A stretch of DNA of 64,000 bases, taken from the NCBI GenBank assembly GCA_018268195.1, contig JAFDWZ010000010.1:1-64000 (forward strand), given 5' to 3'. Positions 1 to 64,000 of the stretch are shown here, in pieces (position 1 is the stretch's first letter; each line of letters opens with the position of its first letter). This DNA is from Bacteroidota bacterium (GTDB taxonomy: Bacteria; Bacteroidota; Bacteroidia; AKYH767-A; OLB10). The translations under genes and the position numbers were made by a program. Under the pieces are notes generated by a model that saw only the letters and a list, made by a program, of their open reading frames with translations, did not search any database and had not been told where the DNA came from.

Positions 1-25
1 TCTGAACCAGCTGAGCTATGCTCCG
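1..25 (-). tRNA. tRNA, 5' part only (cut by window edge)
   Basis: Read on the minus strand, the first 25 bases give a 7-base acceptor strand, the invariant TA at positions 8-9, the GCTC arm and a D-loop containing GGTT. This is the standard 5' end of a bacterial tRNA. The anticodon lies outside the window, so identity cannot be read. The first base of the acceptor is C, which is less common than G. A well-formed promoter lies just upstream. Confidence 0.85.
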
Positions 26-47
26 ATAGGGTTTTTAATTGAGCGTG

Positions 48-78
48 CAAAGATAGATATAGCGCGCTATTCTCCAAA
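48..78 (-). promoter_or_regulatory. Promoter of the tRNA (TTTG-N19-TATCTTTG)
   Basis: On the minus strand TTTG (78-75) is followed after 19 bases by TATCTTTG (55-48). Both match the Bacteroidota housekeeping sigma consensus (-33 TTG, -7 TAnnTTTG). Transcription would start near 42-44, about 18 bases before the tRNA 5' end. This is one of the two best-formed promoters in the window. Confidence 0.8.
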
Positions 79-114
79 TTTTAAATAAAAATTTTATTTT
101 AACCTTTAGCTTTA

Positions 115-157
115 AAATAAAAACAAGCTGCACCCAACGGGTACAGCTTGTTTTTGA
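115..157 (-). terminator. Rho-independent terminator of the zinc-ribbon gene
   Basis: AAACAAGCTG (121-130) pairs with CAGCTTGTTT (144-153), and ACCC (132-135) with GGGT (139-142), around an AAC loop with one mismatch. On the minus strand the stem runs into a T-rich tract (complement of 110-122). It lies directly downstream of the gene ending at 169. Confidence 0.85.
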
Positions 158-168
158 AAAGGTTATTG

Positions 169-1443
169 TTACGCTTTTGGTTCTTCCAAATCGGTCATAA
201 TTTCGGCATCAACCAGAATTCTTCCGCAATGCTCACATACGATTACCTTTTTGCGTTGTTTGATTTCGAGCTGACGCTGAGGAGGCACTTTATTGAAACA
301 GCCACCGCAACTGTCACGCTGAACAGAAACTACAGCCAGATGATTTGCAGCATTTTCTCTGATTTTCTGATATCCGCCAAGTAAACGTTCTTCAATGATT
401 GATGCTGCTTTGTCAGAATATTCTTTGAGTTTTTCTTCGTCTTTGCGTGTTTCTTCAATAATGGTGTTAAGTTCCTTACGTTTGTTTTCCAGGTCGTTTT
501 TCCTGAAATTCAACTCTTCTTCCGTCTCAGTAAGAATTTGTTTTTTAGCGTTTATTTCGAATGAATACTCCTTAATTCGTTTTTCGCTAAGTTCTATTTC
601 CAATTTTTGAAATTCTACTTCCTTGGTGATAGACTCGTACTCACGGTTGTTTTTTACATTGTTCTGCTGACTTTCATATTTTTTTATCAGTGCAGTAGAA
701 TCTTTTATGGCAATTTTCTTTTCGCCAATGAGTTTTTCAAACTCTGTAATATCATTGTTGATATTGGTGATGCGGGTTTCAAGTCTCGCCACATCGTCTT
801 CCAAATCTTTAACTTCTATAGGAAGTTCACCTCGTACAGTTTTTATTCTGTCAATTTCAGAGTCAATTTGCTGTAATTGGAATAATGCCTGCAACTTTTC
901 TTCTACAGAAGCATCAGCAATACCTTTTTTAGGCATTTTAATCTGAAATTTGGTGATGTCTCCAACTGTATATTTACTGGAGAGTTTTGCAGCCGTATCG
1001 GTATCGATGGCTTTCAAGTTACGTGTTTCGGTCAGCCTTCTTACTGCCGGTTTGCTAACCTTAGTGATTACCGGTTCTTCAACTTTATTTTTCCCTTTGC
1101 CTTTTCCTCTGGCTTTGGTGTCTGTTTTTGACATGCTTGTTCCTGATTTTTTAACCGCTGATGATTTTTGTATAATTTCTTTTTTTGTAGTACTTTCTTT
1201 TTTTACAGTTGCTTTAGTCTTTGTCGTAGGTTTAGCTTTTGCTGCACTGTTTTTAGTTTCCGGTGTCACAGCTTTTGCTTTAACTGCTATTTTCGGTTTG
1301 GCAGCAACTTTTTTAGTTGCGGGAACTGCTTTCTTCGTAGCTGCAGGTTTTGCCTTAGCCTTTGTAGGGGCCGCTTTCTTTTTTGCGGCAGGTTTGGTTA
1401 CTGTTTTTTTTGCTGCTGCTTTAACAGGTTTTTTTGCTGCCAT
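169..1443 (-). CDS. C4 zinc-ribbon coiled-coil protein (zf-RING_7/DUF164) with Lys/Ala-rich N-terminal tail
   Basis: The 424-residue protein has three parts. Residues 1 to about 150 are almost entirely Lys, Ala, Thr, Pro and Val with AAKK and KPAA runs, like the tail of histone H1. Residues about 175-365 are a long coiled coil. Residues about 378-405 hold two pairs of cysteines (CGGC and CEHC) that form a C4 zinc ribbon. The last two parts match the zf-RING_7 (DUF164) family, which is widespread and functionally vague; it has been suggested to bind nucleic acid or act as an adaptor. Usual members are about 250 residues, so the basic tail is an extension. Internal Met residues near 103 and 168 could give a short form. 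The gene starts 2 bases after the Nif3-like gene stops, and the two form an operon. The pairing with Nif3 is recurrent in this phylum as far as I recall. Confidence 0.85.
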   Translation of the reverse strand: MAAKKPVKAAAKKTVTKPAAKKKAAPTKAKAKPAATKKAVPATKKVAAKPKIAVKAKAVTPETKNSAAKAKPTTKTKATVKKESTTKKEIIQKSSAVKKSGTSMSKTDTKARGKGKGKNKVEEPVITKVSKPAVRRLTETRNLKAIDTDTAAKLSSKYTVGDITKFQIKMPKKGIADASVEEKLQALFQLQQIDSEIDRIKTVRGELPIEVKDLEDDVARLETRITNINNDITEFEKLIGEKKIAIKDSTALIKKYESQQNNVKNNREYESITKEVEFQKLEIELSEKRIKEYSFEINAKKQILTETEEELNFRKNDLENKRKELNTIIEETRKDEEKLKEYSDKAASIIEERLLGGYQKIRENAANHLAVVSVQRDSCGGCFNKVPPQRQLEIKQRKKVIVCEHCGRILVDAEIMTDLEEPKA

Positions 1444-1445
1444 AA

Positions 1446-2543
1446 TCAGATATATTTTACCGGATTAGTATCCACTTTTGTTAAACGGATGGCAAATGTA
1501 GGAAATTTTTTGATTAGCAAATCTTTAAGCAGTTGCATGGTGAATTGTTCTGTCTCATAATGACCGGCATCTACAAGTAGAATTTGTCCGTCAGCATCAA
1601 AAAACTGATGGTATTTTACATCTGCCGTGATAAATGCATCCGCTCCTGATGCTTTGGCTTCATTCAGCAGAAAAAATCCAGCACCGCCACATAGTGCCAC
1701 TTTTTGGATTTTTTTTCCGGTAAAATGTGTGTGTCTCAGTGTACTGCATTTTAATACGGTTTTTACTTTTAACAGAAACTCTTTTTCCTCCATTGCTGTT
1801 TCCAGCATTCCTATCATCCCCGAACCTGCTGACGACAATGAATTATCGAGCGAATAAATATCATAGGCCACTTCTTCATAAGGATGAGCTTTCAGCAATG
1901 CATTGAGAATTTTACTCTGATAGTGAGCAAAAAAAATCATCTCCATTCGTTCTTCACGTTCATGTTGCCGTTCTCCAATTTTTCCAACGAAGGGATGGGT
2001 GTTGTCTCCGGGTTTGAAAGTACCCGTACCTTCTGAGTAGAAACTACACTCACTGTAATTCACGATGTTGCCTGCACCGGCAGAAAATAAAGCATTTCTT
2101 ACTTGCTCGGCTTGCGCAACCGGACAATACGTTACTAATTTTTTCAGCAATGAGTTTTTAGCAGATAAAATCTTGAAATCTTTCAGCCCCATAACAGTAC
2201 TTAACTGATGATTTACTCCGTGATGCACATTATCCAGATTGGTATGAATGGCATAAATGGCAATATTGTTTCGTATGGCTTTCAGCAGGGTGCGTTCAAT
2301 GTAATTCTTTCCTGTAATTTTTTTTAACCCTGAAAACACAATCGGATGATGTGCAATTACGAGGTTGCATTTTTCAGCAATAGCTTCATCAATAACAGCT
2401 TCAATGCTATCGAGGCAAATTAATATTCCGCTGACGTCAGTGTTTAAGTCACCGACTATCAAACCGCTATTATCATAATTTTCCTGCCAGGCAGGAGGAG
2501 CAAAATCTTCAAGTATGCGAACTATATCTTTTATTAAAGTCAT
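1446..2543 (-). CDS. Nif3-like dinuclear metal-centre protein (YbgI/NIF3 family)
   Basis: The product is a 365-residue Nif3/YbgI family protein, often annotated as GTP cyclohydrolase I type 2 homologue; the true substrate is unsettled. The family signature is clear: the early AHHP motif followed by an IHTNLD motif, and near the C terminus GGAGFFLL, DVKYH and DAGHYETE. These carry the His, Asp and Glu ligands of the di-metal site. The middle 130 residues are the PII-like insertion found in the longer members. The ATG at 2543 is chosen because the longer reading starts at TTG, three codons upstream, with nothing to favour it. It lies upstream of and abuts the zinc-ribbon gene. Confidence 0.93.
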   Translation of the reverse strand: MTLIKDIVRILEDFAPPAWQENYDNSGLIVGDLNTDVSGILICLDSIEAVIDEAIAEKCNLVIAHHPIVFSGLKKITGKNYIERTLLKAIRNNIAIYAIHTNLDNVHHGVNHQLSTVMGLKDFKILSAKNSLLKKLVTYCPVAQAEQVRNALFSAGAGNIVNYSECSFYSEGTGTFKPGDNTHPFVGKIGERQHEREERMEMIFFAHYQSKILNALLKAHPYEEVAYDIYSLDNSLSSAGSGMIGMLETAMEEKEFLLKVKTVLKCSTLRHTHFTGKKIQKVALCGGAGFFLLNEAKASGADAFITADVKYHQFFDADGQILLVDAGHYETEQFTMQLLKDLLIKKFPTFAIRLTKVDTNPVKYI

Positions 2544-2562
2544 GTCAGTCAAATATGTTGAA

Positions 2563-2570
2563 CAAAACTA
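2563..2570 (-). promoter_or_regulatory. Candidate -7 element (TAGTTTTG) of the nif3-like operon
   Basis: TAGTTTTG on the minus strand fits TAnnTTTG and sits 20 bases upstream of the ATG at 2543. No -33 TTG at ideal spacing is visible. Confidence 0.5.
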
Positions 2571-2696
2571 AGCAATCCATGGTGCAACCGGGGTATCGGT
2601 ATGGCTGTTAATTAAACAATGGCTCGTTAATTAATTTTTACTGAAAGCTGTAGATGAATTGCTCTTAGGTTTTTATTTGTAAAATAAATTGTATTA

Positions 2697-4187
2697 GTGT
2701 TGAATAAAAACATTTTCACTGCCGTAAAGTTTGTTGTTGGCTTAACAACCTTTTTTTCTGTCACCGATGTAAAAGCACAGTCGCAGACTAAAAAATGGAA
2801 TTTGGGACTTGGCGGAGGAGTTACTCAGTACAATGGCGATTTAGGTCAGGGATTTTATAAAACCAACCAACCTTATTATGGTTTTGCTGCAATGTCTGTA
2901 AGCCGATATTTAGGCAAGTATGCCGATGTGTTTATTTCTGCTTCAACAGGAGAAGCCGGCTATCAAACGGATGAACCGGGATTCAGACTTAAAATGACCA
3001 CAGCATCGCTCAACCTCCGTTTTTATGCCAGCAGGCCGGAGGCGCGCATTCGACCTTTCGTTTATGGCGGAGGCGGAGTTTTGGTTTGGGATCGCAGTAT
3101 ATGGGCATTGCCCGGTGATGTGCAGTATCGAAATGATCTTGCTTTACCTTCTTTTGGCGGAGGGTTTTCTATAAAGTTGAATGATGTGGTGAATTTGCTG
3201 ATACAGGAATCATTTATGCTGTCGCAAAAAGATGATATTGACCGCACCGTTGCAAAATATAACGATGCATTTCTGTTTCACACGGCCGGGCTTACATTTA
3301 ATCTCGGAGGGAAAAAAGATACTGATGGTGATGGCATTGCCGATGATAAAGATTTATGCCCCGGAACTCCTCGCGGTGTTAAAACAGATGCTGCCGGATG
3401 TCCTGTTGATACTGATGGCGATGGAGTGCCTGATTATTTAGATGATTGCCCACAACAATTTGGTTTAGCAATGTTGAAAGGTTGCCCGGATGCTGATGGA
3501 GACGGTATTCCTGATAAGGATGATGAATGCCCTTCAGAGAAAGGTTCAATTCAAAATAAAGGTTGCCCCGACAGTGATGGCGATGGAGTAGTAGATAAAG
3601 ATGATAAATGCCCTAATACACCGGCCGGATATAAAGTGGATGCACAAGGTTGTCCTTTTGATACTGATGGCGATGGAGTGGTGGACGAAGAAGATGCTTG
3701 CCCCGAAGTGCCGGGCTATTCAATTTTTCAAGGTTGCCCCGACAGTGATGGTGATGGCGTAGCTGACAACATTGACCGTTGCCCTACAGTTAAAGGAACC
3801 GTTGCCAATAAGGGTTGCCCTGAGATGGAAGTAACGGATGTGAAAAAAATAAAACAGATTGCAAGCTCCGTTTATTTTGAAAGTAACAGTGACAGATTAA
3901 AACCCGTTTCGCTTCCGCAACTCGATGCATTGGTCGAAATTTTGAAAAAATACGATTCAGCCAATCTCTATATCGAAGGCCACACGGATAATGTGGGTGA
4001 TGATACTTACAATCTGAATCTCTCTCAGAAAAGATGTGATGCAGTAAAAAATTATCTTCTATCAAAAGGTATTTCCGATTCGCGAATCACAACCAAAGGT
4101 TATGGTGAATTTAAGCCTATTACAGATAACAACACTCCGGAAAACCGAGCAAAAAACAGACGTGTTGAAATGAAAGTGTTTTATTAA
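2697..4187 (+). CDS. OmpA family outer-membrane protein with thrombospondin type 3 repeats
   Basis: A 496-residue exported protein that should sit in the outer membrane and bind peptidoglycan. A signal peptide ends near residue 28 (VKAQ). Residues about 30-205 look like a small outer-membrane beta-barrel (aromatic, Gly-rich strands). Residues about 207-380 hold repeated acidic DxDGDGxxD and CP motifs typical of calcium-binding thrombospondin type 3 repeats, about seven of them. Residues about 385-496 are an OmpA C-terminal domain with the GHTDNVGDD and NRRVEMKV motifs that bind diaminopimelate. No ATG is near the start; GTG at 2697 or the next codon TTG at 2700 is used. Such proteins are abundant in Bacteroidota; which paralogue this is cannot be said. 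Confidence 0.9.
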   Translation: MLNKNIFTAVKFVVGLTTFFSVTDVKAQSQTKKWNLGLGGGVTQYNGDLGQGFYKTNQPYYGFAAMSVSRYLGKYADVFISASTGEAGYQTDEPGFRLKMTTASLNLRFYASRPEARIRPFVYGGGGVLVWDRSIWALPGDVQYRNDLALPSFGGGFSIKLNDVVNLLIQESFMLSQKDDIDRTVAKYNDAFLFHTAGLTFNLGGKKDTDGDGIADDKDLCPGTPRGVKTDAAGCPVDTDGDGVPDYLDDCPQQFGLAMLKGCPDADGDGIPDKDDECPSEKGSIQNKGCPDSDGDGVVDKDDKCPNTPAGYKVDAQGCPFDTDGDGVVDEEDACPEVPGYSIFQGCPDSDGDGVADNIDRCPTVKGTVANKGCPEMEVTDVKKIKQIASSVYFESNSDRLKPVSLPQLDALVEILKKYDSANLYIEGHTDNVGDDTYNLNLSQKRCDAVKNYLLSKGISDSRITTKGYGEFKPITDNNTPENRAKNRRVEMKVFY

Positions 4188-4246
4188 TCGGGATTTAAAG
4201 GCCTTAGGAGTTTAAAAAAAGCACCTCTGACAAATTTTTTTGGTAA

Positions 4247-5785
4247 CTATTCCGTTTTCCATAACACATAATTCCCCTGACGATGCACAATGGATGATGA
4301 ATTTATTACAGTTGATTGGGTAATATCATCAATCCGATATGCTATCCGATATTTACTGTTAAGCTGTGGGTTGTTAAAATGATTGTAGCCGGTTTCTGCC
4401 ATTGTTTTGAAGTCAGTTTTTTCCCAGCGTATAGGTTCTTCAATATGATAGAGCGAAATAAAATCGTGATGCCATTTTTTCAAAAACCAAGGCTCATGTA
4501 TAATAGCTTTCCAAGCAACAGGAGTAGGATGCTGCGCTTCGCACAGGAATGAATCATCTTCAGGGAAACTGAGAATGATTTTGTCAGATGGTATAGAATC
4601 TTTTATCCATTCATGCATCAGTGTTAGGTCTGATTTATGATAAACTCCTATCTGATATCGCGATTGAAATTTTGTAACAGGAATTCTTGCTGAATGTGTA
4701 ATTGCAGCAAAAAGAAAAATGGTTATGATGAATACGGTCACGTGGATGAATTTTAAGCGAAATACTTTTAGTAAAAATTTCAAACGTGATAAATAACGTG
4801 CTATAAAGATTCCACATATCAGCGTTAGCCACACACTTGTTTTAAACCATTGTGTTTTTCCTAACACCTGCATATTCAACTTGTCGAAGAGGAAATAATA
4901 AATCAGCATTCCTGAAATTATTGTAATTACCATAAACATAAGCTGGCGATTGTATGCTGATGGCTGTGTGAAAAACAGCATTGCTGTGAAAAGTACAAGA
5001 AATATATTTTTAAGATAATCGCTCAGTAAAAAAAAGGAGGGAAGATAATGATGAGGATTCCGAAAAACATAGAGAATATAATAGTAGTAGCTGTCGCTGC
5101 CGGATGAAGTATCAAAAAACTGACGTTTGAACAGTGGAACCAGCATGAACAAAGCCGGAATGAGGTAGCAAATAATTCCCGAAATTAAGTTGCGTCCAAT
5201 GTTGCGCTGAAACACAATATTTTTAATGAGCAACAGAAGCATAACCTGCATTCCTATCAAAGGTTGATAAAGAGTAGCTATGCCGCAAAGCAGCATAGCT
5301 GTTTTTGTTTTGCCATCAAATGAATAGTAAAAAGCAGCCATGCATAATGCCGATGCAAACACAGAACAGGTGAGCATGTTGTCGAAAACAGTATTTCCTC
5401 CTACCGTAATTTTATTCAGCAGAATTAAACCTGCCAATGGCGTTAGGATTGCAGTAAAATCATTTTTAAAAATTAGGAATGACAATCGCATATAATAAAA
5501 CGAAAACACTGTTAACGCCAGAACCATTAAACCAAAACATAACTGCGGAAGAGCAAGGAGATGGCTGAGAAAAAATAAGGTGTAGGCGTAGAAATATCGG
5601 ATGGAAAAGTTGTTATAGAGATAGTCTGTAACATAATCGCTCTGATAAAGTAATGGATTCCGGAGTTTATACACCAGAGGCAAATGTTCTTCCAGGTCGC
5701 TGCTATTGAAAAAATAGCCATATACACCGAGAAACAATAAGGCGTAAAACAACGACCAAATCCAATATTTAACGGTTTGTGACAT
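4247..5785 (-). CDS. Polytopic membrane protein, GT-C-like (resembles DUF6798 proteins)
   Basis: This 512-residue protein has about 10-12 hydrophobic helices through residues 10-365 and then a soluble C-terminal domain. Short, polar, aromatic-rich loops between helices resemble lipid-carrier-dependent GT-C glycosyltransferases. The C-terminal segment with an IPSDKIILSFPEDDSF stretch and a downstream WKA motif recalls DUF6798 membrane proteins, though I name that family from memory of its pattern only. No substrate can be suggested. It is convergent with the OmpA-like gene, with 59 bases between the stops, and is divergent from the response regulator at 5852. It has no glycan-biosynthesis neighbours. 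Confidence 0.75.
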   Translation of the reverse strand: MSQTVKYWIWSLFYALLFLGVYGYFFNSSDLEEHLPLVYKLRNPLLYQSDYVTDYLYNNFSIRYFYAYTLFFLSHLLALPQLCFGLMVLALTVFSFYYMRLSFLIFKNDFTAILTPLAGLILLNKITVGGNTVFDNMLTCSVFASALCMAAFYYSFDGKTKTAMLLCGIATLYQPLIGMQVMLLLLIKNIVFQRNIGRNLISGIICYLIPALFMLVPLFKRQFFDTSSGSDSYYYYILYVFRNPHHYLPSFFLLSDYLKNIFLVLFTAMLFFTQPSAYNRQLMFMVITIISGMLIYYFLFDKLNMQVLGKTQWFKTSVWLTLICGIFIARYLSRLKFLLKVFRLKFIHVTVFIITIFLFAAITHSARIPVTKFQSRYQIGVYHKSDLTLMHEWIKDSIPSDKIILSFPEDDSFLCEAQHPTPVAWKAIIHEPWFLKKWHHDFISLYHIEEPIRWEKTDFKTMAETGYNHFNNPQLNSKYRIAYRIDDITQSTVINSSSIVHRQGNYVLWKTE

Positions 5786-5793
5786 TAGAAGAG

Positions 5794-5801
5794 TAAATTT
5801 G
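5794..5801 (+). promoter_or_regulatory. Candidate -7 element (TAAATTTG) of the response-regulator operon
   Basis: TAAATTTG lies 50 bases before the ATG at 5852. A TTTG at 5776-5779 could be the -33 box, but the 14-base spacer is short. Confidence 0.5.
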
Positions 5802-5851
5802 CACTGAACAAAGAAAACGATTTTGTTAATTAGCTTTGCAACAGAATAGAT

Positions 5852-6562
5852 ATGAGCGATCAGAATAAGAGAATCCTCCTGGTTGAGGATGAGCAGACTC
5901 TTTCAGAGACCATTAAGCTGAATCTGGAAATGGAAGGGTACTATGTAAATGCTGTGGGTGACGGTAAAAAGGCGCTGAAGGCATTCAAGGAAGGGCGTTA
6001 TAATCTGGTAATATTGGATGTGATGCTGCCTGAAATCAGCGGTTTTACAGTATGTGAATCTATTCGTCTTGAGAATTTGGACATTCCTATACTTTTTCTG
6101 AGCGCAAAGAATCATCCGAGCGACCGCGTGATGGGTTTGAAAATAGGAGGAGATGATTATCTCACTAAGCCTTTTAATCTGGAGGAGTTGTTGCTGAGAG
6201 TACAAAACCTCATAAGACGTACTATTGAGCAAAAAGAGAAAGCAGCATTAACAATGTTTCATCTCAATGGCAATGAAATAAATTTTGCTCAACTTGAAAT
6301 TAGGCGACCTGACGGAACACTTACTCACCTTACCAAGAAAGAAGCATTGTTGCTTAAACTTTTGATTGAAAAACGAAATGAAGTAGTGTCGCGTGAGCAT
6401 ATTCTCGAAACTGTGTGGGGGTATGATATTTATCCTTCAACCCGTACAATTGATAACTTCATTGTTACTTTTCGTAAGTATTTTGAACCCGACCCTTCCA
6501 ACCCAAAATATTTTATTTCCATACGTGGAATAGGGTATAAGTTTATGGATGCCGAGGGATAA
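5852..6562 (+). CDS. OmpR/PhoB-family response regulator
   Basis: A 236-residue DNA-binding response regulator. The receiver domain (residues 5-118) has the acidic pair E12/D13, phospho-acceptor D56 in ILDVMLP and K106 in the LTKPF motif. Residues about 138-234 are a winged-helix OmpR-type effector ending with the GIGYKF motif. It looks like the RprY-type regulators of the phylum. No histidine kinase is encoded next to it, so its partner must be elsewhere. Its last 14 bases overlap the start of the amidotransferase gene, and the two are probably co-transcribed. Confidence 0.93.
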   Translation: MSDQNKRILLVEDEQTLSETIKLNLEMEGYYVNAVGDGKKALKAFKEGRYNLVILDVMLPEISGFTVCESIRLENLDIPILFLSAKNHPSDRVMGLKIGGDDYLTKPFNLEELLLRVQNLIRRTIEQKEKAALTMFHLNGNEINFAQLEIRRPDGTLTHLTKKEALLLKLLIEKRNEVVSREHILETVWGYDIYPSTRTIDNFIVTFRKYFEPDPSNPKYFISIRGIGYKFMDAEG

Positions 6563-7133
6563 AATTGCTAAGGTGAAAATACTGGTTATAGATAATTTCG
6601 ATTCTTTCACCTACAATCTTGTTCATTACATGGAACAAATTACAGGCGATAAACCGGAAGTAAAACGCAATAATGAAATTTCTGTTGAAGCGGCAGGCTC
6701 GTTCGATAAAATCTGTATTTCACCGGGACCTGGACTTCCGGCTGATGCAGGTATTACTATGGAAGTGATAAGTAAATGGTCGCCACAGAAAAGTATTTTA
6801 GGAGTTTGTCTGGGGCATCAGGCTATAGCAGAATCATTCGGAGGATCACTAAAAAATTCTGAAACAGTGATGCATGGTGTTTGCAGAAAAATAAATGTTC
6901 TGCGAAAGGATAAATTATTTGAAAATATCCCTCTTCGCTTTGATGCGGGACGTTATCATTCATGGGTGGTGCATAATCCGGCAATACTGGAAGTGCTTGC
7001 TGAAGATGACGATAAAAATATTATGGCAGTTAAACATCCGCAGTATAATGTTTACGGAGTGCAGTTTCATCCGGAAAGTATCATGACTACGGAAGGATTA
7101 CAAATAATACACAACTGGATTTTAAATACCTGA
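6549..7133 (+). CDS. pabA: Glutamine amidotransferase component of aminodeoxychorismate/anthranilate synthase
   Basis: The 194-residue class I glutamine amidotransferase supplies ammonia to the chorismate-using partner subunit for p-aminobenzoate (folate) or anthranilate (tryptophan) synthesis. Catalytic residues are all visible: C87 in GVCLGHQ, and H174 and E176 in QFHPES. The N-terminal DNFDSFTYN motif is typical of PabA/TrpG. No component I gene is in the window, so PabA and TrpG cannot be told apart, and one protein may serve both. ATG at 6549 overlaps the response regulator by 14 bases; GTG at 6573, after the regulator's stop, is an alternative that removes eight residues. Chorismate synthase two genes downstream makes the shared substrate. 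Confidence 0.88.
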   Translation: MPRDKIAKVKILVIDNFDSFTYNLVHYMEQITGDKPEVKRNNEISVEAAGSFDKICISPGPGLPADAGITMEVISKWSPQKSILGVCLGHQAIAESFGGSLKNSETVMHGVCRKINVLRKDKLFENIPLRFDAGRYHSWVVHNPAILEVLAEDDDKNIMAVKHPQYNVYGVQFHPESIMTTEGLQIIHNWILNT

Positions 7134-7135
7134 TT

Positions 7136-7633
7136 ATGGAAATTAGGATAGCAACACCTGAAGATGCAGAAGCAATAAGCAAGATGGTCACCAACATTTG
7201 GAAAGCTTATTATCCTGCTATTATCACACATGAGCAGATAAATTTTATGCTCGAAAAGATGTGCACTGTGAATGCCCTTCGGCAGCAGATGGACGAAGAG
7301 CATGTGTTTCTTGTTGCTGAAGAAGATGACGAAATAGTGGGATACCTTGCCTACTATGCATTAAACGATATGGAAATTTTTCTCGATAAACTGTATGTAA
7401 ATATGGGAATGCACGGGAGAAATATCGGAGGCATTTTGCTCCATGAAATGATTGAGCAGATAAGCGATTTTAAGCAGATAAAACTACAAGTAAACCGAAA
7501 GAATGTTAAAGCCATTAATTTTTATTTCAAAAATGGCTTCCGCATTGAGCGAGCTGCAGATTTTGATATTGGCAATGGTTATTTTATGAATGATTTCGTA
7601 ATGGTAAAAAATATTGAGGATGGCGGGAAATAG
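7136..7633 (+). CDS. GNAT-family N-acetyltransferase
   Basis: A 165-residue protein with the GNAT fold: an N-terminal MEIRIATPEDAEAI segment, the central acetyl-CoA-binding region with a HGRNIGGILL motif near residue 100, and a C-terminal NVKAINFYFKNGF motif. It transfers an acyl group from acyl-CoA to an amine; the substrate cannot be read from the sequence. It starts 2 bases after pabA and overlaps aroC by 14 bases, so it is part of that operon. Confidence 0.88.
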   Translation: MEIRIATPEDAEAISKMVTNIWKAYYPAIITHEQINFMLEKMCTVNALRQQMDEEHVFLVAEEDDEIVGYLAYYALNDMEIFLDKLYVNMGMHGRNIGGILLHEMIEQISDFKQIKLQVNRKNVKAINFYFKNGFRIERAADFDIGNGYFMNDFVMVKNIEDGGK

Positions 7634-8711
7634 TTTCGGAACACTATTCAGAATTACCACCTTTGGTGAATCGCATGGACCATTTATTGGAGTGGTGATT
7701 GATGGTTGTTATCCAGGAGTAGAAATTAGCACAGAAAAAATTTCATTAGAGTTGGCGCGAAGAAGACCGGGACAGTCCGAGTTAACTTCAGCACGAAAGG
7801 AGGATGATATTCCGGAAATAATTTCAGGAATTTACAACGGAAAAACAACGGGAGCTCCGCTTACTATTTTAATTCGTAATAAAGATCAGCGGCCTGCAGA
7901 TTATGATACATTGAAAAACACTTTCCGCCCTTCACATGCTGATTTTACATATCATTCTAAATATGGAATTCGCGATCACCGTGGCAGCGGAAGAGCATCG
8001 GCACGAGAAACAGCTGCGCGTGTGGCAGCAGGTGCAATTGCGATGATGTTACTTGAAGAACGCAATATATCCTTTCATACTTTTGTAAGTAAGATTGGAA
8101 ATGTGGAGCTACCGCACACAGAATTACTCAATTTTTCAGATATAGAAATGAATCCTGTGCGCTGCCCTCATCAACCCACTGCAGCAGCAATGGTAAGTTT
8201 GATTGAAGAATGTAAATCAAAAGGCGATACGCTGGGAGGTGTTATCAGCGGAATTATACAAGGACTGCCTCCCGGATTAGGAGAGCCCGTTTTTGATAAG
8301 TTTCATGCTAGACTCGGATACGCCATGTTGGGCATTAACGCAGTTAAAGGATTTGAATTGGGTTCAGGGTTTAATGGCGCATCTCAGAAAGGATCTCAGC
8401 AAAATGATGTATTTAGTTTTTCACCTGAAGGAAAAGTTACTACGCTTACAAATAATTCAGGCGGAGTGCAGGGAGGAATTACCAATGGTGAAGAGGTGAC
8501 TTTTAAAGTGGCGTTTAAACCGGTATCCACAATCATGCAACCGCAAAAAAGCATTGATATAGATGGCAACGATGTAATTCTTCAGCCCGGTGGGCGACAT
8601 GATGTGTGTGTGGTTCCGCGTGCTGTGCCAATTGTAAGAGCTATGGCAGCCATCACCACACTCGATTTTCTGATGCAACAGGATGCGCTAAAAGGAAATT
8701 CACAGCATTAG
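7620..8711 (+). CDS. aroC: Chorismate synthase
   Basis: Converts 5-enolpyruvylshikimate-3-phosphate to chorismate using reduced FMN, the last step of the shikimate pathway. The 363-residue sequence has the GESHGP motif at the N terminus, RRPGQS, HRGSGRASARETAARVA, GGVQGGITNGE and the C-terminal RHDVCVVPRAVPIVRAM, all hallmark regions of AroC. Length fits the family. ATG at 7620 is preferred over the TTG two codons earlier because the family starts with MAGNSFG or similar. It overlaps the GNAT gene by 14 bases, so translation is likely coupled. AroE is encoded 30 kb away in this window. Confidence 0.97.
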   Translation: MAGNSFGTLFRITTFGESHGPFIGVVIDGCYPGVEISTEKISLELARRRPGQSELTSARKEDDIPEIISGIYNGKTTGAPLTILIRNKDQRPADYDTLKNTFRPSHADFTYHSKYGIRDHRGSGRASARETAARVAAGAIAMMLLEERNISFHTFVSKIGNVELPHTELLNFSDIEMNPVRCPHQPTAAAMVSLIEECKSKGDTLGGVISGIIQGLPPGLGEPVFDKFHARLGYAMLGINAVKGFELGSGFNGASQKGSQQNDVFSFSPEGKVTTLTNNSGGVQGGITNGEEVTFKVAFKPVSTIMQPQKSIDIDGNDVILQPGGRHDVCVVPRAVPIVRAMAAITTLDFLMQQDALKGNSQH

Positions 8712-8730
8712 TTTTTTTTAAAAGCAATTC

Positions 8731-8767
8731 AAAAAAAAATGCAAAACCCTTTAGAAGGATTTTGCAT
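8731..8767 (-). terminator. Rho-independent terminator of the thiolase gene
   Basis: ATGCAAAA (8739-8746) pairs with TTTTGCAT (8760-8767), and CCTT (8748-8751) with AAGG (8755-8758), with one C-A mismatch and a TAG loop. On the minus strand it is followed by nine T (complement of 8730-8738). The T-rich run at 8712-8720 follows aroC. Confidence 0.85.
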
Positions 8768-8804
8768 TTATGTGATGTGTGAAATTTTACCTGAATGGTG
8801 TTAT

Positions 8805-9983
8805 TTACATATTTTCAAGTACCATGGCACTTGCACCACCACCGCCATTGCAAATGGCTGCACCACCTATACGTGCATTGTTTTGTTTCAACACATGAAT
8901 GAGTGTAACCAGTATGCGCGCACCTGAACATCCTAACGGATGCCCTAACGATACCGCACCTCCGTTAACATTTACACGTGACACATCAAGTCCCATTTCT
9001 TTTACGTTGGCCAGTGCTACCACTGAAAATGCTTCGTTTAACTCAACATATTCCAGGTCGTTCATTTTCAAACCTGCTTTGGCAACCGCACGAGGCAACG
9101 CTTTGGATGGAGTAGTGGTAAACCATTCGGGAGCTTGTTCTGCATCTGCATAACTTCTGATTTTTGCCAGTGGTTTTAAACCTAACTTCTCTGCTTTTTC
9201 TTTACTCATAAGTACCAGTGCAGCTGCACCATCATTCATGGTTGATGCATTGGCAGCGGTAACAGTGCCATCCTTTACGAAGGCAGGCTTAAGTCCTGCA
9301 ATCTTGTCGAATTTTACATTTTTATACTCTTCATCTTCGGCAAAAATTTCGGGGTCGCCTTTGCGTTGCGGAATTTCTACCGGTACAATTTCATCTTTAT
9401 ATTTTCCGGCAGCCCAAGCTTCAGCACTGCGTTTATATGACTGTATGGCATAGCCATCCTGATCTTCTCTGCTGAAACCACATTCTTTGGCACATAACTC
9501 TGCTGCGTTGCCCATAGCGTAGTTATGATATACATCCATCAGACCATCTTTTGCAAGTCCGTCAACCATTTTCACATCGCCATATTTATTTCCCCAACGC
9601 ATATTGGGAGCATAAAAAGGTACATTGCTCATACTTTCCATACCTCCGGCAACAACTACTTCATTGTCGCCAAGCATGATGCTTTGAGCGGCAAGCATTA
9701 CTGCTTTCATTCCTGAAGCACAAACTTTATTGATGGTGGTGCAGTGAACATTATCAGGCAATCCGGCAAACTTAGCTGCCTGACGTGCAGGAGCCTGCCC
9801 TATGTTAGCCTGAAGCACATTTCCCATGTAAACTTCAGTAACTTCTTTGGGGTCTAAGGAAATGCGATTGAGGGCTCCTTTAATAGCTATTGCACCTAAC
9901 TGAGTAGCAGAGAGAGCGGTAAGTTTACCACCGAAACTTCCCATCGGAGTACGCACTGCCGAAACGATATATACTTCTTTCAT
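8805..9983 (-). CDS. Acetyl-CoA C-acyltransferase (thiolase)
   Basis: A 392-residue thiolase, close to acetyl-CoA acetyltransferase (PhaA/AtoB type), which condenses or cleaves acyl-CoA with acetyl-CoA. The nucleophile is C88 in NKVCASGMK. The [16 protein letters not shown] motif near residue 340 carries the catalytic His, and the C-terminal CNGGGGASA motif carries the second Cys. ATG at 9983 is chosen because the thiolase fold begins at [13 protein letters not shown]; nine extra upstream codons do not look native. It has its own terminator and stands alone. Whether it works in beta-oxidation or synthesis cannot be decided. Confidence 0.95.
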
Positions 9984-10009
9984 TCTTCTGATATTTTTAT
10001 GATGAGGCA

Positions 10010-10017
10010 CAAAAGTA
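10010..10017 (-). promoter_or_regulatory. Candidate -7 element (TACTTTTG) of the thiolase gene
   Basis: TACTTTTG on the minus strand lies 26 bases upstream of the ATG at 9983. No clear -33 box is visible. Confidence 0.45.
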
Positions 10018-10122
10018 ACAAAAGAAAGTGTAGCGCGTTCCGGCAGGGGTTTATTGCCAAATTAGATCAGAGGAGAACGCGTTTTCAAAATATTGTTCAA
10101 CAGTGCGTTACTGCTAACGGGT

Positions 10123-11109
10123 TTAATTGGTTATTCCGTAGTTAAGTTCTACCTGAAATTTATCATTTAATGCTCCTATGCGTTTGGCAGCAGCTTCCGA
10201 CATTTTAATAATCTGTTTGTCGTTATCGCCTGTATCTGGTAACTGGCCAACTACTTTTACAAAAACATAATCGCCATTCATACGATTGGTTACTTTAATG
10301 ATGGTTCCCGGTGTAGCGGTACGATGCAAAGCATAAAATTTACTTTGATTGATATCGCTGTCATGAATCCATGAAGCCATACCTGTTTCATTCACTTCTA
10401 TTACCGAGCCATTTTTTCCGGTAACTTTTTTGGTTTCAATGCGCGATGCTTTGTACTCCATTTCATCAGGCGATGGAGTAGCAGGAATCATTTTATTATT
10501 CGCTTCGGCTATCAGTTTGGAGTCATTACGAACCTGCTCGTTTTTCTGTTCAAGTTTTTTATCTTCCAGAGTCTGAGCTGTTGTTGCAGTTTTAACATCG
10601 GGAGTAGTAACTTTTTCTTTAACAGGCTTTGTGTTGTCTGCAACTATAAGTTTTTGTCCTGCCTTTATTGCATCATTTTCCAGGTGATTCCATTTTCTGA
10701 TCTGATCGGCAGTGACATTGTATTTGCGTGCTATACCAAACAGGGTTTCACCTTTTTCAATGAGATGAGCATGGTTCTCGGAGGGGAAGTCTGCTGATTT
10801 TTTAGGAGCTGCCGATGCAGGTTTTTCATTATCGGTGTTTTTTACGTTATCGGTAGCATTTCCTGTTTTTTCAATAGGGATATTTATTATTTGCCCGATT
10901 TTTAAATCATTCACTCCTGGGTTTACGGATTTTAGTTCATCTATACTCATTTTGTATTTATGAGATAAACCGGTCCAGGTATCTTTAGAAACAACTTTAT
11001 ATAAAGTACATTTTTTACCGGCAATAACTCTCTGACCTTGCTGTGCAAAAGCAAATACGACAGACAACATTCCGGCAGTAAACAAGATGGCGATTTTAGA
11101 CCTCATCAT
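10123..11109 (-). CDS. Exported protein with two LysM domains and an RlpA-like double-psi barrel
   Basis: A 328-residue exported, peptidoglycan-associated protein. The signal peptide (MMRSKIAILFTAGML, cut after AFA-QQ) supports the start at 11109 rather than the ATG 15 codons upstream. LysM 1 is at about residues 32-78 and LysM 2 at about 112-157; both bind glycan strands. A low-complexity Lys/Thr linker follows. Residues about 235-325 start with a GMASW motif and contain a TPGTIIKVTN stretch and a KQIIKMSEAAAKRIG stretch, which look like the double-psi beta-barrel of RlpA-type proteins. The usual RlpA catalytic Asp and His were not confirmed, so the domain may only bind. It is convergent with nothing and lies between the thiolase and the divergent NfeD gene. 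Confidence 0.83.
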   Translation of the reverse strand: MMRSKIAILFTAGMLSVVFAFAQQGQRVIAGKKCTLYKVVSKDTWTGLSHKYKMSIDELKSVNPGVNDLKIGQIINIPIEKTGNATDNVKNTDNEKPASAAPKKSADFPSENHAHLIEKGETLFGIARKYNVTADQIRKWNHLENDAIKAGQKLIVADNTKPVKEKVTTPDVKTATTAQTLEDKKLEQKNEQVRNDSKLIAEANNKMIPATPSPDEMEYKASRIETKKVTGKNGSVIEVNETGMASWIHDSDINQSKFYALHRTATPGTIIKVTNRMNGDYVFVKVVGQLPDTGDNDKQIIKMSEAAAKRIGALNDKFQVELNYGITN

Positions 11110-11253
11110 ACTTAATTTTCCTTTTACAATACTACAGATTACTATGTCTTGCATTATGAATATACAATATGGTTTTGAACAAAATAATTAACACCTTAAC
11201 GCCAGACATGTTTTAGAATTGTGCAATTTTGATTTCATCATAAATATTCAATC

Positions 11254-12582
11254 ATGAAGTACTTATTTGTCTTATTTAGTTTTTTATTAACGATGCATGG
11301 ATTTGCGAAAGAGCCTTTGGTTTATCGTTTTAATTTTCAATCAGAAGTTGACAGAGGTACTGCACGAATGTTTAGTAAAGCAATGTTTCAGGCTCAGGAA
11401 ATGAAGGCTGATTTGTTTCTGATACACTTGAATACTTATGGAGGAATGTTGGATGCAGCTGACAGTATCCGTAATACTATTATCAATTCCGATATTCCTG
11501 TTGTAGTTTTTATTGACCGTAATGCCGCAAGTGCAGGAGCGCTTATTTCTATTGCATGCAATAGGATATATATGCGCAGCGGCTCAAGTATAGGGGCAGC
11601 AACTGTTGTTACTCAGGATGGGCAAGCCGCTCCCGATAAATACCAATCGTACATGCGCGCCATGATGCGTGCTACTGCCGAAAAACGAAACCGAGACCCT
11701 AAAATTGCCGAAGCAATGGTTGACCCAAGAGTAGTTATTCCGGGTGTGAATGATTCAGGACGTGTGCTCACCTTTACTGCATCTGAAGCATTGGCCAATA
11801 ATTATTGCAATGCTATTGTAGAATCAGAAAAGGAGTTGTTGCAAAAAGAAAACTTCACTGCCTACACCACCACGGAGTATCATCCCTCATGGGCTGATAA
11901 TGCAATAGGGTTCCTCATTCATCCGGCTGTGAGCAGCATACTTATTCTCATCATGCTGGCCGGTTTATATTTCGAATTTCAGGCACCGGGAACTATATTT
12001 CCTATAGCCGCTTCGGTGCTGGCTGCAGTGTTGTACTTTGCACCTTTGTATCTCGAAGGACTTGCTGCCAATTGGGAAATACTTCTTTTTGCTACCGGAG
12101 TAATTTTACTTGCGGTAGAGTTTTTTGTGATTCCCGGTTTTGGTATTACAGGTATAGCCGGAATTATCTGCACTACGCTGGGTTTTGCTTTAAGTATGCT
12201 TAACAACAATGGATGGGATTTTACTTTTACCTCAAAATCTCAGATTATTATGAGTGTTACAGTGACTTCCGGAGCAATGCTTTTTTCGATAGTATTGGTA
12301 ATATTTCTTTTGAGTAGAATTAATGATTCAAAGCGGCTCAGTAAACTGGCACTGAATAATACACTTGAATCGGTGAAAGGATATCACGCTCCTGCGGATT
12401 CAGATGATGTGCAAATTGGAATGAACGGAATAGCCCATACCGATCTCAGACCCTCAGGAAAAATAATGATGAATGGCAGAGTGTATGATGCCGTTGCAGA
12501 GTCAGGATGGATTCATAAAGGAGAACAAATAGAAGTTGTTGCGACCGGTATGACACTTACTGTTAGAACTTTAAGTGTGTGA
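11254..12582 (+). CDS. NfeD-family membrane serine protease (ClpP class)
   Basis: The 442-residue protein has a signal sequence, an N-terminal ClpP-like protease domain (residues about 20-200) with the catalytic S93 in AASAGALI, four to five membrane helices (about 225-350) and a C-terminal NfeD OB-fold domain (about 375-442) with VGMNGIAHTDL-type sequence and a GEQIEVV motif. Long NfeD proteins of this kind (NfeD1b-like) are thought to act with SPFH/stomatin proteins in membrane quality control. No SPFH gene is adjacent here. Length and domain order fit the family. Confidence 0.92.
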   Translation: MKYLFVLFSFLLTMHGFAKEPLVYRFNFQSEVDRGTARMFSKAMFQAQEMKADLFLIHLNTYGGMLDAADSIRNTIINSDIPVVVFIDRNAASAGALISIACNRIYMRSGSSIGAATVVTQDGQAAPDKYQSYMRAMMRATAEKRNRDPKIAEAMVDPRVVIPGVNDSGRVLTFTASEALANNYCNAIVESEKELLQKENFTAYTTTEYHPSWADNAIGFLIHPAVSSILILIMLAGLYFEFQAPGTIFPIAASVLAAVLYFAPLYLEGLAANWEILLFATGVILLAVEFFVIPGFGITGIAGIICTTLGFALSMLNNNGWDFTFTSKSQIIMSVTVTSGAMLFSIVLVIFLLSRINDSKRLSKLALNNTLESVKGYHAPADSDDVQIGMNGIAHTDLRPSGKIMMNGRVYDAVAESGWIHKGEQIEVVATGMTLTVRTLSV

Positions 12583-12617
12583 ATATCTTTGTTTATATCA
12601 TTCACTAATTCCCGACA

Positions 12618-12643
12618 TTGGTTTTTTATCAGCATTAACTTTG
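12618..12643 (+). promoter_or_regulatory. Promoter of the coiled-coil lipoprotein (TTG-N15-TAACTTTG)
   Basis: TAACTTTG (12636-12643) matches the -7 consensus; TTG at 12618-12620 may be the -33 box with a short 15-base spacer. The ATG is 54 bases further on. Confidence 0.55.
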
Positions 12644-12697
12644 TCAGCGGAAATAACCCACATATATATATATTAAACCACCAATTAAATATACACA

Positions 12698-13561
12698 ATG
12701 AAACATTACCTGAAGTTCTCTTACGTACTGCTATTAGTTTTATTTTCCTGTAAGGATTATAAACCTGAAGTTGACCGCCTTAATCGCGAGCGTGATTCGC
12801 TTATCAACAATTCAAGTCTAAAAGACAGCACCATTGATTCCTTTCTTGGCGATTTTAATGAAATTGAAGCCAGCCTTGACAGTATCAATCAGATTCACTC
12901 TGCCATAACCCGTGACCGCAAGAATGACCCTGAAATGGGAGGAACAGTGAAGGATCGCATCCGCAGAAACATGGAAAGCATTAATCAGCTTTTGGATCAG
13001 AACAGCCAGCGTATTGCCGAACTTACTCGCAAACTGAATGGAAGCAATGTGAAAAGCGCGGAACTTCAGAAAATGATTAAGGGTCTTAACTTGAAAATTG
13101 CTGAACGCGATTCAATGATTGCCGATTTAAATAATCAGTTAGGAGATGCAAAAATTGAAATTACAGGCCTTCGTACCAACATCGAAACCCTTAACTCAAC
13201 AATAGGTGAAAAGGAAAAAACTATTGAAGAAAAGGTGAATACAATTAATACTGCTTATTATGTTGTAGGTACTTACAAGCAACTACGTGATAAGAAAATT
13301 CTTAGTAAAAAAGGAGGATTTATTGGCATAGGAAGAAGTCAGACTGTCAACAGTGACGTTGATAACTCAAAATTCATCAAGGTGGATATTCGTCAGTTTA
13401 ATAATCTTGAATTGAATACGAAGAGTGTTAAACTTGCTTCTGTGCATCCAGCAGCTTCTTATTCTTACGATAAGGATAAAAAGAAAATTAACTCACTAAA
13501 GATTACAAATCCTGAACTTTTCTGGAGTAATTCAAAATACCTTGTAGTAGTAACAAAGTAA
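12698..13561 (+). CDS. Coiled-coil lipoprotein of unknown function
   Basis: A 287-residue predicted lipoprotein. The signal peptide ends at a lipobox LVLFSC, with Cys at residue 18. Residues about 25-190 are heptad-like, rich in Leu, Ile, Asn, Glu and Lys, and should form a long coiled coil. The C-terminal 90 residues contain a short globular part with a GGFIGIGRSQ segment and beta-type sequence. I recall similar Bacteroidota lipoproteins but no named function. It is monocistronic, with a promoter element upstream and a strong terminator downstream. Confidence 0.82.
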   Translation: MKHYLKFSYVLLLVLFSCKDYKPEVDRLNRERDSLINNSSLKDSTIDSFLGDFNEIEASLDSINQIHSAITRDRKNDPEMGGTVKDRIRRNMESINQLLDQNSQRIAELTRKLNGSNVKSAELQKMIKGLNLKIAERDSMIADLNNQLGDAKIEITGLRTNIETLNSTIGEKEKTIEEKVNTINTAYYVVGTYKQLRDKKILSKKGGFIGIGRSQTVNSDVDNSKFIKVDIRQFNNLELNTKSVKLASVHPAASYSYDKDKKKINSLKITNPELFWSNSKYLVVVTK

Positions 13562-13580
13562 CGACCGGATTGATATATTC

Positions 13581-13613
13581 AGAGGCAGAATTTCTATTCT
13601 GCCTCTTTTTTTT
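13581..13613 (+). terminator. Rho-independent terminator
   Basis: AGAGGCAGAAT (13581-13591) and ATTCTGCCTCT (13596-13606) form a perfect 11-bp stem with a TTCT loop, followed by eight T in all. It ends the coiled-coil lipoprotein transcript. Confidence 0.95.
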
Positions 13614-13707
13614 ACTTACGATTTTGATGGATGCTTTTACTTGAAGATATTAAAGATTATGGCTGCTTCAATTTTGTAAAAGACTAATTTGAACTTATTT
13701 TTACAGC

Positions 13708-14124
13708 ATGAACGATTTTATTATTCGTGTTTATGGTATTTTGATAAACGATAAAAACGAAGTTTTGCTGTCGCATGAAAAAGAATTCGGTATAGAATTT
13801 ACCAAGTTTCCCGGAGGCGGATTGGAATATGGGGAAGGCATAAGAGAATGTCTGATACGTGAATTTATGGAAGAAACCGGTCAGTCTGTTAAAGTGCTTG
13901 AGCATTTTTACACAACTGATTTTTTTATTGCATCAGCTTTTCATGAAAAAGGGCAGTTAATAAGCATCTATTTTTATGTGGATGCTAACGGATTTAAAAC
14001 ACCTTCAAACACTGATACCCAAATATTCCTATGGCGACCTCTGAATTTATTGATACCGGAAGATGTTACTTTTCCGGTTGATAAACATGTGGTAAAACTA
14101 TTGAATAAACTTCATCGCAATTAG
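13708..14124 (+). CDS. Nudix hydrolase
   Basis: A 138-residue Nudix protein. The full Nudix box G-x5-E-x7-REUXEEXG is present at about residues 35-57, ending in REFMEETG. Such enzymes hydrolyse nucleoside diphosphates linked to another group; the substrate is not predictable here. Its TAG stop (14122-14124) overlaps the stop of the convergent AddB-like gene (14121-14123 on the other strand), so the two genes share 4 bases. Confidence 0.9.
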   Translation: MNDFIIRVYGILINDKNEVLLSHEKEFGIEFTKFPGGGLEYGEGIRECLIREFMEETGQSVKVLEHFYTTDFFIASAFHEKGQLISIYFYVDANGFKTPSNTDTQIFLWRPLNLLIPEDVTFPVDKHVVKLLNKLHRN

Positions 14125-16901
14125 CGATTGCAGATTTCTTTATACGGACAGTGCTTGCATCTGCTTGCATCCTCTACTTGTGTGAAGGGAGTTTCGAAAA
14201 TAATCTCTTCCAATGTAGCGATTAGTTTATAGTCAAATTCGGAGGCACTTGCAAGCCAATCTTTAAGAGCGATATCTTCAAACCCTGAGCTGATTCTGCG
14301 TAAGGGATAAATACCTGCAGTAATTTCGCCTTTATAACCGGAGCGCTCCGCAAGCCATAGGTAAAACATTAATTGAAAGTTGATCTTGCATTTAGGTTGT
14401 GAAAAAATATCAATCACACCTTTTTTTCGTTTTAACTCATCCTTTCCTGTTTTGTAATCAACAATCCTGTATCCTGTTTTTGTTTTATCTACTCTGTCAT
14501 ATTTACCTTTGATAATTACCGAAGTATTTTCTTTTAATGTAATTTTTATTTCATGATCAGCTTCCGTTTCTTCAACCGAAAATTCAGGGAAAGTTAAATC
14601 TGCATCAATGGTTTGTTCAATATATCTTACAAGAATTTTTTCGATGATGTAGGCATATCCTTTACGTTGATAATGTTTATCGTAAACTTCAGTAATGGCG
14701 GTTATTACCTCGTTCTCTATTTCTTTTTTCATCACCGCTGCCAGCTTTTTCGTGAAGGGCTTTGTTTTGGCAGATTTATACAGTTGTTCTAAGGCATGAT
14801 GCAAAATCTGACCAAGCATAGCACCATCCATTTCTTCTTCTGCTGTTTCAGGCTCTTTCAGTTTTTTGATATACTTAAAATAATACTGAAGCGAACAATT
14901 AATATACGCCTGAAGTGCTGTTGCCGAAATTCGCACCTCACCTGAGTTGAATAGTCTTTTTAATTCTTTGGTTAAAGATGGAGTACGCTTAATTTCAGGA
15001 TTGATATAATTTATTTTATTTAAAGGTGGTGTTACTATCTGATGCGTAATATTCCAGTTTTTGAGATTAGGTTTTATCTCGTAAAAAATCTGCAACAAAT
15101 AGCGGCTTCGTTCTCCTCCTGCAAACTCATCAGCCTGGGTGTTATACAGTAGTTCAATATGGGTTGCTCGCTGCAACAATCGCCAGAAATGATAAGATGA
15201 AATAGCATCCTGCTCTGTGTAGGTTGGAAGGTTAAATGATTTACGTAAGGTAAAAGGAATAAAGGAATGGTGCTTATTTGTTTTAGGTAATGAACCTTCA
15301 TTAACATTGATGATGAAAATATTTTCGAAGTCGAGTACACGTGTTTCCAGAAGTCCCATAATTTGTAATCCTTTTACCGGCTCACCGCTGAAAGGTATTC
15401 GTGTAGTATTATACAATTCTTCAACCAGCATTTCGCATGCATGGTTATCAAGCAATGTCTGATAAGGTTTGGTTAAAGCATTTAATTCCTCCAACTCGTT
15501 TAACATAAACGCTGCAATATCCATTTCGGAAGATTTTACATCTTTAAGATAAACAAGGATACTGTTAAACACAGAAATATGTTTATCAATTGCATATTCA
15601 TTCTTCAGCCATGCTGAAATAAATTTCCATGCATCCTCATTCATTTCTTCCGATGGGAAATAAAAGCCATATTCCTCCGCACGTTTTTTCATTCCTGAAT
15701 TGAAAATTTTGGAATACGGGTGATTTAAAAGTTGTAAGAACGATTGATGATGAATGAGTGTTTGCTTGCTGTTCACAACTGACTTTCGTTTCAGTTCTTC
15801 CAGCAAATGAATAAATCGGAATGCCGTAGTATTGGCAAACGGATATCCCATTGTAATATTCAACTCTTCAATTTCAGCGGGAATAGATTGGAGCACCTGA
15901 GGCAATAATGTTTCATCAGGTAGTATGATGGCCGTTTTATCAAGGTTTATATTCCCTTCTGATAGCAGTGTCTGAAGTTGTTGTCCTAAATACTTAATCT
16001 GACCCGTTACCAATGGCACTCCTGTGATATTGACATTCTTTATTATGGTACGGAAATAATTGCCTTTATGCTTGAATTCGGTTTTTGTTAAACTATTATT
16101 CCTGAAAAACAAACCTGCTTCCTGATCTTTGGAGTCAATATAATATTCATCTGCATCCCAACGTATCAGACCTTTGCCCTGTTGAATATACTCAAAAATT
16201 TTCTTTTCGGCAGGAGTAAGCGCATAAAATCCGGCAAACACAGTTGCAGCGGTGTTTAATCCTGAAAGTACTTTTTCAGGATTTTTCGCCATTTCATTCA
16301 ACGCATGACCTTCTGATGTTTTGTCAGCGGCTTGCAGTTGTGTAAATAAACTCTCATAAAATTGAGGAAGTCGCGACCATATTCGAGAAAAATTCTGCTG
16401 AAGTTTTGTTGGGTCTTTTAGTGAAAATAACTCATAAAATTTCCTGAGTTGCTCTTGTTGTTGTTCGTCATTCTGAAAAAGTGTTTCAATTTCTTTAAAA
16501 GACTTCAGGTCGGCAAAGAGTGATTTATGGTCTATCAGATATCGGTCGGCCTCATCAAAGTCCGCAAGAATCATTTCACCCCATGGCGCGTATGTTCTGA
16601 AATCAATATCCTTAAAATGTTTTTTGTAAATGGTGTAAAATTCTAACAGCAACTCTTTTTTTTCAGTAATACGTTGAGGAGTAAATCGAGCTATAAAATC
16701 ACTGATGGAATAAACAGAGGGTAGGAGGGAAGCATGGTTAAGCAATTTGGCAAACGTCAGTTTAAAAATTAATGCAGCTCTTCGCGTGGGAAATACTACC
16801 GTAAAATCTGCATAATTATAGTCATTGCGAAAAGAGGCAATCTCATTTGCTAATGATTCTATAAAAGTATTTGAATTATTTGCTGTTTGCTTCGCTTTCA
16901 T
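14121..16901 (-). CDS. AddB-like helicase-nuclease subunit with PD-(D/E)XK nuclease domain
   Basis: A 926-residue protein of the AddB/RexB type, which would form a double-strand-break resection complex with an AddA-type helicase. The N-terminal VVFPTRRAALIFK motif matches the family but shows no canonical Walker A (GKT/S), so the helicase module looks inactive. The C-terminal nuclease (residues about 650-926) has the GKYDRVD and VDYKTGK motifs with catalytic Asp and Lys. Four cysteines suited to an iron-sulphur cluster are present: one at about 667 (NCSLQYYFKY) and three in the last 15 residues (CKHCPYKEIC). No AddA partner is in the window. The start overlaps the end of the M16 peptidase gene by 26 bases, suggesting coupling. 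Confidence 0.87.
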   Translation of the reverse strand: MKAKQTANNSNTFIESLANEIASFRNDYNYADFTVVFPTRRAALIFKLTFAKLLNHASLLPSVYSISDFIARFTPQRITEKKELLLEFYTIYKKHFKDIDFRTYAPWGEMILADFDEADRYLIDHKSLFADLKSFKEIETLFQNDEQQQEQLRKFYELFSLKDPTKLQQNFSRIWSRLPQFYESLFTQLQAADKTSEGHALNEMAKNPEKVLSGLNTAATVFAGFYALTPAEKKIFEYIQQGKGLIRWDADEYYIDSKDQEAGLFFRNNSLTKTEFKHKGNYFRTIIKNVNITGVPLVTGQIKYLGQQLQTLLSEGNINLDKTAIILPDETLLPQVLQSIPAEIEELNITMGYPFANTTAFRFIHLLEELKRKSVVNSKQTLIHHQSFLQLLNHPYSKIFNSGMKKRAEEYGFYFPSEEMNEDAWKFISAWLKNEYAIDKHISVFNSILVYLKDVKSSEMDIAAFMLNELEELNALTKPYQTLLDNHACEMLVEELYNTTRIPFSGEPVKGLQIMGLLETRVLDFENIFIINVNEGSLPKTNKHHSFIPFTLRKSFNLPTYTEQDAISSYHFWRLLQRATHIELLYNTQADEFAGGERSRYLLQIFYEIKPNLKNWNITHQIVTPPLNKINYINPEIKRTPSLTKELKRLFNSGEVRISATALQAYINCSLQYYFKYIKKLKEPETAEEEMDGAMLGQILHHALEQLYKSAKTKPFTKKLAAVMKKEIENEVITAITEVYDKHYQRKGYAYIIEKILVRYIEQTIDADLTFPEFSVEETEADHEIKITLKENTSVIIKGKYDRVDKTKTGYRIVDYKTGKDELKRKKGVIDIFSQPKCKINFQLMFYLWLAERSGYKGEITAGIYPLRRISSGFEDIALKDWLASASEFDYKLIATLEEIIFETPFTQVEDASRCKHCPYKEICNR

Positions 16902-18117
16902 ACAACAAACTTGAATATTTACCGGATTGAGTGTTCAGATAATCACCTGCTACTTTAAGTATTTCTTCCGGAGTTATCTTATCTATTCTATTGTAAATTT
17001 CTTCCAACTCCGTAACCTTATTAAAGTTGAGTAATCCTTTTGCATTTGAAATTACCACGTTGGCTTTGTTTTCTCTTGCAAGTGCAAGCTGGCCTTTAAA
17101 CTGTTGTTTGTACTGATGAAGAATGTTGCTGCTGATTTTGACAGAAGCGAATTTATTCATCACTGCCTCGGTTAATGAAATACTTTTTTCAAGATATTTT
17201 TTATCGGTTGCCAGATACACATGAAAGGTGCCGGTATCACTGTATGAATTGAATCCTGATTCAATGGTATATGTGTAGCCATATTTTTCACGAATGCCCA
17301 GATTAAGTTTTGAATTCATTCCCGGGCCACCTAAAATATTATTTACCAAAGCCATTGTCAGTCTGTTTTTGTCATGCAGCGAAGGAGCAGGTTTTCCCAT
17401 CATGTAATGGCATTGAGAGTTGTGCCTTACTAATTTTATTTGCTCAGGTTTGTAACCTCGGAAGGGAACTAATTTATTGGTGTGATTTTTTTTTCTTGCT
17501 CCAAAATATTTTTTTGCCAACTCCATAACTTTATTCTCATCAGCAGGAGCAGCAATTGACAAAACCATGTTGGACGGAAAATAGTTATTCGATATAAATT
17601 GAAATAAATCTTTTCTGTTGAAATTGTGTACCGATTGTTCGGTGCCAAGTATGGGGTTCCCAAGTGGGTTGTTCTTATACAACATACTTTCAAAATCATC
17701 AAATATCTGCTCTCCCGGATTATCCTGATAGGTTCTGATTTCGTCACAAACAACTTCTTTTTCTTTTTCCAGCTCTTTAACAGGAAAAATACTGTTAAAT
17801 GTAAGGTCTGAAATGAGTTCTAATGCACGTTCTAAAAATGCTGCAGGGATTGATGCGTGAAAGCAGGTTTCTTCCTTGCTTGTAAAAGCATTGAGTTCGC
17901 CACCTACAACTTCAAGTCGGTTAAGTATGTGAAATGATTTTCGTTTATTGGTTCCTTTAAACAACATGTGCTCTATAAAATGAGCAATACCTTCCTTGCC
18001 CGCTTTCTCATGGCGCGTGCCGGCTTTTACCATCAATGCACAATGTGCAACTTCAGTGTGAGCCAATGGGGTAAAAATAAATCGGAGATGATTGGGAAGT
18101 GTGATTATTTTTGTCAT
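16876..18117 (-). CDS. M16-family zinc metallopeptidase
   Basis: A 413-residue insulinase/processing-peptidase-like protein. The inverted zinc motif HxxEH is intact (H46, E49, H50), and the third ligand lies in the VVCDEIR motif about 75 residues on. The second half has the inactive-type M16 C domain with a GGPGMNSKLNLGIREK segment. No signal peptide is seen, so it probably acts in the cytoplasm. Family members degrade peptides; the target is unknown. It lies upstream of and overlaps the AddB-like gene. A TACCTTTG element lies 10 bases before the ATG. Confidence 0.93.
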   Translation of the reverse strand: MTKIITLPNHLRFIFTPLAHTEVAHCALMVKAGTRHEKAGKEGIAHFIEHMLFKGTNKRKSFHILNRLEVVGGELNAFTSKEETCFHASIPAAFLERALELISDLTFNSIFPVKELEKEKEVVCDEIRTYQDNPGEQIFDDFESMLYKNNPLGNPILGTEQSVHNFNRKDLFQFISNNYFPSNMVLSIAAPADENKVMELAKKYFGARKKNHTNKLVPFRGYKPEQIKLVRHNSQCHYMMGKPAPSLHDKNRLTMALVNNILGGPGMNSKLNLGIREKYGYTYTIESGFNSYSDTGTFHVYLATDKKYLEKSISLTEAVMNKFASVKISSNILHQYKQQFKGQLALARENKANVVISNAKGLLNFNKVTELEEIYNRIDKITPEEILKVAGDYLNTQSGKYSSLLYESEANSK

Positions 18118-18127
18118 AATGAAATGA

Positions 18128-18135
18128 CAAAGGTA
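18128..18135 (-). promoter_or_regulatory. Candidate -7 element (TACCTTTG) of the M16 peptidase
   Basis: TACCTTTG on the minus strand ends 10 bases upstream of the ATG at 18117. A transcript starting at the usual distance would have a leader of only a few bases. Confidence 0.5.
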
Positions 18136-18235
18136 AAAATTGGTATGGTTATTTTGGGCGATGGTTGGTAATTATAAAATTTATAATTTGTGCCAGTTTA
18201 TTCATTCATCATTTGGGAAATATTTAATTTGCAGC

Positions 18236-18766
18236 ATGAAATTAAAATATACAAAGTATTGGGTCTGGTATATCACCAGCATTTCTATTATTGTTATGGC
18301 ATGCAACAGACCACAGATGTCATCAGACAATAAGATGGAGCCTGTTCAACAAAAGCAAGTAACAGTAAATACGCAAAGGGATACATCTGTTCATGTTAAA
18401 GAGATTGATGCCGGTGCGGTGATTAATAATGCCAAGTGGAAACCTGCAACAGGCAATGTCAGTGTTTCGGTGACACAGGATCATAAAAAGAATTATGGTA
18501 TTATGCTTACTGATGGAGTAAACAATATTGTTCTTACCTATAATGGAAAAGAAACCACCGGGAAAGTAAAAATCGGTGATTTCTTTCATGCTTCTGTGTT
18601 AGATGCTTCAGGTCATCCTTATATATGTTCTGACGGATATATTCAATTTACACGATTTGATACTACTGAACGAAAAATGTCAGCCAATTTTAATTTAAAT
18701 TGTTTGCAGCAAGGGTCAAGCCCTATTCAGATATCAAAGGCTGAATTTAATGACTTGACCTGGTAA
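18236..18766 (+). CDS. Small lipoprotein of unknown function
   Basis: A 176-residue predicted lipoprotein. The ATG at 18236 gives a positively charged start, one hydrophobic helix and a lipobox IVMAC at about residue 22; the longer reading to 18140 adds 32 unlikely residues. The mature part is beta-rich, with no motif I recognise. It is convergent with the next gene, leaving only 4 bases between stops. Confidence 0.72.
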   Translation: MKLKYTKYWVWYITSISIIVMACNRPQMSSDNKMEPVQQKQVTVNTQRDTSVHVKEIDAGAVINNAKWKPATGNVSVSVTQDHKKNYGIMLTDGVNNIVLTYNGKETTGKVKIGDFFHASVLDASGHPYICSDGYIQFTRFDTTERKMSANFNLNCLQQGSSPIQISKAEFNDLTW

Positions 18767-18770
18767 ATAA

Positions 18771-19265
18771 TTATTGGCCAACCTGTGAACACACGTTAGG
18801 GCATTTTGCAGTTGCTCTGAAAATTACCGGTGAGTTATCCGTACAATTTTTGATTGCAGTATTATCGCTCGTGAAGCCTTCTACAATAATGGTTATATCG
18901 TCAGCTTCTTTTCCGGTTTTAGCTAAATAGCACACAATTCCGTTTGCTTTAGGATTGTCGCAGAATATTTTGTCCAATGCCTTTTTGCTCAGAAATCCTC
19001 CTTTGACAGAAGTATGAAATTCATTTTGAAAAAGTTGAACATTTGCTTTCGCATCGTCTAAAGAAATACATTCTCCTCCGCCTTCTTTTTCATCTGTGCT
19101 ATAACGATTCGAGTCAGCGCAGGCACAAGGTAAATCCTTAGCCTGAATCGAATTTGTATCGATATTGGCAATTTGTTTTGTCTCCTGATTGGAATTGCAT
19201 CTGCTAAGAAAAACCATTGCATTGATAGCCACTGAGGCTATAAGAACATAATTTTTGATTTTCAT
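18771..19265 (-). CDS. Cys-rich exported protein of unknown function
   Basis: A 164-residue protein with an N-terminal hydrophobic segment and a Cys at residue 23 (FLSRC) that could be a weak lipobox, or simply a signal anchor. The mature part has eight further cysteines, including CACA near the start and CPNVC near the end, which suggests disulphides in the periplasm. A conserved-looking centre (GGFLSKKALDKIFCDNPKA) occurs in other small Bacteroidota proteins as far as I recall. Function unknown. It is downstream of the orphan kinase in the same orientation. Confidence 0.75.
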   Translation of the reverse strand: MKIKNYVLIASVAINAMVFLSRCNSNQETKQIANIDTNSIQAKDLPCACADSNRYSTDEKEGGGECISLDDAKANVQLFQNEFHTSVKGGFLSKKALDKIFCDNPKANGIVCYLAKTGKEADDITIIVEGFTSDNTAIKNCTDNSPVIFRATAKCPNVCSQVGQ

Positions 19266-19304
19266 AAAATTTAATTTTTGAAGTTAGATATATGTTATTT
19301 GTGA

Positions 19305-21311
19305 TTATGAATTATAAGGTATGGCAATAATAAATTCTGTTTGAAATCCGGGTATTGATTTGGTTGTAATTTTGCCATTAAATGATTTTGTGATTTCATA
19401 AGCCATACTTAGGCCTAAACCCGTGCCTTTGCCTAATGGTTTGGTTGTAAAAAATGGCTCATAAATCCGATCAATAATCTCGTCACTTATACCATTCCCA
19501 TTGTCAATAATTGTTATTTCTACTGATTGACTTTTATTTTGTGTGATGATTTTTAAAACAGGATCAAAGCCGGGAAAGGATTGCATCCTTTGATACATGC
19601 TGTCAAAGGCATTGTTAATTACAATCATAACGACAGTCATTAACTCATGTGGACTGATGTTTACTTCTTTTATATGAGAGTCCTGAGATATTAGAATGCT
19701 GCAGTTAAAGTCTGCTGAGTGCGATTTGTAGCTGAATAATGCAACATTTGAAAAATCAGAAATCATTTTATTCAGATTATCAATAGTTCTTTTTTTGTTA
19801 GGCATTTGGGTATGCTTTACCATATCAAATATAATCTTCTCTGCACGCAAAGAATGTTGATAAATCAATTCTAAGTTTTTGTTTATTTCCTCACTCAATT
19901 CCTGATTTTGTATTTTAGAATCAGAATGATTCATTTCCTGAATAAGTTCGCTCGTCAGCTTGGTGAAATTAATAACAAAATTCAATGGGTTGCGCAACTC
20001 ATGAGCCAGATTTACCGACATACGCCCGAGTGAAGCCATTTTTTCGGTTTGTATCAGTTGATTTTGGGCTTTTTTGATATTTTCTAGAGCTATATTCAAT
20101 TCGGTATTGGCCTTATTGAGTTCTTTTTCTTTGCGATTCTTAAACCTATATCTTCTGAATAAACTAATCGATAATGCCAATAACATAAATACAAACAAAC
20201 CCAGTACAATCTTCTGTAATCTGTTTACCTTTTGACGCTGCATTAACGCAGTTATTTTATCCTGCTGGCGGTCAAACTCTATTCTTGTTTTCAACATGTC
20301 TACTGTTTTGTGCCGGTCTGAAGAAAACACTGAATCACGGAGGTTATAATATTTTACTAAGTAATTATTAGCTTCTTTATAATCTTTTATTTCCGAATAG
20401 TAAGTAGAAAATAAATTAAGGATTTCTATCTTTAAGTTGGTCAGTGAATATTCATTGGCAATTTCCCATGCAATCTTTAACGTGTGATATGCCGAATCAG
20501 GTTGCCCTATACCTAATAACATTCTGCTGTAAGGTATATACAACATGCATTTTCCGTAATTATCATCAGGGTCGTTCCAAAAAGTGTATATTTCATTAAA
20601 CATTTTGGAAGCCTCGGTATACTTTTGCTGTAGAGTGTAAAGATTAGCAAGAGCTACATAGCATTCAAAATATCGGTCAGATTTATTAGTAAATGTGTTT
20701 TTTACAAGTGACTGATTCAGCATGAACTCTGCATCATTCCATTGATGTAATTCTATATTACACAAACCAATGAGGTAATATACAGTTGAAAGACTACTAT
20801 CTATGGCTTCCTTCTCATAAAAATCAGCCGAAATTCGGAGATTTTCTATTGATTCATCATATTGTTTCTGCAGATAATAGATTAAACCAATCTGCATAAA
20901 TGAATAAGCCTCTCCAACAGAATTTTTTTGTTTTCTAAACTGGGTAATTGCACGGTAGAGATATTCCATAGCCCGGCTATCATCTAACTGTCGAATATAA
21001 ACTTGTGCCTGATAAATGTCGCTGTAGGCAATTAAATCCGGACGATTTAATTGCCTGCCTGCAATCCTCAAACTATCTATCCAGTAAACTGCAGAATCGG
21101 TAATCTTATCAGCATACTGATAATTATTAATGATTTGCTTAATTAATTCAACTGAAACAGTATCCTGTTCGCGTAGTTTCTGATATCGCTCTATCAGTTC
21201 CAGATTATTATTACCTTTCTGAGCTATCATCTCAAGTGGAAGCATGAATAATACCACTTGTAAAAAACCAAGAAAAAGGAGGTTGCGGTAATGATGCTTT
21301 TGGAAAGCCAT
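19305..21311 (-). CDS. TPR-containing sensor histidine kinase (orphan)
   Basis: A 668-residue membrane kinase. An N-terminal signal/anchor helix is followed by a periplasmic region of TPR-like helices (residues about 40-340), a second membrane helix (LQKIVLGLFVFMLLALSISL), a coiled coil, then the kinase core. The phospho-accepting His is in LAHELRNPLNF at about residue 440. The N box has VINNAFDSM, and the G boxes DNGNGIS and GKGTGLGLSMAYE are intact. ATG at 21311 is preferred over the upstream TTG at 21335 because that TTG lies inside the -7 promoter element. No response regulator lies directly beside it, although one is 67 bases upstream in the same orientation as part of the next system. 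Confidence 0.9.
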   Translation of the reverse strand: MAFQKHHYRNLLFLGFLQVVLFMLPLEMIAQKGNNNLELIERYQKLREQDTVSVELIKQIINNYQYADKITDSAVYWIDSLRIAGRQLNRPDLIAYSDIYQAQVYIRQLDDSRAMEYLYRAITQFRKQKNSVGEAYSFMQIGLIYYLQKQYDESIENLRISADFYEKEAIDSSLSTVYYLIGLCNIELHQWNDAEFMLNQSLVKNTFTNKSDRYFECYVALANLYTLQQKYTEASKMFNEIYTFWNDPDDNYGKCMLYIPYSRMLLGIGQPDSAYHTLKIAWEIANEYSLTNLKIEILNLFSTYYSEIKDYKEANNYLVKYYNLRDSVFSSDRHKTVDMLKTRIEFDRQQDKITALMQRQKVNRLQKIVLGLFVFMLLALSISLFRRYRFKNRKEKELNKANTELNIALENIKKAQNQLIQTEKMASLGRMSVNLAHELRNPLNFVINFTKLTSELIQEMNHSDSKIQNQELSEEINKNLELIYQHSLRAEKIIFDMVKHTQMPNKKRTIDNLNKMISDFSNVALFSYKSHSADFNCSILISQDSHIKEVNISPHELMTVVMIVINNAFDSMYQRMQSFPGFDPVLKIITQNKSQSVEITIIDNGNGISDEIIDRIYEPFFTTKPLGKGTGLGLSMAYEITKSFNGKITTKSIPGFQTEFIIAIPYNS

Positions 21312-21332
21312 AGGATGCAGGGTTAATGCCTC

Positions 21333-21340
21333 CAAATATA
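21333..21340 (-). promoter_or_regulatory. Candidate -7 element (TATATTTG) of the TPR kinase
   Basis: TATATTTG on the minus strand lies 21 bases upstream of the ATG at 21311, between this kinase and the response regulator that ends at 21379. It suggests that the kinase has its own promoter. Confidence 0.5.
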
Positions 21341-21378
21341 AATATTATTTTATATAAAACGCAGTTTAATAAAAATAT

Positions 21379-22086
21379 TTATTCTATTACAACCAGCCGA
21401 TAGCCATTGCCATGTACATTCAGCAGTTCTACCTTAGGGTCATCTTTCAGATATTTTCTGATTTTGGTAATAAAAACATCCATACTTCTTGCTGTAAAAT
21501 AGTTGTCATCGTTCCAAATTTTTCGCAGTGCAACTTCACGAGGTAAAATATCATTCAGATAAAGGCATAATAATGCCAGTAGTGCAGCTTCCTTTGGCGA
21601 AAGTTTCTGTACTTTTCCGAATCCATCTATTGTGCGTAACCGGCTATTGAATTTAAAACCTCCTATAGTGAATTCTACCTGCTCATTAGCTGCTTTTACT
21701 ATCGTTTCACTTCTATTAAGCAAAGCCTTTATTTTTAACAATAGAATTTCTGAATCAAATGGCTTTGTTATATAATCGTCAGCACCAATTTTAAAACCTC
21801 GTATCATATCTGTCTTCATAGATTTAGCAGTGAGGAAAATGATAGGTACATGATGATCTTTTTCTTTGATTTTCTCAGCTAAGGTAAAGCCATCCATAAT
21901 AGGCATCATCACATCAAGGATGCACAAATTGAATTTTCCAGGTTCGAATTTTTCCAAAGCCTGTTGCCCGTCACGATAGAGATACACGTCATAATCGTGA
22001 AGAGCAAGATAATCTTTCAGAACCATACCAAAGTTGGTATCGTCTTCTGCTATCAAAATTTTAGTTCTTCCTGTAAGTATCGACAT
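21379..22086 (-). CDS. OmpR-family response regulator of the polyproline-kinase system
   Basis: A 235-residue response regulator with receiver residues E14/D15 (IAEDD), phospho-acceptor D58 (ILDVMMP) and K108 (ITKPF), and a C-terminal winged-helix domain ending in HGNGYRLVV. ATG at 22086 is chosen because the receiver fold begins there; a longer reading would run into the kinase gene. It lies 31 bases downstream of the kinase gene at 22118-23842, its evident partner. Confidence 0.93.
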   Translation of the reverse strand: MSILTGRTKILIAEDDTNFGMVLKDYLALHDYDVYLYRDGQQALEKFEPGKFNLCILDVMMPIMDGFTLAEKIKEKDHHVPIIFLTAKSMKTDMIRGFKIGADDYITKPFDSEILLLKIKALLNRSETIVKAANEQVEFTIGGFKFNSRLRTIDGFGKVQKLSPKEAALLALLCLYLNDILPREVALRKIWNDDNYFTARSMDVFITKIRKYLKDDPKVELLNVHGNGYRLVVIE

Positions 22087-22117
22087 ATTATTAATGTTGG
22101 TGTAATCAATAAAACTG

Positions 22118-23842
22118 TTATTTGAATTTTTTATTTTTTTCATTATGCTGTATGGGTAACAGTACTTCCATTGTGGTTCCGGCATTGCGTGAACTTTCCA
22201 ATACACATATCTCGCCCTGATGCGCCTGTATAATAGCTTTGGCAAAACTTAAGCCCAAACCAAACCCTTTCACATCATGCAAATTGCCTGTGGTGGCGCG
22301 ATAAAATTTTTCGAAAATATTTTTTTGTACTTCCTTGCTCATCCCAATGCCGTTGTCTTTTACTAATATCTGTACAGAGTTATGAATGTTGGTAGTGGTG
22401 ATAATTATTTCAGGTTTTTCAGGACTGTATTTGTTAGCATTATCCAGCAAGTTGACAATTGAATTGTAAATCAGGTGCTGATCACCCGTAATGATACTCT
22501 GTGCAGCATTCAGATAAAGTTCTATTTTCCCACCCTTAGATTCAACCTGCAATTTAAACTGTGAAGCAGCTTTGGTTAGTAAATCATGTAAATTGAATTT
22601 TTCTAATTGCAGATTCAATCCTTTTTTATCCAACAATGCCATTTGTAATATAGATTCAACGTGGTTGTGCATTCGTTGATTTTCTTCTTTGATGATATTC
22701 AGATAGCGATGAACGGCATCAGGGTTTTGGGCAATTAAAGGATTTCCGGCTGCATCACTTGCCAGCGATATAGTTGCTATAGGTGTTTTAAATTCATGAG
22801 TCATGTTATTGATAAAGTCGGTCTTTATATCCGATATTTTCTTTTGTCTGAATAAGATGTAAATGGTATAGGCAGTTCCCATCAGCATGATAATTATAAA
22901 TAAGGAGGAACTGATAAGCATAACCCACATGGTTGAAAGTACATATCTGAAACTATCAGGAAAATAAACAGATAGTAGCACAGGTTTTGCGAGTAAATCA
23001 TTAGGGAATAAATCTGTTTTATATCTGCTTGATAGTATTTCTTTTTTATTCACAGGGGCATCAGTTGACATAATGTTATTTTCACCAACATTGATTACTC
23101 CGAAATGGTATGCTGTTTCAATACCTCTGCTCGATAACTCTGTGCGTATTGCAGAGTCTAATTGAGTTGGATTAATTCTGCTTTCAATATCTTTTTCATC
23201 AGTTATAAATTCAAAAGCCATGTTTTGCACTACCTTATTCCAGTTATTTATTTTGGCTTCAATTTTAGATTTCTGTTTTTCGAGAATTGTATTTCTAAGT
23301 GCTTCTGATTCTATGGAGTTATGTTCTGTTGTTTTGGTGGAGTCGTCAATAGTCAGCACCTGCCTGTTATGGCGAATTACAATCCTTCGTCCACCCATGT
23401 GACTGATGACCATTCTTATTTCATCTTTGTTGAAATTTGCAGGCAAGGGTGGGTCAATAAGTTCGGGTGGGACTGGTGGACTTGGTGGACTTGGTGGAGC
23501 AGGAGGAACGGTTGGTAATTCACTATCATTAGCTGACCCAAGTAAATGATTTTTTACAAGTTTCTCCTTTTCAAGCTGCTGTTCGTCCAAAATTCTCTTT
23601 TCGCGAAGTAAGGAATAAATAGAATCATTGTTAAAAGCAACAAAGCTGTTACTGATAATATTATAAACTTCCTTTTTTTCTAATTTATTGGCAACGGCCA
23701 TCAATGCATCATTCGCCCGCTGGTTAAACTGTTGTTCTTTCAGATGGTAATCGTGCAATATCCAATTTACCTGCATAGATATTATACCTATGAAAGAACC
23801 GGTAATGAGAATGGTAATTAATATAATCTTACTCTTATTCAC
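22118..23842 (-). CDS. Sensor histidine kinase with polyproline periplasmic segment
   Basis: A 574-residue two-helix membrane kinase. TM1 is at about residues 4-24 and TM2 at about 300-330. The periplasmic domain between them contains a striking proline stretch at residues 110-134 (14 of 25 are Pro, with PPAPP and PPVPPELID). The kinase core has the phospho-accepting His in MTHEFKTPIA (about residue 349), an N box LLDNANKYS, and DNGIGMS and GFGLGLSFA G boxes. No ATG is available; GTG at 23842 begins right before TM1 and lies 5 bases after a TAAATTTG element, while a TTG at 23872 would lie upstream of that element. The response regulator follows, and a secreted polyproline protein is encoded divergently. 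Confidence 0.9.
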   Translation of the reverse strand: MNKSKIILITILITGSFIGIISMQVNWILHDYHLKEQQFNQRANDALMAVANKLEKKEVYNIISNSFVAFNNDSIYSLLREKRILDEQQLEKEKLVKNHLLGSANDSELPTVPPAPPSPPSPPVPPELIDPPLPANFNKDEIRMVISHMGGRRIVIRHNRQVLTIDDSTKTTEHNSIESEALRNTILEKQKSKIEAKINNWNKVVQNMAFEFITDEKDIESRINPTQLDSAIRTELSSRGIETAYHFGVINVGENNIMSTDAPVNKKEILSSRYKTDLFPNDLLAKPVLLSVYFPDSFRYVLSTMWVMLISSSLFIIIMLMGTAYTIYILFRQKKISDIKTDFINNMTHEFKTPIATISLASDAAGNPLIAQNPDAVHRYLNIIKEENQRMHNHVESILQMALLDKKGLNLQLEKFNLHDLLTKAASQFKLQVESKGGKIELYLNAAQSIITGDQHLIYNSIVNLLDNANKYSPEKPEIIITTTNIHNSVQILVKDNGIGMSKEVQKNIFEKFYRATTGNLHDVKGFGLGLSFAKAIIQAHQGEICVLESSRNAGTTMEVLLPIQHNEKNKKFK

Positions 23843-23847
23843 AATTG

Positions 23848-23855
23848 CAAATTTA
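23848..23855 (-). promoter_or_regulatory. Candidate -7 element (TAAATTTG) of the two-component operon
   Basis: TAAATTTG on the minus strand sits 5 bases before the GTG at 23842, so the mRNA would be almost leaderless. It faces away from the TAAATTTG at 23941 that serves the polyproline gene. Confidence 0.5.
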
Positions 23856-23940
23856 AACTTCTTTGTTACCAATTTGTGTGTTTAACAAATCTTTAACCCA
23901 TCTTAACTGAATCATAACCCATGACTACTTTGGGCTAAGG

Positions 23941-23948
23941 TAAATTTG
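23941..23948 (+). promoter_or_regulatory. Candidate -7 element (TAAATTTG) of the polyproline gene
   Basis: TAAATTTG lies 27 bases before the ATG at 23976. The 85 bases between this and the opposing element at 23848-23855 are where a shared regulator would bind. Confidence 0.5.
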
Positions 23949-23975
23949 ATAATTGAAAATTTAAATATCAAGAAC

Positions 23976-24317
23976 ATGAATAAGAAAATTGTTTTGAGTG
24001 CTGTTGCTTTCATAACTGCACTATGCGCACACGGTCAAGTCCCTACAGAAAAGGAGGGAAGTTATCATCTTCAGCTTAAAATTAGCAGTAATGATTCAAC
24101 TATTGATATTGACACAACTTTTGCTGATGTCAATTCCATGAATGATTATTTAAAGGTCAACAACATTAAATTACCGGAGCCTCCTAATCCTGTAGCAGCA
24201 ATAATGCCTCCCAATCCGCCAGCACCTCCCTGCATTAAAGCATCACATGCACCTTTGCCTCCGCCTGCACCACCGTTGCCACCTACACCGCCAACACCTC
24301 CTGAGTTAAAAGATTAA
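23976..24317 (+). CDS. Small secreted polyproline protein
   Basis: A 113-residue protein with a signal peptide (cut after CAHG-Q near residue 20), a beta-type segment (residues 28-64, with DSTIDIDTTF) and a C-terminal region of residues 67-109 in which 22 of 43 residues are Pro. It ends in PPTPPELKD. The neighbouring kinase has PPVPPELID in its periplasmic segment. ATG at 23976 is used; the TTG at 23946 lies within the promoter element. No function is known to me. Its position opposite the two-component operon suggests that it is a target or ligand of that system, which is inference. Confidence 0.8.
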   Translation: MNKKIVLSAVAFITALCAHGQVPTEKEGSYHLQLKISSNDSTIDIDTTFADVNSMNDYLKVNNIKLPEPPNPVAAIMPPNPPAPPCIKASHAPLPPPAPPLPPTPPTPPELKD

Positions 24318-24366
24318 ATTTATCAGGTAGTTTTATTACGTGTAATTGGTTGTTTGCAGATGTGAT

Positions 24367-26826
24367 TTAAACCGGATCAACGTCAATGTGAACCAGTATG
24401 TTTTTTGATTTCTCATGAAGCCTGTATTTCTCAAAGGCAGCAAGCATGGCAGCTCGGGTTTCTGAAGCAGATATTTTTTTGGAATTTTTCACCATGATAG
24501 TACGCAGATAATAATTTTTTATGCGAGAAACCACCGGTGAAACCGGGCCCATCGTATCAGGAAAATATTTTTTTAATTCCATTGATAAAATTTTTGCGGC
24601 TTCATCTGTGCGGTCGGGCTGTTTGCCTTTTAATGTAATTTCTGTCAGGCGATAATATGGCGGGTAGTGAAATTTCTGTCGCTCGGCAAGTTCAAAATCT
24701 ATAAAAGCTTTATAGTCGTTGTTAACCACAAACTGTAGAATGGTATGCGAAGGATTATACGATTGAATAATTACTTTTCCCTGTTCATTCTTTCGTCCGG
24801 CCCGGCCGCTAACCTGTTGCAACATCTGAAAGCTTCTTTCATAAGCTCTGAAATCGGGGAAGTTGATTAGGCTATCGGCATTAAGGATGCCAACCAGGCT
24901 CACATTGTCGAAGTCAAGGCCTTTGGTAACCATTTGTGTGCCTACCAGAATATCGGTTTCACGAGTTTCAAAACGATAAATAATTTCTTTGTAACTGTGC
25001 TTACCACGTGTGCTGTCGAGATCTAATCTTGCAATTTTTTTCTCCGGAAAAAATATTTGTAATTCGTCTTCAATTTTTTCAGTGCCAAACCCATGTTGTC
25101 TTAAATCAGTTTCGCCACAAGATGGACATTTCAGAGGTATTTGAGCAGTATATCCGCAGTAGTGACATCGTAAAATATCGGCACGCTTATAATAAGTTAA
25201 AGCCACATCACAATTGTTGCAATGAGGAATCCAGTTGCAATGATGACATTGAATCACAGGTGCATAACCTCTTCTGTTCTGAAATAGAATAATCTGTTTG
25301 CCTTTATTCAGTTCAACTTCCATAGATTGAATCAGCAATGGAGAGAAGTGCGATTTCATTTGCCTTCGTAGCGTCAGCTCTTTGATATTTACCAGTTGAA
25401 TAAGTGGTGGAGCTATGTCGGCATGTCGTGCAAACAATTCTGTCAGGAAATATTTCCCTCTTCGTGCATTGTAATAGCTTTCGATGGAAGGTGTAGCGCT
25501 GCCCAGTAAGACATCAGCATCGTAAAGCGAAGCAAGCACTATGGCAGTGTCGCGCGCATGATATCGAGGAGCAGGATCAAATTGTTTGTAGGAAGGTTCA
25601 TGCTCTTCATCCACAATAACCAAACCCAAATTGCTGAATGGCAGAAAAACAGCAGAACGTGCTCCCAGCACCAGAAAAGGTTCTTCGTTAGATGATGCTT
25701 CAATCAGTTTAGTCCATGTAGTAGCTCTCTCATTATCATTGAATCGCGAATGATACACCAACAAACTTTTTCCAAAATGTTTTTCGAGGCGATGAATCAT
25801 CTGAGTAGTAAGCGCAATTTCAGGTAGGAGATAGAGAGCTTGTTTGCCTTTTTTTAAACAGTTGTCAATGAGACGAATATATATTTCTGTTTTGCCTGAT
25901 GACGTAACGCCATGTAACAAACCTACTTTTTTAGAGGTAAAACCTTCTTGTATTTGATTCAATGCATCCTGCTGTGCTGCATTGAGAACGTAAAAATCAG
26001 TCTTACTGTCAGTCCGGTGTCCTATTTCTTTTTCAAGAGTAATGGTTAAAAGATTTTTTTTGACTAACTGCTGAAGGGTTGTTGTATTTCCTCCTGATTT
26101 TTTCAGCAACTCTCGTTGAGGAACCTTGCCATCAGGAAAATGCGGACTTAACATCATCTGTTGCATCATTACATCTAATTGCTTAGGTGCTTTTTTTTCC
26201 AGCTTATCAAATTCTTTTTTCAAAAAATCTGCATCGGCAGTAGCTGCTGATAGTTTTACGTAATGTACCAGAGGAATTTTAAAATCTTCCTTAACATCTT
26301 CAACCGACAATGTTATGTTTTTCCGCATGAGTGATTTAACCACCGGGAATACATATTTTCTGTCAAGTATTTTAGAAATTTCTTTTAGGGTCAAAGATTT
26401 TACCGAATGTAGTGCTTCCATAACCAGAAACTCATCATCCGTAAGCACTATGTTTTGTAACTCAGCTTCAGGGTTGAGAACTATTTTTGTTTCGCTGTTG
26501 AGTTTTAATGCAGCAGGTAATGCTGCATGCATCACATCACCAAGATTGCAGAGATAATATTTTTGTATCCATTGCCACAGCGCCAATTGTTTTTCAGTTA
26601 CCACAGGCACATCATCGAGCACTGAAATAATAGCTTTGGCAACATAGCCCTCAGGGGCAACAGCATTAATATTATTTATAACAGCAGCATAAATTTTTTG
26701 ATTACCAAACGGCACCAATACTCTCTTGCCGATACCTACTTGATGCATCCATTCTTCGCCTACTGAATAGGTGAAGAGCCTGGGAAGCGGTACCGGCACA
26801 ATTACTTCAATAAAACTCTGAGACAT
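24367..26826 (-). CDS. priA: Primosomal protein N' (replication restart helicase PriA)
   Basis: PriA recognises stalled forks and D-loops, and loads the replicative helicase through the primosome. The 819-residue protein has an N-terminal 3'-end-binding domain (FTYSVGEEW start), the helicase Walker A GVTSSGKT at about residue 305, DEEH Walker B at about 405, and the zinc-binding insertion with paired Cys motifs (CHHC, CNNC, CHYC, CPSC) at about 527-567. A GTQMVTKGLDF motif and the QVSGRAGR motif VI complete it. Length is slightly above E. coli PriA. It starts 8 bases after corA stops. Confidence 0.97.
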   Translation of the reverse strand: MSQSFIEVIVPVPLPRLFTYSVGEEWMHQVGIGKRVLVPFGNQKIYAAVINNINAVAPEGYVAKAIISVLDDVPVVTEKQLALWQWIQKYYLCNLGDVMHAALPAALKLNSETKIVLNPEAELQNIVLTDDEFLVMEALHSVKSLTLKEISKILDRKYVFPVVKSLMRKNITLSVEDVKEDFKIPLVHYVKLSAATADADFLKKEFDKLEKKAPKQLDVMMQQMMLSPHFPDGKVPQRELLKKSGGNTTTLQQLVKKNLLTITLEKEIGHRTDSKTDFYVLNAAQQDALNQIQEGFTSKKVGLLHGVTSSGKTEIYIRLIDNCLKKGKQALYLLPEIALTTQMIHRLEKHFGKSLLVYHSRFNDNERATTWTKLIEASSNEEPFLVLGARSAVFLPFSNLGLVIVDEEHEPSYKQFDPAPRYHARDTAIVLASLYDADVLLGSATPSIESYYNARRGKYFLTELFARHADIAPPLIQLVNIKELTLRRQMKSHFSPLLIQSMEVELNKGKQIILFQNRRGYAPVIQCHHCNWIPHCNNCDVALTYYKRADILRCHYCGYTAQIPLKCPSCGETDLRQHGFGTEKIEDELQIFFPEKKIARLDLDSTRGKHSYKEIIYRFETRETDILVGTQMVTKGLDFDNVSLVGILNADSLINFPDFRAYERSFQMLQQVSGRAGRKNEQGKVIIQSYNPSHTILQFVVNNDYKAFIDFELAERQKFHYPPYYRLTEITLKGKQPDRTDEAAKILSMELKKYFPDTMGPVSPVVSRIKNYYLRTIMVKNSKKISASETRAAMLAAFEKYRLHEKSKNILVHIDVDPV

Positions 26827-26834
26827 AAGGTTAT

Positions 26835-27965
26835 TTAGTTCGCTTTGAATCGAATCCAGCCTTTACGGTAAAAAATATACAGCTGAATAATTACAATCAG
26901 TATCATTACTACAATAACGCCAATATATCCATAAGGAGAATAGAGTTCAGGCATATTCAAAGGTAATTTTTCTCCGGTTTGAGCATCGGTGTTTTGAAAG
27001 TTCATTCCATATAGCCCAACAATGAAAGTCAGTGGGATGAATATGGTTGAAATAATGGTAAGAACTTTCATAACCTGGTTTAACCGGTTACTCACTCCCG
27101 AAAGATAAACATCCATTAAGCTGCTTGTTACTTCTTTATAACTTTCAACGATATCTAGAATCTGAATACAATGATCATAGGAATCACGGAAATAAACCTT
27201 GGTGTCTTCATGTATTTCATTAAAACTTGAACGGATGACATCATTTATTTTATCACGCTCCGGCCAAATAGCTCGTTTGAAAACAATCAGTTCGCGTTTA
27301 ATCTGTAGGATTCTGTTAATCGAATCGTTGGAAGGGTTTGAAAGTAGTTCTTCTTCCAGAATATCTAACTTATTACCTATTTCTTCTAATGCAGGATAAT
27401 AAAAATCAACAACGGCATCCATGAGAGCATAAGCCAGATAATCGCATTTTAATGTCCTCATGGCTCCTTTACTGTTGCGTAATCTTACTCTTACAGGTTC
27501 TAAAAAGTCTTGTCTTTTTTCCTGAATGGTTATCACAAAGTTGGAGCCAAGCATCAGGCTTAGTTGGTCATTTAACAGTTCACCGTTATTCATGCATAGC
27601 ATACGACTTGTAAAATACAGATGCCCTTCGTATTCGTCCAGTTTAGGTCGCTGGTACACATTAAAAACATCTTCCATTTCAAGTTTGTGGAAATGAAAGA
27701 TGGTTGCTATTTTTTCAAAAAAATCTCTGTTGCCAAAGCCGCTGATGTGTAACCAAAAAATTTTGCCGTTGAGTGAAGCATAAATATTTTCAATATCTTC
27801 AATTGTGCATTCTTGTTTTTCGATACAAGTTTCGGCATCATATACAAAGGCATGGGCAACCGGAGGTAAAGCATCATTGGGAATGCTGAAACTTCCTGGA
27901 AACGAGCCGGGCTGCGTGCTTTTCTTTCTACTTAGTTTTACGCTTAAACGCCTGTGTTTCGCCAT
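26835..27965 (-). CDS. corA: CorA-type magnesium/cobalt transporter
   Basis: A 376-residue inner-membrane channel of the CorA/MIT family that takes up Mg2+ and other divalent cations as a pentamer. The large cytoplasmic N-terminal domain is followed by two C-terminal helices; the selectivity motif GMN is present at about residue 319 (YGMNFQN) at the end of TM1. The protein ends in a basic tail. The gene is upstream of priA in one transcription unit and divergent from the methyltransferase. Confidence 0.95.
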   Translation of the reverse strand: MAKHRRLSVKLSRKKSTQPGSFPGSFSIPNDALPPVAHAFVYDAETCIEKQECTIEDIENIYASLNGKIFWLHISGFGNRDFFEKIATIFHFHKLEMEDVFNVYQRPKLDEYEGHLYFTSRMLCMNNGELLNDQLSLMLGSNFVITIQEKRQDFLEPVRVRLRNSKGAMRTLKCDYLAYALMDAVVDFYYPALEEIGNKLDILEEELLSNPSNDSINRILQIKRELIVFKRAIWPERDKINDVIRSSFNEIHEDTKVYFRDSYDHCIQILDIVESYKEVTSSLMDVYLSGVSNRLNQVMKVLTIISTIFIPLTFIVGLYGMNFQNTDAQTGEKLPLNMPELYSPYGYIGVIVVMILIVIIQLYIFYRKGWIRFKAN

Positions 27966-27990
27966 TACTTTGTTTTACTTTTATAAGTGT

Positions 27991-27998
27991 CAAAAATA
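27991..27998 (-). promoter_or_regulatory. Candidate -7 element (TATTTTTG) of corA-priA
   Basis: TATTTTTG on the minus strand lies 25 bases upstream of the corA ATG. It is only 4 bases from the opposing element at 28003, so the two promoters overlap. Confidence 0.45.
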
Positions 27999-28002
27999 GC
28001 GA

Positions 28003-28010
28003 TAAATTTG
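28003..28010 (+). promoter_or_regulatory. Candidate -7 element (TAAATTTG) of the methyltransferase gene
   Basis: TAAATTTG lies 17 bases before the ATG at 28028 and overlaps the region used by the divergent corA promoter. Confidence 0.45.
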
Positions 28011-28027
28011 CCAATATTTTTTTTCGT

Positions 28028-28759
28028 ATGAAGGAATGGTTTCAGAGTTGGTTCGATTCTCCTTATTACCATATCTTGTATAAGCACCGTGACGAATCAG
28101 AGGCAGCTCAGTTTATTGATAACCTGCTGCAATACCTGAAGCCTGCAAAGCGTGCAACCATACTGGATATAGCATGTGGAAAGGGTAGGCATAGTATTCA
28201 CCTTGCTAACAAAGGTTTTAGAGTAACTGGGATTGATTTGTCGGAGCAGAATATTCGACATTGCCGTCAATATGAGAATGATAGCCTTGAATTTTATGAA
28301 CATGACATGCGCGAAATATTTCGAACCAACGACTATGATCTGGCTTTGAATTTGTTTACAAGTTTTGGCTATTTCGACCGCGAACACGACAACCTTCGTA
28401 CATTGCGTTCGGCTTCGCTTGCATTAAAGCCTGGAGGAATTTTTATTTTGGACTATTTTAACCCTGAAATGGTTGAGAAAAATCATGCTAAAACTATGCA
28501 TAAAACAATTGATGGCATCAATTTTTCTGTAGTGAAGGAAGCTAAGGACAACAGAATTGAAAAAAAGATTTCATTTCAGGATAACGGTTTGCAGTATGAC
28601 TTTAAAGAGTCTGTTCAATTAATTAGTGAAGCAAAATTCAAAGAGTACTTTGAAGAGACTTCACTCAGCGTTCTCAACATATTGGGCGACTATAACCTGA
28701 ATGCTTACGATCCATTTTCAAGCCCACGATTAATTTTCATAACTCAAAAAAAGAAATAA
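28028..28759 (+). CDS. Class I SAM-dependent methyltransferase
   Basis: A 243-residue methyltransferase with motif I ILDIACGKGRH at residues 45-55 and the acidic residue D70 (VTGIDLS) that binds the ribose of S-adenosylmethionine. The motif IV region is DLALNLFTSFGYF, and post-motif sequence LKPGGIFILDYFN is also typical. The substrate is unknown. It lies one base upstream of the ZIP transporter and is probably co-transcribed with it. Confidence 0.88.
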   Translation: MKEWFQSWFDSPYYHILYKHRDESEAAQFIDNLLQYLKPAKRATILDIACGKGRHSIHLANKGFRVTGIDLSEQNIRHCRQYENDSLEFYEHDMREIFRTNDYDLALNLFTSFGYFDREHDNLRTLRSASLALKPGGIFILDYFNPEMVEKNHAKTMHKTIDGINFSVVKEAKDNRIEKKISFQDNGLQYDFKESVQLISEAKFKEYFEETSLSVLNILGDYNLNAYDPFSSPRLIFITQKKK

Positions 28760-28760
28760 G

Positions 28761-29450
28761 GTGGGAGCGTTTATCATTTTGTTTGCAGTGATATTTGGCG
28801 GAGGATTGCTTTACTTCCTTTTCAATAAAAGGAATGACTCCGTTCTAAAATTGTCATTGTCTTTTTCAGGTGCTTATTTGCTGGGTATCACAGTTACACA
28901 TCTTATTCCCGAAGTTTATTCCTCCAACTCCGGTCATATAGGAGTTTTTATTCTTGCAGGATTTATTTTTCAGATTTTGTTGGAGTTTTTTTCAGAGGGA
29001 ATTGAACACGGACATATCCATGTACATAAAAAACATTCAGGAGTATTTCCGTTCACCATGATGTTCAGCCTCTGTGTTCACTCCTTTTTTGAAGGAATTC
29101 CTATGGCCGATGTAGCACAAAGGCAATCACTCATGATGGGTATAGCAATGCATCATGTGCCCGTAGCTTTTGCATTAATGAGCATGCTCCTGCAGTCAGG
29201 AGTCAACAGGAAATGGGCTTTGTTTTCTCTGTTTTTGTTTGCAGTTATGTCTCCCATTGGAGCATTCACGGGAATTTATCTGGGCGATTGGCTTCAGAAT
29301 GGGTTATTCGAAAAGGTTATGGCTGTAGTCATAGGCATATTTTTACATATCAGTACCACTATTTTATTTGAATCCGACAGCGACCACCGTTTCAATATTA
29401 TTAAACTGATAATTATTTTAGGGGGTGCGGGCCTGTCGCTGATGGTATAA
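28761..29450 (+). CDS. ZIP-family metal transporter
   Basis: A 229-residue polytopic protein with seven to eight helices. The His-rich loop HGHIHVHKK follows helix 3, and the metal-site helices carry HSFFEG and MHHVPVAF, which correspond to the HNxxDG and HExPHE sites of ZIP transporters. It should move zinc or a related divalent metal into the cytoplasm. The start is GTG at 28761, one base after the methyltransferase stop. A strong hairpin terminator follows directly. Confidence 0.88.
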   Translation: MGAFIILFAVIFGGGLLYFLFNKRNDSVLKLSLSFSGAYLLGITVTHLIPEVYSSNSGHIGVFILAGFIFQILLEFFSEGIEHGHIHVHKKHSGVFPFTMMFSLCVHSFFEGIPMADVAQRQSLMMGIAMHHVPVAFALMSMLLQSGVNRKWALFSLFLFAVMSPIGAFTGIYLGDWLQNGLFEKVMAVVIGIFLHISTTILFESDSDHRFNIIKLIIILGGAGLSLMV

Positions 29451-29480
29451 AAAAAACCTTCGGCTTCCCGAAGGTTTTTT
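29451..29480. terminator. Bidirectional rho-independent terminator
   Basis: AAAAAACCTTCGG (29451-29463) and CCGAAGGTTTTTT (29468-29480) form a perfect stem around CTTC. It ends both the ZIP gene and the convergent hsp20 gene. Confidence 0.95.
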
Positions 29481-29502
29481 ACTCTAAAATCAATCAAACT
29501 AA

Positions 29503-29952
29503 TTACACAATTTTTATTTCGCGTGCAGGTTTCGGTCTTGCTTCTTCTTTTTTAGGAATTACAAGAGTCATTACACCATTCTCATAAGAAGCTGCAATTT
29601 TTTCGTTATCGGCAACCTCGGGCAAAGTGAATGAACGGCTGAAACTGGCGTACGAAAACTCCTTACGGGTGTACTTTTCATTATTTTCAGTTTGCTCTGC
29701 ACTTTTTTCTGCACTGATGCTTAAAACATCATTTTCGAGATTGATTTTGAAATCATCTTTTTTCAATCCGGGAGCAGCAATTTCTAATTTGAACTGATGG
29801 TCTGACTCCTTAATGTTTACAGATGGATTAAAAGACTTTGATGCGTTGTTGTTAATTACTCCTTCAAAGAAGTCATTGAACAAATCGCTGAAATGTTGTG
29901 AGCGGTCCATCATACGTGATGCCGGTTCGTTTTTAAATTTGATGAGTGTCAT
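29503..29952 (-). CDS. Hsp20/alpha-crystallin small heat-shock protein
   Basis: A 149-residue small heat-shock protein that holds unfolded proteins as an oligomeric chaperone. The alpha-crystallin domain spans about residues 40-135, with the core motif FKLEIAAPGLKKDDFKI and the conserved ENGVMTLVIPKKE near the end; the C-terminal tail contains an I-x-I/V type REIKIV motif. The 285-base stretch upstream shows no clear TAnnTTTG or CIRCE-like inverted repeat. Confidence 0.95.
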   Translation of the reverse strand: MTLIKFKNEPASRMMDRSQHFSDLFNDFFEGVINNNASKSFNPSVNIKESDHQFKLEIAAPGLKKDDFKINLENDVLSISAEKSAEQTENNEKYTRKEFSYASFSRSFTLPEVADNEKIAASYENGVMTLVIPKKEEARPKPAREIKIV

Positions 29953-30214
29953 GTTTTTTAATTTTTAAATTGTTAAACCTGACTAATAGCAATCAATTAT
30001 AGTTCCAATGGTTTTTTTATGTCAAAATGTAAGATTGAGCTGTTCGCAAACGTCAAATTGACCTCTGCCCGGCTTTTAATAAGACATTCTTTCTTTTTTT
30101 AGTTTCTCCATGTGTGTGCAACATAACTCCTTTACCTTTCGTTTATAAGTTTTTGGATGAGTTATGATGTTTATTAAATTTATAAATTCGTCCAAAATTC
30201 ATTATTAAAAGTCT
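29953..30214. other. Intergenic region between hsp20 and the small secreted protein
   Basis: About 260 AT-rich bases between divergent genes. I see no open reading frame, RNA or clear inverted repeat here. Regulatory sites for the heat-shock gene may lie in it, but none is recognisable. Confidence 0.5.
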
Positions 30215-30222
30215 TAAATTTG
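30215..30222 (+). promoter_or_regulatory. Candidate -7 element (TAAATTTG)
   Basis: TAAATTTG lies 15 bases before the ATG at 30238 of the small Thr/Glu-rich exported protein. Confidence 0.45.
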
Positions 30223-30237
30223 GAAAAAATAAAAACA

Positions 30238-30522
30238 ATGAAAAAGTTAGTTTATTCTGCTTTAATCGTTTGTGGTTTCATGGTTATACATGTTTCAGCA
30301 TCAGCTCAAACTACAAAAAAAGAAACCACTACACCTGAGGTTGAACAATCAGCCACCACAACTGAAAATGCTGACGGAACTGAAGTTGCCGAACCGGATT
30401 CAACAGCAGCAGAAACAGGTACACCCGCTACCTCTACCGATAATGAAAAACCTGCTATACGACACAGGCTTTATTCAGGAAGACAGAGAGGAAACAATGT
30501 GATTTATGACCCTAAAAACTAA
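30238..30522 (+). CDS. Small exported Thr/Glu-rich protein of unknown function
   Basis: A 94-residue protein: a signal peptide (MKKLVYSALIVCGFM, cut after ASA-QT near residue 24), then a low-complexity acidic Thr/Glu/Ala region, and a short basic tail with RHRLYSGRQRG. ATG at 30238 fits; the TTG at 30220 lies inside the promoter element. No family recognised. The next gene in the same direction is also a small exported protein. Confidence 0.65.
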   Translation: MKKLVYSALIVCGFMVIHVSASAQTTKKETTTPEVEQSATTTENADGTEVAEPDSTAAETGTPATSTDNEKPAIRHRLYSGRQRGNNVIYDPKN

Positions 30523-30580
30523 AACTATTGGTTTTTAGAGAAGCGTTTTATATTTTTATCAAAAAAATAATCTAAAAATT

Positions 30581-31054
30581 ATGAATAGAAAAGTTATCGC
30601 ATTTATTGCATTATTGTTTACAATTTCAGTTTCAAGCGTTGTAGCTCAGCAGTTGCAGAAGGCAGAAAACGCAGGAGGTTTTTTTGTCCGTAATGGAGCG
30701 GTGTATTACATCAAAGGCGACCATGTTAATTTTCTTACATCAAATCAAGAACTCGACAGTGGTTTAAAGATTGACCAACGGGGAGTTATTACATATACCA
30801 ACGGGCAAACAGCACAGTTAAATAAAGGTGAACTACTTACTTTTGATGGGCTGCTAAAACCAAATGCAGTGGAAGAGCATTTCGAGATAAAAGATGGCCT
30901 GTTGAATATTGTAACAAACCATATTTATACTCCTATAGAAAAAGCTATAAAACTTGAAAACGGAGTTGCCATTGACGAAAACGGAACAACAACAACCGGT
31001 ATCAGGCTGCTTAGCGGTCAAAAAATGAACCTTCTGGGTGAGATAATTAAATAA
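30581..31054 (+). CDS. Small exported protein, possibly DUF6799-like
   Basis: A 157-residue protein with a signal peptide (cut after VVA-QQ near residue 23). The mature part has repeated short units built as GAVYYIKGDHVNFL, IDQRGVITYTNGQTAQLNKGE and VAIDENGTTTTGIRLLSGQKM, like proteins annotated with DUF6799, a tentative assignment from memory. Function unknown. A strong terminator follows 27 bases after the stop. Confidence 0.72.
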   Translation: MNRKVIAFIALLFTISVSSVVAQQLQKAENAGGFFVRNGAVYYIKGDHVNFLTSNQELDSGLKIDQRGVITYTNGQTAQLNKGELLTFDGLLKPNAVEEHFEIKDGLLNIVTNHIYTPIEKAIKLENGVAIDENGTTTTGIRLLSGQKMNLLGEIIK

Positions 31055-31081
31055 AGTAAAAAGTTTAAAAATAATACCAAG

Positions 31082-31103
31082 GCCGGCCATAGCCGGCTTT
31101 TTT
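31082..31103 (+). terminator. Rho-independent terminator
   Basis: GCCGGC (31082-31087) pairs with GCCGGC (31092-31097) around CATA, followed by six T or more. It ends the transcript of the small exported protein at 30581. Confidence 0.9.
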
Positions 31104-31137
31104 ATTTCTTATCTTTATCATGTAAAAATTTCCGGTT

Positions 31138-31944
31138 ATGTATTCCAGTATTGATCAGTTGGGATTTGCCATAAACCTGGAACGAGCACCCGAGCGAATC
31201 ATTTCATTAGTTCCTTCGCAAACCGAATTGCTTGCTGACCTTGGCTTGAGTTCACGTATTGCAGGTATTACCCGTTTCTGCATTTATCCTCCCGAAGTTC
31301 ATATTTCTGTGCCGAGGGTAGGAGGTACCAAATCAGTAGATTTATCACGTATTGAAGCTATAAACCCTGATTTAATTATTGCCAATAAAGAAGAAAATAC
31401 CAAAGAAGCCATTGACACACTTCGGCAGAAGTATAAGGTTTGGGTTAGCGATATCAATAATCTGGATGAAGCGCGAGACATGATTTTTAACATCGGAAGA
31501 CTGACAGATACCAATGATACAGCATTAAAAATAATTGCAGATATAAGCAGCAGATTTGAAAAATTGGAATCAGAAACGGTTAAATGTAAGTCGTTGCGGG
31601 CACTTTATCTTATATGGCGAAGGCCATACATGGCAGTAGCAGGCAATACATTTATACACGATATGATGTCGCGTTGCGGTTTCGACAATGTGTTGTATTA
31701 TCAATCAAGATATCCTGAACTTTCAGCTGAACAAATCAGGAAACTGAACCCCGAAGTCATTCTCTTATCATCAGAACCTTATCCATTCAGTCGGAAACAT
31801 ATCAGTGAGTTTAAAGAAATTTGTCCTCATGCACGGATAAAATTGGTGGATGGCGAATATTTTTCGTGGTATGGAAGCAGAATGCGTTTAGCATCAGATT
31901 ATTTTTCGGAGTTGCATCATGAGGTTTTTAATGCCTCAGAATGA
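31138..31944 (+). CDS. BtuF-like helical-backbone metal/cobalamin-binding protein without signal peptide
   Basis: A 268-residue protein of the class III periplasmic-binding fold (BtuF/FepB type), which normally delivers cobalamin, haem or iron-siderophore to an ABC importer. The family pattern is clear: RIISLVPSQTELLADLGL at the start, GGTKSVDLSRIEAINPDLIIAN, a long backbone helix and a C-terminal NPEVILLSSEPYPF region. The N terminus MYSSIDQLGFAINL has no signal peptide or lipobox, so as read the protein stays in the cytoplasm. No upstream start restores one: stop codons and the terminator lie close. There is no ABC transporter nearby and no cobalamin riboswitch in the short leader. Confidence 0.85.
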   Translation: MYSSIDQLGFAINLERAPERIISLVPSQTELLADLGLSSRIAGITRFCIYPPEVHISVPRVGGTKSVDLSRIEAINPDLIIANKEENTKEAIDTLRQKYKVWVSDINNLDEARDMIFNIGRLTDTNDTALKIIADISSRFEKLESETVKCKSLRALYLIWRRPYMAVAGNTFIHDMMSRCGFDNVLYYQSRYPELSAEQIRKLNPEVILLSSEPYPFSRKHISEFKEICPHARIKLVDGEYFSWYGSRMRLASDYFSELHHEVFNASE

Positions 31945-31952
31945 TATTTTTG
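31945..31952 (+). promoter_or_regulatory. Candidate -7 element (TATTTTTG) of the patatin gene
   Basis: TATTTTTG ends 7 bases before the ATG at 31960. Initiation at the usual distance would give an mRNA that is nearly leaderless. It overlaps the end of the BtuF-like gene. Confidence 0.45.
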
Positions 31953-31959
31953 CACAGTT

Positions 31960-34245
31960 ATGTTCAGATTTAATAGCACTGTTTTTTTTCTTTTAATATT
32001 ACTTTCGGGTTTTGCAAACGCGCAAAAAGTAGGCCTCGTACTCAGTGGAGGCGGAGCGCGAGGTTTTGCTCACATAGGAGTAATAAAAGCACTGGAGGAG
32101 AATGGTATTCCAATTGATTATGTCACCGGCACATCTGCAGGAGCACTGGTAGGTGGTTTGTATGTTTCGGGCGACAGCCCCGAGCAGATGGAAAACATTG
32201 TAAAAAGTGATGATTTTAAAGATTGGGCAACAGGAAACCTCAGCGAAGACCTGAATTATTATTTTAAAGAAAAAAAATGGGATGCATCATGGGTAACGGT
32301 TAGGTTGAGTTATGACTCTACGCTGCACATGTTTTTAAACGGCTCTATCATCAATAGTGCGCAGGTTGATTTTTCTCTCATGGCAAATCATTCAGCTGCA
32401 AGTGCAAGTGCCGGTTATGACTTCAATGATTTGTTTGTGCCCTTTCGATGTGTTGCCGCTGACATTAAGCATAAGCATCAAGTGGTTTTTAACTGTGGCG
32501 ACCTCGGTCAGGCTATTCGCTCTTCTATTGCCTATCCATTATATCTCTCACCTATGACTGCAGATAATCAGCTCTTATATGATGGTGGTATTTATAATAA
32601 TTTCCCTTCTGATGTCATGCTTACTGATTTTAATCCTGATATTATGATAGGGGTAAGTGTGTCGCAAGGGCAGGATGTTCCATACGAAGAAAATATGTTC
32701 TCTCAACTAAGGAACATGATAGTTCAGTCGCAGCATGTAGTATTGCCGGGCGCTGAAGATATATTGATTCAACCCAACGTATCAGACATTGGCGTATTTG
32801 ATTTTAAAAATATTGAAGCACTTATTGATAGTGGTTATAAAGCTGCCATGGAAAAAATGGATCAGATAAAAAGTGCAATAACAAGACGTGTAAGCGCAAT
32901 AGAAATCAATGAACGGAGACTTGAATTTATAAGAAAATGTCCGCCTCTGATAATTGACAGTATAATTGTTACAGGTGTAAGTGCTTCAGAAGCACAATAC
33001 ATCCTTACCATTTTAAATCCATTGAAGCAGCCGCTGCAATTGCGACAGCTGAAGTTTCGTTATTTCAGGCTTATGGCTGATGAAAATATCAGATATGCAT
33101 TTCCAAAACTGGTTTATGATCCCTCTAAGAAAATGTACGACCTCGAGATTTATGTCAAACCGGAGTCCAATCTGCGAGTGGATGTAGGAGGGAATTTTTC
33201 ATCGCGACCAATCAGTGAAGGTTTTATAGGATTCCGCTACAATATTCTTGGAAGGCAAAGCCTTGGAATAAAAGGTAATGTATATTTCGGGAAACTTTAT
33301 AATTCAGGACAGGCACGATTACGGTTAGACATTCCCGGTGCTGTTGATTTTTACATTGAACCTAATGCCACCGTCAACAGAATGGATTATTACAAAAGCA
33401 GCAATGCATTTACCGAAGATGTAAGACCTGCGTACTTACTGAAGACGGATAAATCTGTAGGTGTTGATTTTGGTGTGCCTGCCAGAAATAAAGGGATAGT
33501 CGCAATAGGAGTCGCATTATTTTCTTCTAAAGATAAATATTACCAAACCCGCAGTTTTACCAGAAATGATGAAGCTGATGAAACAAGATTGGAAGGCTTA
33601 ACATCTTTTCTCAGTTTTGAAAGAAACACTTTAAACAGACGAATGTATGCCACCAAAGGCTCATACATGCTTATTAAAACACGATATGTAAATGGTACGG
33701 AACTTACTATTCCGGGAACACTTAATACGGATACTTTTAATTTAAAGAGCCCAAAGGAATGGTGGCAGGTAAAACTTGTTTATGATAATTATTTCGCAAG
33801 ATCAGGCTCTTTTCGTTTTGGGTTTTATGCTGAAACTAATTTTTCAAATCAACCGTTTTCGCAGAATTTTACAGCAACTACTTTGCAAGCTCCCGGTTTT
33901 TTTCCCACTCAGGAAAGTAAAACTCTCTTTCTCTCAAATTTTCATGCGCATAATTATTTCGGAACTGGCATAAAAACTATCTACAGCCTTCGCTCAAATA
34001 TTGATTTCAGACTGGAAGGATACGTCTTCCAACCTTTTCAGGAAATTATTGATAATGGTTATGGAAAGGCGAAATATGCTGATGCGTTATCATCACGATA
34101 TTATATTGCAAGCCTGTCGGGAGTATATCACAGCCCGGTAGGTCCTTTTGCCATCACGCTGAATTATTACGATAGAAAATCAAACTCTTTTACATTGTTA
34201 TTTCATTTCGGATATATTCTGTTCAACAATTCAGCTCTTGATTGA
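31960..34245 (+). CDS. Patatin-like phospholipase fused to an outer-membrane beta-barrel (PlpD/type Vd-like)
   Basis: A 761-residue exported protein. The signal peptide ends near ANA-Q (residue 21). Residues 23-330 are a patatin domain with the oxyanion motif GGGARG (30-35), nucleophile S59 in GTSAG and catalytic D208 in DGG. Residues about 330-405 look like a POTRA-type domain. Residues about 405-761 are beta-strand-rich and resemble the Omp85/surface-antigen barrel (RLRLDIPG, GSYMLIKTRY). This order matches type Vd autotransporters such as PlpD, where the lipase is displayed or released through its own barrel. The substrate is probably phospholipid. The glycosyltransferase gene follows 17 bases later. 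Confidence 0.9.
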   Translation: MFRFNSTVFFLLILLSGFANAQKVGLVLSGGGARGFAHIGVIKALEENGIPIDYVTGTSAGALVGGLYVSGDSPEQMENIVKSDDFKDWATGNLSEDLNYYFKEKKWDASWVTVRLSYDSTLHMFLNGSIINSAQVDFSLMANHSAASASAGYDFNDLFVPFRCVAADIKHKHQVVFNCGDLGQAIRSSIAYPLYLSPMTADNQLLYDGGIYNNFPSDVMLTDFNPDIMIGVSVSQGQDVPYEENMFSQLRNMIVQSQHVVLPGAEDILIQPNVSDIGVFDFKNIEALIDSGYKAAMEKMDQIKSAITRRVSAIEINERRLEFIRKCPPLIIDSIIVTGVSASEAQYILTILNPLKQPLQLRQLKFRYFRLMADENIRYAFPKLVYDPSKKMYDLEIYVKPESNLRVDVGGNFSSRPISEGFIGFRYNILGRQSLGIKGNVYFGKLYNSGQARLRLDIPGAVDFYIEPNATVNRMDYYKSSNAFTEDVRPAYLLKTDKSVGVDFGVPARNKGIVAIGVALFSSKDKYYQTRSFTRNDEADETRLEGLTSFLSFERNTLNRRMYATKGSYMLIKTRYVNGTELTIPGTLNTDTFNLKSPKEWWQVKLVYDNYFARSGSFRFGFYAETNFSNQPFSQNFTATTLQAPGFFPTQESKTLFLSNFHAHNYFGTGIKTIYSLRSNIDFRLEGYVFQPFQEIIDNGYGKAKYADALSSRYYIASLSGVYHSPVGPFAITLNYYDRKSNSFTLLFHFGYILFNNSALD

Positions 34246-34262
34246 TATGTTTAATGTGAGTT

Positions 34263-35330
34263 ATGCCTAAAAGAGTTATTGTTGCTCCGCTTAACTGGGG
34301 ACTTGGTCATGCAACACGGTGCATTCCGGTTATTACTAATTTTTTGAAACATGGCGCAGAAGTTATCATTGCATCAAATGGAAACAGCTTAACACTTTTG
34401 CAAAAACAGTTTCCTGAATTGCAGTCTTTTCAATTGCCGGGTTTTAATCCATCATATCCTGCACAGGGTAATATGGCAGGAGCTATGTTGCGGCAGCTTC
34501 CTAAATTTATTTTTCAGATAGAAAAAGAGAAGGCAACTATTGCAGGAATCGTAAAGAAAACAAAGGCTGATGTGGTAATTTCTGATAATAGGTATGGAGT
34601 AAGAACATCTGCTGCTAAAAATATTTTCATTTCGCATCAGTTAAATATTCAGGTGCCCGAACAGCTAAAACATTATCATAAACTGATTAACAACTGGCAG
34701 GCAAAATATATCAACCGATTTGATGAATGTTGGGTGCCCGATACAGGAACCGCAAGCAACCTTGCAGGCAACCTAGTAAACACAGACAAAATAAAAATCC
34801 CTCTGTACTTTGCAGGAATTTTATCTCCCAAAAAGCCAACAGAGCGTACTGAAAAAAAATATGATATAGTTATCATACTGTCAGGGCCTGAGCCTCAACG
34901 CTCTATTTTGGAAGGAATACTGATTGAACAACTTTCAGGAAGTAATTTGAACACTCTGATGATACGAGGACGGATTAGCGACCCGCAACAAATGCCTCAA
35001 CGCGGCAATATTGAATTTATTAATTATGCTGACAGCAACAGCATTGCTCAAATTCTGCATAAAGAAACCATTGTAATTGCACGTTCAGGATATTCTACTA
35101 TTATGGACTTGGTGCAAATGAAATGCAAATCCATTTTAATTCCTACACCGGGACAAACCGAGCAGGAATATCTTGCAAAATATTTAAGTAATAAAAATTT
35201 TATTGTTACACAATCACAAAATGAATTCAATCTTTCTGCAGCATTACAGAAAATTGGCACTATTCAGGAAATGACTTTTGATACGGAGGATAGGCTTTCA
35301 CCTCTGGTTGAACGTGTTCTTAAAAACTGA
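34263..35330 (+). CDS. MurG-like glycosyltransferase (GT-B fold) of unknown substrate
   Basis: A 355-residue GT-B type protein. The N-terminal APLNWGLGHATR motif is the Gly-rich loop of this group, and the C-terminal half has a nucleotide-sugar region with ARSGYSTIMDLVQM and PTPGQTEQEYLA, like MurG and the UDP-glycosyltransferases. Such Bacteroidota proteins are usually annotated only as glycosyltransferase. No sugar gene is adjacent. It ends 6 bases before the stop of the convergent 85-residue gene. Confidence 0.83.
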   Translation: MPKRVIVAPLNWGLGHATRCIPVITNFLKHGAEVIIASNGNSLTLLQKQFPELQSFQLPGFNPSYPAQGNMAGAMLRQLPKFIFQIEKEKATIAGIVKKTKADVVISDNRYGVRTSAAKNIFISHQLNIQVPEQLKHYHKLINNWQAKYINRFDECWVPDTGTASNLAGNLVNTDKIKIPLYFAGILSPKKPTERTEKKYDIVIILSGPEPQRSILEGILIEQLSGSNLNTLMIRGRISDPQQMPQRGNIEFINYADSNSIAQILHKETIVIARSGYSTIMDLVQMKCKSILIPTPGQTEQEYLAKYLSNKNFIVTQSQNEFNLSAALQKIGTIQEMTFDTEDRLSPLVERVLKN

Positions 35331-35336
35331 ATTGCA

Positions 35337-35594
35337 TTAGTCAATTGCCAGTTCATAGCGGATGCCGGTAATATCGCTTAGCTCTTTCAGGTAAGAAGAT
35401 AAATCGGATGGCGTAATTTCCTGCTTGTTCAGCACAGCTTCGTAATAACCTTCTGTTGACAACCACAATCCCTCGGGAAGATCAACTTCTTCAGTGTTGT
35501 AAATTATCAGCACCAATTCACCGCTGTCGCTGTCGCGAAGTTCATTGCTGCCACAGGGGAAAGGTTCCGTTGCAATTAAGAGTTGGTTTTCCAT
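35337..35594 (-). CDS. Small acidic protein of unknown function
   Basis: An 85-residue cytoplasmic protein, strongly acidic, with a beta-like first half and a helical end (SSYLKELSDITGI). No family recognised. It lies 51 bases downstream of the NlpC/P60 gene in the same direction. Confidence 0.6.
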   Translation of the reverse strand: MENQLLIATEPFPCGSNELRDSDSGELVLIIYNTEEVDLPEGLWLSTEGYYEAVLNKQEITPSDLSSYLKELSDITGIRYELAID

Positions 35595-35645
35595 TTTTTC
35601 AGAATTTTGAGTAGATAAAAAATAGGGGAGATAAATGAAAAAGAA

Positions 35646-36419
35646 TCAAAGAATTCTTTTTATCAGACGAAGTTTATGAGTGTAACGTTTGGTTTCGTTA
35701 TTGTAAATACCAACTTGGTCAAAAGCATCTACACGCACTTTGCCCGAAGCATGAATAATACTCTCACGCGAAATCAGAATTCCGACATGAATAATATTCC
35801 CTTCTTCATTGTCGAAAAATGCTAAATCACCTGTATGGCTTTCGTCAACAAGATTGACTGCTGTGCCTTGCCCTGCCTGCAAACTTGCATCGCGTAATAG
35901 CTGATACCCTGATAGGCGATAAACCATTTGGGTAAATCCTGAGCAATCAATACCAAATGGTGAGCGGCCTCCCCAGAGGTAGGGAGCATTGAGATACATG
36001 TAAGCATTTTCAATCAACATGGCTGAGTTGCTGTTCTTCTGCGGAAACCGTGCCGCACCATCATAGCGGTAACGTTTATCATTAATTCTGCAATGTAGGT
36101 TTTCGAAAAATGGAAGCACACTTCCGAGTAATATTGTTTGCATTCTGTTTTCATGTACCAGAAGTTGTACCATATCGTACGAAAGAAAAGCACCTGTTTT
36201 CTGAAGAAAACTGAAATCGTTAAATTGAAGTTCGGTATGTTGATTGACGGGCATGAAACCTTCATAGCCATCATGTGCCGAGCGTATCTTAAGCCAATCG
36301 CGAGTGGTTTCTTTTACTTCGTAATGTTCACCGAAAAGTAATTGACTTACCATTTCGCTGCGATGTGAAGGTTCACTTCGCAATGGTATTAAGCTCAATT
36401 GGCATATTCCGAATGACAC
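35646..36419 (-). CDS. NlpC/P60 (C40) cysteine peptidase with N-terminal SH3-like region
   Basis: A 257-residue protein that should cleave peptidoglycan stem peptides. Residues about 5-120 are two bacterial SH3-like segments. The catalytic domain has C159 in GIDCSGFTQ, H211 in IIHVGI, and a GDLAFF motif. No signal peptide is seen and the start is GTG at 36419; related Bacteroidota proteins also begin at MSFGICQLS, so the start is probably right and the export route is unclear. It begins 11 bases after the cystathionine beta-synthase stop and is probably in its operon. Confidence 0.9.
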   Translation of the reverse strand: MSFGICQLSLIPLRSEPSHRSEMVSQLLFGEHYEVKETTRDWLKIRSAHDGYEGFMPVNQHTELQFNDFSFLQKTGAFLSYDMVQLLVHENRMQTILLGSVLPFFENLHCRINDKRYRYDGAARFPQKNSNSAMLIENAYMYLNAPYLWGGRSPFGIDCSGFTQMVYRLSGYQLLRDASLQAGQGTAVNLVDESHTGDLAFFDNEEGNIIHVGILISRESIIHASGKVRVDAFDQVGIYNNETKRYTHKLRLIKRIL

Positions 36420-36430
36420 CTGTTATTTTT

Positions 36431-37792
36431 TTAACATAAAACATCCACCATATCCTGACGGGTAATGATGTAATTTCTGTCTGCTTTAAAATCTTTTACT
36501 ATCACGGCCTGATTTTGTTTACATAAGGTTTCTGACAGTGTATCAATGGGAGTATGAATATCCATAAAAGGCATGGCATCCTCCATAATGGTTTCTACCG
36601 GTTTATTTTTTAATTCAGGATTTTTAATCAGTTCAGAATAAATGTGATTTTCTGTGATATTTCCTACAATACGTCCGTCACGTGTTACAGGCAATTGCGA
36701 GAAATTGTTTTGATGAATGATGGTAAGAGCTTCACCAATGGTCAGATTGGTATTGGCCGTAACGAGTTCTACATTTTTTTTGCTGCCTACGATATCAGCA
36801 GCTGTCATTCCGGTTTTGTCAAAATATCCTTTGCTGCGCATCCACTCATCATTGAATATTTTAGCCAGATAACGTGAGCCATGATCGTGAAAAATAATTA
36901 CTACCACATCAGTGGGTTTGAGCTTATCTTTCATTTGCAGCAACCCTGCCACCGCTGACCCTGCACTGTTGCCCACCCAAATACCTTCTTTGCGAACAAT
37001 TTCGCGAGTCATCAGCGCAGCATCTTTATCTGTCACTTTTTCGAAATGGTCAATTACCGAAAAATCGTAGTTCTCAGGAATAAAATCTTCGCCTATACCC
37101 TCGGTTACATAAGGATAAATTTCATTTTTATCGAGCACACCTGTTTCATGATATTTTTTTAGTGCTGAACCATAGGTGTCAATTCCCCAAACTTGGATAT
37201 TAGGATTTTTTTCTTTCAGAAATTTTCCTGTTCCTGAGATGGTTCCTCCTGTTCCTGCACCTACAATCAGATGCGTAATTTTTCCTTCTGTCTGTGCCCA
37301 AATTTCAGGACCCGTCTGTTCATAATGTGCCTGACGATTGCTCAGGTTGTCATACTGATTAACATAGAAAGAATTTGGAACTTCCTTTCCCAATCTTGCT
37401 GAAACAGAATAGTAGGAGCGTGGGTCTTCAGGTTCCACATTGGTAGGGCAAATGATTACTTCCGCACCGAATGCCCTTAAGGCATCTGCTTTTTCTTTAC
37501 TCTGCTTATCGGTAGTAGTGAAAATACATTTGTAGCCTTTGATGATTGCAGCAATAGCAAGTCCCATTCCTGTGTTTCCACTTGTACCTTCAATGATGGT
37601 TCCTCCGGGTTTAAGTTTGCCTGATTTTTCGGCATCTTCAATCATTTTAAGCGCCATACGGTCTTTGATTGAATTTCCCGGATTAAAAGTTTCTACTTTC
37701 GCCAACACAGTAGCATTCACACCTTCCACAACTTTGTTCAGTTGCACCAAAGGTGTGTTTCCAATGGTTTCAAGAATATTTTTGCAATACAT
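36431..37792 (-). CDS. Cystathionine beta-synthase with C-terminal CBS pair
   Basis: A 453-residue PLP enzyme that condenses serine with homocysteine (transsulphuration). The Schiff-base lysine is K43 in NSIKDRMA; the substrate loop SGNTGMG and the phosphate-binding GTGGTISGTG are intact. The EPEDPRSYYSVSARL segment is typical of cystathionine beta-synthase rather than CysK. Residues about 340-453 are two CBS domains, which in other members bind adenosyl ligands. ATG at 37792 is one codon after a TTG and is preferred. A cysteine synthase role cannot be excluded from sequence alone. Confidence 0.88.
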   Translation of the reverse strand: MYCKNILETIGNTPLVQLNKVVEGVNATVLAKVETFNPGNSIKDRMALKMIEDAEKSGKLKPGGTIIEGTSGNTGMGLAIAAIIKGYKCIFTTTDKQSKEKADALRAFGAEVIICPTNVEPEDPRSYYSVSARLGKEVPNSFYVNQYDNLSNRQAHYEQTGPEIWAQTEGKITHLIVGAGTGGTISGTGKFLKEKNPNIQVWGIDTYGSALKKYHETGVLDKNEIYPYVTEGIGEDFIPENYDFSVIDHFEKVTDKDAALMTREIVRKEGIWVGNSAGSAVAGLLQMKDKLKPTDVVVIIFHDHGSRYLAKIFNDEWMRSKGYFDKTGMTAADIVGSKKNVELVTANTNLTIGEALTIIHQNNFSQLPVTRDGRIVGNITENHIYSELIKNPELKNKPVETIMEDAMPFMDIHTPIDTLSETLCKQNQAVIVKDFKADRNYIITRQDMVDVLC

Positions 37793-37841
37793 CAACAGTT
37801 AATTTGGTAATAAGTACAACCGACTTTCCTTAGCGGATAAA

Positions 37842-38396
37842 TTATGAGTTAGCTTCTTTTAAAGCAACCGGGAAACGCCATTTTACAAGCGCATAAACTC
37901 CGAACAGAATGAAATTGTAAAACAAATCTCCCATTAAAGTTCCTCCGAAGAAAGGAATTGCTTTCATATAACAATCAGCAAGTCCTGCAGCTGTTAATGG
38001 ATAAAATCCACTTGCTACCCACATGCCGAAGTTGGTTACTATATAAAAAATTAAGGAGCCTGTAAGAGAAGCTACTGCAATATTCTGGCCGGTAACTTTT
38101 TTGCGCAGATAAAATCCAAGAGGAATAATTAAAGCAAAACTTCCGTAAACCCAAAGCCATCCTTTGTAAAAAGCATATCCCGGATTGAGCATCTGCAGCA
38201 ATAAATCTGTAAACAATAATACTGCCAGCGGTACAATGAAAGCTAATTTTTTGTCTTTCAGGTACGTTCCTCCAAAAAGTGCAATAGCACCTATAGGTGT
38301 CAAATTGTATGGGTGTGGCAAAACACGGCTTAAAGCAGCAAGTGCTACAGCTGCAGCTACAAATTTTGTTTTATTGTCTTTGAAAATCTTATCCAT
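37842..38396 (-). CDS. DUF6580 membrane protein (ECF S-component-like)
   Basis: A 184-residue protein with five to six helices. The PHPYNLTPIGAIALFGG segment near residue 30 and FYIVTNFGMWVASGFYPLT near residue 120 are characteristic of DUF6580 proteins, whose look resembles the substrate-binding S components of ECF transporters. The substrate is unknown. Its promoter is separate from cystathionine beta-synthase, whose gene lies upstream of nothing here. Confidence 0.82.
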   Translation of the reverse strand: MDKIFKDNKTKFVAAAVALAALSRVLPHPYNLTPIGAIALFGGTYLKDKKLAFIVPLAVLLFTDLLLQMLNPGYAFYKGWLWVYGSFALIIPLGFYLRKKVTGQNIAVASLTGSLIFYIVTNFGMWVASGFYPLTAAGLADCYMKAIPFFGGTLMGDLFYNFILFGVYALVKWRFPVALKEANS

Positions 38397-38419
38397 TTTA
38401 TTTGATTTATAAAGTCAGG

Positions 38420-38427
38420 CAAAGATA
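38420..38427 (-). promoter_or_regulatory. Candidate -7 element (TATCTTTG) of the DUF6580 gene
   Basis: TATCTTTG on the minus strand lies 23 bases upstream of the ATG at 38396. A TTG on the minus strand (complement of CAA at 38448-38450) with a 20-base spacer could be the -33 box. Confidence 0.55.
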
Positions 38428-38487
38428 TATCTTATATGGCTAACAATCAAGAGTACTCTTACTTAACAACAAATCTTAAGAGTAGGT

Positions 38488-39219
38488 TTAATCATTCCAA
38501 ATTTGCCAAGAAGCTTCCGCTTGTTTTATAAGCATTTCCATTCCGTTTTTTGTCTGTGCATCACGTTTGAGTCCTTCTGCTAAAAAAAGGGTTTGAGAAG
38601 GATTGTAATTCAAATCATACAAAAGATGATTTTTTGTGAGATAAGAGTAGGGAATAGGTGGTGAGGAATGGATTTCAGGGTAACGACCTGATGGTGTGCA
38701 GTTGATAATCAATTGATGTGACAGAATAATTTCTTTGGTAAGCTGCGAGTAGTGCAATACTCCTGAATTCATGGTGCGCGATACCATTTGAAATGGAACA
38801 TCAAGTTGACGGAGCACATAGGTTACTGCTTTTGCCGAACCTCCTGTTCCAAGCACCAGTGCCTGAGGTTTGTTATTTTTCACATACAACTCAATACTTT
38901 GCCTGAACCCAATCACATCCGTGTTGCATCCTATAGTAATACTTTTTTGGAATTTGATGGTATTTACTGCACCGGTTTCTGCAGCAACTTTATCGAGTTG
39001 TGTCAAATAAGGAATGATGGCAGTTTTATACGGAATGGTAACATTAAGCCCGCAAATATTTTGATAATGAGAAATTAAATCAGGAAACAACTCTATAGCA
39101 TTCAGCTCAAAATTTTCATAGCTGCAATCAGAAATTTTTTCTTGCGAAAATTTATCAGTAAAAAATTTTTTCGAAAACGAATGCGATAAAGGATATCCAA
39201 TAAGACCGAATAGCCTCAT
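38488..39219 (-). CDS. aroE: Shikimate dehydrogenase
   Basis: Reduces 3-dehydroshikimate to shikimate with NADPH. The 243-residue sequence has the substrate motif YPLSHSFSK near the N terminus, catalytic K65 in NVTIPYK, the GAVNT motif, the nucleotide-binding GTGGSAKAV and the NCTP motif. It is somewhat shorter than E. coli AroE, as usual for the phylum. Its ATG overlaps the DedA stop (ATGA), so the two are translationally coupled. Confidence 0.95.
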   Translation of the reverse strand: MRLFGLIGYPLSHSFSKKFFTDKFSQEKISDCSYENFELNAIELFPDLISHYQNICGLNVTIPYKTAIIPYLTQLDKVAAETGAVNTIKFQKSITIGCNTDVIGFRQSIELYVKNNKPQALVLGTGGSAKAVTYVLRQLDVPFQMVSRTMNSGVLHYSQLTKEIILSHQLIINCTPSGRYPEIHSSPPIPYSYLTKNHLLYDLNYNPSQTLFLAEGLKRDAQTKNGMEMLIKQAEASWQIWND

Positions 39220-39860
39220 TTCTTTTCAAGACGATGTTTGATAACTCCGATTAATATGGGTACGAGCGAAATGCCGATAATAGCTATAACCACTAACGAG
39301 AAGTTGTTTTTTACTATTTCGAGTTTTCCGAAGAAATATCCAGCCCAAACACAGATGTTGATCCATAACAAACTTGCAATAATGCTGAACCCGATAAATC
39401 TCTTATAGGTCATGCTTCCAACCCCGGCAACAAAGGGAGCAAATGTTCTTACAATAGGTACAAAGCGTGCAAAAATCACTGCTTTTCCTCCATGCTTGTT
39501 ATAAAAATCCTGAGTTTTAAAAAGGTATTCTTTTTTCAGCAGTTTGTAGTTTTTTTCAAACACTTTCGGACCGATGTAATTACCTATGAAATAATTGGTG
39601 TTGTCGCCTCCGAATGCTGCTACAAAAAATATAATCATCAAAATACCTATATTAAGTGGATTATCAGGCGGTGCGGCTAAAGCTCCGGCAGCAAACAATA
39701 ACGAATCACCGGGAAGCAGTGGTGTAACCACAAGACCTGTTTCAGCAAATACAATCAGAAAAAGAATGAGATAAATCCATGTATCATAACTCTGAACCAG
39801 TTCCAACAGATGCTTGTCAATATGCAGAATAAAGTCGAAAAGAAATTTGATATGCTCCAC
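39216..39860 (-). CDS. DedA-family membrane protein
   Basis: A 214-residue inner-membrane protein of the DedA/SNARE-associated family. Family motifs are present: the E in FAETGLVVTPLLPGD, the FxGD-type GGDNTNYFIG, and FARFVPIVRTFAPFVAG with the essential Arg residues. DedA proteins help recycle undecaprenyl phosphate or lipids across the membrane. The start is GTG at 39860. It lies 12 bases after the rhodanese gene and overlaps aroE by 4 bases. Confidence 0.93.
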   Translation of the reverse strand: MEHIKFLFDFILHIDKHLLELVQSYDTWIYLILFLIVFAETGLVVTPLLPGDSLLFAAGALAAPPDNPLNIGILMIIFFVAAFGGDNTNYFIGNYIGPKVFEKNYKLLKKEYLFKTQDFYNKHGGKAVIFARFVPIVRTFAPFVAGVGSMTYKRFIGFSIIASLLWINICVWAGYFFGKLEIVKNNFSLVVIAIIGISLVPILIGVIKHRLEKK

Positions 39861-39872
39861 GCTCAGAAAAAA

Positions 39873-40190
39873 TTAATAAGAAGTTAAGGTAGGATCTATT
39901 TCTTTTATCCATGCAAGAATGCCTCCTTTGAGATTGCTTACATTGGTATAACCTAATTGTTTTTCGAGCAACTGAACAATGGTGGCACTGCGTGCGCCAC
40001 TCCGACAATGTATCACCACCGGAATATCTTTTTTTATTTCTTCATGACGCATCATAATATCTCCCATAGGTATCAGCAAACCATTGAGATTGCAAGTTTC
40101 ATATTCATGTTCTTCTCTGACATCTACCAATTGAAAGGTGCGACCTTCGTCCTGCCATTGCTTTAATTCCTGTACTGTAATTTCCTGCAT
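39873..40190 (-). CDS. Rhodanese-like sulphurtransferase
   Basis: A 105-residue single-domain rhodanese. The active-site loop CRSGAR (Cys at about residue 63) is intact, and the DVREEHEYE motif is typical. It probably transfers sulphane sulphur to an unknown acceptor. It is the first gene of a rhodanese-DedA-AroE run. Confidence 0.93.
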   Translation of the reverse strand: MQEITVQELKQWQDEGRTFQLVDVREEHEYETCNLNGLLIPMGDIMMRHEEIKKDIPVVIHCRSGARSATIVQLLEKQLGYTNVSNLKGGILAWIKEIDPTLTSY

Positions 40191-40210
40191 GAAAGTTTTT
40201 TTTGAAAACG

Positions 40211-40218
40211 CAAAGCTA
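40211..40218 (-). promoter_or_regulatory. Candidate -7 element (TAGCTTTG) of the rhodanese operon
   Basis: TAGCTTTG on the minus strand lies 20 bases before the ATG at 40190. Confidence 0.5.
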
Positions 40219-40295
40219 TTAAAATATGCTTATCGACAGCAGGATATTGAGGTACATAAATTGTCATTGCAGAGTAAATGACAGTAAGCAAATAT

Positions 40296-40886
40296 TTACA
40301 ATCCTATATTGAACCCTATGCGGACAATAGGGTTGGAGTAAGGCGATTCTGCTGAATCATTCAGGTTGTAAAGCAGCATGAGATAAATTCCTGAATTATT
40401 TCCTATGCGCTGAATATATCCACCTCCAACAAACGGACTTAAGATGTTTTTTCGGTAATATTCATTCTTGTTGGTGTTGAATAATTCCATGTTCAAAAGT
40501 TCTACTTCGGCATGAGCAAATAAACTCGGTATAAAGAAATAACGTCCGAACACTCTTCCTCCGTAGATATTTGTATTATAGTTTATGTAGCTGCTTTTGT
40601 AGCGATAATAAATATATGTTACTCCGGCACCTGCTGTTATTTTTTCAGTAAACTTATATCCTACCAATGGAGAGATGTCAATATAGGTTTCATTCCCGAA
40701 TTGTAAGCCGAGATTTCCACCTACGTATATTCTGTCTTTAAATGGAATTTTATTTTTTTCCTGCTTAGGAGGTTTAATTTCCTGAGGAGCCTCAGTAGTA
40801 GTTTCCTGTGCAAACATCGTCAGCGGTATGAACGCGAGTAATGTCAGTACGATAAATTTGAACCTGTGCATTAAATTAATCTTCAT
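40296..40886 (-). CDS. Small outer-membrane beta-barrel protein
   Basis: A 196-residue exported protein with a signal peptide (cut after MFA-Q near residue 23), a short Pro/Lys linker and then about eight amphipathic strands rich in Tyr, Gly and Phe, ending in IVRIGFNIGL. It is most likely a small outer-membrane barrel; no function is known. ATG at 40886 is used; the longer reading begins at GTG inside the promoter element. Confidence 0.78.
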   Translation of the reverse strand: MKINLMHRFKFIVLTLLAFIPLTMFAQETTTEAPQEIKPPKQEKNKIPFKDRIYVGGNLGLQFGNETYIDISPLVGYKFTEKITAGAGVTYIYYRYKSSYINYNTNIYGGRVFGRYFFIPSLFAHAEVELLNMELFNTNKNEYYRKNILSPFVGGGYIQRIGNNSGIYLMLLYNLNDSAESPYSNPIVRIGFNIGL

Positions 40887-40897
40887 TTTTGCTCTCA

Positions 40898-40905
40898 CAA
40901 AAGTA
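40898..40905 (-). promoter_or_regulatory. Candidate -7 element (TACTTTTG) of the barrel gene
   Basis: TACTTTTG on the minus strand ends 11 bases before the ATG at 40886. A TTTG on the minus strand (complement of 40921-40924) could be the -33 box with a 15-base spacer. Confidence 0.5.
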
Positions 40906-40933
40906 CTTCAAATAAATCAACAAACGTTAAATT

Positions 40934-41620
40934 ATGAATATTGTTATCACAGGAGCTTCATCAGGAATAGGGGCAGCATTATCAGCAGCCTTGTCAGCAG
41001 AGCATTCAGTTTTGGCTATTGCACGTTCCGGTAATCTGCTTGAAGAACTTGCAGCAAATCACCCTAAGATTTCTGTTTTGGTAGCCGATATTAATCAACT
41101 TACCGAAGAGCAGTACAACAGTTATTTACATTCCTTGGGATGGCAATGTGTTGATGTGGTGATTAACAATGCAGGAAAACTTATCAATAAACCATTTCTG
41201 AACCTTACCTCATCCGACTGGCAGGAGGTGTATCAGACCAATGTATTTGCAGTAGCAAATTTGATAAAGTTGTCATTTCCGTTTCTGAAAAACTCCAAAT
41301 CACCACATATTGTAAATGTCAGTAGTATTGGGGGAGTGCAGGGCAGTGTAAAATTTGCAGGTTTATCAGCATATAGTTCATCCAAAGGGGCGTTAACAAT
41401 TCTTACGGAGTGTCTTGCGGAAGAATTTAAACAAGAAGGAATAAGGGTGAATACGCTGGCATTAGGCTCAGTTCAAACCCCCATGCTTGCAGAGGCATTT
41501 CCGGGATATAAAGCTTCGCTCACTGCTGATGAAATGGCTGCAATGATGTCTTGGTTTGTGACCGAAGGTTACAAGTATTTCAATGGAAAAACAATACCTA
41601 TAGCGTCAGATACTCCGTGA
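40934..41620 (+). CDS. Short-chain dehydrogenase/reductase
   Basis: A 228-residue classical SDR oxidoreductase. The NAD(P)-binding motif TGASSGIG is at residues 6-13, NNAG at 78-81, the catalytic Ser near 130, and Y147/K151 in the YxxxK motif. The substrate is unknown. A terminator follows directly. Confidence 0.92.
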   Translation: MNIVITGASSGIGAALSAALSAEHSVLAIARSGNLLEELAANHPKISVLVADINQLTEEQYNSYLHSLGWQCVDVVINNAGKLINKPFLNLTSSDWQEVYQTNVFAVANLIKLSFPFLKNSKSPHIVNVSSIGGVQGSVKFAGLSAYSSSKGALTILTECLAEEFKQEGIRVNTLALGSVQTPMLAEAFPGYKASLTADEMAAMMSWFVTEGYKYFNGKTIPIASDTP

Positions 41621-41653
41621 AAAGGGATTAAACTTTAAAAGGTGAATGGTCAT

Positions 41654-41693
41654 AAAAAAGTAAGGCTATCTTTTCAGATAGCCTTACTTTTTT
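41654..41693. terminator. Bidirectional rho-independent terminator
   Basis: GTAAGGCTATC (41660-41670) pairs with GATAGCCTTAC (41677-41687) around TTTTCA, extended by A and T runs on both sides. It serves the SDR gene and the convergent repeat-containing gene. Confidence 0.93.
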
Positions 41694-41713
41694 ATTTTCA
41701 ACAATTGCTCTCC

Positions 41714-42010
41714 TTATTTTGTTGAATTGCTTTTTGCGTCAGTCTTGTTAGACTTGTAGCGCATATCCGGTGTTCCGTCAGCCTTTTTAGGTCCAGAAGC
41801 TTTGGCCTTTTTGTTGGCTTTGTAGCGCATGTCAGGAGTGCCGTCAGCCTTTTTAGGGCCGGCTGTTGAAGCTTTCTCCTCTTTTGCAGGAGCTGCTTTC
41901 ACCTCTGTAGAGCTGTTTGTTTTTGCTTGTTTTTGTGCCGGAGCAGCTGTTTGTGCCTGAGCAAAGGTCATTCCCAGTCCCAGAGCGAGTGCTAATAGTA
42001 GCTTTTTCAT
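41714..42010 (-). CDS. Small exported Lys/Ala-rich protein with GPKKADGTPDMRYK repeats
   Basis: A 98-residue protein with a signal peptide (cut after AQA-QT near residue 20), a Lys/Ala-rich linker, and two near-identical copies of GPKKADGTPDMRYK (about residues 51-64 and 73-86), each followed by a Lys/Asn stretch. The unit DGTPDMRYK occurs in other Bacteroidota small proteins as far as I recall. No function is known. Strongly basic mature protein. Confidence 0.78.
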   Translation of the reverse strand: MKKLLLALALGLGMTFAQAQTAAPAQKQAKTNSSTEVKAAPAKEEKASTAGPKKADGTPDMRYKANKKAKASGPKKADGTPDMRYKSNKTDAKSNSTK

Positions 42011-42106
42011 TTTGTTTAAAATTTATGGGGTCAAATATTCAAACAACATTATGAGAGTAACATGAAATTTCAAACAACGAAAATGATTTTTTTCTGATTT
42101 CGTTTT

Positions 42107-44242
42107 CTATTTATAAATGGGGGTGACACCTGTATTATAAAACATGAACGACCAGATATCGGCTTGCTCATCTATGATTTTCGATATTGGTTTGCCTGCA
42201 CCATGTCCGGCTTTTACACTTATACGAATTAATTGCGGCCTGTTGCCTTTATATTTCTCTTGTAATGTTGCAATAAATTTAAACGAATGTGCAGGAACTA
42301 CGCGGTCATCATGGTCGGCAGTTATAACCATTGTTGCAGGATATTCCACTCCTGTTTTAATGTTATGCAGAGGAGAGTAGGAGTAAAGGTTTTTAAAATT
42401 TTCCAGACTATCACTGCTTCCATATTCTACAGCCCATCCCCATCCTACAGTAAATTTATGATAGCGCAACATGTCCATAACTCCAACAGCCGGGAATGCT
42501 ACTGCGTACAAGTCAGGTCGCTGAAGCATGCAGGCTCCCACCAACAACCCTCCATTAGAACCTCCTTGAATAGCTAATTTTTTAGGTGAGGTATATTTTT
42601 CATTAATCAGATATTCTCCTGCAGCAATGAAATCGTCAAACACATTTTGTTTTTTAAGAAGTTTTCCTGCCTCATGCCATTTTTCGCCATACTCTCCGCC
42701 TCCTCTGATATTTGCAAGTGCATATACTCCTCCGTTTTCAAGTAAGATGAGTCGTGATGCACTGAAACTTGGTTCCAAACTGATATTAAATCCACCATAA
42801 CCATATAAGAGTGTCGGGTTGTTCCCATCCAGTTTTAAACCTTTCTTATAAACTAAAAACATTGGAATTCTTGTTCCGTCTTTGCTGTTATAAAAAACTT
42901 GTTTGGTTTCATAATCATCAGGGTTAAACTTCACATCCGTTTTCTGCCACACATCTGATTTACCAGTTGCAATATCATATTTGTAAATAGTGGGAGGATA
43001 AGTAAAGGAAGTGAATGTGTAAAATACCGACTGATCATCTTTTTCGCCATTGAAACCATAGGCATTGCCAAGTGAAGGAAGATTAATTTCATGCTCTTCT
43101 TTACCTGCATAATCAAACTGATGAACGTGAGTAGCTACATCCTGCAGATATAAAGCAAAAATTTTTCCTCCTGCTGTTGTTGCAACCTGCAGCAAATCTT
43201 TTTTCTCGGGGATGATAGTTTTCCAGTTTTCTTTTTCAGGGTGTTTGGGGTCAACAAGTATTACACGCTGATTGGGAGCATCGGCATCCGTTTGAACCAA
43301 CAGTTTGTCGCCATCATTATTAAGCACCATATAATTGTTGTCAAAACCATGAAATAAAGTGGTGAAATCTTTTTGTCCTGCATCCAGGTCTTTACAATAA
43401 ATCTCAGTACCATCTGTTCCCTCTGAAGCATATATCAGCAGGAAGCGTTCATCTTCTGTGGTTGAAGCACCGTAATAACGAAGCGGTTTATTTTTGTTTT
43501 CATAAATCAATTGATCTTTTGACTGAGGGTCGCCAAGTTTATGGTAATATACTTTGTGATATTCATTTTTCTGTGACAACTCTTTTCCGTGAGCAGGCGC
43601 ATCGTATCTTGAATAATAAAAGCCATCGTTTTTCCAGGAAGCACCACTGAATTTTACCCAATCCAACTTGTCGTCAAGAAGTTTTTTTGTTGCAACTTCC
43701 ATCACATGTATGGTTTGCCAGTCGCTGCCCGATTGATTGATAGCATAAGCCACATATTTCTTGTCTTTTGAAAAACCCAACAGGTTTACAGCAGCCGTTC
43801 CATCAGTGCTAAGTTTGTTAGGGTCAATAAATACTTCAGGAGTACCATCCAACCCTTTCTGATAGTAAATTACACTCTGATTTTGTAAACCATCATTTTT
43901 GTTGAAGAAATAATATTCACCTGCACGAAACGGGCTATCGTATTTTGGGTAATTATAAATTTCTGTGAGTCGTTGTTTTATCTTATCGCGGAAGGGGATT
44001 TTTTCCAGATAACTGAAAGTGACTTTGTTCTCAGCAGTAACCCAATCTTTTACATCTTGTGCTGTATCATATTCGAGCCAGCGATAAGGATCTTCCACAA
44101 TAGTGCCGAAGTAATTATCCGTTTGGTTTACTTTTTTGGTTTCAGGATAGGTGATTTTTTCCTGTGTAACATTTTTAGAATCCGGTTTGCATGAAGTCAT
44201 ATACACGGTAACAGCAAGAATGGAAAAGAGTGTCTTATTCAT
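42107..44242 (-). CDS. Prolyl oligopeptidase (S9A), predicted lipoprotein
   Basis: A 711-residue serine peptidase that cleaves after proline in short peptides. The N terminus has a signal peptide with lipobox YMTSC (Cys about residue 18), so it is probably membrane-anchored in the periplasm. Residues about 35-420 form the seven-bladed propeller that filters substrates (PYRWLEYDTAQDVKDW start). The catalytic Ser is in GGSNGG at about residue 562; the Asp (ADHDDRVVPAHS) and His (KAGHGAG) follow in order. Length fits the family. Confidence 0.95.
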   Translation of the reverse strand: MNKTLFSILAVTVYMTSCKPDSKNVTQEKITYPETKKVNQTDNYFGTIVEDPYRWLEYDTAQDVKDWVTAENKVTFSYLEKIPFRDKIKQRLTEIYNYPKYDSPFRAGEYYFFNKNDGLQNQSVIYYQKGLDGTPEVFIDPNKLSTDGTAAVNLLGFSKDKKYVAYAINQSGSDWQTIHVMEVATKKLLDDKLDWVKFSGASWKNDGFYYSRYDAPAHGKELSQKNEYHKVYYHKLGDPQSKDQLIYENKNKPLRYYGASTTEDERFLLIYASEGTDGTEIYCKDLDAGQKDFTTLFHGFDNNYMVLNNDGDKLLVQTDADAPNQRVILVDPKHPEKENWKTIIPEKKDLLQVATTAGGKIFALYLQDVATHVHQFDYAGKEEHEINLPSLGNAYGFNGEKDDQSVFYTFTSFTYPPTIYKYDIATGKSDVWQKTDVKFNPDDYETKQVFYNSKDGTRIPMFLVYKKGLKLDGNNPTLLYGYGGFNISLEPSFSASRLILLENGGVYALANIRGGGEYGEKWHEAGKLLKKQNVFDDFIAAGEYLINEKYTSPKKLAIQGGSNGGLLVGACMLQRPDLYAVAFPAVGVMDMLRYHKFTVGWGWAVEYGSSDSLENFKNLYSYSPLHNIKTGVEYPATMVITADHDDRVVPAHSFKFIATLQEKYKGNRPQLIRISVKAGHGAGKPISKIIDEQADIWSFMFYNTGVTPIYK

Positions 44243-44246
44243 TTTT

Positions 44247-44254
44247 TACTTTTG
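44247..44254 (+). promoter_or_regulatory. Candidate -7 element (TACTTTTG)
   Basis: TACTTTTG lies 73 bases before the ATG at 44328 (DUF4286 gene) and interleaves with the opposing element at 44267-44274. Confidence 0.4.
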
Positions 44255-44266
44255 TTGATAGAAATG

Positions 44267-44274
44267 CAAAATTA
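44267..44274 (-). promoter_or_regulatory. Candidate -7 element (TAATTTTG) of the prolyl oligopeptidase
   Basis: TAATTTTG on the minus strand lies 24 bases before the ATG at 44242. Confidence 0.45.
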
Positions 44275-44327
44275 GAAAATCAATTTTGCTGATTAAAGTA
44301 GATACACTTAATAAAACGTTAAAGTAC

Positions 44328-44633
44328 ATGTTTATTTACAATGTTACCATAAATATTGACAATGATGTGGCTGATGAATGGCTGCTATGGATGACCCAAA
44401 AGCATATTCCTGATGTGCTCAAAACCGGTTGTTTTACAGAACATAGAATTCTAAGAGTTCTTGCTGACGAAGAAAGCGGAGGAAAAACTTATTCTGTTCA
44501 GTATTTTTTCGATACTATGCAGGATATAGAAACTTATGAGAGCTGTTATGCGGCTGAATTGCGTGATGAACATACACAAAAGTATAAAGACAAATTTGTT
44601 GCTTTTAGAACCTTACTGCATGTGATTAAATGA
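44328..44633 (+). CDS. DUF4286 family protein
   Basis: A 101-residue cytoplasmic protein with the DUF4286 pattern: MFIYNVTINID start, the DEWLLWMTQKHIPDVL helix, then QYFFDT and a C-terminal KYKDKFVAFRTLL. It has the look of a small ferredoxin-like alpha/beta dimer. Function unknown. ATG at 44328 is chosen because the family begins there; the extra 14 upstream codons begin at TTG. Confidence 0.85.
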   Translation: MFIYNVTINIDNDVADEWLLWMTQKHIPDVLKTGCFTEHRILRVLADEESGGKTYSVQYFFDTMQDIETYESCYAAELRDEHTQKYKDKFVAFRTLLHVIK

Positions 44634-44686
44634 AATATTAAAATAATGTTTCGTTTTTTCCATAGTGGTTTACTTGGTTAATCTTT

Positions 44687-44694
44687 TAACTTTG
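44687..44694 (+). promoter_or_regulatory. Candidate -7 element (TAACTTTG) of the DPP4 gene
   Basis: TAACTTTG lies 21 bases before the ATG at 44716. Confidence 0.5.
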
Positions 44695-44715
44695 CCGGAT
44701 AAAAATTTAATTTAC

Positions 44716-46875
44716 ATGAGAAGATTTTTTCAAGCGCTGTTGTTGTTAGTTGTTTCAGGTGGCAGTGTGCATGCACAGTTGCAGAAACTCACAATGGAGG
44801 ATGCTATTTTAAACGTAAGAACAAAACTTGCTCCTGCAAATCTTTCGCAATTAGGTTGGGTAAGTAATACCAACAGTTATTATTATGTAGATACACGTTT
44901 GGACGATCCCACCTTATTTACCGGTGATGACGGAATTCTTCATGATGAGAAACTGATTTCATTGTCATCCATCAATGAAAAGTTACGCAAGCAAAATGCT
45001 GACACACTTTCGAAGTTTCCTGTTGTTGAATGGAAAAACGAAAATACTTTTTCTTTTTTTGTCGGCAATAAAGAGTACGAGTATGATAAAACCAAGTTCG
45101 GATTGTACAACACCAGAATACTCGATATGCCTGACAGTGCCGATAGAAAAGATACAGAACCTTTAACCAAGAGAATTGCTTATACATTGGCAAATAATTT
45201 ATTTATTTACGACAAGGGAAAAGTTTCGCAGGTAACTAATGAGTCCGATGAAAACATACTTTGCGGCACATCGGTACACAGAGATGAATTCGGAATTTCT
45301 AAAGGAACCTATTGGTCGCCTCAGGGCAATAAACTGGCATTTTATCGAATGGATCAAACCATGGTTGCAGACTATCCTATTATCAATTGGCAGAAGAAGC
45401 CTGCCGAAGTAAGAATGATAAAGTATCCAATGGCAGGAGGGGCAAGTCATCAGGTAACGGTTGGAGTTTACGATGTAGCTTCAGGTAAAACAATTTTTCT
45501 TAAAACCGGTGAACCTAAAGACCAATATCTGACCAACGTAGCTTGGAGTCCTGATGAAAAATATGTTTATATAGCTGTTCTCAATCGTGATCAGAATCAC
45601 ATGAAACTGAACAGATATTCTGCAACAACAGGTGAACTTGATAAAACGCTTTTTGAAGAAAAAGACGATAAATATGTAGAGCCATTGAATCCTGTGCTTT
45701 TTGTTCCGGGCAACGATAAGGAATTTATCTGGCAAAGTCAGCGTGACGGATTTAATCATTTGTATTTGTATAATACGGATGGAAAACTTATTCGTCAACT
45801 TACCAAGGGAGAGTTTGTAGTTACCGAGTTAAAAGGCTTTAGTAAAAATGGTGATCGTCTGTACTATATGTGTACTGCGCTTAGCCCGCTCGACCGCGAT
45901 TTGTATTACGTTACGCTGGCAGAGGGCAGGATGAAACGAGTTAGTGGCGATAGTGGCATACATAACTGTTATTACAATCCGTTTAATAATGAAGTGCTGG
46001 ATGTTTACAGCAATGTTACTACTCCGCGAAAAATAAAACTCATTTTGCCGAATGGTAGTGATGCAAAAACATTGCTTACCGCAGAAAATCCACTGAAGAA
46101 TTATAATTTAGGTGCACTGAAAATTTCTTCTCTTACAGGAAAGTCAGGAGAGGAACTTTATACACGTATGTTTTTGCCACCCAATATGGATTCCACACGC
46201 AAATACCCTGTAATAGTTTATGTATATGGCGGCCCGCATTTGCAACTTATTACCAATTCATGGCAAGGAGGGCAAGGTGATTTGTGGATGTATTATCTGG
46301 CACAGGAAGGATTCATTGTATTCTCGCTTGATAACAGAGGGAGTTATAACAGAGGAAAGAAATTTGAACAAGCTGTATTCCGCAACTGTGGTACAGCAGA
46401 AATGGAAGATCAGCTTACGGGTGTGGAATATCTCAAGTCTCTTCCCTTTGTGGATTCCACTCGTATAGGTGTTGACGGATGGAGTTATGGAGGTTTTATG
46501 ACTACATCACTCATGACACGCAACCCGGGAGTGTTTAAAGTTGCTGTTGCAGGAGGTCCGGTGATTGACTGGTCAATGTATGAAATCATGTACACCGAGC
46601 GGTATATGGATACTCCACAGTCCAATCCGGAAGGGTATAACAAAAACAACCTGCTTAATTATGTAAAAGATCTAAAAGGTAAGCTGATGCTTATTCATGG
46701 TACTGATGATGATGTTGTAGTATGGCAGCACAGTATCATGTATCTCAAAAAAGCTGTTGATGTAAACAAACAAGTAGATTACTTTGTGTATCCCGGCCAT
46801 CCTCACAATGTGAGAGGAAAGGACAGGGTTCACCTCATGAATAAAATCACCGATTATTTTAAACAAAATTTATAA
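44716..46875 (+). CDS. Dipeptidyl peptidase IV-type serine peptidase (S9B)
   Basis: A 719-residue exported peptidase that removes Xaa-Pro dipeptides from peptide N termini. The signal peptide ends near VHA-Q. A beta-propeller (about 40-470) precedes the alpha/beta-hydrolase domain. Catalytic S590 lies in GWSYGG; the Asp is in GTDDDVVVWQ and the His in YPGHPHNV. ATG at 44716 starts the signal peptide; the reading frame is open 17 codons further upstream but without reason to use it. It heads a run with the PorE-like and idi genes, separated by 5 and 9 bases. Confidence 0.95.
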   Translation: MRRFFQALLLLVVSGGSVHAQLQKLTMEDAILNVRTKLAPANLSQLGWVSNTNSYYYVDTRLDDPTLFTGDDGILHDEKLISLSSINEKLRKQNADTLSKFPVVEWKNENTFSFFVGNKEYEYDKTKFGLYNTRILDMPDSADRKDTEPLTKRIAYTLANNLFIYDKGKVSQVTNESDENILCGTSVHRDEFGISKGTYWSPQGNKLAFYRMDQTMVADYPIINWQKKPAEVRMIKYPMAGGASHQVTVGVYDVASGKTIFLKTGEPKDQYLTNVAWSPDEKYVYIAVLNRDQNHMKLNRYSATTGELDKTLFEEKDDKYVEPLNPVLFVPGNDKEFIWQSQRDGFNHLYLYNTDGKLIRQLTKGEFVVTELKGFSKNGDRLYYMCTALSPLDRDLYYVTLAEGRMKRVSGDSGIHNCYYNPFNNEVLDVYSNVTTPRKIKLILPNGSDAKTLLTAENPLKNYNLGALKISSLTGKSGEELYTRMFLPPNMDSTRKYPVIVYVYGGPHLQLITNSWQGGQGDLWMYYLAQEGFIVFSLDNRGSYNRGKKFEQAVFRNCGTAEMEDQLTGVEYLKSLPFVDSTRIGVDGWSYGGFMTTSLMTRNPGVFKVAVAGGPVIDWSMYEIMYTERYMDTPQSNPEGYNKNNLLNYVKDLKGKLMLIHGTDDDVVVWQHSIMYLKKAVDVNKQVDYFVYPGHPHNVRGKDRVHLMNKITDYFKQNL

Positions 46876-46880
46876 GAGTA

Positions 46881-48815
46881 ATGGCCATCAGAACCACCGT
46901 AACAGGCATTGCTGCAGTATGCATTGGTATTATATTTAACACTCAAATAATTTCAGCTCAAGGATTGAGTTTGAAGCGTTGCCCGCAGACCACCTCTAAA
47001 ACCGCTGAGAAAAAAGCTGATGAAGCAGAGAAACTTTTTAAATCACTTAATGATTATGATAAAGCATTAAAAGTTTGCAACGATGCTATTGACGAAGACA
47101 GCACGTATGCCAAACCCTATATGCTAATGGGTGATGCCGCTTATCGTAAAAAAGATTTTAAAACGATGGCAATGGCATACCGAAAACTGATTGAAGTATG
47201 TCCTGATGCATCTGAAAAAGCTTATTACAGACTGGCAACGTATTATTATGAGACAAAAAAATATGAAGAAGCCATACCTGTTTATAAAGCGTTTATTGAT
47301 TTATCTCCTTCAGATACCATTGCTGCTGACGATGCCGAAGTGAAAATGTTCAGAGCTTATGCGTATTCACATCCGGTAGAATTTAAACCTATGGTTGTAA
47401 AAGGAATAAGCACTGCCGACCCGGAATATTTACCTATTATCTCTGCTGATAATGAGTTGTGTTTTTTTACCAGACGTTTTGAATACCAGAGTAGGAACAT
47501 GCTTACGCCTACAAGCGTGGAAAAATTTATGATTAGTCACCATGCTAAAGGAACATGGGAAAGGGGCGAGCCTATGGGGTTTCCCTTTAACAAGGAAAAC
47601 AGCGGAAACGAAGGTGGTGCTTCTATTTCGCTTGACAATCTGCATCTTTTTTTTACTGTCAATAACAAAGGTAATTTTGATATTTATACTTCAGATTCTA
47701 CTCTTAAAGGTTGGACCGAACCTCGAAGCATCGGAACCGCCAATGACCCTAAGTTATGGGACTCTCAGCCTTCAATAGCTCCTGATAACAGAACGCTTTA
47801 TTTCGCAAGTTTTCGGGATTCCATTAATCTTACCAGTGATATTTATATCACCGTAAAATCAAATGGAGAATGGAAAAACGCAACGCCTTTATCATCAGTG
47901 ATCAATACAAAGAAGAATGAAAAATCTCCGTTTATTCACTCTGATGGTAAAACATTATTTTTCTGTAGCGATGGTTTGCCGGGTATGGGAGGTTATGATA
48001 TTTTTTATTCGCGAAAGGATGAAAAAGGTAATTGGGGCAAGCCGGTAAATCTTGGATATCCTATCAACACAGAAGCTGATGAGGTAGGCTTTTTTGTAAG
48101 TACTGATGGTACAAAGGGATATTTCGCAAGTAATCAGATGGGAACAGGGGGTTATGATATTTTTTCATTCGACCTTCCTGAAAAACTTCGTCCCGAGAAA
48201 ATGATTCTCTTTAAAGGTAATCTGAAAGATGAGGACAATGAAGTGCCTGACAGTGCACGTATTGAAATCAAAAACATAAAATCAAAACAGGTATCACAGA
48301 TTGATTACGATGAACAGAGTGGTAAATATGCCGGAGTACTCGAGGCAAATGCAGATTATATCCTTACAGTGAAGAAGGATGATTATGCTTTTAATTCACG
48401 AGTGATTCGAGCAGAAAGTATGGAAAAAAGTCCTGTTGAAATTGATTTTGAAATGCAGAAAATGAAAGAAGGGGGCGCTTACAATCTTAACGATATTTTA
48501 TTTGAGACAGATTCCTATCGCCTAACTGATGTGTCGAAGGAAGTAATTAATGATTTTGCCGAATTTCTTAAAACAAATCCTAAGCTGCAGGTAGGTATCT
48601 ATGGTCATACAGATAACTCCGGAAATGCAGCAGATAATCTTACACTATCAAAGAACAGAGCTAAGGCTGTTTATGATTATCTGATATCAGTTGGGATTGC
48701 GGCAGGGCGATTAACGCATGACGGTTTTGGTCAGACAAAACCTGTGGCTGCCAATACTTCAGAGAAAGGAAAGGCTTTGAATCGAAGAACAGAATTTGTC
48801 ATCCTTAAGAAGTAA
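46881..48815 (+). CDS. PorE-like OmpA family protein (TPR, PD40 propeller, CRD, OmpA)
   Basis: A 644-residue exported protein with four modules in order: TPR repeats (about residues 30-135), a WD40/PD40-like propeller with repeated SxDxxxLFF motifs (about 165-435), a carboxypeptidase regulatory-like domain (about 440-530), and an OmpA C-terminal peptidoglycan-binding domain (about 535-644, YGHTDNSGNAADN). This is the order described for PorE of the type IX secretion system, which anchors the machine to peptidoglycan. Bacteroidota have several paralogues with the same order, so the name stays provisional. There is a signal peptide (cut after ISA-Q) but no clear lipobox. It starts 5 bases after the DPP4 gene. 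Confidence 0.88.
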   Translation: MAIRTTVTGIAAVCIGIIFNTQIISAQGLSLKRCPQTTSKTAEKKADEAEKLFKSLNDYDKALKVCNDAIDEDSTYAKPYMLMGDAAYRKKDFKTMAMAYRKLIEVCPDASEKAYYRLATYYYETKKYEEAIPVYKAFIDLSPSDTIAADDAEVKMFRAYAYSHPVEFKPMVVKGISTADPEYLPIISADNELCFFTRRFEYQSRNMLTPTSVEKFMISHHAKGTWERGEPMGFPFNKENSGNEGGASISLDNLHLFFTVNNKGNFDIYTSDSTLKGWTEPRSIGTANDPKLWDSQPSIAPDNRTLYFASFRDSINLTSDIYITVKSNGEWKNATPLSSVINTKKNEKSPFIHSDGKTLFFCSDGLPGMGGYDIFYSRKDEKGNWGKPVNLGYPINTEADEVGFFVSTDGTKGYFASNQMGTGGYDIFSFDLPEKLRPEKMILFKGNLKDEDNEVPDSARIEIKNIKSKQVSQIDYDEQSGKYAGVLEANADYILTVKKDDYAFNSRVIRAESMEKSPVEIDFEMQKMKEGGAYNLNDILFETDSYRLTDVSKEVINDFAEFLKTNPKLQVGIYGHTDNSGNAADNLTLSKNRAKAVYDYLISVGIAAGRLTHDGFGQTKPVAANTSEKGKALNRRTEFVILKK

Positions 48816-48824
48816 TATGATGCC

Positions 48825-49319
48825 ATGGAATATGTGACGCTTGTAAACGCAGAAGACGAAGATATTGGTGAAATAGAAAAAATTCAGGCGCATGAATTAG
48901 GTTTGCTTCACCGCGCATTTTCTGTCTTTGTGTTCAATAGCAGGGGAGAGATGTTGCTTCAAAAAAGAAGTGCCGTAAAATATCACAGCAGCGGCTTGTG
49001 GACTAACACCTGTTGTGGTCATCCGCGACCCGGAGAAAACGTATGTGATGCAGCCAAGCGAAGATTGCAGGAAGAAATGAACATTCACTGCGAACTTAAA
49101 TTCAAACAGAAATTTATATACACGGCAAAATTTGATAATGGATTAACTGAAAATGAACTCGACCATATTTTTACAGCCAGTTATGACGGTCCTGTTCACC
49201 CTGACCCTTCTGAGGCAGATGAATACAAGTGGTTGTCTCTACATGAGGTTAAGTCTGAGATTCAAAGTCACCCTGAGCAATTTACGTTTTGGTTTAAGAA
49301 CATTGTCAGCTTTTTCTGA
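48825..49319 (+). CDS. idi: Isopentenyl-diphosphate delta-isomerase, type 1
   Basis: Interconverts isopentenyl and dimethylallyl diphosphate in isoprenoid synthesis. The 164-residue Nudix-fold protein has the catalytic Cys in TNTCCGHPRPGE and the Nudix-like RLQEEM with metal-binding Glu, plus the second Glu in ENELDHIF. Length fits the short bacterial type. It lies 9 bases after the PorE-like gene. Confidence 0.96.
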   Translation: MEYVTLVNAEDEDIGEIEKIQAHELGLLHRAFSVFVFNSRGEMLLQKRSAVKYHSSGLWTNTCCGHPRPGENVCDAAKRRLQEEMNIHCELKFKQKFIYTAKFDNGLTENELDHIFTASYDGPVHPDPSEADEYKWLSLHEVKSEIQSHPEQFTFWFKNIVSFF

Positions 49320-49671
49320 AGTTATTCAGGAACCGACATTGTCTAGAATGATTTCTGTTTAAGAAAAGCTCAATTCATAAATGTAATAGAATTGCAGCTT
49401 ATGTAGTATTCCTTATTTTTTCATCTGATTAAATAAAATCTGGAAGATTTCTTACATAGCATTTTTCATGATATTGCCCTTTAATTGTCATGACATCACT
49501 CTGAAGTTCTGATAAAGGGATGAAGTATGTATTCAAATAGAAGAATATAATTTCTGGATTCTTACAAACACATAATGAAATACACTTAGTAAACGTGTCC
49601 CTTTAAGGCGGAGATAAATTTGAAGCTAATATGGAGTAATTTCATAGGGTATCACATCAAATTTTCAGCTT
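49320..49671. other. Intergenic region upstream of the PKD giant
   Basis: About 350 AT-rich bases with no coding frame, RNA or repeat that I can recognise. The only clear signal is the TAAATTTG at 49615. Confidence 0.5.
49615..49622 (+). promoter_or_regulatory. Candidate -7 element (TAAATTTG) of the PKD giant
   Basis: TAAATTTG lies 49 bases before the ATG at 49672. No -33 TTG at good spacing is seen. Confidence 0.5.
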
Positions 49672-52600
49672 ATGAGCACACGTTTACGATTAAAGATTTT
49701 ATTTTCGCTGCTGATTACGCTCATGTTTTGTAAGCAAAGCTTGGCAACTCATAGTATGGGTGCCGACCTTACCTACGAATGTGTCGGTGGAAATAAATAT
49801 AAAATTCGGGTATCATTTTACCGGGATTGTATCGGTATCAGTGCCCCCACTTATGTAGATGTAAAAGTGGGATCTGCTTCCTGTGGACAGAGTTTTATGA
49901 AACGACTTTTCCCAATTCCGGGAACAGGAGTGGAAATATCTCCATTATGCCCCAATGCACTTTCTACATGCAGAGGTGGTGTGTTTACAGGCATACAAGA
50001 GTGGGTGTACGAGGGAATTGTTAATCTTCCCATGCAATGTGTGGACTGGACATTCAGCTATCAGCTTTGTTGCCGCAACGCTGCTATTAACACCATTTCC
50101 AATCCTCTTACCAATACTTTTTATATTTATGCTACACTAAATAATACAGTCGTAACCTGTAATACTTCTCCTGTATTCAGCAACAAACCGGTTCCTTTCG
50201 CATGTTTAGGACAACAATTATGTTTTAATCACGGTGCTTATGATGCCGATGGAGACTCATTGGTTTACTCTTTGATTACTCCTAAACAAGATGCTTCCAC
50301 AACGGTTAATTATCTTCCTCCTTTTAGCGCTACCAATCCGCTTTCATCAAACCCTCCGATTGCATTCAACAACGCTACCGGAGATATCTGTATGACACCT
50401 ACTCAGCTTGACGTAACAGTAATGGCAGTTCTGGTGCAAGAGTATCGCAACGGAATTTTAATTGGTTCGGTTGAACGCGATATACAGGTAACCGTTATCA
50501 ATTGTAATAATAATCTTCCCACTCTTACAGGTATCAATGGAACCAATCAATTTTCAGCAACCATTTGCGCAAATGAGCCTTATTGTTTCAATATTTATTC
50601 AAACGACCCCGATGTAGGTCAGACAGTAACTCTTAGCTACGACAGTTCTGTTACAGGAGCAACATTTACTTCTGCAGGTACTCCGCATCCTACAGGTACC
50701 TTCTGTTGGACTCCTGATAATTCTGATATCAGTGCAACACCAAAATGTTTTACGGTAAAAGTTACTGATGACAACTGCCCTTGGTTAGGAAGTCAGATTT
50801 ATTCTTACTGTCTTACTGTAGTTGGTGTAAATGTAGATGCAGGCCCTGATCAGTATGTAACGTGCAGCGACCTTGCTACTATTACAGCAACTGCTTCCGG
50901 TGGTAACGGTGGGCCATACACATATCAGTGGAGTAACGGATTTACCAATCCCACACAAACCGTTGCCCCCGGAACCTATATTGTTACAGTGAGTGATGGC
51001 ATGTGTTCGGCTACCGACACTGTAACGGTACATTACATTTCTTTTCCTACTGCTGATTTTAGTTTTACTAATGCATGCCCAAATTCTCCTGTGCAGTTTC
51101 AGGATCAGTCCACTGTTTCCGGAAGCACCATTATAGGATGGTACTGGGATTTTGGCGACAGCACAAACTCATTTGATCAAAACCCTGTTCACACTTTTCC
51201 ATCACAAGGAACCTATAATGTCACATTGGTAGTAGAAACTAATTTAGGTTGTCTCGACACGGTAATGCTTCCTGTTGCCATTGCTCCATTACCTGTGCCT
51301 TTATTTACCGTTCAACCGGGATGTGCCAATACTTCTGTAACTATTAACAATACTACTCCGGGAACTATTACATCCTGGGACTGGAATTTTGGAAATGGTC
51401 AAACTTCAACTCAGCAAAATCCTGTGATTGCTTATACGGATTCGGGCAGTTACAACATTACACTCACTGTTACTGATGCCAATGGTTGTGTGGGCGTTTA
51501 TTCTGACTTTGTATCCATTGAATCATCGCCATTGGCAGCATTTTCACTGAATGGAATTTCTTCCTGCGTAGGTAGTTCGTTCACGTTAAATAATACTTCT
51601 TCAGGGAATATTATTTCTTATCATTGGGATTTCGGTAATGGTGTTACTTCAACAGCAATGGACACTACCATTACTTATAACTCATCAGGAGTTTACGTAG
51701 TTACGCTTACCGTTACTTCTGCAAACGGATGCACCAGTACGGTTTCTCAGAATATACATATTTCACCGCCTCCCACTGCCGATGCAGGTGCTAACACTTC
51801 ATTGTGTGCAGGCAAGTCTGTAGTTCTTACTGCTACAGGCGGACAAACCTACCAATGGAGTAATGGTCAAACAACAAATCCTATTACTGTCAATCCGGTC
51901 AATTCAACAGTTTATACTGTTACCGTAACTGATGCCAATGGTTGTACAGCTATTGATTCAGTAAGTGTAAATGTAAATGCATTGCCTACGGCTGTAGTTT
52001 CTCCAAATCAGATGATCTGCCAGGGACAATCAGCAACATTAAGCGCATCAGGAGGAGTTTCCTATAGCTGGAGTCCTACAGGAAGCACCGGCTCTACAAT
52101 AACAGTGAATCCTTCATCTACCACTACTTATAATGTAACGATAACAGATGCCAATGGATGTTCGGCCAATACATCGGTGAACGTTACTGTAAATCCAAAT
52201 CCTGTAGTAAATATTCCCACATCATTTGTTTGTCCTGGATCTTATACAACTCTTAATGCGGGTAACACAGGCTCTACCTATCTATGGTCAACAGGTGCTA
52301 TTACACAAACAGTGGATGTAACATTGCCCGGAAATTATACCGTTACTGTGACCAATGCTTATGGTTGCACAAACACTCAAACTGCTCAAGTAACTCTTGG
52401 AGGAACTATTGCCAATAACAATTCGAGTATTAATCTTTGTCAGGGTCAAACCACTATACTCGATGCAGGTAATCCCGGTAACACTTATTTATGGTCAACA
52501 GGTGCTACCACGCAATCTATTTTAGCTGCAACAGCAGGACAATATACCGTTACAATAACCAATATTCATGGTTGTACCGCTGCCTTGGTAACCAACGTTG

Positions 52601-55600
52601 TTGTGAATCCACTGCCACAGGCAGCCTTCACTTCACAAGATGTATGTATCAACCAGTCTGCCGTATTTCTGAATTCAAGCAGCATAAGTTCAGGTACAGT
52701 TACCGGATGGCAATGGTATTTTGGAGATGGCAGTACCTCACTTCAACAAAATCCTTCGCATAACTTCGCCAGTGCAGGAACTTATCAGATTAGTTTGGTT
52801 GCAACCTCTGCTGCCGGATGTGTGGATTCAGTTTCGCAAAGCGTAACGCTTTATCCATTACCGTCTGTTAATTTTACAACTGCAAATGGTTGTGCAGGGT
52901 CTATCATTTCTTTTAATAACACTTCAACAGTGGGAGCAGGAAGCATTTCTTCCTACGCCTGGAACTTCAGTGATGGTGGCACATCTTCACTGACATCGCC
53001 AACACACACTTATGCCCTCGATGGAAATTATACAGTAACTCTTGTGGCTAATTCTTCCGGAGGTTGTGTGGACAGCATTCGCAAACCTGTGACTATTTAT
53101 CCATTGCCGCATGCTGATTTTTCAGCTCAGCCTGTTTGTCTTGGACAACAAACTTCATTCAACAATCTTTCATCCGTTAGTGGTAATAACATCAATTCAT
53201 GGAACTGGAATTTTGGTAACTCAACAAGTTCAAATGTTCAAAATCCGGTAATGCAATATGCGCAAAGCGGTAATTTTATTGCTCAACTTATTGTGCAAAC
53301 AGCTTATGGATGTAGCGATACCGTTCAGAAAAATGTGAAAGTATATGCTCTTCCTGTTGCTGATGCAGGTGTCAATCAGAATGTATGTAATGGCTCGTCA
53401 GTGACGCTCACCGCTACCGGAGGCAATCAGTATCAGTGGTCGCCAGTTGCAGGTAATGCCGGCACATTGACATTTATTCCTCAATCATCGCTTACCTGTT
53501 ATGTTACCGTAACCGATTCCAATAATTGTGTTGCACACGACAGCGTTAAAGTAAATGTATTGCCGCTTCCGATAGCTGATGCGGGTACGAACAAAACTAT
53601 TTGTGAAGGCAGCAATGTTATACTTCAGGCATCAGGAGGTGTAAGTTATAGTTGGACACCAGGAGCGCAGACAACTGCTTCCATTACAGTTTCGCCTTCT
53701 ATTTCAACCTGGTATTTTGTTACGGTTACTGGTGCTAACGGTTGCACGGCAACAGACTCTGTACCGGTTACGGTTAATCCGCTTCCAATGGTTCAGACAA
53801 CTCCTGATATCAGTATTTGCAGTGGAATGACGGTGGCACTTCAGGCATCAGGCGGAGTGGTTTACAACTGGTATCCTACAGGCGATACAACTGCTGTTAC
53901 TTATGTTACACCGCTTACCAATACTCAATACATTGTTGAAGTTACTGATTTGAATGGCTGTAAAGCTAAAGACACCGTGATGGTAAATGTGATGCCATCA
54001 CCTGTAATTTCTCTCAGTAATACATTCATCTGTATGGGATACAGTGCTACATTAGATGCAGGATATCCCGGCTCAACCTATCAGTGGACACCTAATGGTG
54101 AAATTACTCAAAGCATTCAGGTTTCTACAGCAGGAACTTATGGCGTAATTGTGACTACTGCAAATGGATGTACAGGTTATGGCCAAGCACAGGTAACAGT
54201 AGGAGGAGATTCTATTGTAAATAATTCTACTAATGTGATGTTATGTGCAGGTCAGTCAACAGTGTTGGATGCAGGAAACCCGGGATCTACTTTCTTATGG
54301 TCAACAGGAGCAACATCGCAGACAATTACAGTGAATACATCAGGAACCTACTCTGTAACAATAACTGATGCTGACGGATGTACCGGATTGTTTGAATCAA
54401 TAGTGACAGTGAATCCGCTTCCGGTTCCACAATTTATTGCTTCACCGATTTGTTATGGCGATACCACACATTTCCTCAATCAGTCAACCATATCTTCAGG
54501 AAATATGATGAGTTATCTCTGGAATTTTGGCGACAGCACCATTTCAGGATTACAAAACCCCTCTCACATTTATTCTCAGCCGGGAAGCTACAATGTTTCT
54601 CTGCAGATAGTTTCAGGCAATGGCTGCACGTCAACACTCAGCCAGAATGTAGAAATTTATACTGCGCCAACTGCAATATTTACCGGTGATAATGTTTGCA
54701 GAAATAAGCAAACTCAATTTCATGATTTAAGTACTGTTAATAACGGAATGATTGTTTCATGGAACTGGGATTTTGGTGATGGCACATCATCAACCAGTAA
54801 AAACCCACTGCATACTTATGCAAGTGATGGAGTATATCCTGTTCAGTTGAGGGTAATGTCTAATCATGGATGTTTTGATCACTATCGTGACTCTGTAGTG
54901 GTTTATCATCTTCCCGCACCGCAGATATTGTCAATGAATAATTGTGAGAATATTTCCATTTCCATGTCAGATGTTTCTTCAACTTCTCCACTTAATGATA
55001 TCTGGATCTGGAATTTTGGTGACGGATATTCTTCCAATCAACCATCACCTGTACATGCATATAGCTCTGCAGGAACTTATTTAATAACTTTAACTGTTCA
55101 GGATACGAATGGTTGTGTGTCTCACGATACAGCTCAGGTAGTGGTTTACCCTAATCCTGTTGCGGCATTCACCGGAGGCCCCGGTTGCGAAGGTGCTCCC
55201 GTTCAATTTCAGAATTACAGTACCATTCCCTCAGGAGCAATTACAGGCTACAGCTGGAATTTTGGCGACAGTGCTTCATCACAGGCTGAAAACCCTTCAC
55301 ATACATATTCTCCGGCAGGGAATTATCCGGTAACACTCACTGTCACTTCCGATCAGGGATGTATTGATTCCATTCAGGCATTTGTAACTATTCATGCTAA
55401 TCCGGTAGCACAGTTTCAGCAAAACAGCCATGCCGGTTGTGGGCCTTTGCCGGTGCAGTTCTATGATTATTCGCAAGGCGTGGATGGCAATATTGTACAG
55501 TGGAACTGGACATTTGGCGATGGCAACAATGATACAGTTCAGAACCCGTTAAATGTGTACACCCAAACCGGTGTTTATAATGTGATGCTTACTGTAACAT

Positions 55601-56175
55601 CTGAGTATGGCTGCGTAAATACCGACACCGTTAGCAATGCTGTTACCGTTTATCCAAGCCCTGTTGCAGCATTCACTCCTGATCCTCGCGAAACAAATAT
55701 TCTCAACCCTGTCATCAATTTTGTGAATCAGAGTGTGGGAGCCAATACATGGGATTGGACCTTTGGTGATGGTCACACTTCCTTAGATTTTAGTCCGAAA
55801 CATGCTTATGGCGATACGGGCTGGTATGATGTAAGCCTGATTGTAGTTAATTCTTTCGGATGTCGTGACAGTGCGTATGATAAAATTTACATCGCTCCGA
55901 TAACTACTTTCTTTATTCCAAATGCATTCACACCCAACAATGATGGACATAACGAAGAGTTTGACATCAAGGGAATTAACATTGTGAATTATACACTGTT
56001 GATACACGATCGTTGGGGTGAATTGATTTTTGAAGGAGATAATCATGGATGGGATGGCCGCGTAAAAGGAAAATCAACTCAGGCCAAGCAGGATGTTTAC
56101 GTCTATACAGTAGTTGCCAAAGATGTATTCGGAAAAATGCATAAAATGGTTGGCCATGTAACGTTGTTGCGTTAG
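49672..56175 (+). CDS. Giant surface protein with PKD and Ig-like repeats and type B T9SS sorting domain
   Basis: A 2167-residue exported protein. The signal peptide (to about residue 25) is followed by a Cys-rich N-terminal domain (about 26-285, THSMGADLTYECVGGNKY start) that recurs at the front of gliding-type PKD proteins. About 12 PKD domains (WxWxFGDG/N and GTYxVTLxV motifs) and about nine Ig-like modules (ATGGxxYxWS, VTVTDANGC) then alternate in runs of three PKD, four Ig, three PKD, five Ig, six PKD. The last 85 residues (FIPNAFTPNNDG, DRWGELIFE, GxVTLLR) are the gliding-motility-associated CHU_C type B sorting domain, which directs T9SS export and surface attachment. Probably an adhesin or structural surface fibre. 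No sortase-like PorU gene is in the window. Confidence 0.93.
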   Translation: MSTRLRLKILFSLLITLMFCKQSLATHSMGADLTYECVGGNKYKIRVSFYRDCIGISAPTYVDVKVGSASCGQSFMKRLFPIPGTGVEISPLCPNALSTCRGGVFTGIQEWVYEGIVNLPMQCVDWTFSYQLCCRNAAINTISNPLTNTFYIYATLNNTVVTCNTSPVFSNKPVPFACLGQQLCFNHGAYDADGDSLVYSLITPKQDASTTVNYLPPFSATNPLSSNPPIAFNNATGDICMTPTQLDVTVMAVLVQEYRNGILIGSVERDIQVTVINCNNNLPTLTGINGTNQFSATICANEPYCFNIYSNDPDVGQTVTLSYDSSVTGATFTSAGTPHPTGTFCWTPDNSDISATPKCFTVKVTDDNCPWLGSQIYSYCLTVVGVNVDAGPDQYVTCSDLATITATASGGNGGPYTYQWSNGFTNPTQTVAPGTYIVTVSDGMCSATDTVTVHYISFPTADFSFTNACPNSPVQFQDQSTVSGSTIIGWYWDFGDSTNSFDQNPVHTFPSQGTYNVTLVVETNLGCLDTVMLPVAIAPLPVPLFTVQPGCANTSVTINNTTPGTITSWDWNFGNGQTSTQQNPVIAYTDSGSYNITLTVTDANGCVGVYSDFVSIESSPLAAFSLNGISSCVGSSFTLNNTSSGNIISYHWDFGNGVTSTAMDTTITYNSSGVYVVTLTVTSANGCTSTVSQNIHISPPPTADAGANTSLCAGKSVVLTATGGQTYQWSNGQTTNPITVNPVNSTVYTVTVTDANGCTAIDSVSVNVNALPTAVVSPNQMICQGQSATLSASGGVSYSWSPTGSTGSTITVNPSSTTTYNVTITDANGCSANTSVNVTVNPNPVVNIPTSFVCPGSYTTLNAGNTGSTYLWSTGAITQTVDVTLPGNYTVTVTNAYGCTNTQTAQVTLGGTIANNNSSINLCQGQTTILDAGNPGNTYLWSTGATTQSILAATAGQYTVTITNIHGCTAALVTNVVVNPLPQAAFTSQDVCINQSAVFLNSSSISSGTVTGWQWYFGDGSTSLQQNPSHNFASAGTYQISLVATSAAGCVDSVSQSVTLYPLPSVNFTTANGCAGSIISFNNTSTVGAGSISSYAWNFSDGGTSSLTSPTHTYALDGNYTVTLVANSSGGCVDSIRKPVTIYPLPHADFSAQPVCLGQQTSFNNLSSVSGNNINSWNWNFGNSTSSNVQNPVMQYAQSGNFIAQLIVQTAYGCSDTVQKNVKVYALPVADAGVNQNVCNGSSVTLTATGGNQYQWSPVAGNAGTLTFIPQSSLTCYVTVTDSNNCVAHDSVKVNVLPLPIADAGTNKTICEGSNVILQASGGVSYSWTPGAQTTASITVSPSISTWYFVTVTGANGCTATDSVPVTVNPLPMVQTTPDISICSGMTVALQASGGVVYNWYPTGDTTAVTYVTPLTNTQYIVEVTDLNGCKAKDTVMVNVMPSPVISLSNTFICMGYSATLDAGYPGSTYQWTPNGEITQSIQVSTAGTYGVIVTTANGCTGYGQAQVTVGGDSIVNNSTNVMLCAGQSTVLDAGNPGSTFLWSTGATSQTITVNTSGTYSVTITDADGCTGLFESIVTVNPLPVPQFIASPICYGDTTHFLNQSTISSGNMMSYLWNFGDSTISGLQNPSHIYSQPGSYNVSLQIVSGNGCTSTLSQNVEIYTAPTAIFTGDNVCRNKQTQFHDLSTVNNGMIVSWNWDFGDGTSSTSKNPLHTYASDGVYPVQLRVMSNHGCFDHYRDSVVVYHLPAPQILSMNNCENISISMSDVSSTSPLNDIWIWNFGDGYSSNQPSPVHAYSSAGTYLITLTVQDTNGCVSHDTAQVVVYPNPVAAFTGGPGCEGAPVQFQNYSTIPSGAITGYSWNFGDSASSQAENPSHTYSPAGNYPVTLTVTSDQGCIDSIQAFVTIHANPVAQFQQNSHAGCGPLPVQFYDYSQGVDGNIVQWNWTFGDGNNDTVQNPLNVYTQTGVYNVMLTVTSEYGCVNTDTVSNAVTVYPSPVAAFTPDPRETNILNPVINFVNQSVGANTWDWTFGDGHTSLDFSPKHAYGDTGWYDVSLIVVNSFGCRDSAYDKIYIAPITTFFIPNAFTPNNDGHNEEFDIKGINIVNYTLLIHDRWGELIFEGDNHGWDGRVKGKSTQAKQDVYVYTVVAKDVFGKMHKMVGHVTLLR
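52201..52620 (+). repeat. Copy 1 of a two-Ig module inside the PKD giant
   Basis: Encodes a pair of Ig-like units joined by a VTLGG linker, with DAGNPGNTYLWSTGATTQS in the second unit. It is matched by 54001-54425 at the same position relative to flanking Ig and PKD runs. Confidence 0.75.
54001..54425 (+). repeat. Copy 2 of the two-Ig module
   Basis: Encodes the same pair with a VTVGG linker and DAGNPGSTFLWSTGATSQT in the second unit, about 1.8 kb after copy 1. Both copies are preceded by Ig units and followed by PKD runs. Confidence 0.75.
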
Positions 56176-56272
56176 TAATTGCTTCGTTAATCAAAAATAG
56201 ATTTTAGCTCACCTTGAGCATTAAAAGGCTATTGCTGCAGTTCTGACGTTTTACCAATTCATCGTAATGCTT

Positions 56273-56280
56273 TACCTTTG
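56273..56280 (+). promoter_or_regulatory. Candidate -7 element (TACCTTTG) of the rmuC operon
   Basis: TACCTTTG ends 4 bases before the ATG at 56285, which would make the mRNA leaderless, and it lies after the alternative ATG at 56267. Confidence 0.45.
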
Positions 56281-56284
56281 TGTA

Positions 56285-57613
56285 ATGCAAATGATGATAG
56301 TGTATATTTTAATCGCCATTTTACTTACAGCAGTAATTACCTATATTGTTGTACAACGTTTATTTTCTTCCAACCTCAACAACTCGCAACAGCATGCTGT
56401 AGAACTGGAAAAGCAGAATGAATCACTTAAAGCATCTGTGAGTCAGTTGCAATCTTTTCAGCAAAAAACTGAAATGATGCTTTCAGACGAACGTAAGCAG
56501 ACATTACAACTCACCAACGACCTTGCAACTGCTCAAACACGTTATGAAGATGCATTGAAACGGATGAATGAGCAAAAGCAGGAGTTGGAGCAGATGCAAC
56601 AGAAATTGAAAACAGAATTTGAAAATCTTGCCAATAAAATTCTGGATGAGAAAAGCAGAAAATTTACAGATCAGAATAAAGTTAATCTGGATATTATTCT
56701 GAATCCGCTAAAGGAAAAAATTAAGGATTTTGAAGAAAAGGTAGATAAGACTTATAAAGCAGAATCTGATGAACGCATTTCGCTGAAAACGCAAATTGCC
56801 AATCTGGTGGAGCTTAATAAGCAATTAAGCAGCGAAGCAAATAATTTAGCTACTGCACTCAAAGGCGATAATAAAAAACAAGGCAATTGGGGCGAACTTG
56901 TTTTGGAGAAAATTCTTGAGTCTTCAGGGTTGATAAAAGGACAAGAGTATAAAACACAAGTCAGTGCCATAAATGATAATGGTGATAGTATAAAGCCTGA
57001 TGTAATAGTTTTTCTACCTGATAACAAACACCTCATCATTGATTCTAAGGTGTCATTGGTTGCATATAACGAATATGTTTCATCTGACGATGAAGAAGCA
57101 CGTACTCAGTATGCTTCACAGCATGTACAGTCGGTACGTAACCACATTCGCCAACTGAGTGATAAAAATTATCAAACGGCCAATGGGTATAGCAGCCCTG
57201 ATTTTGTCATATTGTTTATGCCTGTTGAGTCAGCATTTAGTTTTGCCATGCAGGTCGACAAGGACTTGTATAATTTTGCATGGGAGCGAAAAATTGTGCT
57301 CGTAAGCCCAACCACTTTGCTTGCCACATTACGCACTGTAGCATCCATTTGGAAACATGAGCGGCAGGTAAAAAATGCAATGCAGATTGCTGAAGAAGGA
57401 GGGAAGATGTATGACAAACTTGTCTTGTTTGTTACAGACCTTATCTCCATTGGAAAAAAAATGGATGGAGCTAAAGAAGATTATGTGGAGGCAATGAAAA
57501 AACTTACAGATGGAACTGGGAATCTGGTAGGAAGAGCACAAAAGATGAAAGAACTAGGTGCAAAAGCGAGTAAATCGCTCCCCGGACAACTAATAGAAAG
57601 AGCAGGTGAATAA
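56285..57613 (+). CDS. rmuC: DNA recombination protein RmuC
   Basis: RmuC-family proteins limit inversion at short repeats and have a nuclease-like core. The 442-residue product has one N-terminal membrane helix, a long coiled coil (about 25-160) and the conserved RmuC domain (about 180-400), with KQGNWGELVLEKILESSGL, IDSKVSLVAY (the PD-(D/E)XK-like DSK) and VILFMPVESAF. ATG at 56285 is preferred over 56267 because of the promoter element between them; the difference is six residues. The GWxTD gene starts 8 bases before its end. Confidence 0.93.
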   Translation: MQMMIVYILIAILLTAVITYIVVQRLFSSNLNNSQQHAVELEKQNESLKASVSQLQSFQQKTEMMLSDERKQTLQLTNDLATAQTRYEDALKRMNEQKQELEQMQQKLKTEFENLANKILDEKSRKFTDQNKVNLDIILNPLKEKIKDFEEKVDKTYKAESDERISLKTQIANLVELNKQLSSEANNLATALKGDNKKQGNWGELVLEKILESSGLIKGQEYKTQVSAINDNGDSIKPDVIVFLPDNKHLIIDSKVSLVAYNEYVSSDDEEARTQYASQHVQSVRNHIRQLSDKNYQTANGYSSPDFVILFMPVESAFSFAMQVDKDLYNFAWERKIVLVSPTTLLATLRTVASIWKHERQVKNAMQIAEEGGKMYDKLVLFVTDLISIGKKMDGAKEDYVEAMKKLTDGTGNLVGRAQKMKELGAKASKSLPGQLIERAGE

Positions 57614-58874
57614 AATTGCAATTACAATTATGATGTTATCGCTGGTTGCATGCAGCGGCCTACATCGCATAAGCAATACTGATTTAAGTTGGCAGTATAA
57701 AGATGAGCCTTCCTGGCTGAAACCTCAATATGCCTTAGTGCACGAATCAGCTGATAGCAGCACTTTATATCTACGGCTTTCTGTATCTGATATTTTATAT
57801 AAGCGAAGCGATGATGGTGAAATGAAAGCGAATTTCAGTTTGCGTTTTATATTTTTTCAGGCGTATGAAAGCAAAAAAATTATTGACAGCCTCTCTGTCA
57901 CGTTCTCACCTCCTTACAGTAGCGACTCCAATGCTGTTGTCATTAAATCATTTAAAATCCGACATCCCAAGCAGAATTGCCTGCTCGCACTTAGACTTAA
58001 TGACTTAAACAGAGGTTCATTTAAAGAATCATTCATCAATGTAAATGTAAGCAAACAAAGTAGCCAGGAATTTGATATTCGTGCAGATGAGGATAATTTC
58101 CCTTTGTTCAACAACGTAGTCAATAATACTTTTTCAGATCATCTTAATGTAACCGATTATACATCTGCAGGCAAAATGTGGGTGCGTTGTTTTTTCAACG
58201 AGTATCCAATTGCATTGCCTCCATTCAGCAACAAACCTCCGCGGGTTTTTAGTTACGCTTCTGATAGTAGTTATCAGATTGAAGCAAATGCAGATGGGAA
58301 ATTTGTTCTTAGGCCTCAGAATTATGGAATTTATCATCTGCAATTTGATACTTTATTAAAATCAGGAGCTACTTTATTTTATTTTGATGAGTCCTATCCA
58401 AAGGTTACAAATTCCGATATACTCATTGAAGCATTGCGTTATCTCACTACTGCCAATGAATATGAAAAACTTTTAAAAGCGGATGATAAAAAAGAAGCAG
58501 TGGACGATTTCTGGATTAAAGTTTCAGGAAGCAAAGAGCGTGCACGATTTTTAATACGTATGTTTTATACGCGCATGCAAAATGCGAATCGCTTTTTTAC
58601 CTCCTATCTGGAAGGATGGAAAACAGACAGAGGAATGATATACTTAGTTTTCGGACCTCCTAAAACGGTGTATCGCACCGCTGAAGCAGAATATTGGGAG
58701 TATGGAACGTACAGAGGTTATGGCGCACTCAGTTTTTCATTTCAAAAAATAAATAACCCTTTTACCGACAATGATTTTGTATTGGTAAGGTCAGCAAGTT
58801 ATGAGCCTGTATGGTATATGGCTGTTGACAACTGGCGGCAGGGACGAATCTCAGGAGAAGATATACATGATTGA
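57606..58874 (+). CDS. GWxTD-domain lipoprotein
   Basis: A 422-residue predicted lipoprotein. GTG at 57606 gives a signal peptide with lipobox SLVAC (Cys about residue 17). The C-terminal region (about 290-422) is the GWxTD domain: EGWKTDRGMIYLVFGPP with the namesake W-x-TD, then YWEYG and a DFVLVRSASYEPVWY end. The domain is common in Bacteroidota and related phyla but of unknown function. It overlaps rmuC by 8 bases and rlmB by 8 bases. Confidence 0.9.
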   Translation: MNKIAITIMMLSLVACSGLHRISNTDLSWQYKDEPSWLKPQYALVHESADSSTLYLRLSVSDILYKRSDDGEMKANFSLRFIFFQAYESKKIIDSLSVTFSPPYSSDSNAVVIKSFKIRHPKQNCLLALRLNDLNRGSFKESFINVNVSKQSSQEFDIRADEDNFPLFNNVVNNTFSDHLNVTDYTSAGKMWVRCFFNEYPIALPPFSNKPPRVFSYASDSSYQIEANADGKFVLRPQNYGIYHLQFDTLLKSGATLFYFDESYPKVTNSDILIEALRYLTTANEYEKLLKADDKKEAVDDFWIKVSGSKERARFLIRMFYTRMQNANRFFTSYLEGWKTDRGMIYLVFGPPKTVYRTAEAEYWEYGTYRGYGALSFSFQKINNPFTDNDFVLVRSASYEPVWYMAVDNWRQGRISGEDIHD

Positions 58875-59610
58875 CAAGAAAACGGAATATATTTATGGCA
58901 CACGTGCAGTAGCTGAAGCAGTGAAAGCCGGAAAGCAGATTGAAAAAATTATTCTGCAGCAGGGATTGTCTAATCCGCTGATAACTGAATTGAAGGACCT
59001 TCTTGTAGAGAGAAAAATTCCTTTTCAGCTGGTGCCGCTACCCAAAATTCAGCAGGTAACCAGAGGAAATCATCAGGGAGTAGTAGCATGGTTATCGTTG
59101 GTAGAGTATCAGCAAGTGGAAGACCTCATCCCTCTCATTTTCGACAAGGGTGAGTTGCCGCTTTTTATTATGCTCGACAGAGTTACAGATGTGCGAAACC
59201 TTGGAGCCATTGCGCGTACTGCATTGTGTACCGGTGTTCATGCCATTATTATTCCGGAACAAGGTTCTGCAAGAATTAATGCAGATGCCGTAAAAACATC
59301 TGCCGGTGCACTTCACTCTGTTCCTGTTTGTCGCGAAAAAAATCTGAAACTTGCTATGGAATATATGAAAGGTAGTGGTATCAGAATTTTTGCTGCAACT
59401 GAAAAAGCCTCCTTGCCTTATTACAAAGCGAATCTTGCAGACCCGTGTTGTATCATCATGGGCAGTGAAGGAGAAGGTATTTCGCCTGAATATCTCAAAC
59501 GTGCCGATGAGCAGATTACCATACCTATGAAACAAACCGTAGCATCACTGAATGTTTCTGTTGCTGCCGGTGTCATTTTATTTGAAGCATTTCGCCAGCG
59601 AAATGCCTGA
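58867..59610 (+). CDS. rlmB: 23S rRNA 2'-O-methyltransferase (TrmH/RlmB family)
   Basis: A 247-residue SPOUT methyltransferase, most like RlmB, which methylates the ribose of G2251 in 23S rRNA. An N-terminal substrate-binding domain (YGTRAVAEAVKAGKQIEKI) is followed by the three SPOUT motifs: LDRVTDVRNLGAIART, IIMGSEGEGIS and SLNVSVAAGVILFEAFRQ. ATG at 58867 starts the family core; the frame is open further upstream only inside the GWxTD gene. A tRNA methyltransferase role cannot be excluded. Confidence 0.93.
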   Translation: MIDKKTEYIYGTRAVAEAVKAGKQIEKIILQQGLSNPLITELKDLLVERKIPFQLVPLPKIQQVTRGNHQGVVAWLSLVEYQQVEDLIPLIFDKGELPLFIMLDRVTDVRNLGAIARTALCTGVHAIIIPEQGSARINADAVKTSAGALHSVPVCREKNLKLAMEYMKGSGIRIFAATEKASLPYYKANLADPCCIIMGSEGEGISPEYLKRADEQITIPMKQTVASLNVSVAAGVILFEAFRQRNA

Positions 59611-59766
59611 TGTGTTATTTGTATTAACAGAGCCTTCCCTCGTACTCACAAGAGGTAATATAATTGAAAGCAATGTTTTCATTATGCAGAAGTGAAACAG
59701 CTTTTGCCCTGACTTAGTCACCCGAAAAAAATCTGGAGACTGTGTTTGGATGTATTATAGAACGAT

Positions 59767-59832
59767 GACTTCGAAGGAGTCAAATGTTTATAGCAAGGAT
59801 ATATCATCATAAATACCTACCTCGAAGGAGGT
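59767..59832. repeat. Two related palindromic units (TTCGAAGGAG and CTCGAAGGAG type)
   Basis: GACTTCGAAGGAGTC (59767-59781) and ACCTCGAAGGAGGT (59819-59832) are similar hairpins with GAA loops, each followed by related flanks (CAAATGTTTA and CGAACATTTT). They look like two degenerate copies of one intergenic repeat family built on CCxxCGAAGGxG. Confidence 0.65.
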
Positions 59833-59856
59833 CGAACATTTTGTTGCGAACATACG

Positions 59857-59881
59857 AGTCCCCACAAAATGGTGGGAGACT
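59857..59881. repeat. Inverted repeat (AGTC-CCCAC hairpin)
   Basis: AGTCCCCAC (59857-59865) pairs with GTGGG-A-GACT (59872-59881) with one bulged A. It is not followed by a T run, so it is not an evident terminator. It ends at the start of the first TATGAAAGTACA copy. Confidence 0.6.
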
Positions 59882-59895
59882 ATGAAAGTACATGA

Positions 59896-60090
59896 AAGGA
59901 GTTTTTTGTTGGAAAAGTAGATGCAGAGGTGTCAAGGCAAATTAAGCGGTTGATTGATAAAAAGATGATTTTTCCGGAAAAAGATGGAACCAGAAAGTAT
60001 GTTCTTAGATTTGATAACAGCTATTTGCTAAGAAGTATCATTAAGTCATTGGGAGATAAAGGTTTTTTGCCAGCCCGTGACGAGATTTAA
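59896..60090 (+). pseudogene. C-terminal gene remnant (winged-helix-like, possibly Fic-associated)
   Basis: One frame is open for about 64 codons, from a TGA at 59893 to TAA at 60088, with protein-like content: a VSRQIKRLIDKKMIFPE stretch, then RKYVLRFDNSYLLRS and GFLPARDEI. This looks like the last winged-helix part of a larger protein, perhaps of the Fic or a related accessory family, but I cannot be sure. There is no ribosome-binding site or ATG, and the upstream sequence has stops in all frames, so the front of the gene is lost. Confidence 0.55.
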
Positions 60091-60313
60091 AATGCTTGCC
60101 GTCTACGTTTTTGCAGCTTGGCGTTTGTGGCGGATTTTAACCGTCCCGAAAACTATCGGGACAAACTTGGGTCTTACATATAATTTGCTTTTTTAAATGA
60201 CAAGAAGGCACAAGTCATAAATAAGACTTGCTCCAGAGGGGGGGCATAGTCTTCCGAAAATCGGGGATATGAAAGTACAGGAATCTTTAAATTTTATTGT
60301 TGATAAAATTTTA

Positions 60314-60343
60314 TTTGTTCCCAACTGAAATACATTATATTTG
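60314..60343 (+). promoter_or_regulatory. Promoter of the SprB-repeat gene (TTTG-N18-TATATTTG)
   Basis: TTTG (60314-60317) and TATATTTG (60336-60343) with an 18-base spacer match the Bacteroidota -33/-7 consensus. The ATG is 42 bases further on. Confidence 0.7.
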
Positions 60344-60385
60344 GTGTGTTAAATTATTCATTTGTTTACTTAAACTTTTACAACA

Positions 60386-62167
60386 ATGAAAAAACACATC
60401 ACTCAACCCTCATCCATTGTAATAATGGTATTGCTGCTTGTTACATTTACAGGCAGAGCGCAAACTCAACAAGCCCAGTCTTTACAAGTTACTTTAACCG
60501 CTTCCGACTACAACGGATATAACATCACTTGTTTTGGAATGCAAAATGGTTCTGTCAGTATTTCAGTTTCAGGTGGAACACCGCCTTACACTTTTACATG
60601 GAGCAATGGTGCCACAACTTCTTCAGTAAATAATCTTCCTGCCGGTTATTATTCCGTACGCATTACCGACAGTCTTAGCAGTGACACTACATTGCAGATT
60701 ACCCTTACTCAACCTGAGCCTTTGGCCATGAGTGAACTGAATGCTTACACCTATGTCAACGGATTTAATGTAAGCTCCTTTGGCGCATGCAACGGCTCGG
60801 TAACAACAACCGTCTCCGGAGGTGTTTTGCCTTACAGCTATTTTTGGAAACCGGGACAGCAGACACTGCTTGCGCCTGTAAATTTATGTGGCGGTGAAAA
60901 CACACTTAACGTTACCGACCTGAATGGGTGCGAAGTGCGAAACTCCATTAACTTAAAAGAGCCGCAGCGTGATGATTGGACCATGACAGGAAATGTAGGA
61001 AGCAATCCTAATTTTAATTTTATCGGAACTATTGATAGTAAAGATTTGGTTTTTAAAACTAATAATAACGAAAGGCTGCGGGTATTAAGCAACGGAAATA
61101 TAAAAATAAACTCGTTTAGTGGCGGTTCATCAGGTATTCTTATGGTTGACAGTAATGGTGTTTTAAACAGAAAGCCTGTTTTACTTCCTGCATTAAATTG
61201 TAATGACCCGCTTACTCTTGCATGGCAAATTAAAACAAATGTTAGCCCCAATGTTGCATACACATGTTGGAATACGGTTGGTATTGGAACTGATGATCCG
61301 CAGAAAAATTTAGGAATAAAAGGCGGAGCAAGGTTTTTTAATTTTAATGACCACACAAAATATTTAGATGTGGAGCATGACGGATCCAATGCAAGCATCA
61401 ATACTACCGATAATCTTTTGTTAAATTATTACAGTGGTAAAAATATTTACCTGAACACAGGAACCGTGAAAGGCGATGTTGAAACAGGAGGAAATACTTT
61501 TTTGGCTACAAGTTCTGGGAAAAATGTAGGCATAGGAACTAATAATCCTAACTCACTATACAAATTAGATGTTATTGGCAATTCACGGTTTAAGGATTTT
61601 TTAACCTTTGAGGGTGATGATAATACCCAAATTGGTAGAATACAGTATAAAAACGATGCTTTTAGATTTTATTCCAAGTATCATTTTGCCATATTTTTAG
61701 ATGCTGATCCTGTTGATTTAATAAATTCTCAACATAATAATGAAGGATTTTATATTTTGTCAAATAATCATTATTGGAGTGGGGGTAATTCTGTATATGA
61801 AATGTTTCAATTAAATGGATTTTCCATGATATACAGAGGTGCAGATCCAAGCAATCCAGGTTATTACAGAGAAAATTTCAAAGTTACATCTGATGGCAAT
61901 GTCTTTGCTCGTAGTATTAACATTAATATGAATAATTTTCCCGATTATGTATTTAATGAAAGTTACAAATTAATGCAATTAAACGACTTAGAAAATTACA
62001 TTAAATTAAATAAGCATTTGCCTGAAATACCATTGGCAACTAAAATCAACAAAGAAGGTGTTGATTTGGGAGAAATAGTAAGAAAGCAAATGCAAAAAAT
62101 AGAAGAATTAACACTGTACATAATTGAATTGAATAAAAAAATTGAAGGGTTAAAAGGCGAAAAATAA
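60386..62167 (+). CDS. SprB-repeat exported protein with tail-fibre-like C terminus
   Basis: A 593-residue exported protein. The signal peptide ends near GRA-Q (residue 26). Residues about 33-120 and about 125-190 are two SprB repeats (NGSVSISVSGGTPPYTFTWSNG motif), as in surface adhesins of gliding bacteria. The centre has short repeats like VGIGTDDPQKNLGI and VGIGTNNPNSLYKLDV, which occur in tail-fibre-like proteins of this phylum. The end (LPEIPLATKINKEG, then a coiled coil of QMQKIEELTLYIIELNKKI type) is the tail-fibre trimer region. No T9SS sorting tail is evident. GC falls sharply in the last third (from about 61,530). Confidence 0.85.
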   Translation: MKKHITQPSSIVIMVLLLVTFTGRAQTQQAQSLQVTLTASDYNGYNITCFGMQNGSVSISVSGGTPPYTFTWSNGATTSSVNNLPAGYYSVRITDSLSSDTTLQITLTQPEPLAMSELNAYTYVNGFNVSSFGACNGSVTTTVSGGVLPYSYFWKPGQQTLLAPVNLCGGENTLNVTDLNGCEVRNSINLKEPQRDDWTMTGNVGSNPNFNFIGTIDSKDLVFKTNNNERLRVLSNGNIKINSFSGGSSGILMVDSNGVLNRKPVLLPALNCNDPLTLAWQIKTNVSPNVAYTCWNTVGIGTDDPQKNLGIKGGARFFNFNDHTKYLDVEHDGSNASINTTDNLLLNYYSGKNIYLNTGTVKGDVETGGNTFLATSSGKNVGIGTNNPNSLYKLDVIGNSRFKDFLTFEGDDNTQIGRIQYKNDAFRFYSKYHFAIFLDADPVDLINSQHNNEGFYILSNNHYWSGGNSVYEMFQLNGFSMIYRGADPSNPGYYRENFKVTSDGNVFARSININMNNFPDYVFNESYKLMQLNDLENYIKLNKHLPEIPLATKINKEGVDLGEIVRKQMQKIEELTLYIIELNKKIEGLKGEK

Positions 62168-62180
62168 ACTATAATCATAA

Positions 62181-63617
62181 ATGAAAAAAACAATTATAAT
62201 ATTTGTTTGCATAATTGCTATTCATAGTAAGGTTTCAGCCCAACCTGAAACCATTTGGCAACTAATAGATGGTTCAATCATACGTTGGGCATACTCAGGT
62301 GGGGATGAATTTAATGGTACTCAACTGGATTATTCTAAATGGGATGATGGTTATCCTTGGGGGAGGTCTTTGATAGGAAATCAAGAACAACAATACTATA
62401 AACCTGGAATTGATAACATTTCTTTTGACAATGGTATTTTAAAACTAATAACAAAATATGAGCCTGGATATTATACTGTTGAACCATGGCATAGTGGGAG
62501 TGATATTTTAAGTGATGGTCAACCCAATAATAGATATTTCCCATGGACATCAGGAATGATTTTTTCAAAGCAAAAATTCAAATATGGACTCTTTGAAATT
62601 CGTTTCAAGCCACCTGTTGGTAGTGGGCTTTGGCCTGCTTACTGGCTCTATGGTGGCAATCCAAACGAAGAATTTGACATATTTGAATATAAAGGGGAAA
62701 CACCAAATAAAATACATATTGATGTGCATTGTCCGAGTAATGATTGTAACAACTTCGGAGGCTGGGCTACTGCAACTGGCAACTTTTCTGATGGCTTTAA
62801 TGATATAATGGGTGAATGGGGACCAAATTTTAGTTTCTGGTATCTCAATGGAAGTGAGTTTGCTATTTGGCTTGGCAACTTAAATTATCAGGCAAATATC
62901 ATTGCGAATATGGCTGTAGCTAATAGCTGCCCCGCGACTTTTTGTCCAGGAACTAATGCTAATACCCCCACTACTTCGTATTTTGAAATTGATTTTATTC
63001 GTGTATGGACACGGCTTGACTGTCAACAAGTAATAACTATCTGCAATTATAATCAAACCTCTACTGATCCTACCGGGATTACAGGAAGTCAAATTACAAT
63101 GGGTGGAACAAACTGCAATGCAGTTGTTCAAAACGAGCAAAATCTACATTTAATTGCAACAGATTACATTGAACTTTTGCCAGGGTTCATAGCCGATGCA
63201 GGTAGTAACTTTAGTGCTAAAATAGTTAACTGTCCTGTTCCACAAATACAATTTGCACTTGATTCAAGTGAAGCTGCTGCTTCTACTTTACATATTCTAT
63301 CAGAAGTAGAACAGGATTCTTTAAGTAATTCAAGTGAAAGAAGAGAAGCTGAATCAGTAGAAAATAATCCACCGATACTTTATACTAAAATTTATCCTAA
63401 CCCAACAGATGGGAAAATCTCTATTGAGTTTGTTGGATATACGGACAAAATAATTGCTATTGAACTTATTAATTCACTGGGTGAAAAAGTGTATTCCAAA
63501 GAAAACATTAAAGATAAAAAACTTGATATTGATATTTCCCCTTTACCCAAAGGAGTATATTTCCTAAAAGGCATTTTCGGAAGTGATTCTATAACAGACA
63601 AAATAATCTTAAACTAA
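62181..63617 (+). CDS. GH16 family glycoside hydrolase with type A T9SS sorting domain
   Basis: A 478-residue secreted enzyme. The signal peptide ends near VSA-Q (residue 20). The GH16 domain (about 25-280) has the catalytic motif E164-F-D166-I-F-E169 with nucleophile and acid/base Glu, so it should cut a beta-glucan or related polysaccharide such as laminarin or agar-like galactan; which one is not readable. Residues about 290-355 resemble the 3-coathanger stack domain. The end (IYPNPTDGKISIEF, GVYFLKG, ending DKIILN) is the T9SS type A sorting domain for secretion. It begins 13 bases after the SprB-repeat gene and is in its low-GC section. Confidence 0.92.
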   Translation: MKKTIIIFVCIIAIHSKVSAQPETIWQLIDGSIIRWAYSGGDEFNGTQLDYSKWDDGYPWGRSLIGNQEQQYYKPGIDNISFDNGILKLITKYEPGYYTVEPWHSGSDILSDGQPNNRYFPWTSGMIFSKQKFKYGLFEIRFKPPVGSGLWPAYWLYGGNPNEEFDIFEYKGETPNKIHIDVHCPSNDCNNFGGWATATGNFSDGFNDIMGEWGPNFSFWYLNGSEFAIWLGNLNYQANIIANMAVANSCPATFCPGTNANTPTTSYFEIDFIRVWTRLDCQQVITICNYNQTSTDPTGITGSQITMGGTNCNAVVQNEQNLHLIATDYIELLPGFIADAGSNFSAKIVNCPVPQIQFALDSSEAAASTLHILSEVEQDSLSNSSERREAESVENNPPILYTKIYPNPTDGKISIEFVGYTDKIIAIELINSLGEKVYSKENIKDKKLDIDISPLPKGVYFLKGIFGSDSITDKIILN

Positions 63618-63620
63618 AAA

Positions 63621-64000
63621 TGAAATCCTTTATATTCACCATAGTGCTATATTTAAAAGTATTTAATGTCTTTGGTCAAGACACAATTGCTATTCATTAT
63701 TTTAATGAGAGTAAGGTAAGTATTGCAATGGGTGTAGGTAATTACACTTCTCTATATTTTAATGGTTATGAATATGTTGTTAAAAACAAAGAGCTTACAT
63801 TTAATATTGAAACCGTAAACGGTATTCAAATAAAGAAACATCAAATTGGATTACTACTGGGAGTTGATAAATGGAAAGGGTCTTTATTATTTCCATTAGG
63901 TATTTTATATAAAATCGGATTCACTAAAAAAAAACATATTCCATATTTTGAATTGTCGAGTGGATACGCATTTGGGAATAAAGGCAAGACCGAATATGAT
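63621..64000 (+). CDS. Exported outer-membrane-like protein (partial, runs off the window)
   Basis: An ATG at 63621, 3 bases after the GH16 stop, opens a frame that stays open to the window edge (126 codons). The product begins with a signal peptide (MKSFIFTIVLYLKVFNVFG, cut near Q20) and continues with alternating strands rich in Tyr, Gly, Lys and Asn, like an outer-membrane barrel. The composition is low-GC like its upstream neighbour. No family recognised; the C terminus is missing. Confidence 0.75.

Follow-up and report, generated by a model that had tools for sequence, protein, structure and literature searches.

The window, i.e., the complete stretch of 64,000 nucleotides of Bacteroidota DNA that was analysed, contains a two-component system and a divergently encoded secreted protein. 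The sensor histidine kinase occupies positions 22118..23842 on the minus strand, with a GTG start at 23840-23842 and a stop at 22118. It matches the Pfam families HisKA and HATPase_c, has the domain order transmembrane segment, periplasmic sensor, transmembrane segment, HisKA, HATPase, and gave no match to HAMP in Pfam. Within its own genome, a single full-length match was found for this kinase, the runner-up being its own paralogue (31% over the catalytic part). Downstream of it, separated by 31 bases, lies a response regulator (21379..22086, minus strand) with the Pfam domains Response_reg and Trans_reg_C. With this composition and the adjoining HisKA/HATPase kinase, the pair is a two-component system of the OmpR/PhoB class. 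The top NCBIfam match of the regulator was the RprY equivalog NF051850, at 285.4 bits and thus below the curated cut-off of 370, for which reason we call it RprY-like only. A second histidine kinase, which carries TPR repeats, is encoded in the same orientation 43 bases downstream of the regulator (19305-21335, minus strand).

The periplasmic part of the kinase displays a polyproline tract (23441..23515, minus strand; residues 110-134 in GTG numbering) with 14 prolines in 25 residues, which contains the string PPVPPELID. In the AF2 model (pLDDT 76), the tract sits in a stretch of very low confidence, approximately residues 100-178, which joins the long first helix to the folded part of the sensor, and this loop is probably disordered. 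On the plus strand, the divergent gene (23976..24317) encodes a protein of 113 residues, hereafter the partner, made up of a signal peptide, a predicted beta-hairpin with an IDTTF motif, a short helix, and a polyproline tail. Its AF2 model places strands at residues 29-38 and 41-49, a helix at 52-61, and a tail without regular structure; because the pLDDT is 65, only the order of these elements was used. The tail (24174..24302, plus strand) holds 22 prolines in 43 residues and ends in PPTPPELKD. Both tracts had been pointed out in a preliminary description of this DNA and were confirmed from the sequence. IDxT strings had by eye suggested that the partner hairpin is homologous to the kinase sensor, a candidate that was rejected at an hhalign probability of about 0.1%. 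Hence, the earlier idea that the partner is a decoy of the sensor loop fails in its homology version, while a decoy that mimics the polyproline only would still be conceivable. The window partner displayed no T9SS type A sorting domain (PF18962/TIGR04183) in Pfam, NCBIfam, or searches with a local HMM. From this absence and the signal peptide, we infer that it stays in the periplasm. Loss of the T9SS itself was rejected as the cause of the missing domain, since all 42 genomes of the order, the present one among them, encode many PF18962 proteins.

The region between the two genes provided insights into how they might be controlled. Two TAAATTTG elements, predicted to be the -7 elements of the two promoters, are oriented outward in opposite directions and separated by 85 bases, just as had been described. 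That of the kinase (23848-23855, minus strand) lies 5 nt ahead of the GTG start, which predicts a leaderless mRNA, and that of the partner (23941-23948, plus strand) lies 27 nt past the start of the last of four tandem boxes. These predicted response-regulator boxes (23882..23918, plus strand) read TTAAC at 23882-23886, 23893-23897, and 23903-23907 and ATAAC at 23914-23918, and are thus spaced by 11/10/11. By sequence, they are tandem direct repeats about 10-11 bp apart at a target promoter, as in the OmpR/PhoB class, and the array and the geometry of the -7 element together make the layout expected of an activated promoter of that type. In 58 loci, including the window (23840-23855), the -7 element of the kinase ends 4-6 nt before the start codon, which points to a kinase mRNA that is conserved and probably leaderless.

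We traced the kinase through its genus, family, and order and through a sample of the class, together with 80 named loci that included Bacteroidetes bacterium OLB10 (of the same genus), Pontibacter, Rufibacter, Dyadobacter, Roseivirga, Saprospiraceae, and Prolixibacteraceae. Many of these assemblies are fragmented, and gene starts were called mechanically. Among 212 oriented loci, 38 non-redundant ones displayed a divergent gene whose product belongs to a single secreted family, identified with a short HMM of the segment K-x-I-x-I...NGK...DTTF, a core segment that corresponds to no Pfam family. A search with this core domain in the 42 genomes of the order returned exactly one partner copy in each of 20 genomes and none elsewhere. 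By sequence, the partner family is conserved beside the kinase across Bacteroidota, with C-termini that are highly variable. The partner counts are lower bounds, since several loci (among them L075, L112, L159, L164, and L185) have a divergent secreted gene with the four-box promoter and a different hairpin, and these genes may be additional members of the family to which the HMM is blind. At another locus (L074:678-2459, minus strand), the divergent gene encodes a secreted protein of 594 residues with a similar-looking N-terminal segment, PDZ domains, and a T9SS sorting domain.

The box array accompanies the partner closely. Four or more boxes, with one mismatch allowed, were found in 34 of the 38 partner loci, while kinases without a recognised partner have two most often, and none of 201 reversed-sequence controls had three or more. 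In most partner loci, the window included, the TAnnTTTG of the partner is placed 27 nt downstream of where the last box begins; its counterpart for the kinase precedes the first box by 34-36 nt. This 3-Mb genome has a single exact triple box; across the 42 genomes it has 24 matches, most of which adjoin the kinase, compared with 2 matches in the reversed control. In four genomes of the family (G006, G011, G012, and G016), the triple box is found away from the kinase and upstream of a relocated partner gene. Since the array precedes the partner even where the partner has moved, the boxes belong to the partner gene and not merely to the intergenic region. Because the triple box is nearly unique in each genome, the partner looks like the principal target of the system. 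No large box regulon was found in this genome, which has one exact triple box only and in which the double box is rarer than its reversed control. One genome (G039, locus L281) carries a second exact triple TTAAC box upstream of a gene for a DegP/HtrA-family protease, pointing to a putative envelope-stress regulon, and in another (G005) an exact triple box stands ahead of a gene whose product looks like a MoxR-type ATPase.

Some four-box loci displayed a different content in the slot of the partner. In 14 four-box loci without a partner ORF, an intrinsic-terminator-like site lies approximately 75-190 nt after the promoter region, a site found in none of 34 partner loci; these loci include L160, L162, L163, L171, L207, L221, L231, L234, and L018, in each case upstream of the kinase. 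We predict that a small RNA is encoded there. The sequence GTGCAAAA was found repeatedly ahead of the kinase, at 12 loci compared with 2 on the other strand, and in several it stands just before these terminators. The predicted small RNAs gave no significant match in Rfam. At two further loci (L095 and L020), the kinase is preceded by a four-box array, but no partner ORF could be recognised and no terminator was detected.

We scored proline richness as the maximum number of prolines in any 25 residues. By this score, the kinase and the partner are the top two of the 51 ORFs of the window, with 14 and 13 prolines, and the third scores 5. As a base rate, only 2 of 585 other ORFs of at least 150 residues from related loci reach 8 prolines in 25 residues. 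The proline richness of both ORFs is thus far beyond chance. The preliminary description had taken a motif common to both tracts, PPxPPELxD, as the feature that links the two proteins. This part of its argument was not sustained: when only the non-proline residues were shuffled, the 9-mer match was equalled or bettered in 1874 of 2000 trials, so that such a match is to be expected of two PPx-periodic tracts and is uninformative. Moreover, in two congeners the kinase retains PPVPPELND but the partner terminates in PPPPPEIGE. We therefore rejected the 9-mer as a conserved shared motif.

That neighbouring genes carry similar tracts could also mean that one gene received its tract from the other, be it by local duplication, which had been offered as an alternative for a low-complexity tract, or by gene conversion. 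At the DNA level, only 15 of the 27 bases that encode the two 9-mers are identical and the codons differ, and the local similarity score of the tracts is no higher than that of synonymous permutations (141/500). Tract duplication was rejected on these grounds, and we consider copying between the genes very improbable.

What the two proteins do share is the gain and loss of proline richness. Among 201 distinct Bacteroidota kinases, a divergent partner was found beside 13 of the 14 that have polyproline (at least 8 prolines in 25 residues) and beside 25 of the 187 others (p=7e-10). Here, absence of a partner means absence of a divergent partner, relocated copies having been sought within the genomes of the order. 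Within the 38 partner loci, the partner itself is polyproline in 11 of 13 loci with a polyproline kinase and in 1 of the 25 others (counts 11/2/1/24 at cut-offs of 8 and 7, p=7e-7). These cut-offs were chosen after the data had been seen, and alternative cut-offs gave p from about 1e-6 to 6e-5. The proline scores of kinase and partner are correlated (Spearman 0.81 over the 38 divergent partner loci, and 0.68 with four relocated pairs added).

With the whole family removed, the presence signal holds (5/5 compared with 23/175, p=7e-5). In Pagel-type tests on the tree of the kinase catalytic part, the dependent four-state model was preferred to the independent model, both for the presence of the partner (p=2.6e-4) and for its polyproline (p=1.6e-5), and about four separate polyproline clades were counted on the tree. 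In the genus g5, two genomes have the partner, the tracts, and four boxes, and the others have no partner or tract and two boxes; the genus g2 displays the same contrast. In these genera, the partner, the kinase polyproline, and the second pair of boxes come and go together. Exceptions exist: at L278 and L035, partners with 8 or 11 prolines in 25 residues stand opposite kinases with only 3 and 6, and one genome (G003) keeps a shortened kinase tract of 8 prolines with no detectable partner. Occurrence of the kinase in many genomes without the small gene had been named beforehand as an observation that would refute the link. Such genomes are indeed many, and their kinases almost all lack polyproline, so that the link between tract and partner is unbroken. 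Meanwhile, polyproline is absent from many kinase-partner pairs and therefore cannot be needed for any general mechanism.

These results bear on the notion that the shared polyproline has no meaning at the protein level and reflects either independent drift of low-complexity sequence or translational co-regulation through EF-P. Proline tracts evolve fast, the C-termini of the partners vary widely, and the 9-mer match is within chance, all of which would suit such an origin. It is difficult to reconcile with the base rate in other ORFs, with the correlated evolution, and with the repeated appearance of polyproline clades. Coupling to EF-P, as suggested in the preliminary description, found no support; in a published test on EnvZ, polyproline stalling had little effect on the kinase level, and the motif had a role in contacts instead (PMC6023141). 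We consider this explanation improbable.

The partner family also differs in its predicted destination. We scored the T9SS sorting domain by means of a local HMM, whose assignments Pfam bore out for several partners; truncated genes were omitted. A partner without the domain pairs with 12 of 13 polyproline kinases and with 3 of 25 other kinases (p=2e-6, a value not corrected for the tree); conversely, 22 of the 25 non-polyproline kinases pair with a partner that carries it. Many partners carry the T9SS type A sorting domain, and these probably reach the surface, where they would be remote from the kinase. This favours another possibility, namely that the partner serves the system solely as its main output, in the form of an envelope or surface protein which copes with the stress and exerts no feedback, and that the tracts are rigid spacers or docking sites for the same third protein. 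Its apparent position as principal target would suit that role as well. By itself, this leaves unexplained both the joint appearance of polyproline in kinase and partner and the association of polyproline with partners that lack the sorting domain, and we hold it as a tentative alternative, possible but not probable. The split between sorting domain and polyproline is to us the most thought-provoking regularity of the data, for a partner that lacks the domain would be expected to remain where the sensor is, in the periplasm.

Based on these findings, we postulate, with about as much confidence as doubt, that the main target of this RprXY-like system is its own periplasmic partner, which acts back on the kinase via the polyproline tracts. 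Binding of the regulator and contact between partner and kinase are proposed from sequence comparison, and feedback from analogy. First, the response regulator would bind the four TTAAC boxes and drive the partner from a promoter of fixed geometry, a step with strong comparative support; two boxes also stand at the kinase promoter, so that the system would control itself as well as the partner. The window partner would then remain in the periplasm, as its signal peptide and missing sorting domain indicate. There, as the co-variation suggests, the polyproline tracts may allow it to act on the kinase, whether it touches the kinase loop directly or competes with the kinase for a common proline-binding factor. 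As proposed for CpxP, and by analogy with it, the result may be negative feedback, with the kinase held in check for as long as the partner is not titrated away by envelope stress. A more speculative extension, which we consider rather doubtful, is a Bacteroidota-wide class of two-component systems tuned by a secreted 'DTTF' partner in two interchangeable forms. One would be a T9SS-exported partner with a plain sensor, which might let the kinase keep track of T9SS or envelope traffic; the other would be a periplasmic polyproline partner with a polyproline sensor loop. In such a class, the module that links partner and system would be the polyproline tract in place of the sorting domain.

Collectively, the kinase and the partner are apparently controlled through a common switch, and among related bacteria their proline tracts tend to be gained or lost jointly, which suggests that the secreted partner acts back on the sensor. 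The functional link put forward in the preliminary description is thus supported, on the grounds of the common box array that also accompanies relocated partner genes, the conserved partner family, and the co-varying polyproline. These findings provide a widespread type of Bacteroidota sensor kinase with a candidate accessory protein, and a periplasmic polyproline tract with a testable role. Four TTAAC boxes at fixed spacing make up a readable regulatory code; if our reading is correct, they would be a marker by which the genes that such systems target could be located in any genome.

Among known systems, RprX-RprY of Bacteroides and Porphyromonas is similar in the top NCBIfam match of the regulator and in the adjacency of kinase and regulator, an arrangement reported from Bacteroidetes (PMC3646045). 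It differs in that the regulator described here scores below the curated RprY cut-off. In the literature that was searched, we found no mention of a partner or of TTAAC boxes.

The arrangement is also reminiscent of CpxRA-CpxP of Enterobacteria, in which the gene of CpxP is likewise divergent and degP is a Cpx target. As there, a secreted auxiliary is encoded beside the system, apparently under the control of the response regulator, and in one relative (G039) a DegP-family gene is a further probable target. CpxP is a strongly Cpx-induced periplasmic auxiliary reported to be an inhibitor, although in one relative it is a matter of debate whether it inhibits globally (PMC6153362). In contrast to CpxP, the partner has a predicted beta-hairpin and a tail, and it displayed no sequence relation to the CpxP/Spy family (no match in Pfam or NCBIfam for the window partner, nor in Pfam for its relatives).

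The closest precedent for the tracts themselves is EnvZ-MzrA of Enterobacteria, in which the periplasmic VVPPA of EnvZ is needed for full contact with MzrA and co-occurs phylogenetically with it (PMC6023141). In both cases, periplasmic polyproline of a histidine kinase co-occurs with the gene of a modulator or, here, a candidate modulator. MzrA is an integral membrane protein, whereas the partner is soluble by prediction and divergently encoded. Furthermore, the motif of EnvZ is only VVPPA, whereas the kinase tracts described here hold 8-14 prolines in 25 residues and the partner has a tract too. If the proposed reading is correct, the EnvZ-MzrA observation would be extended to another phylum.
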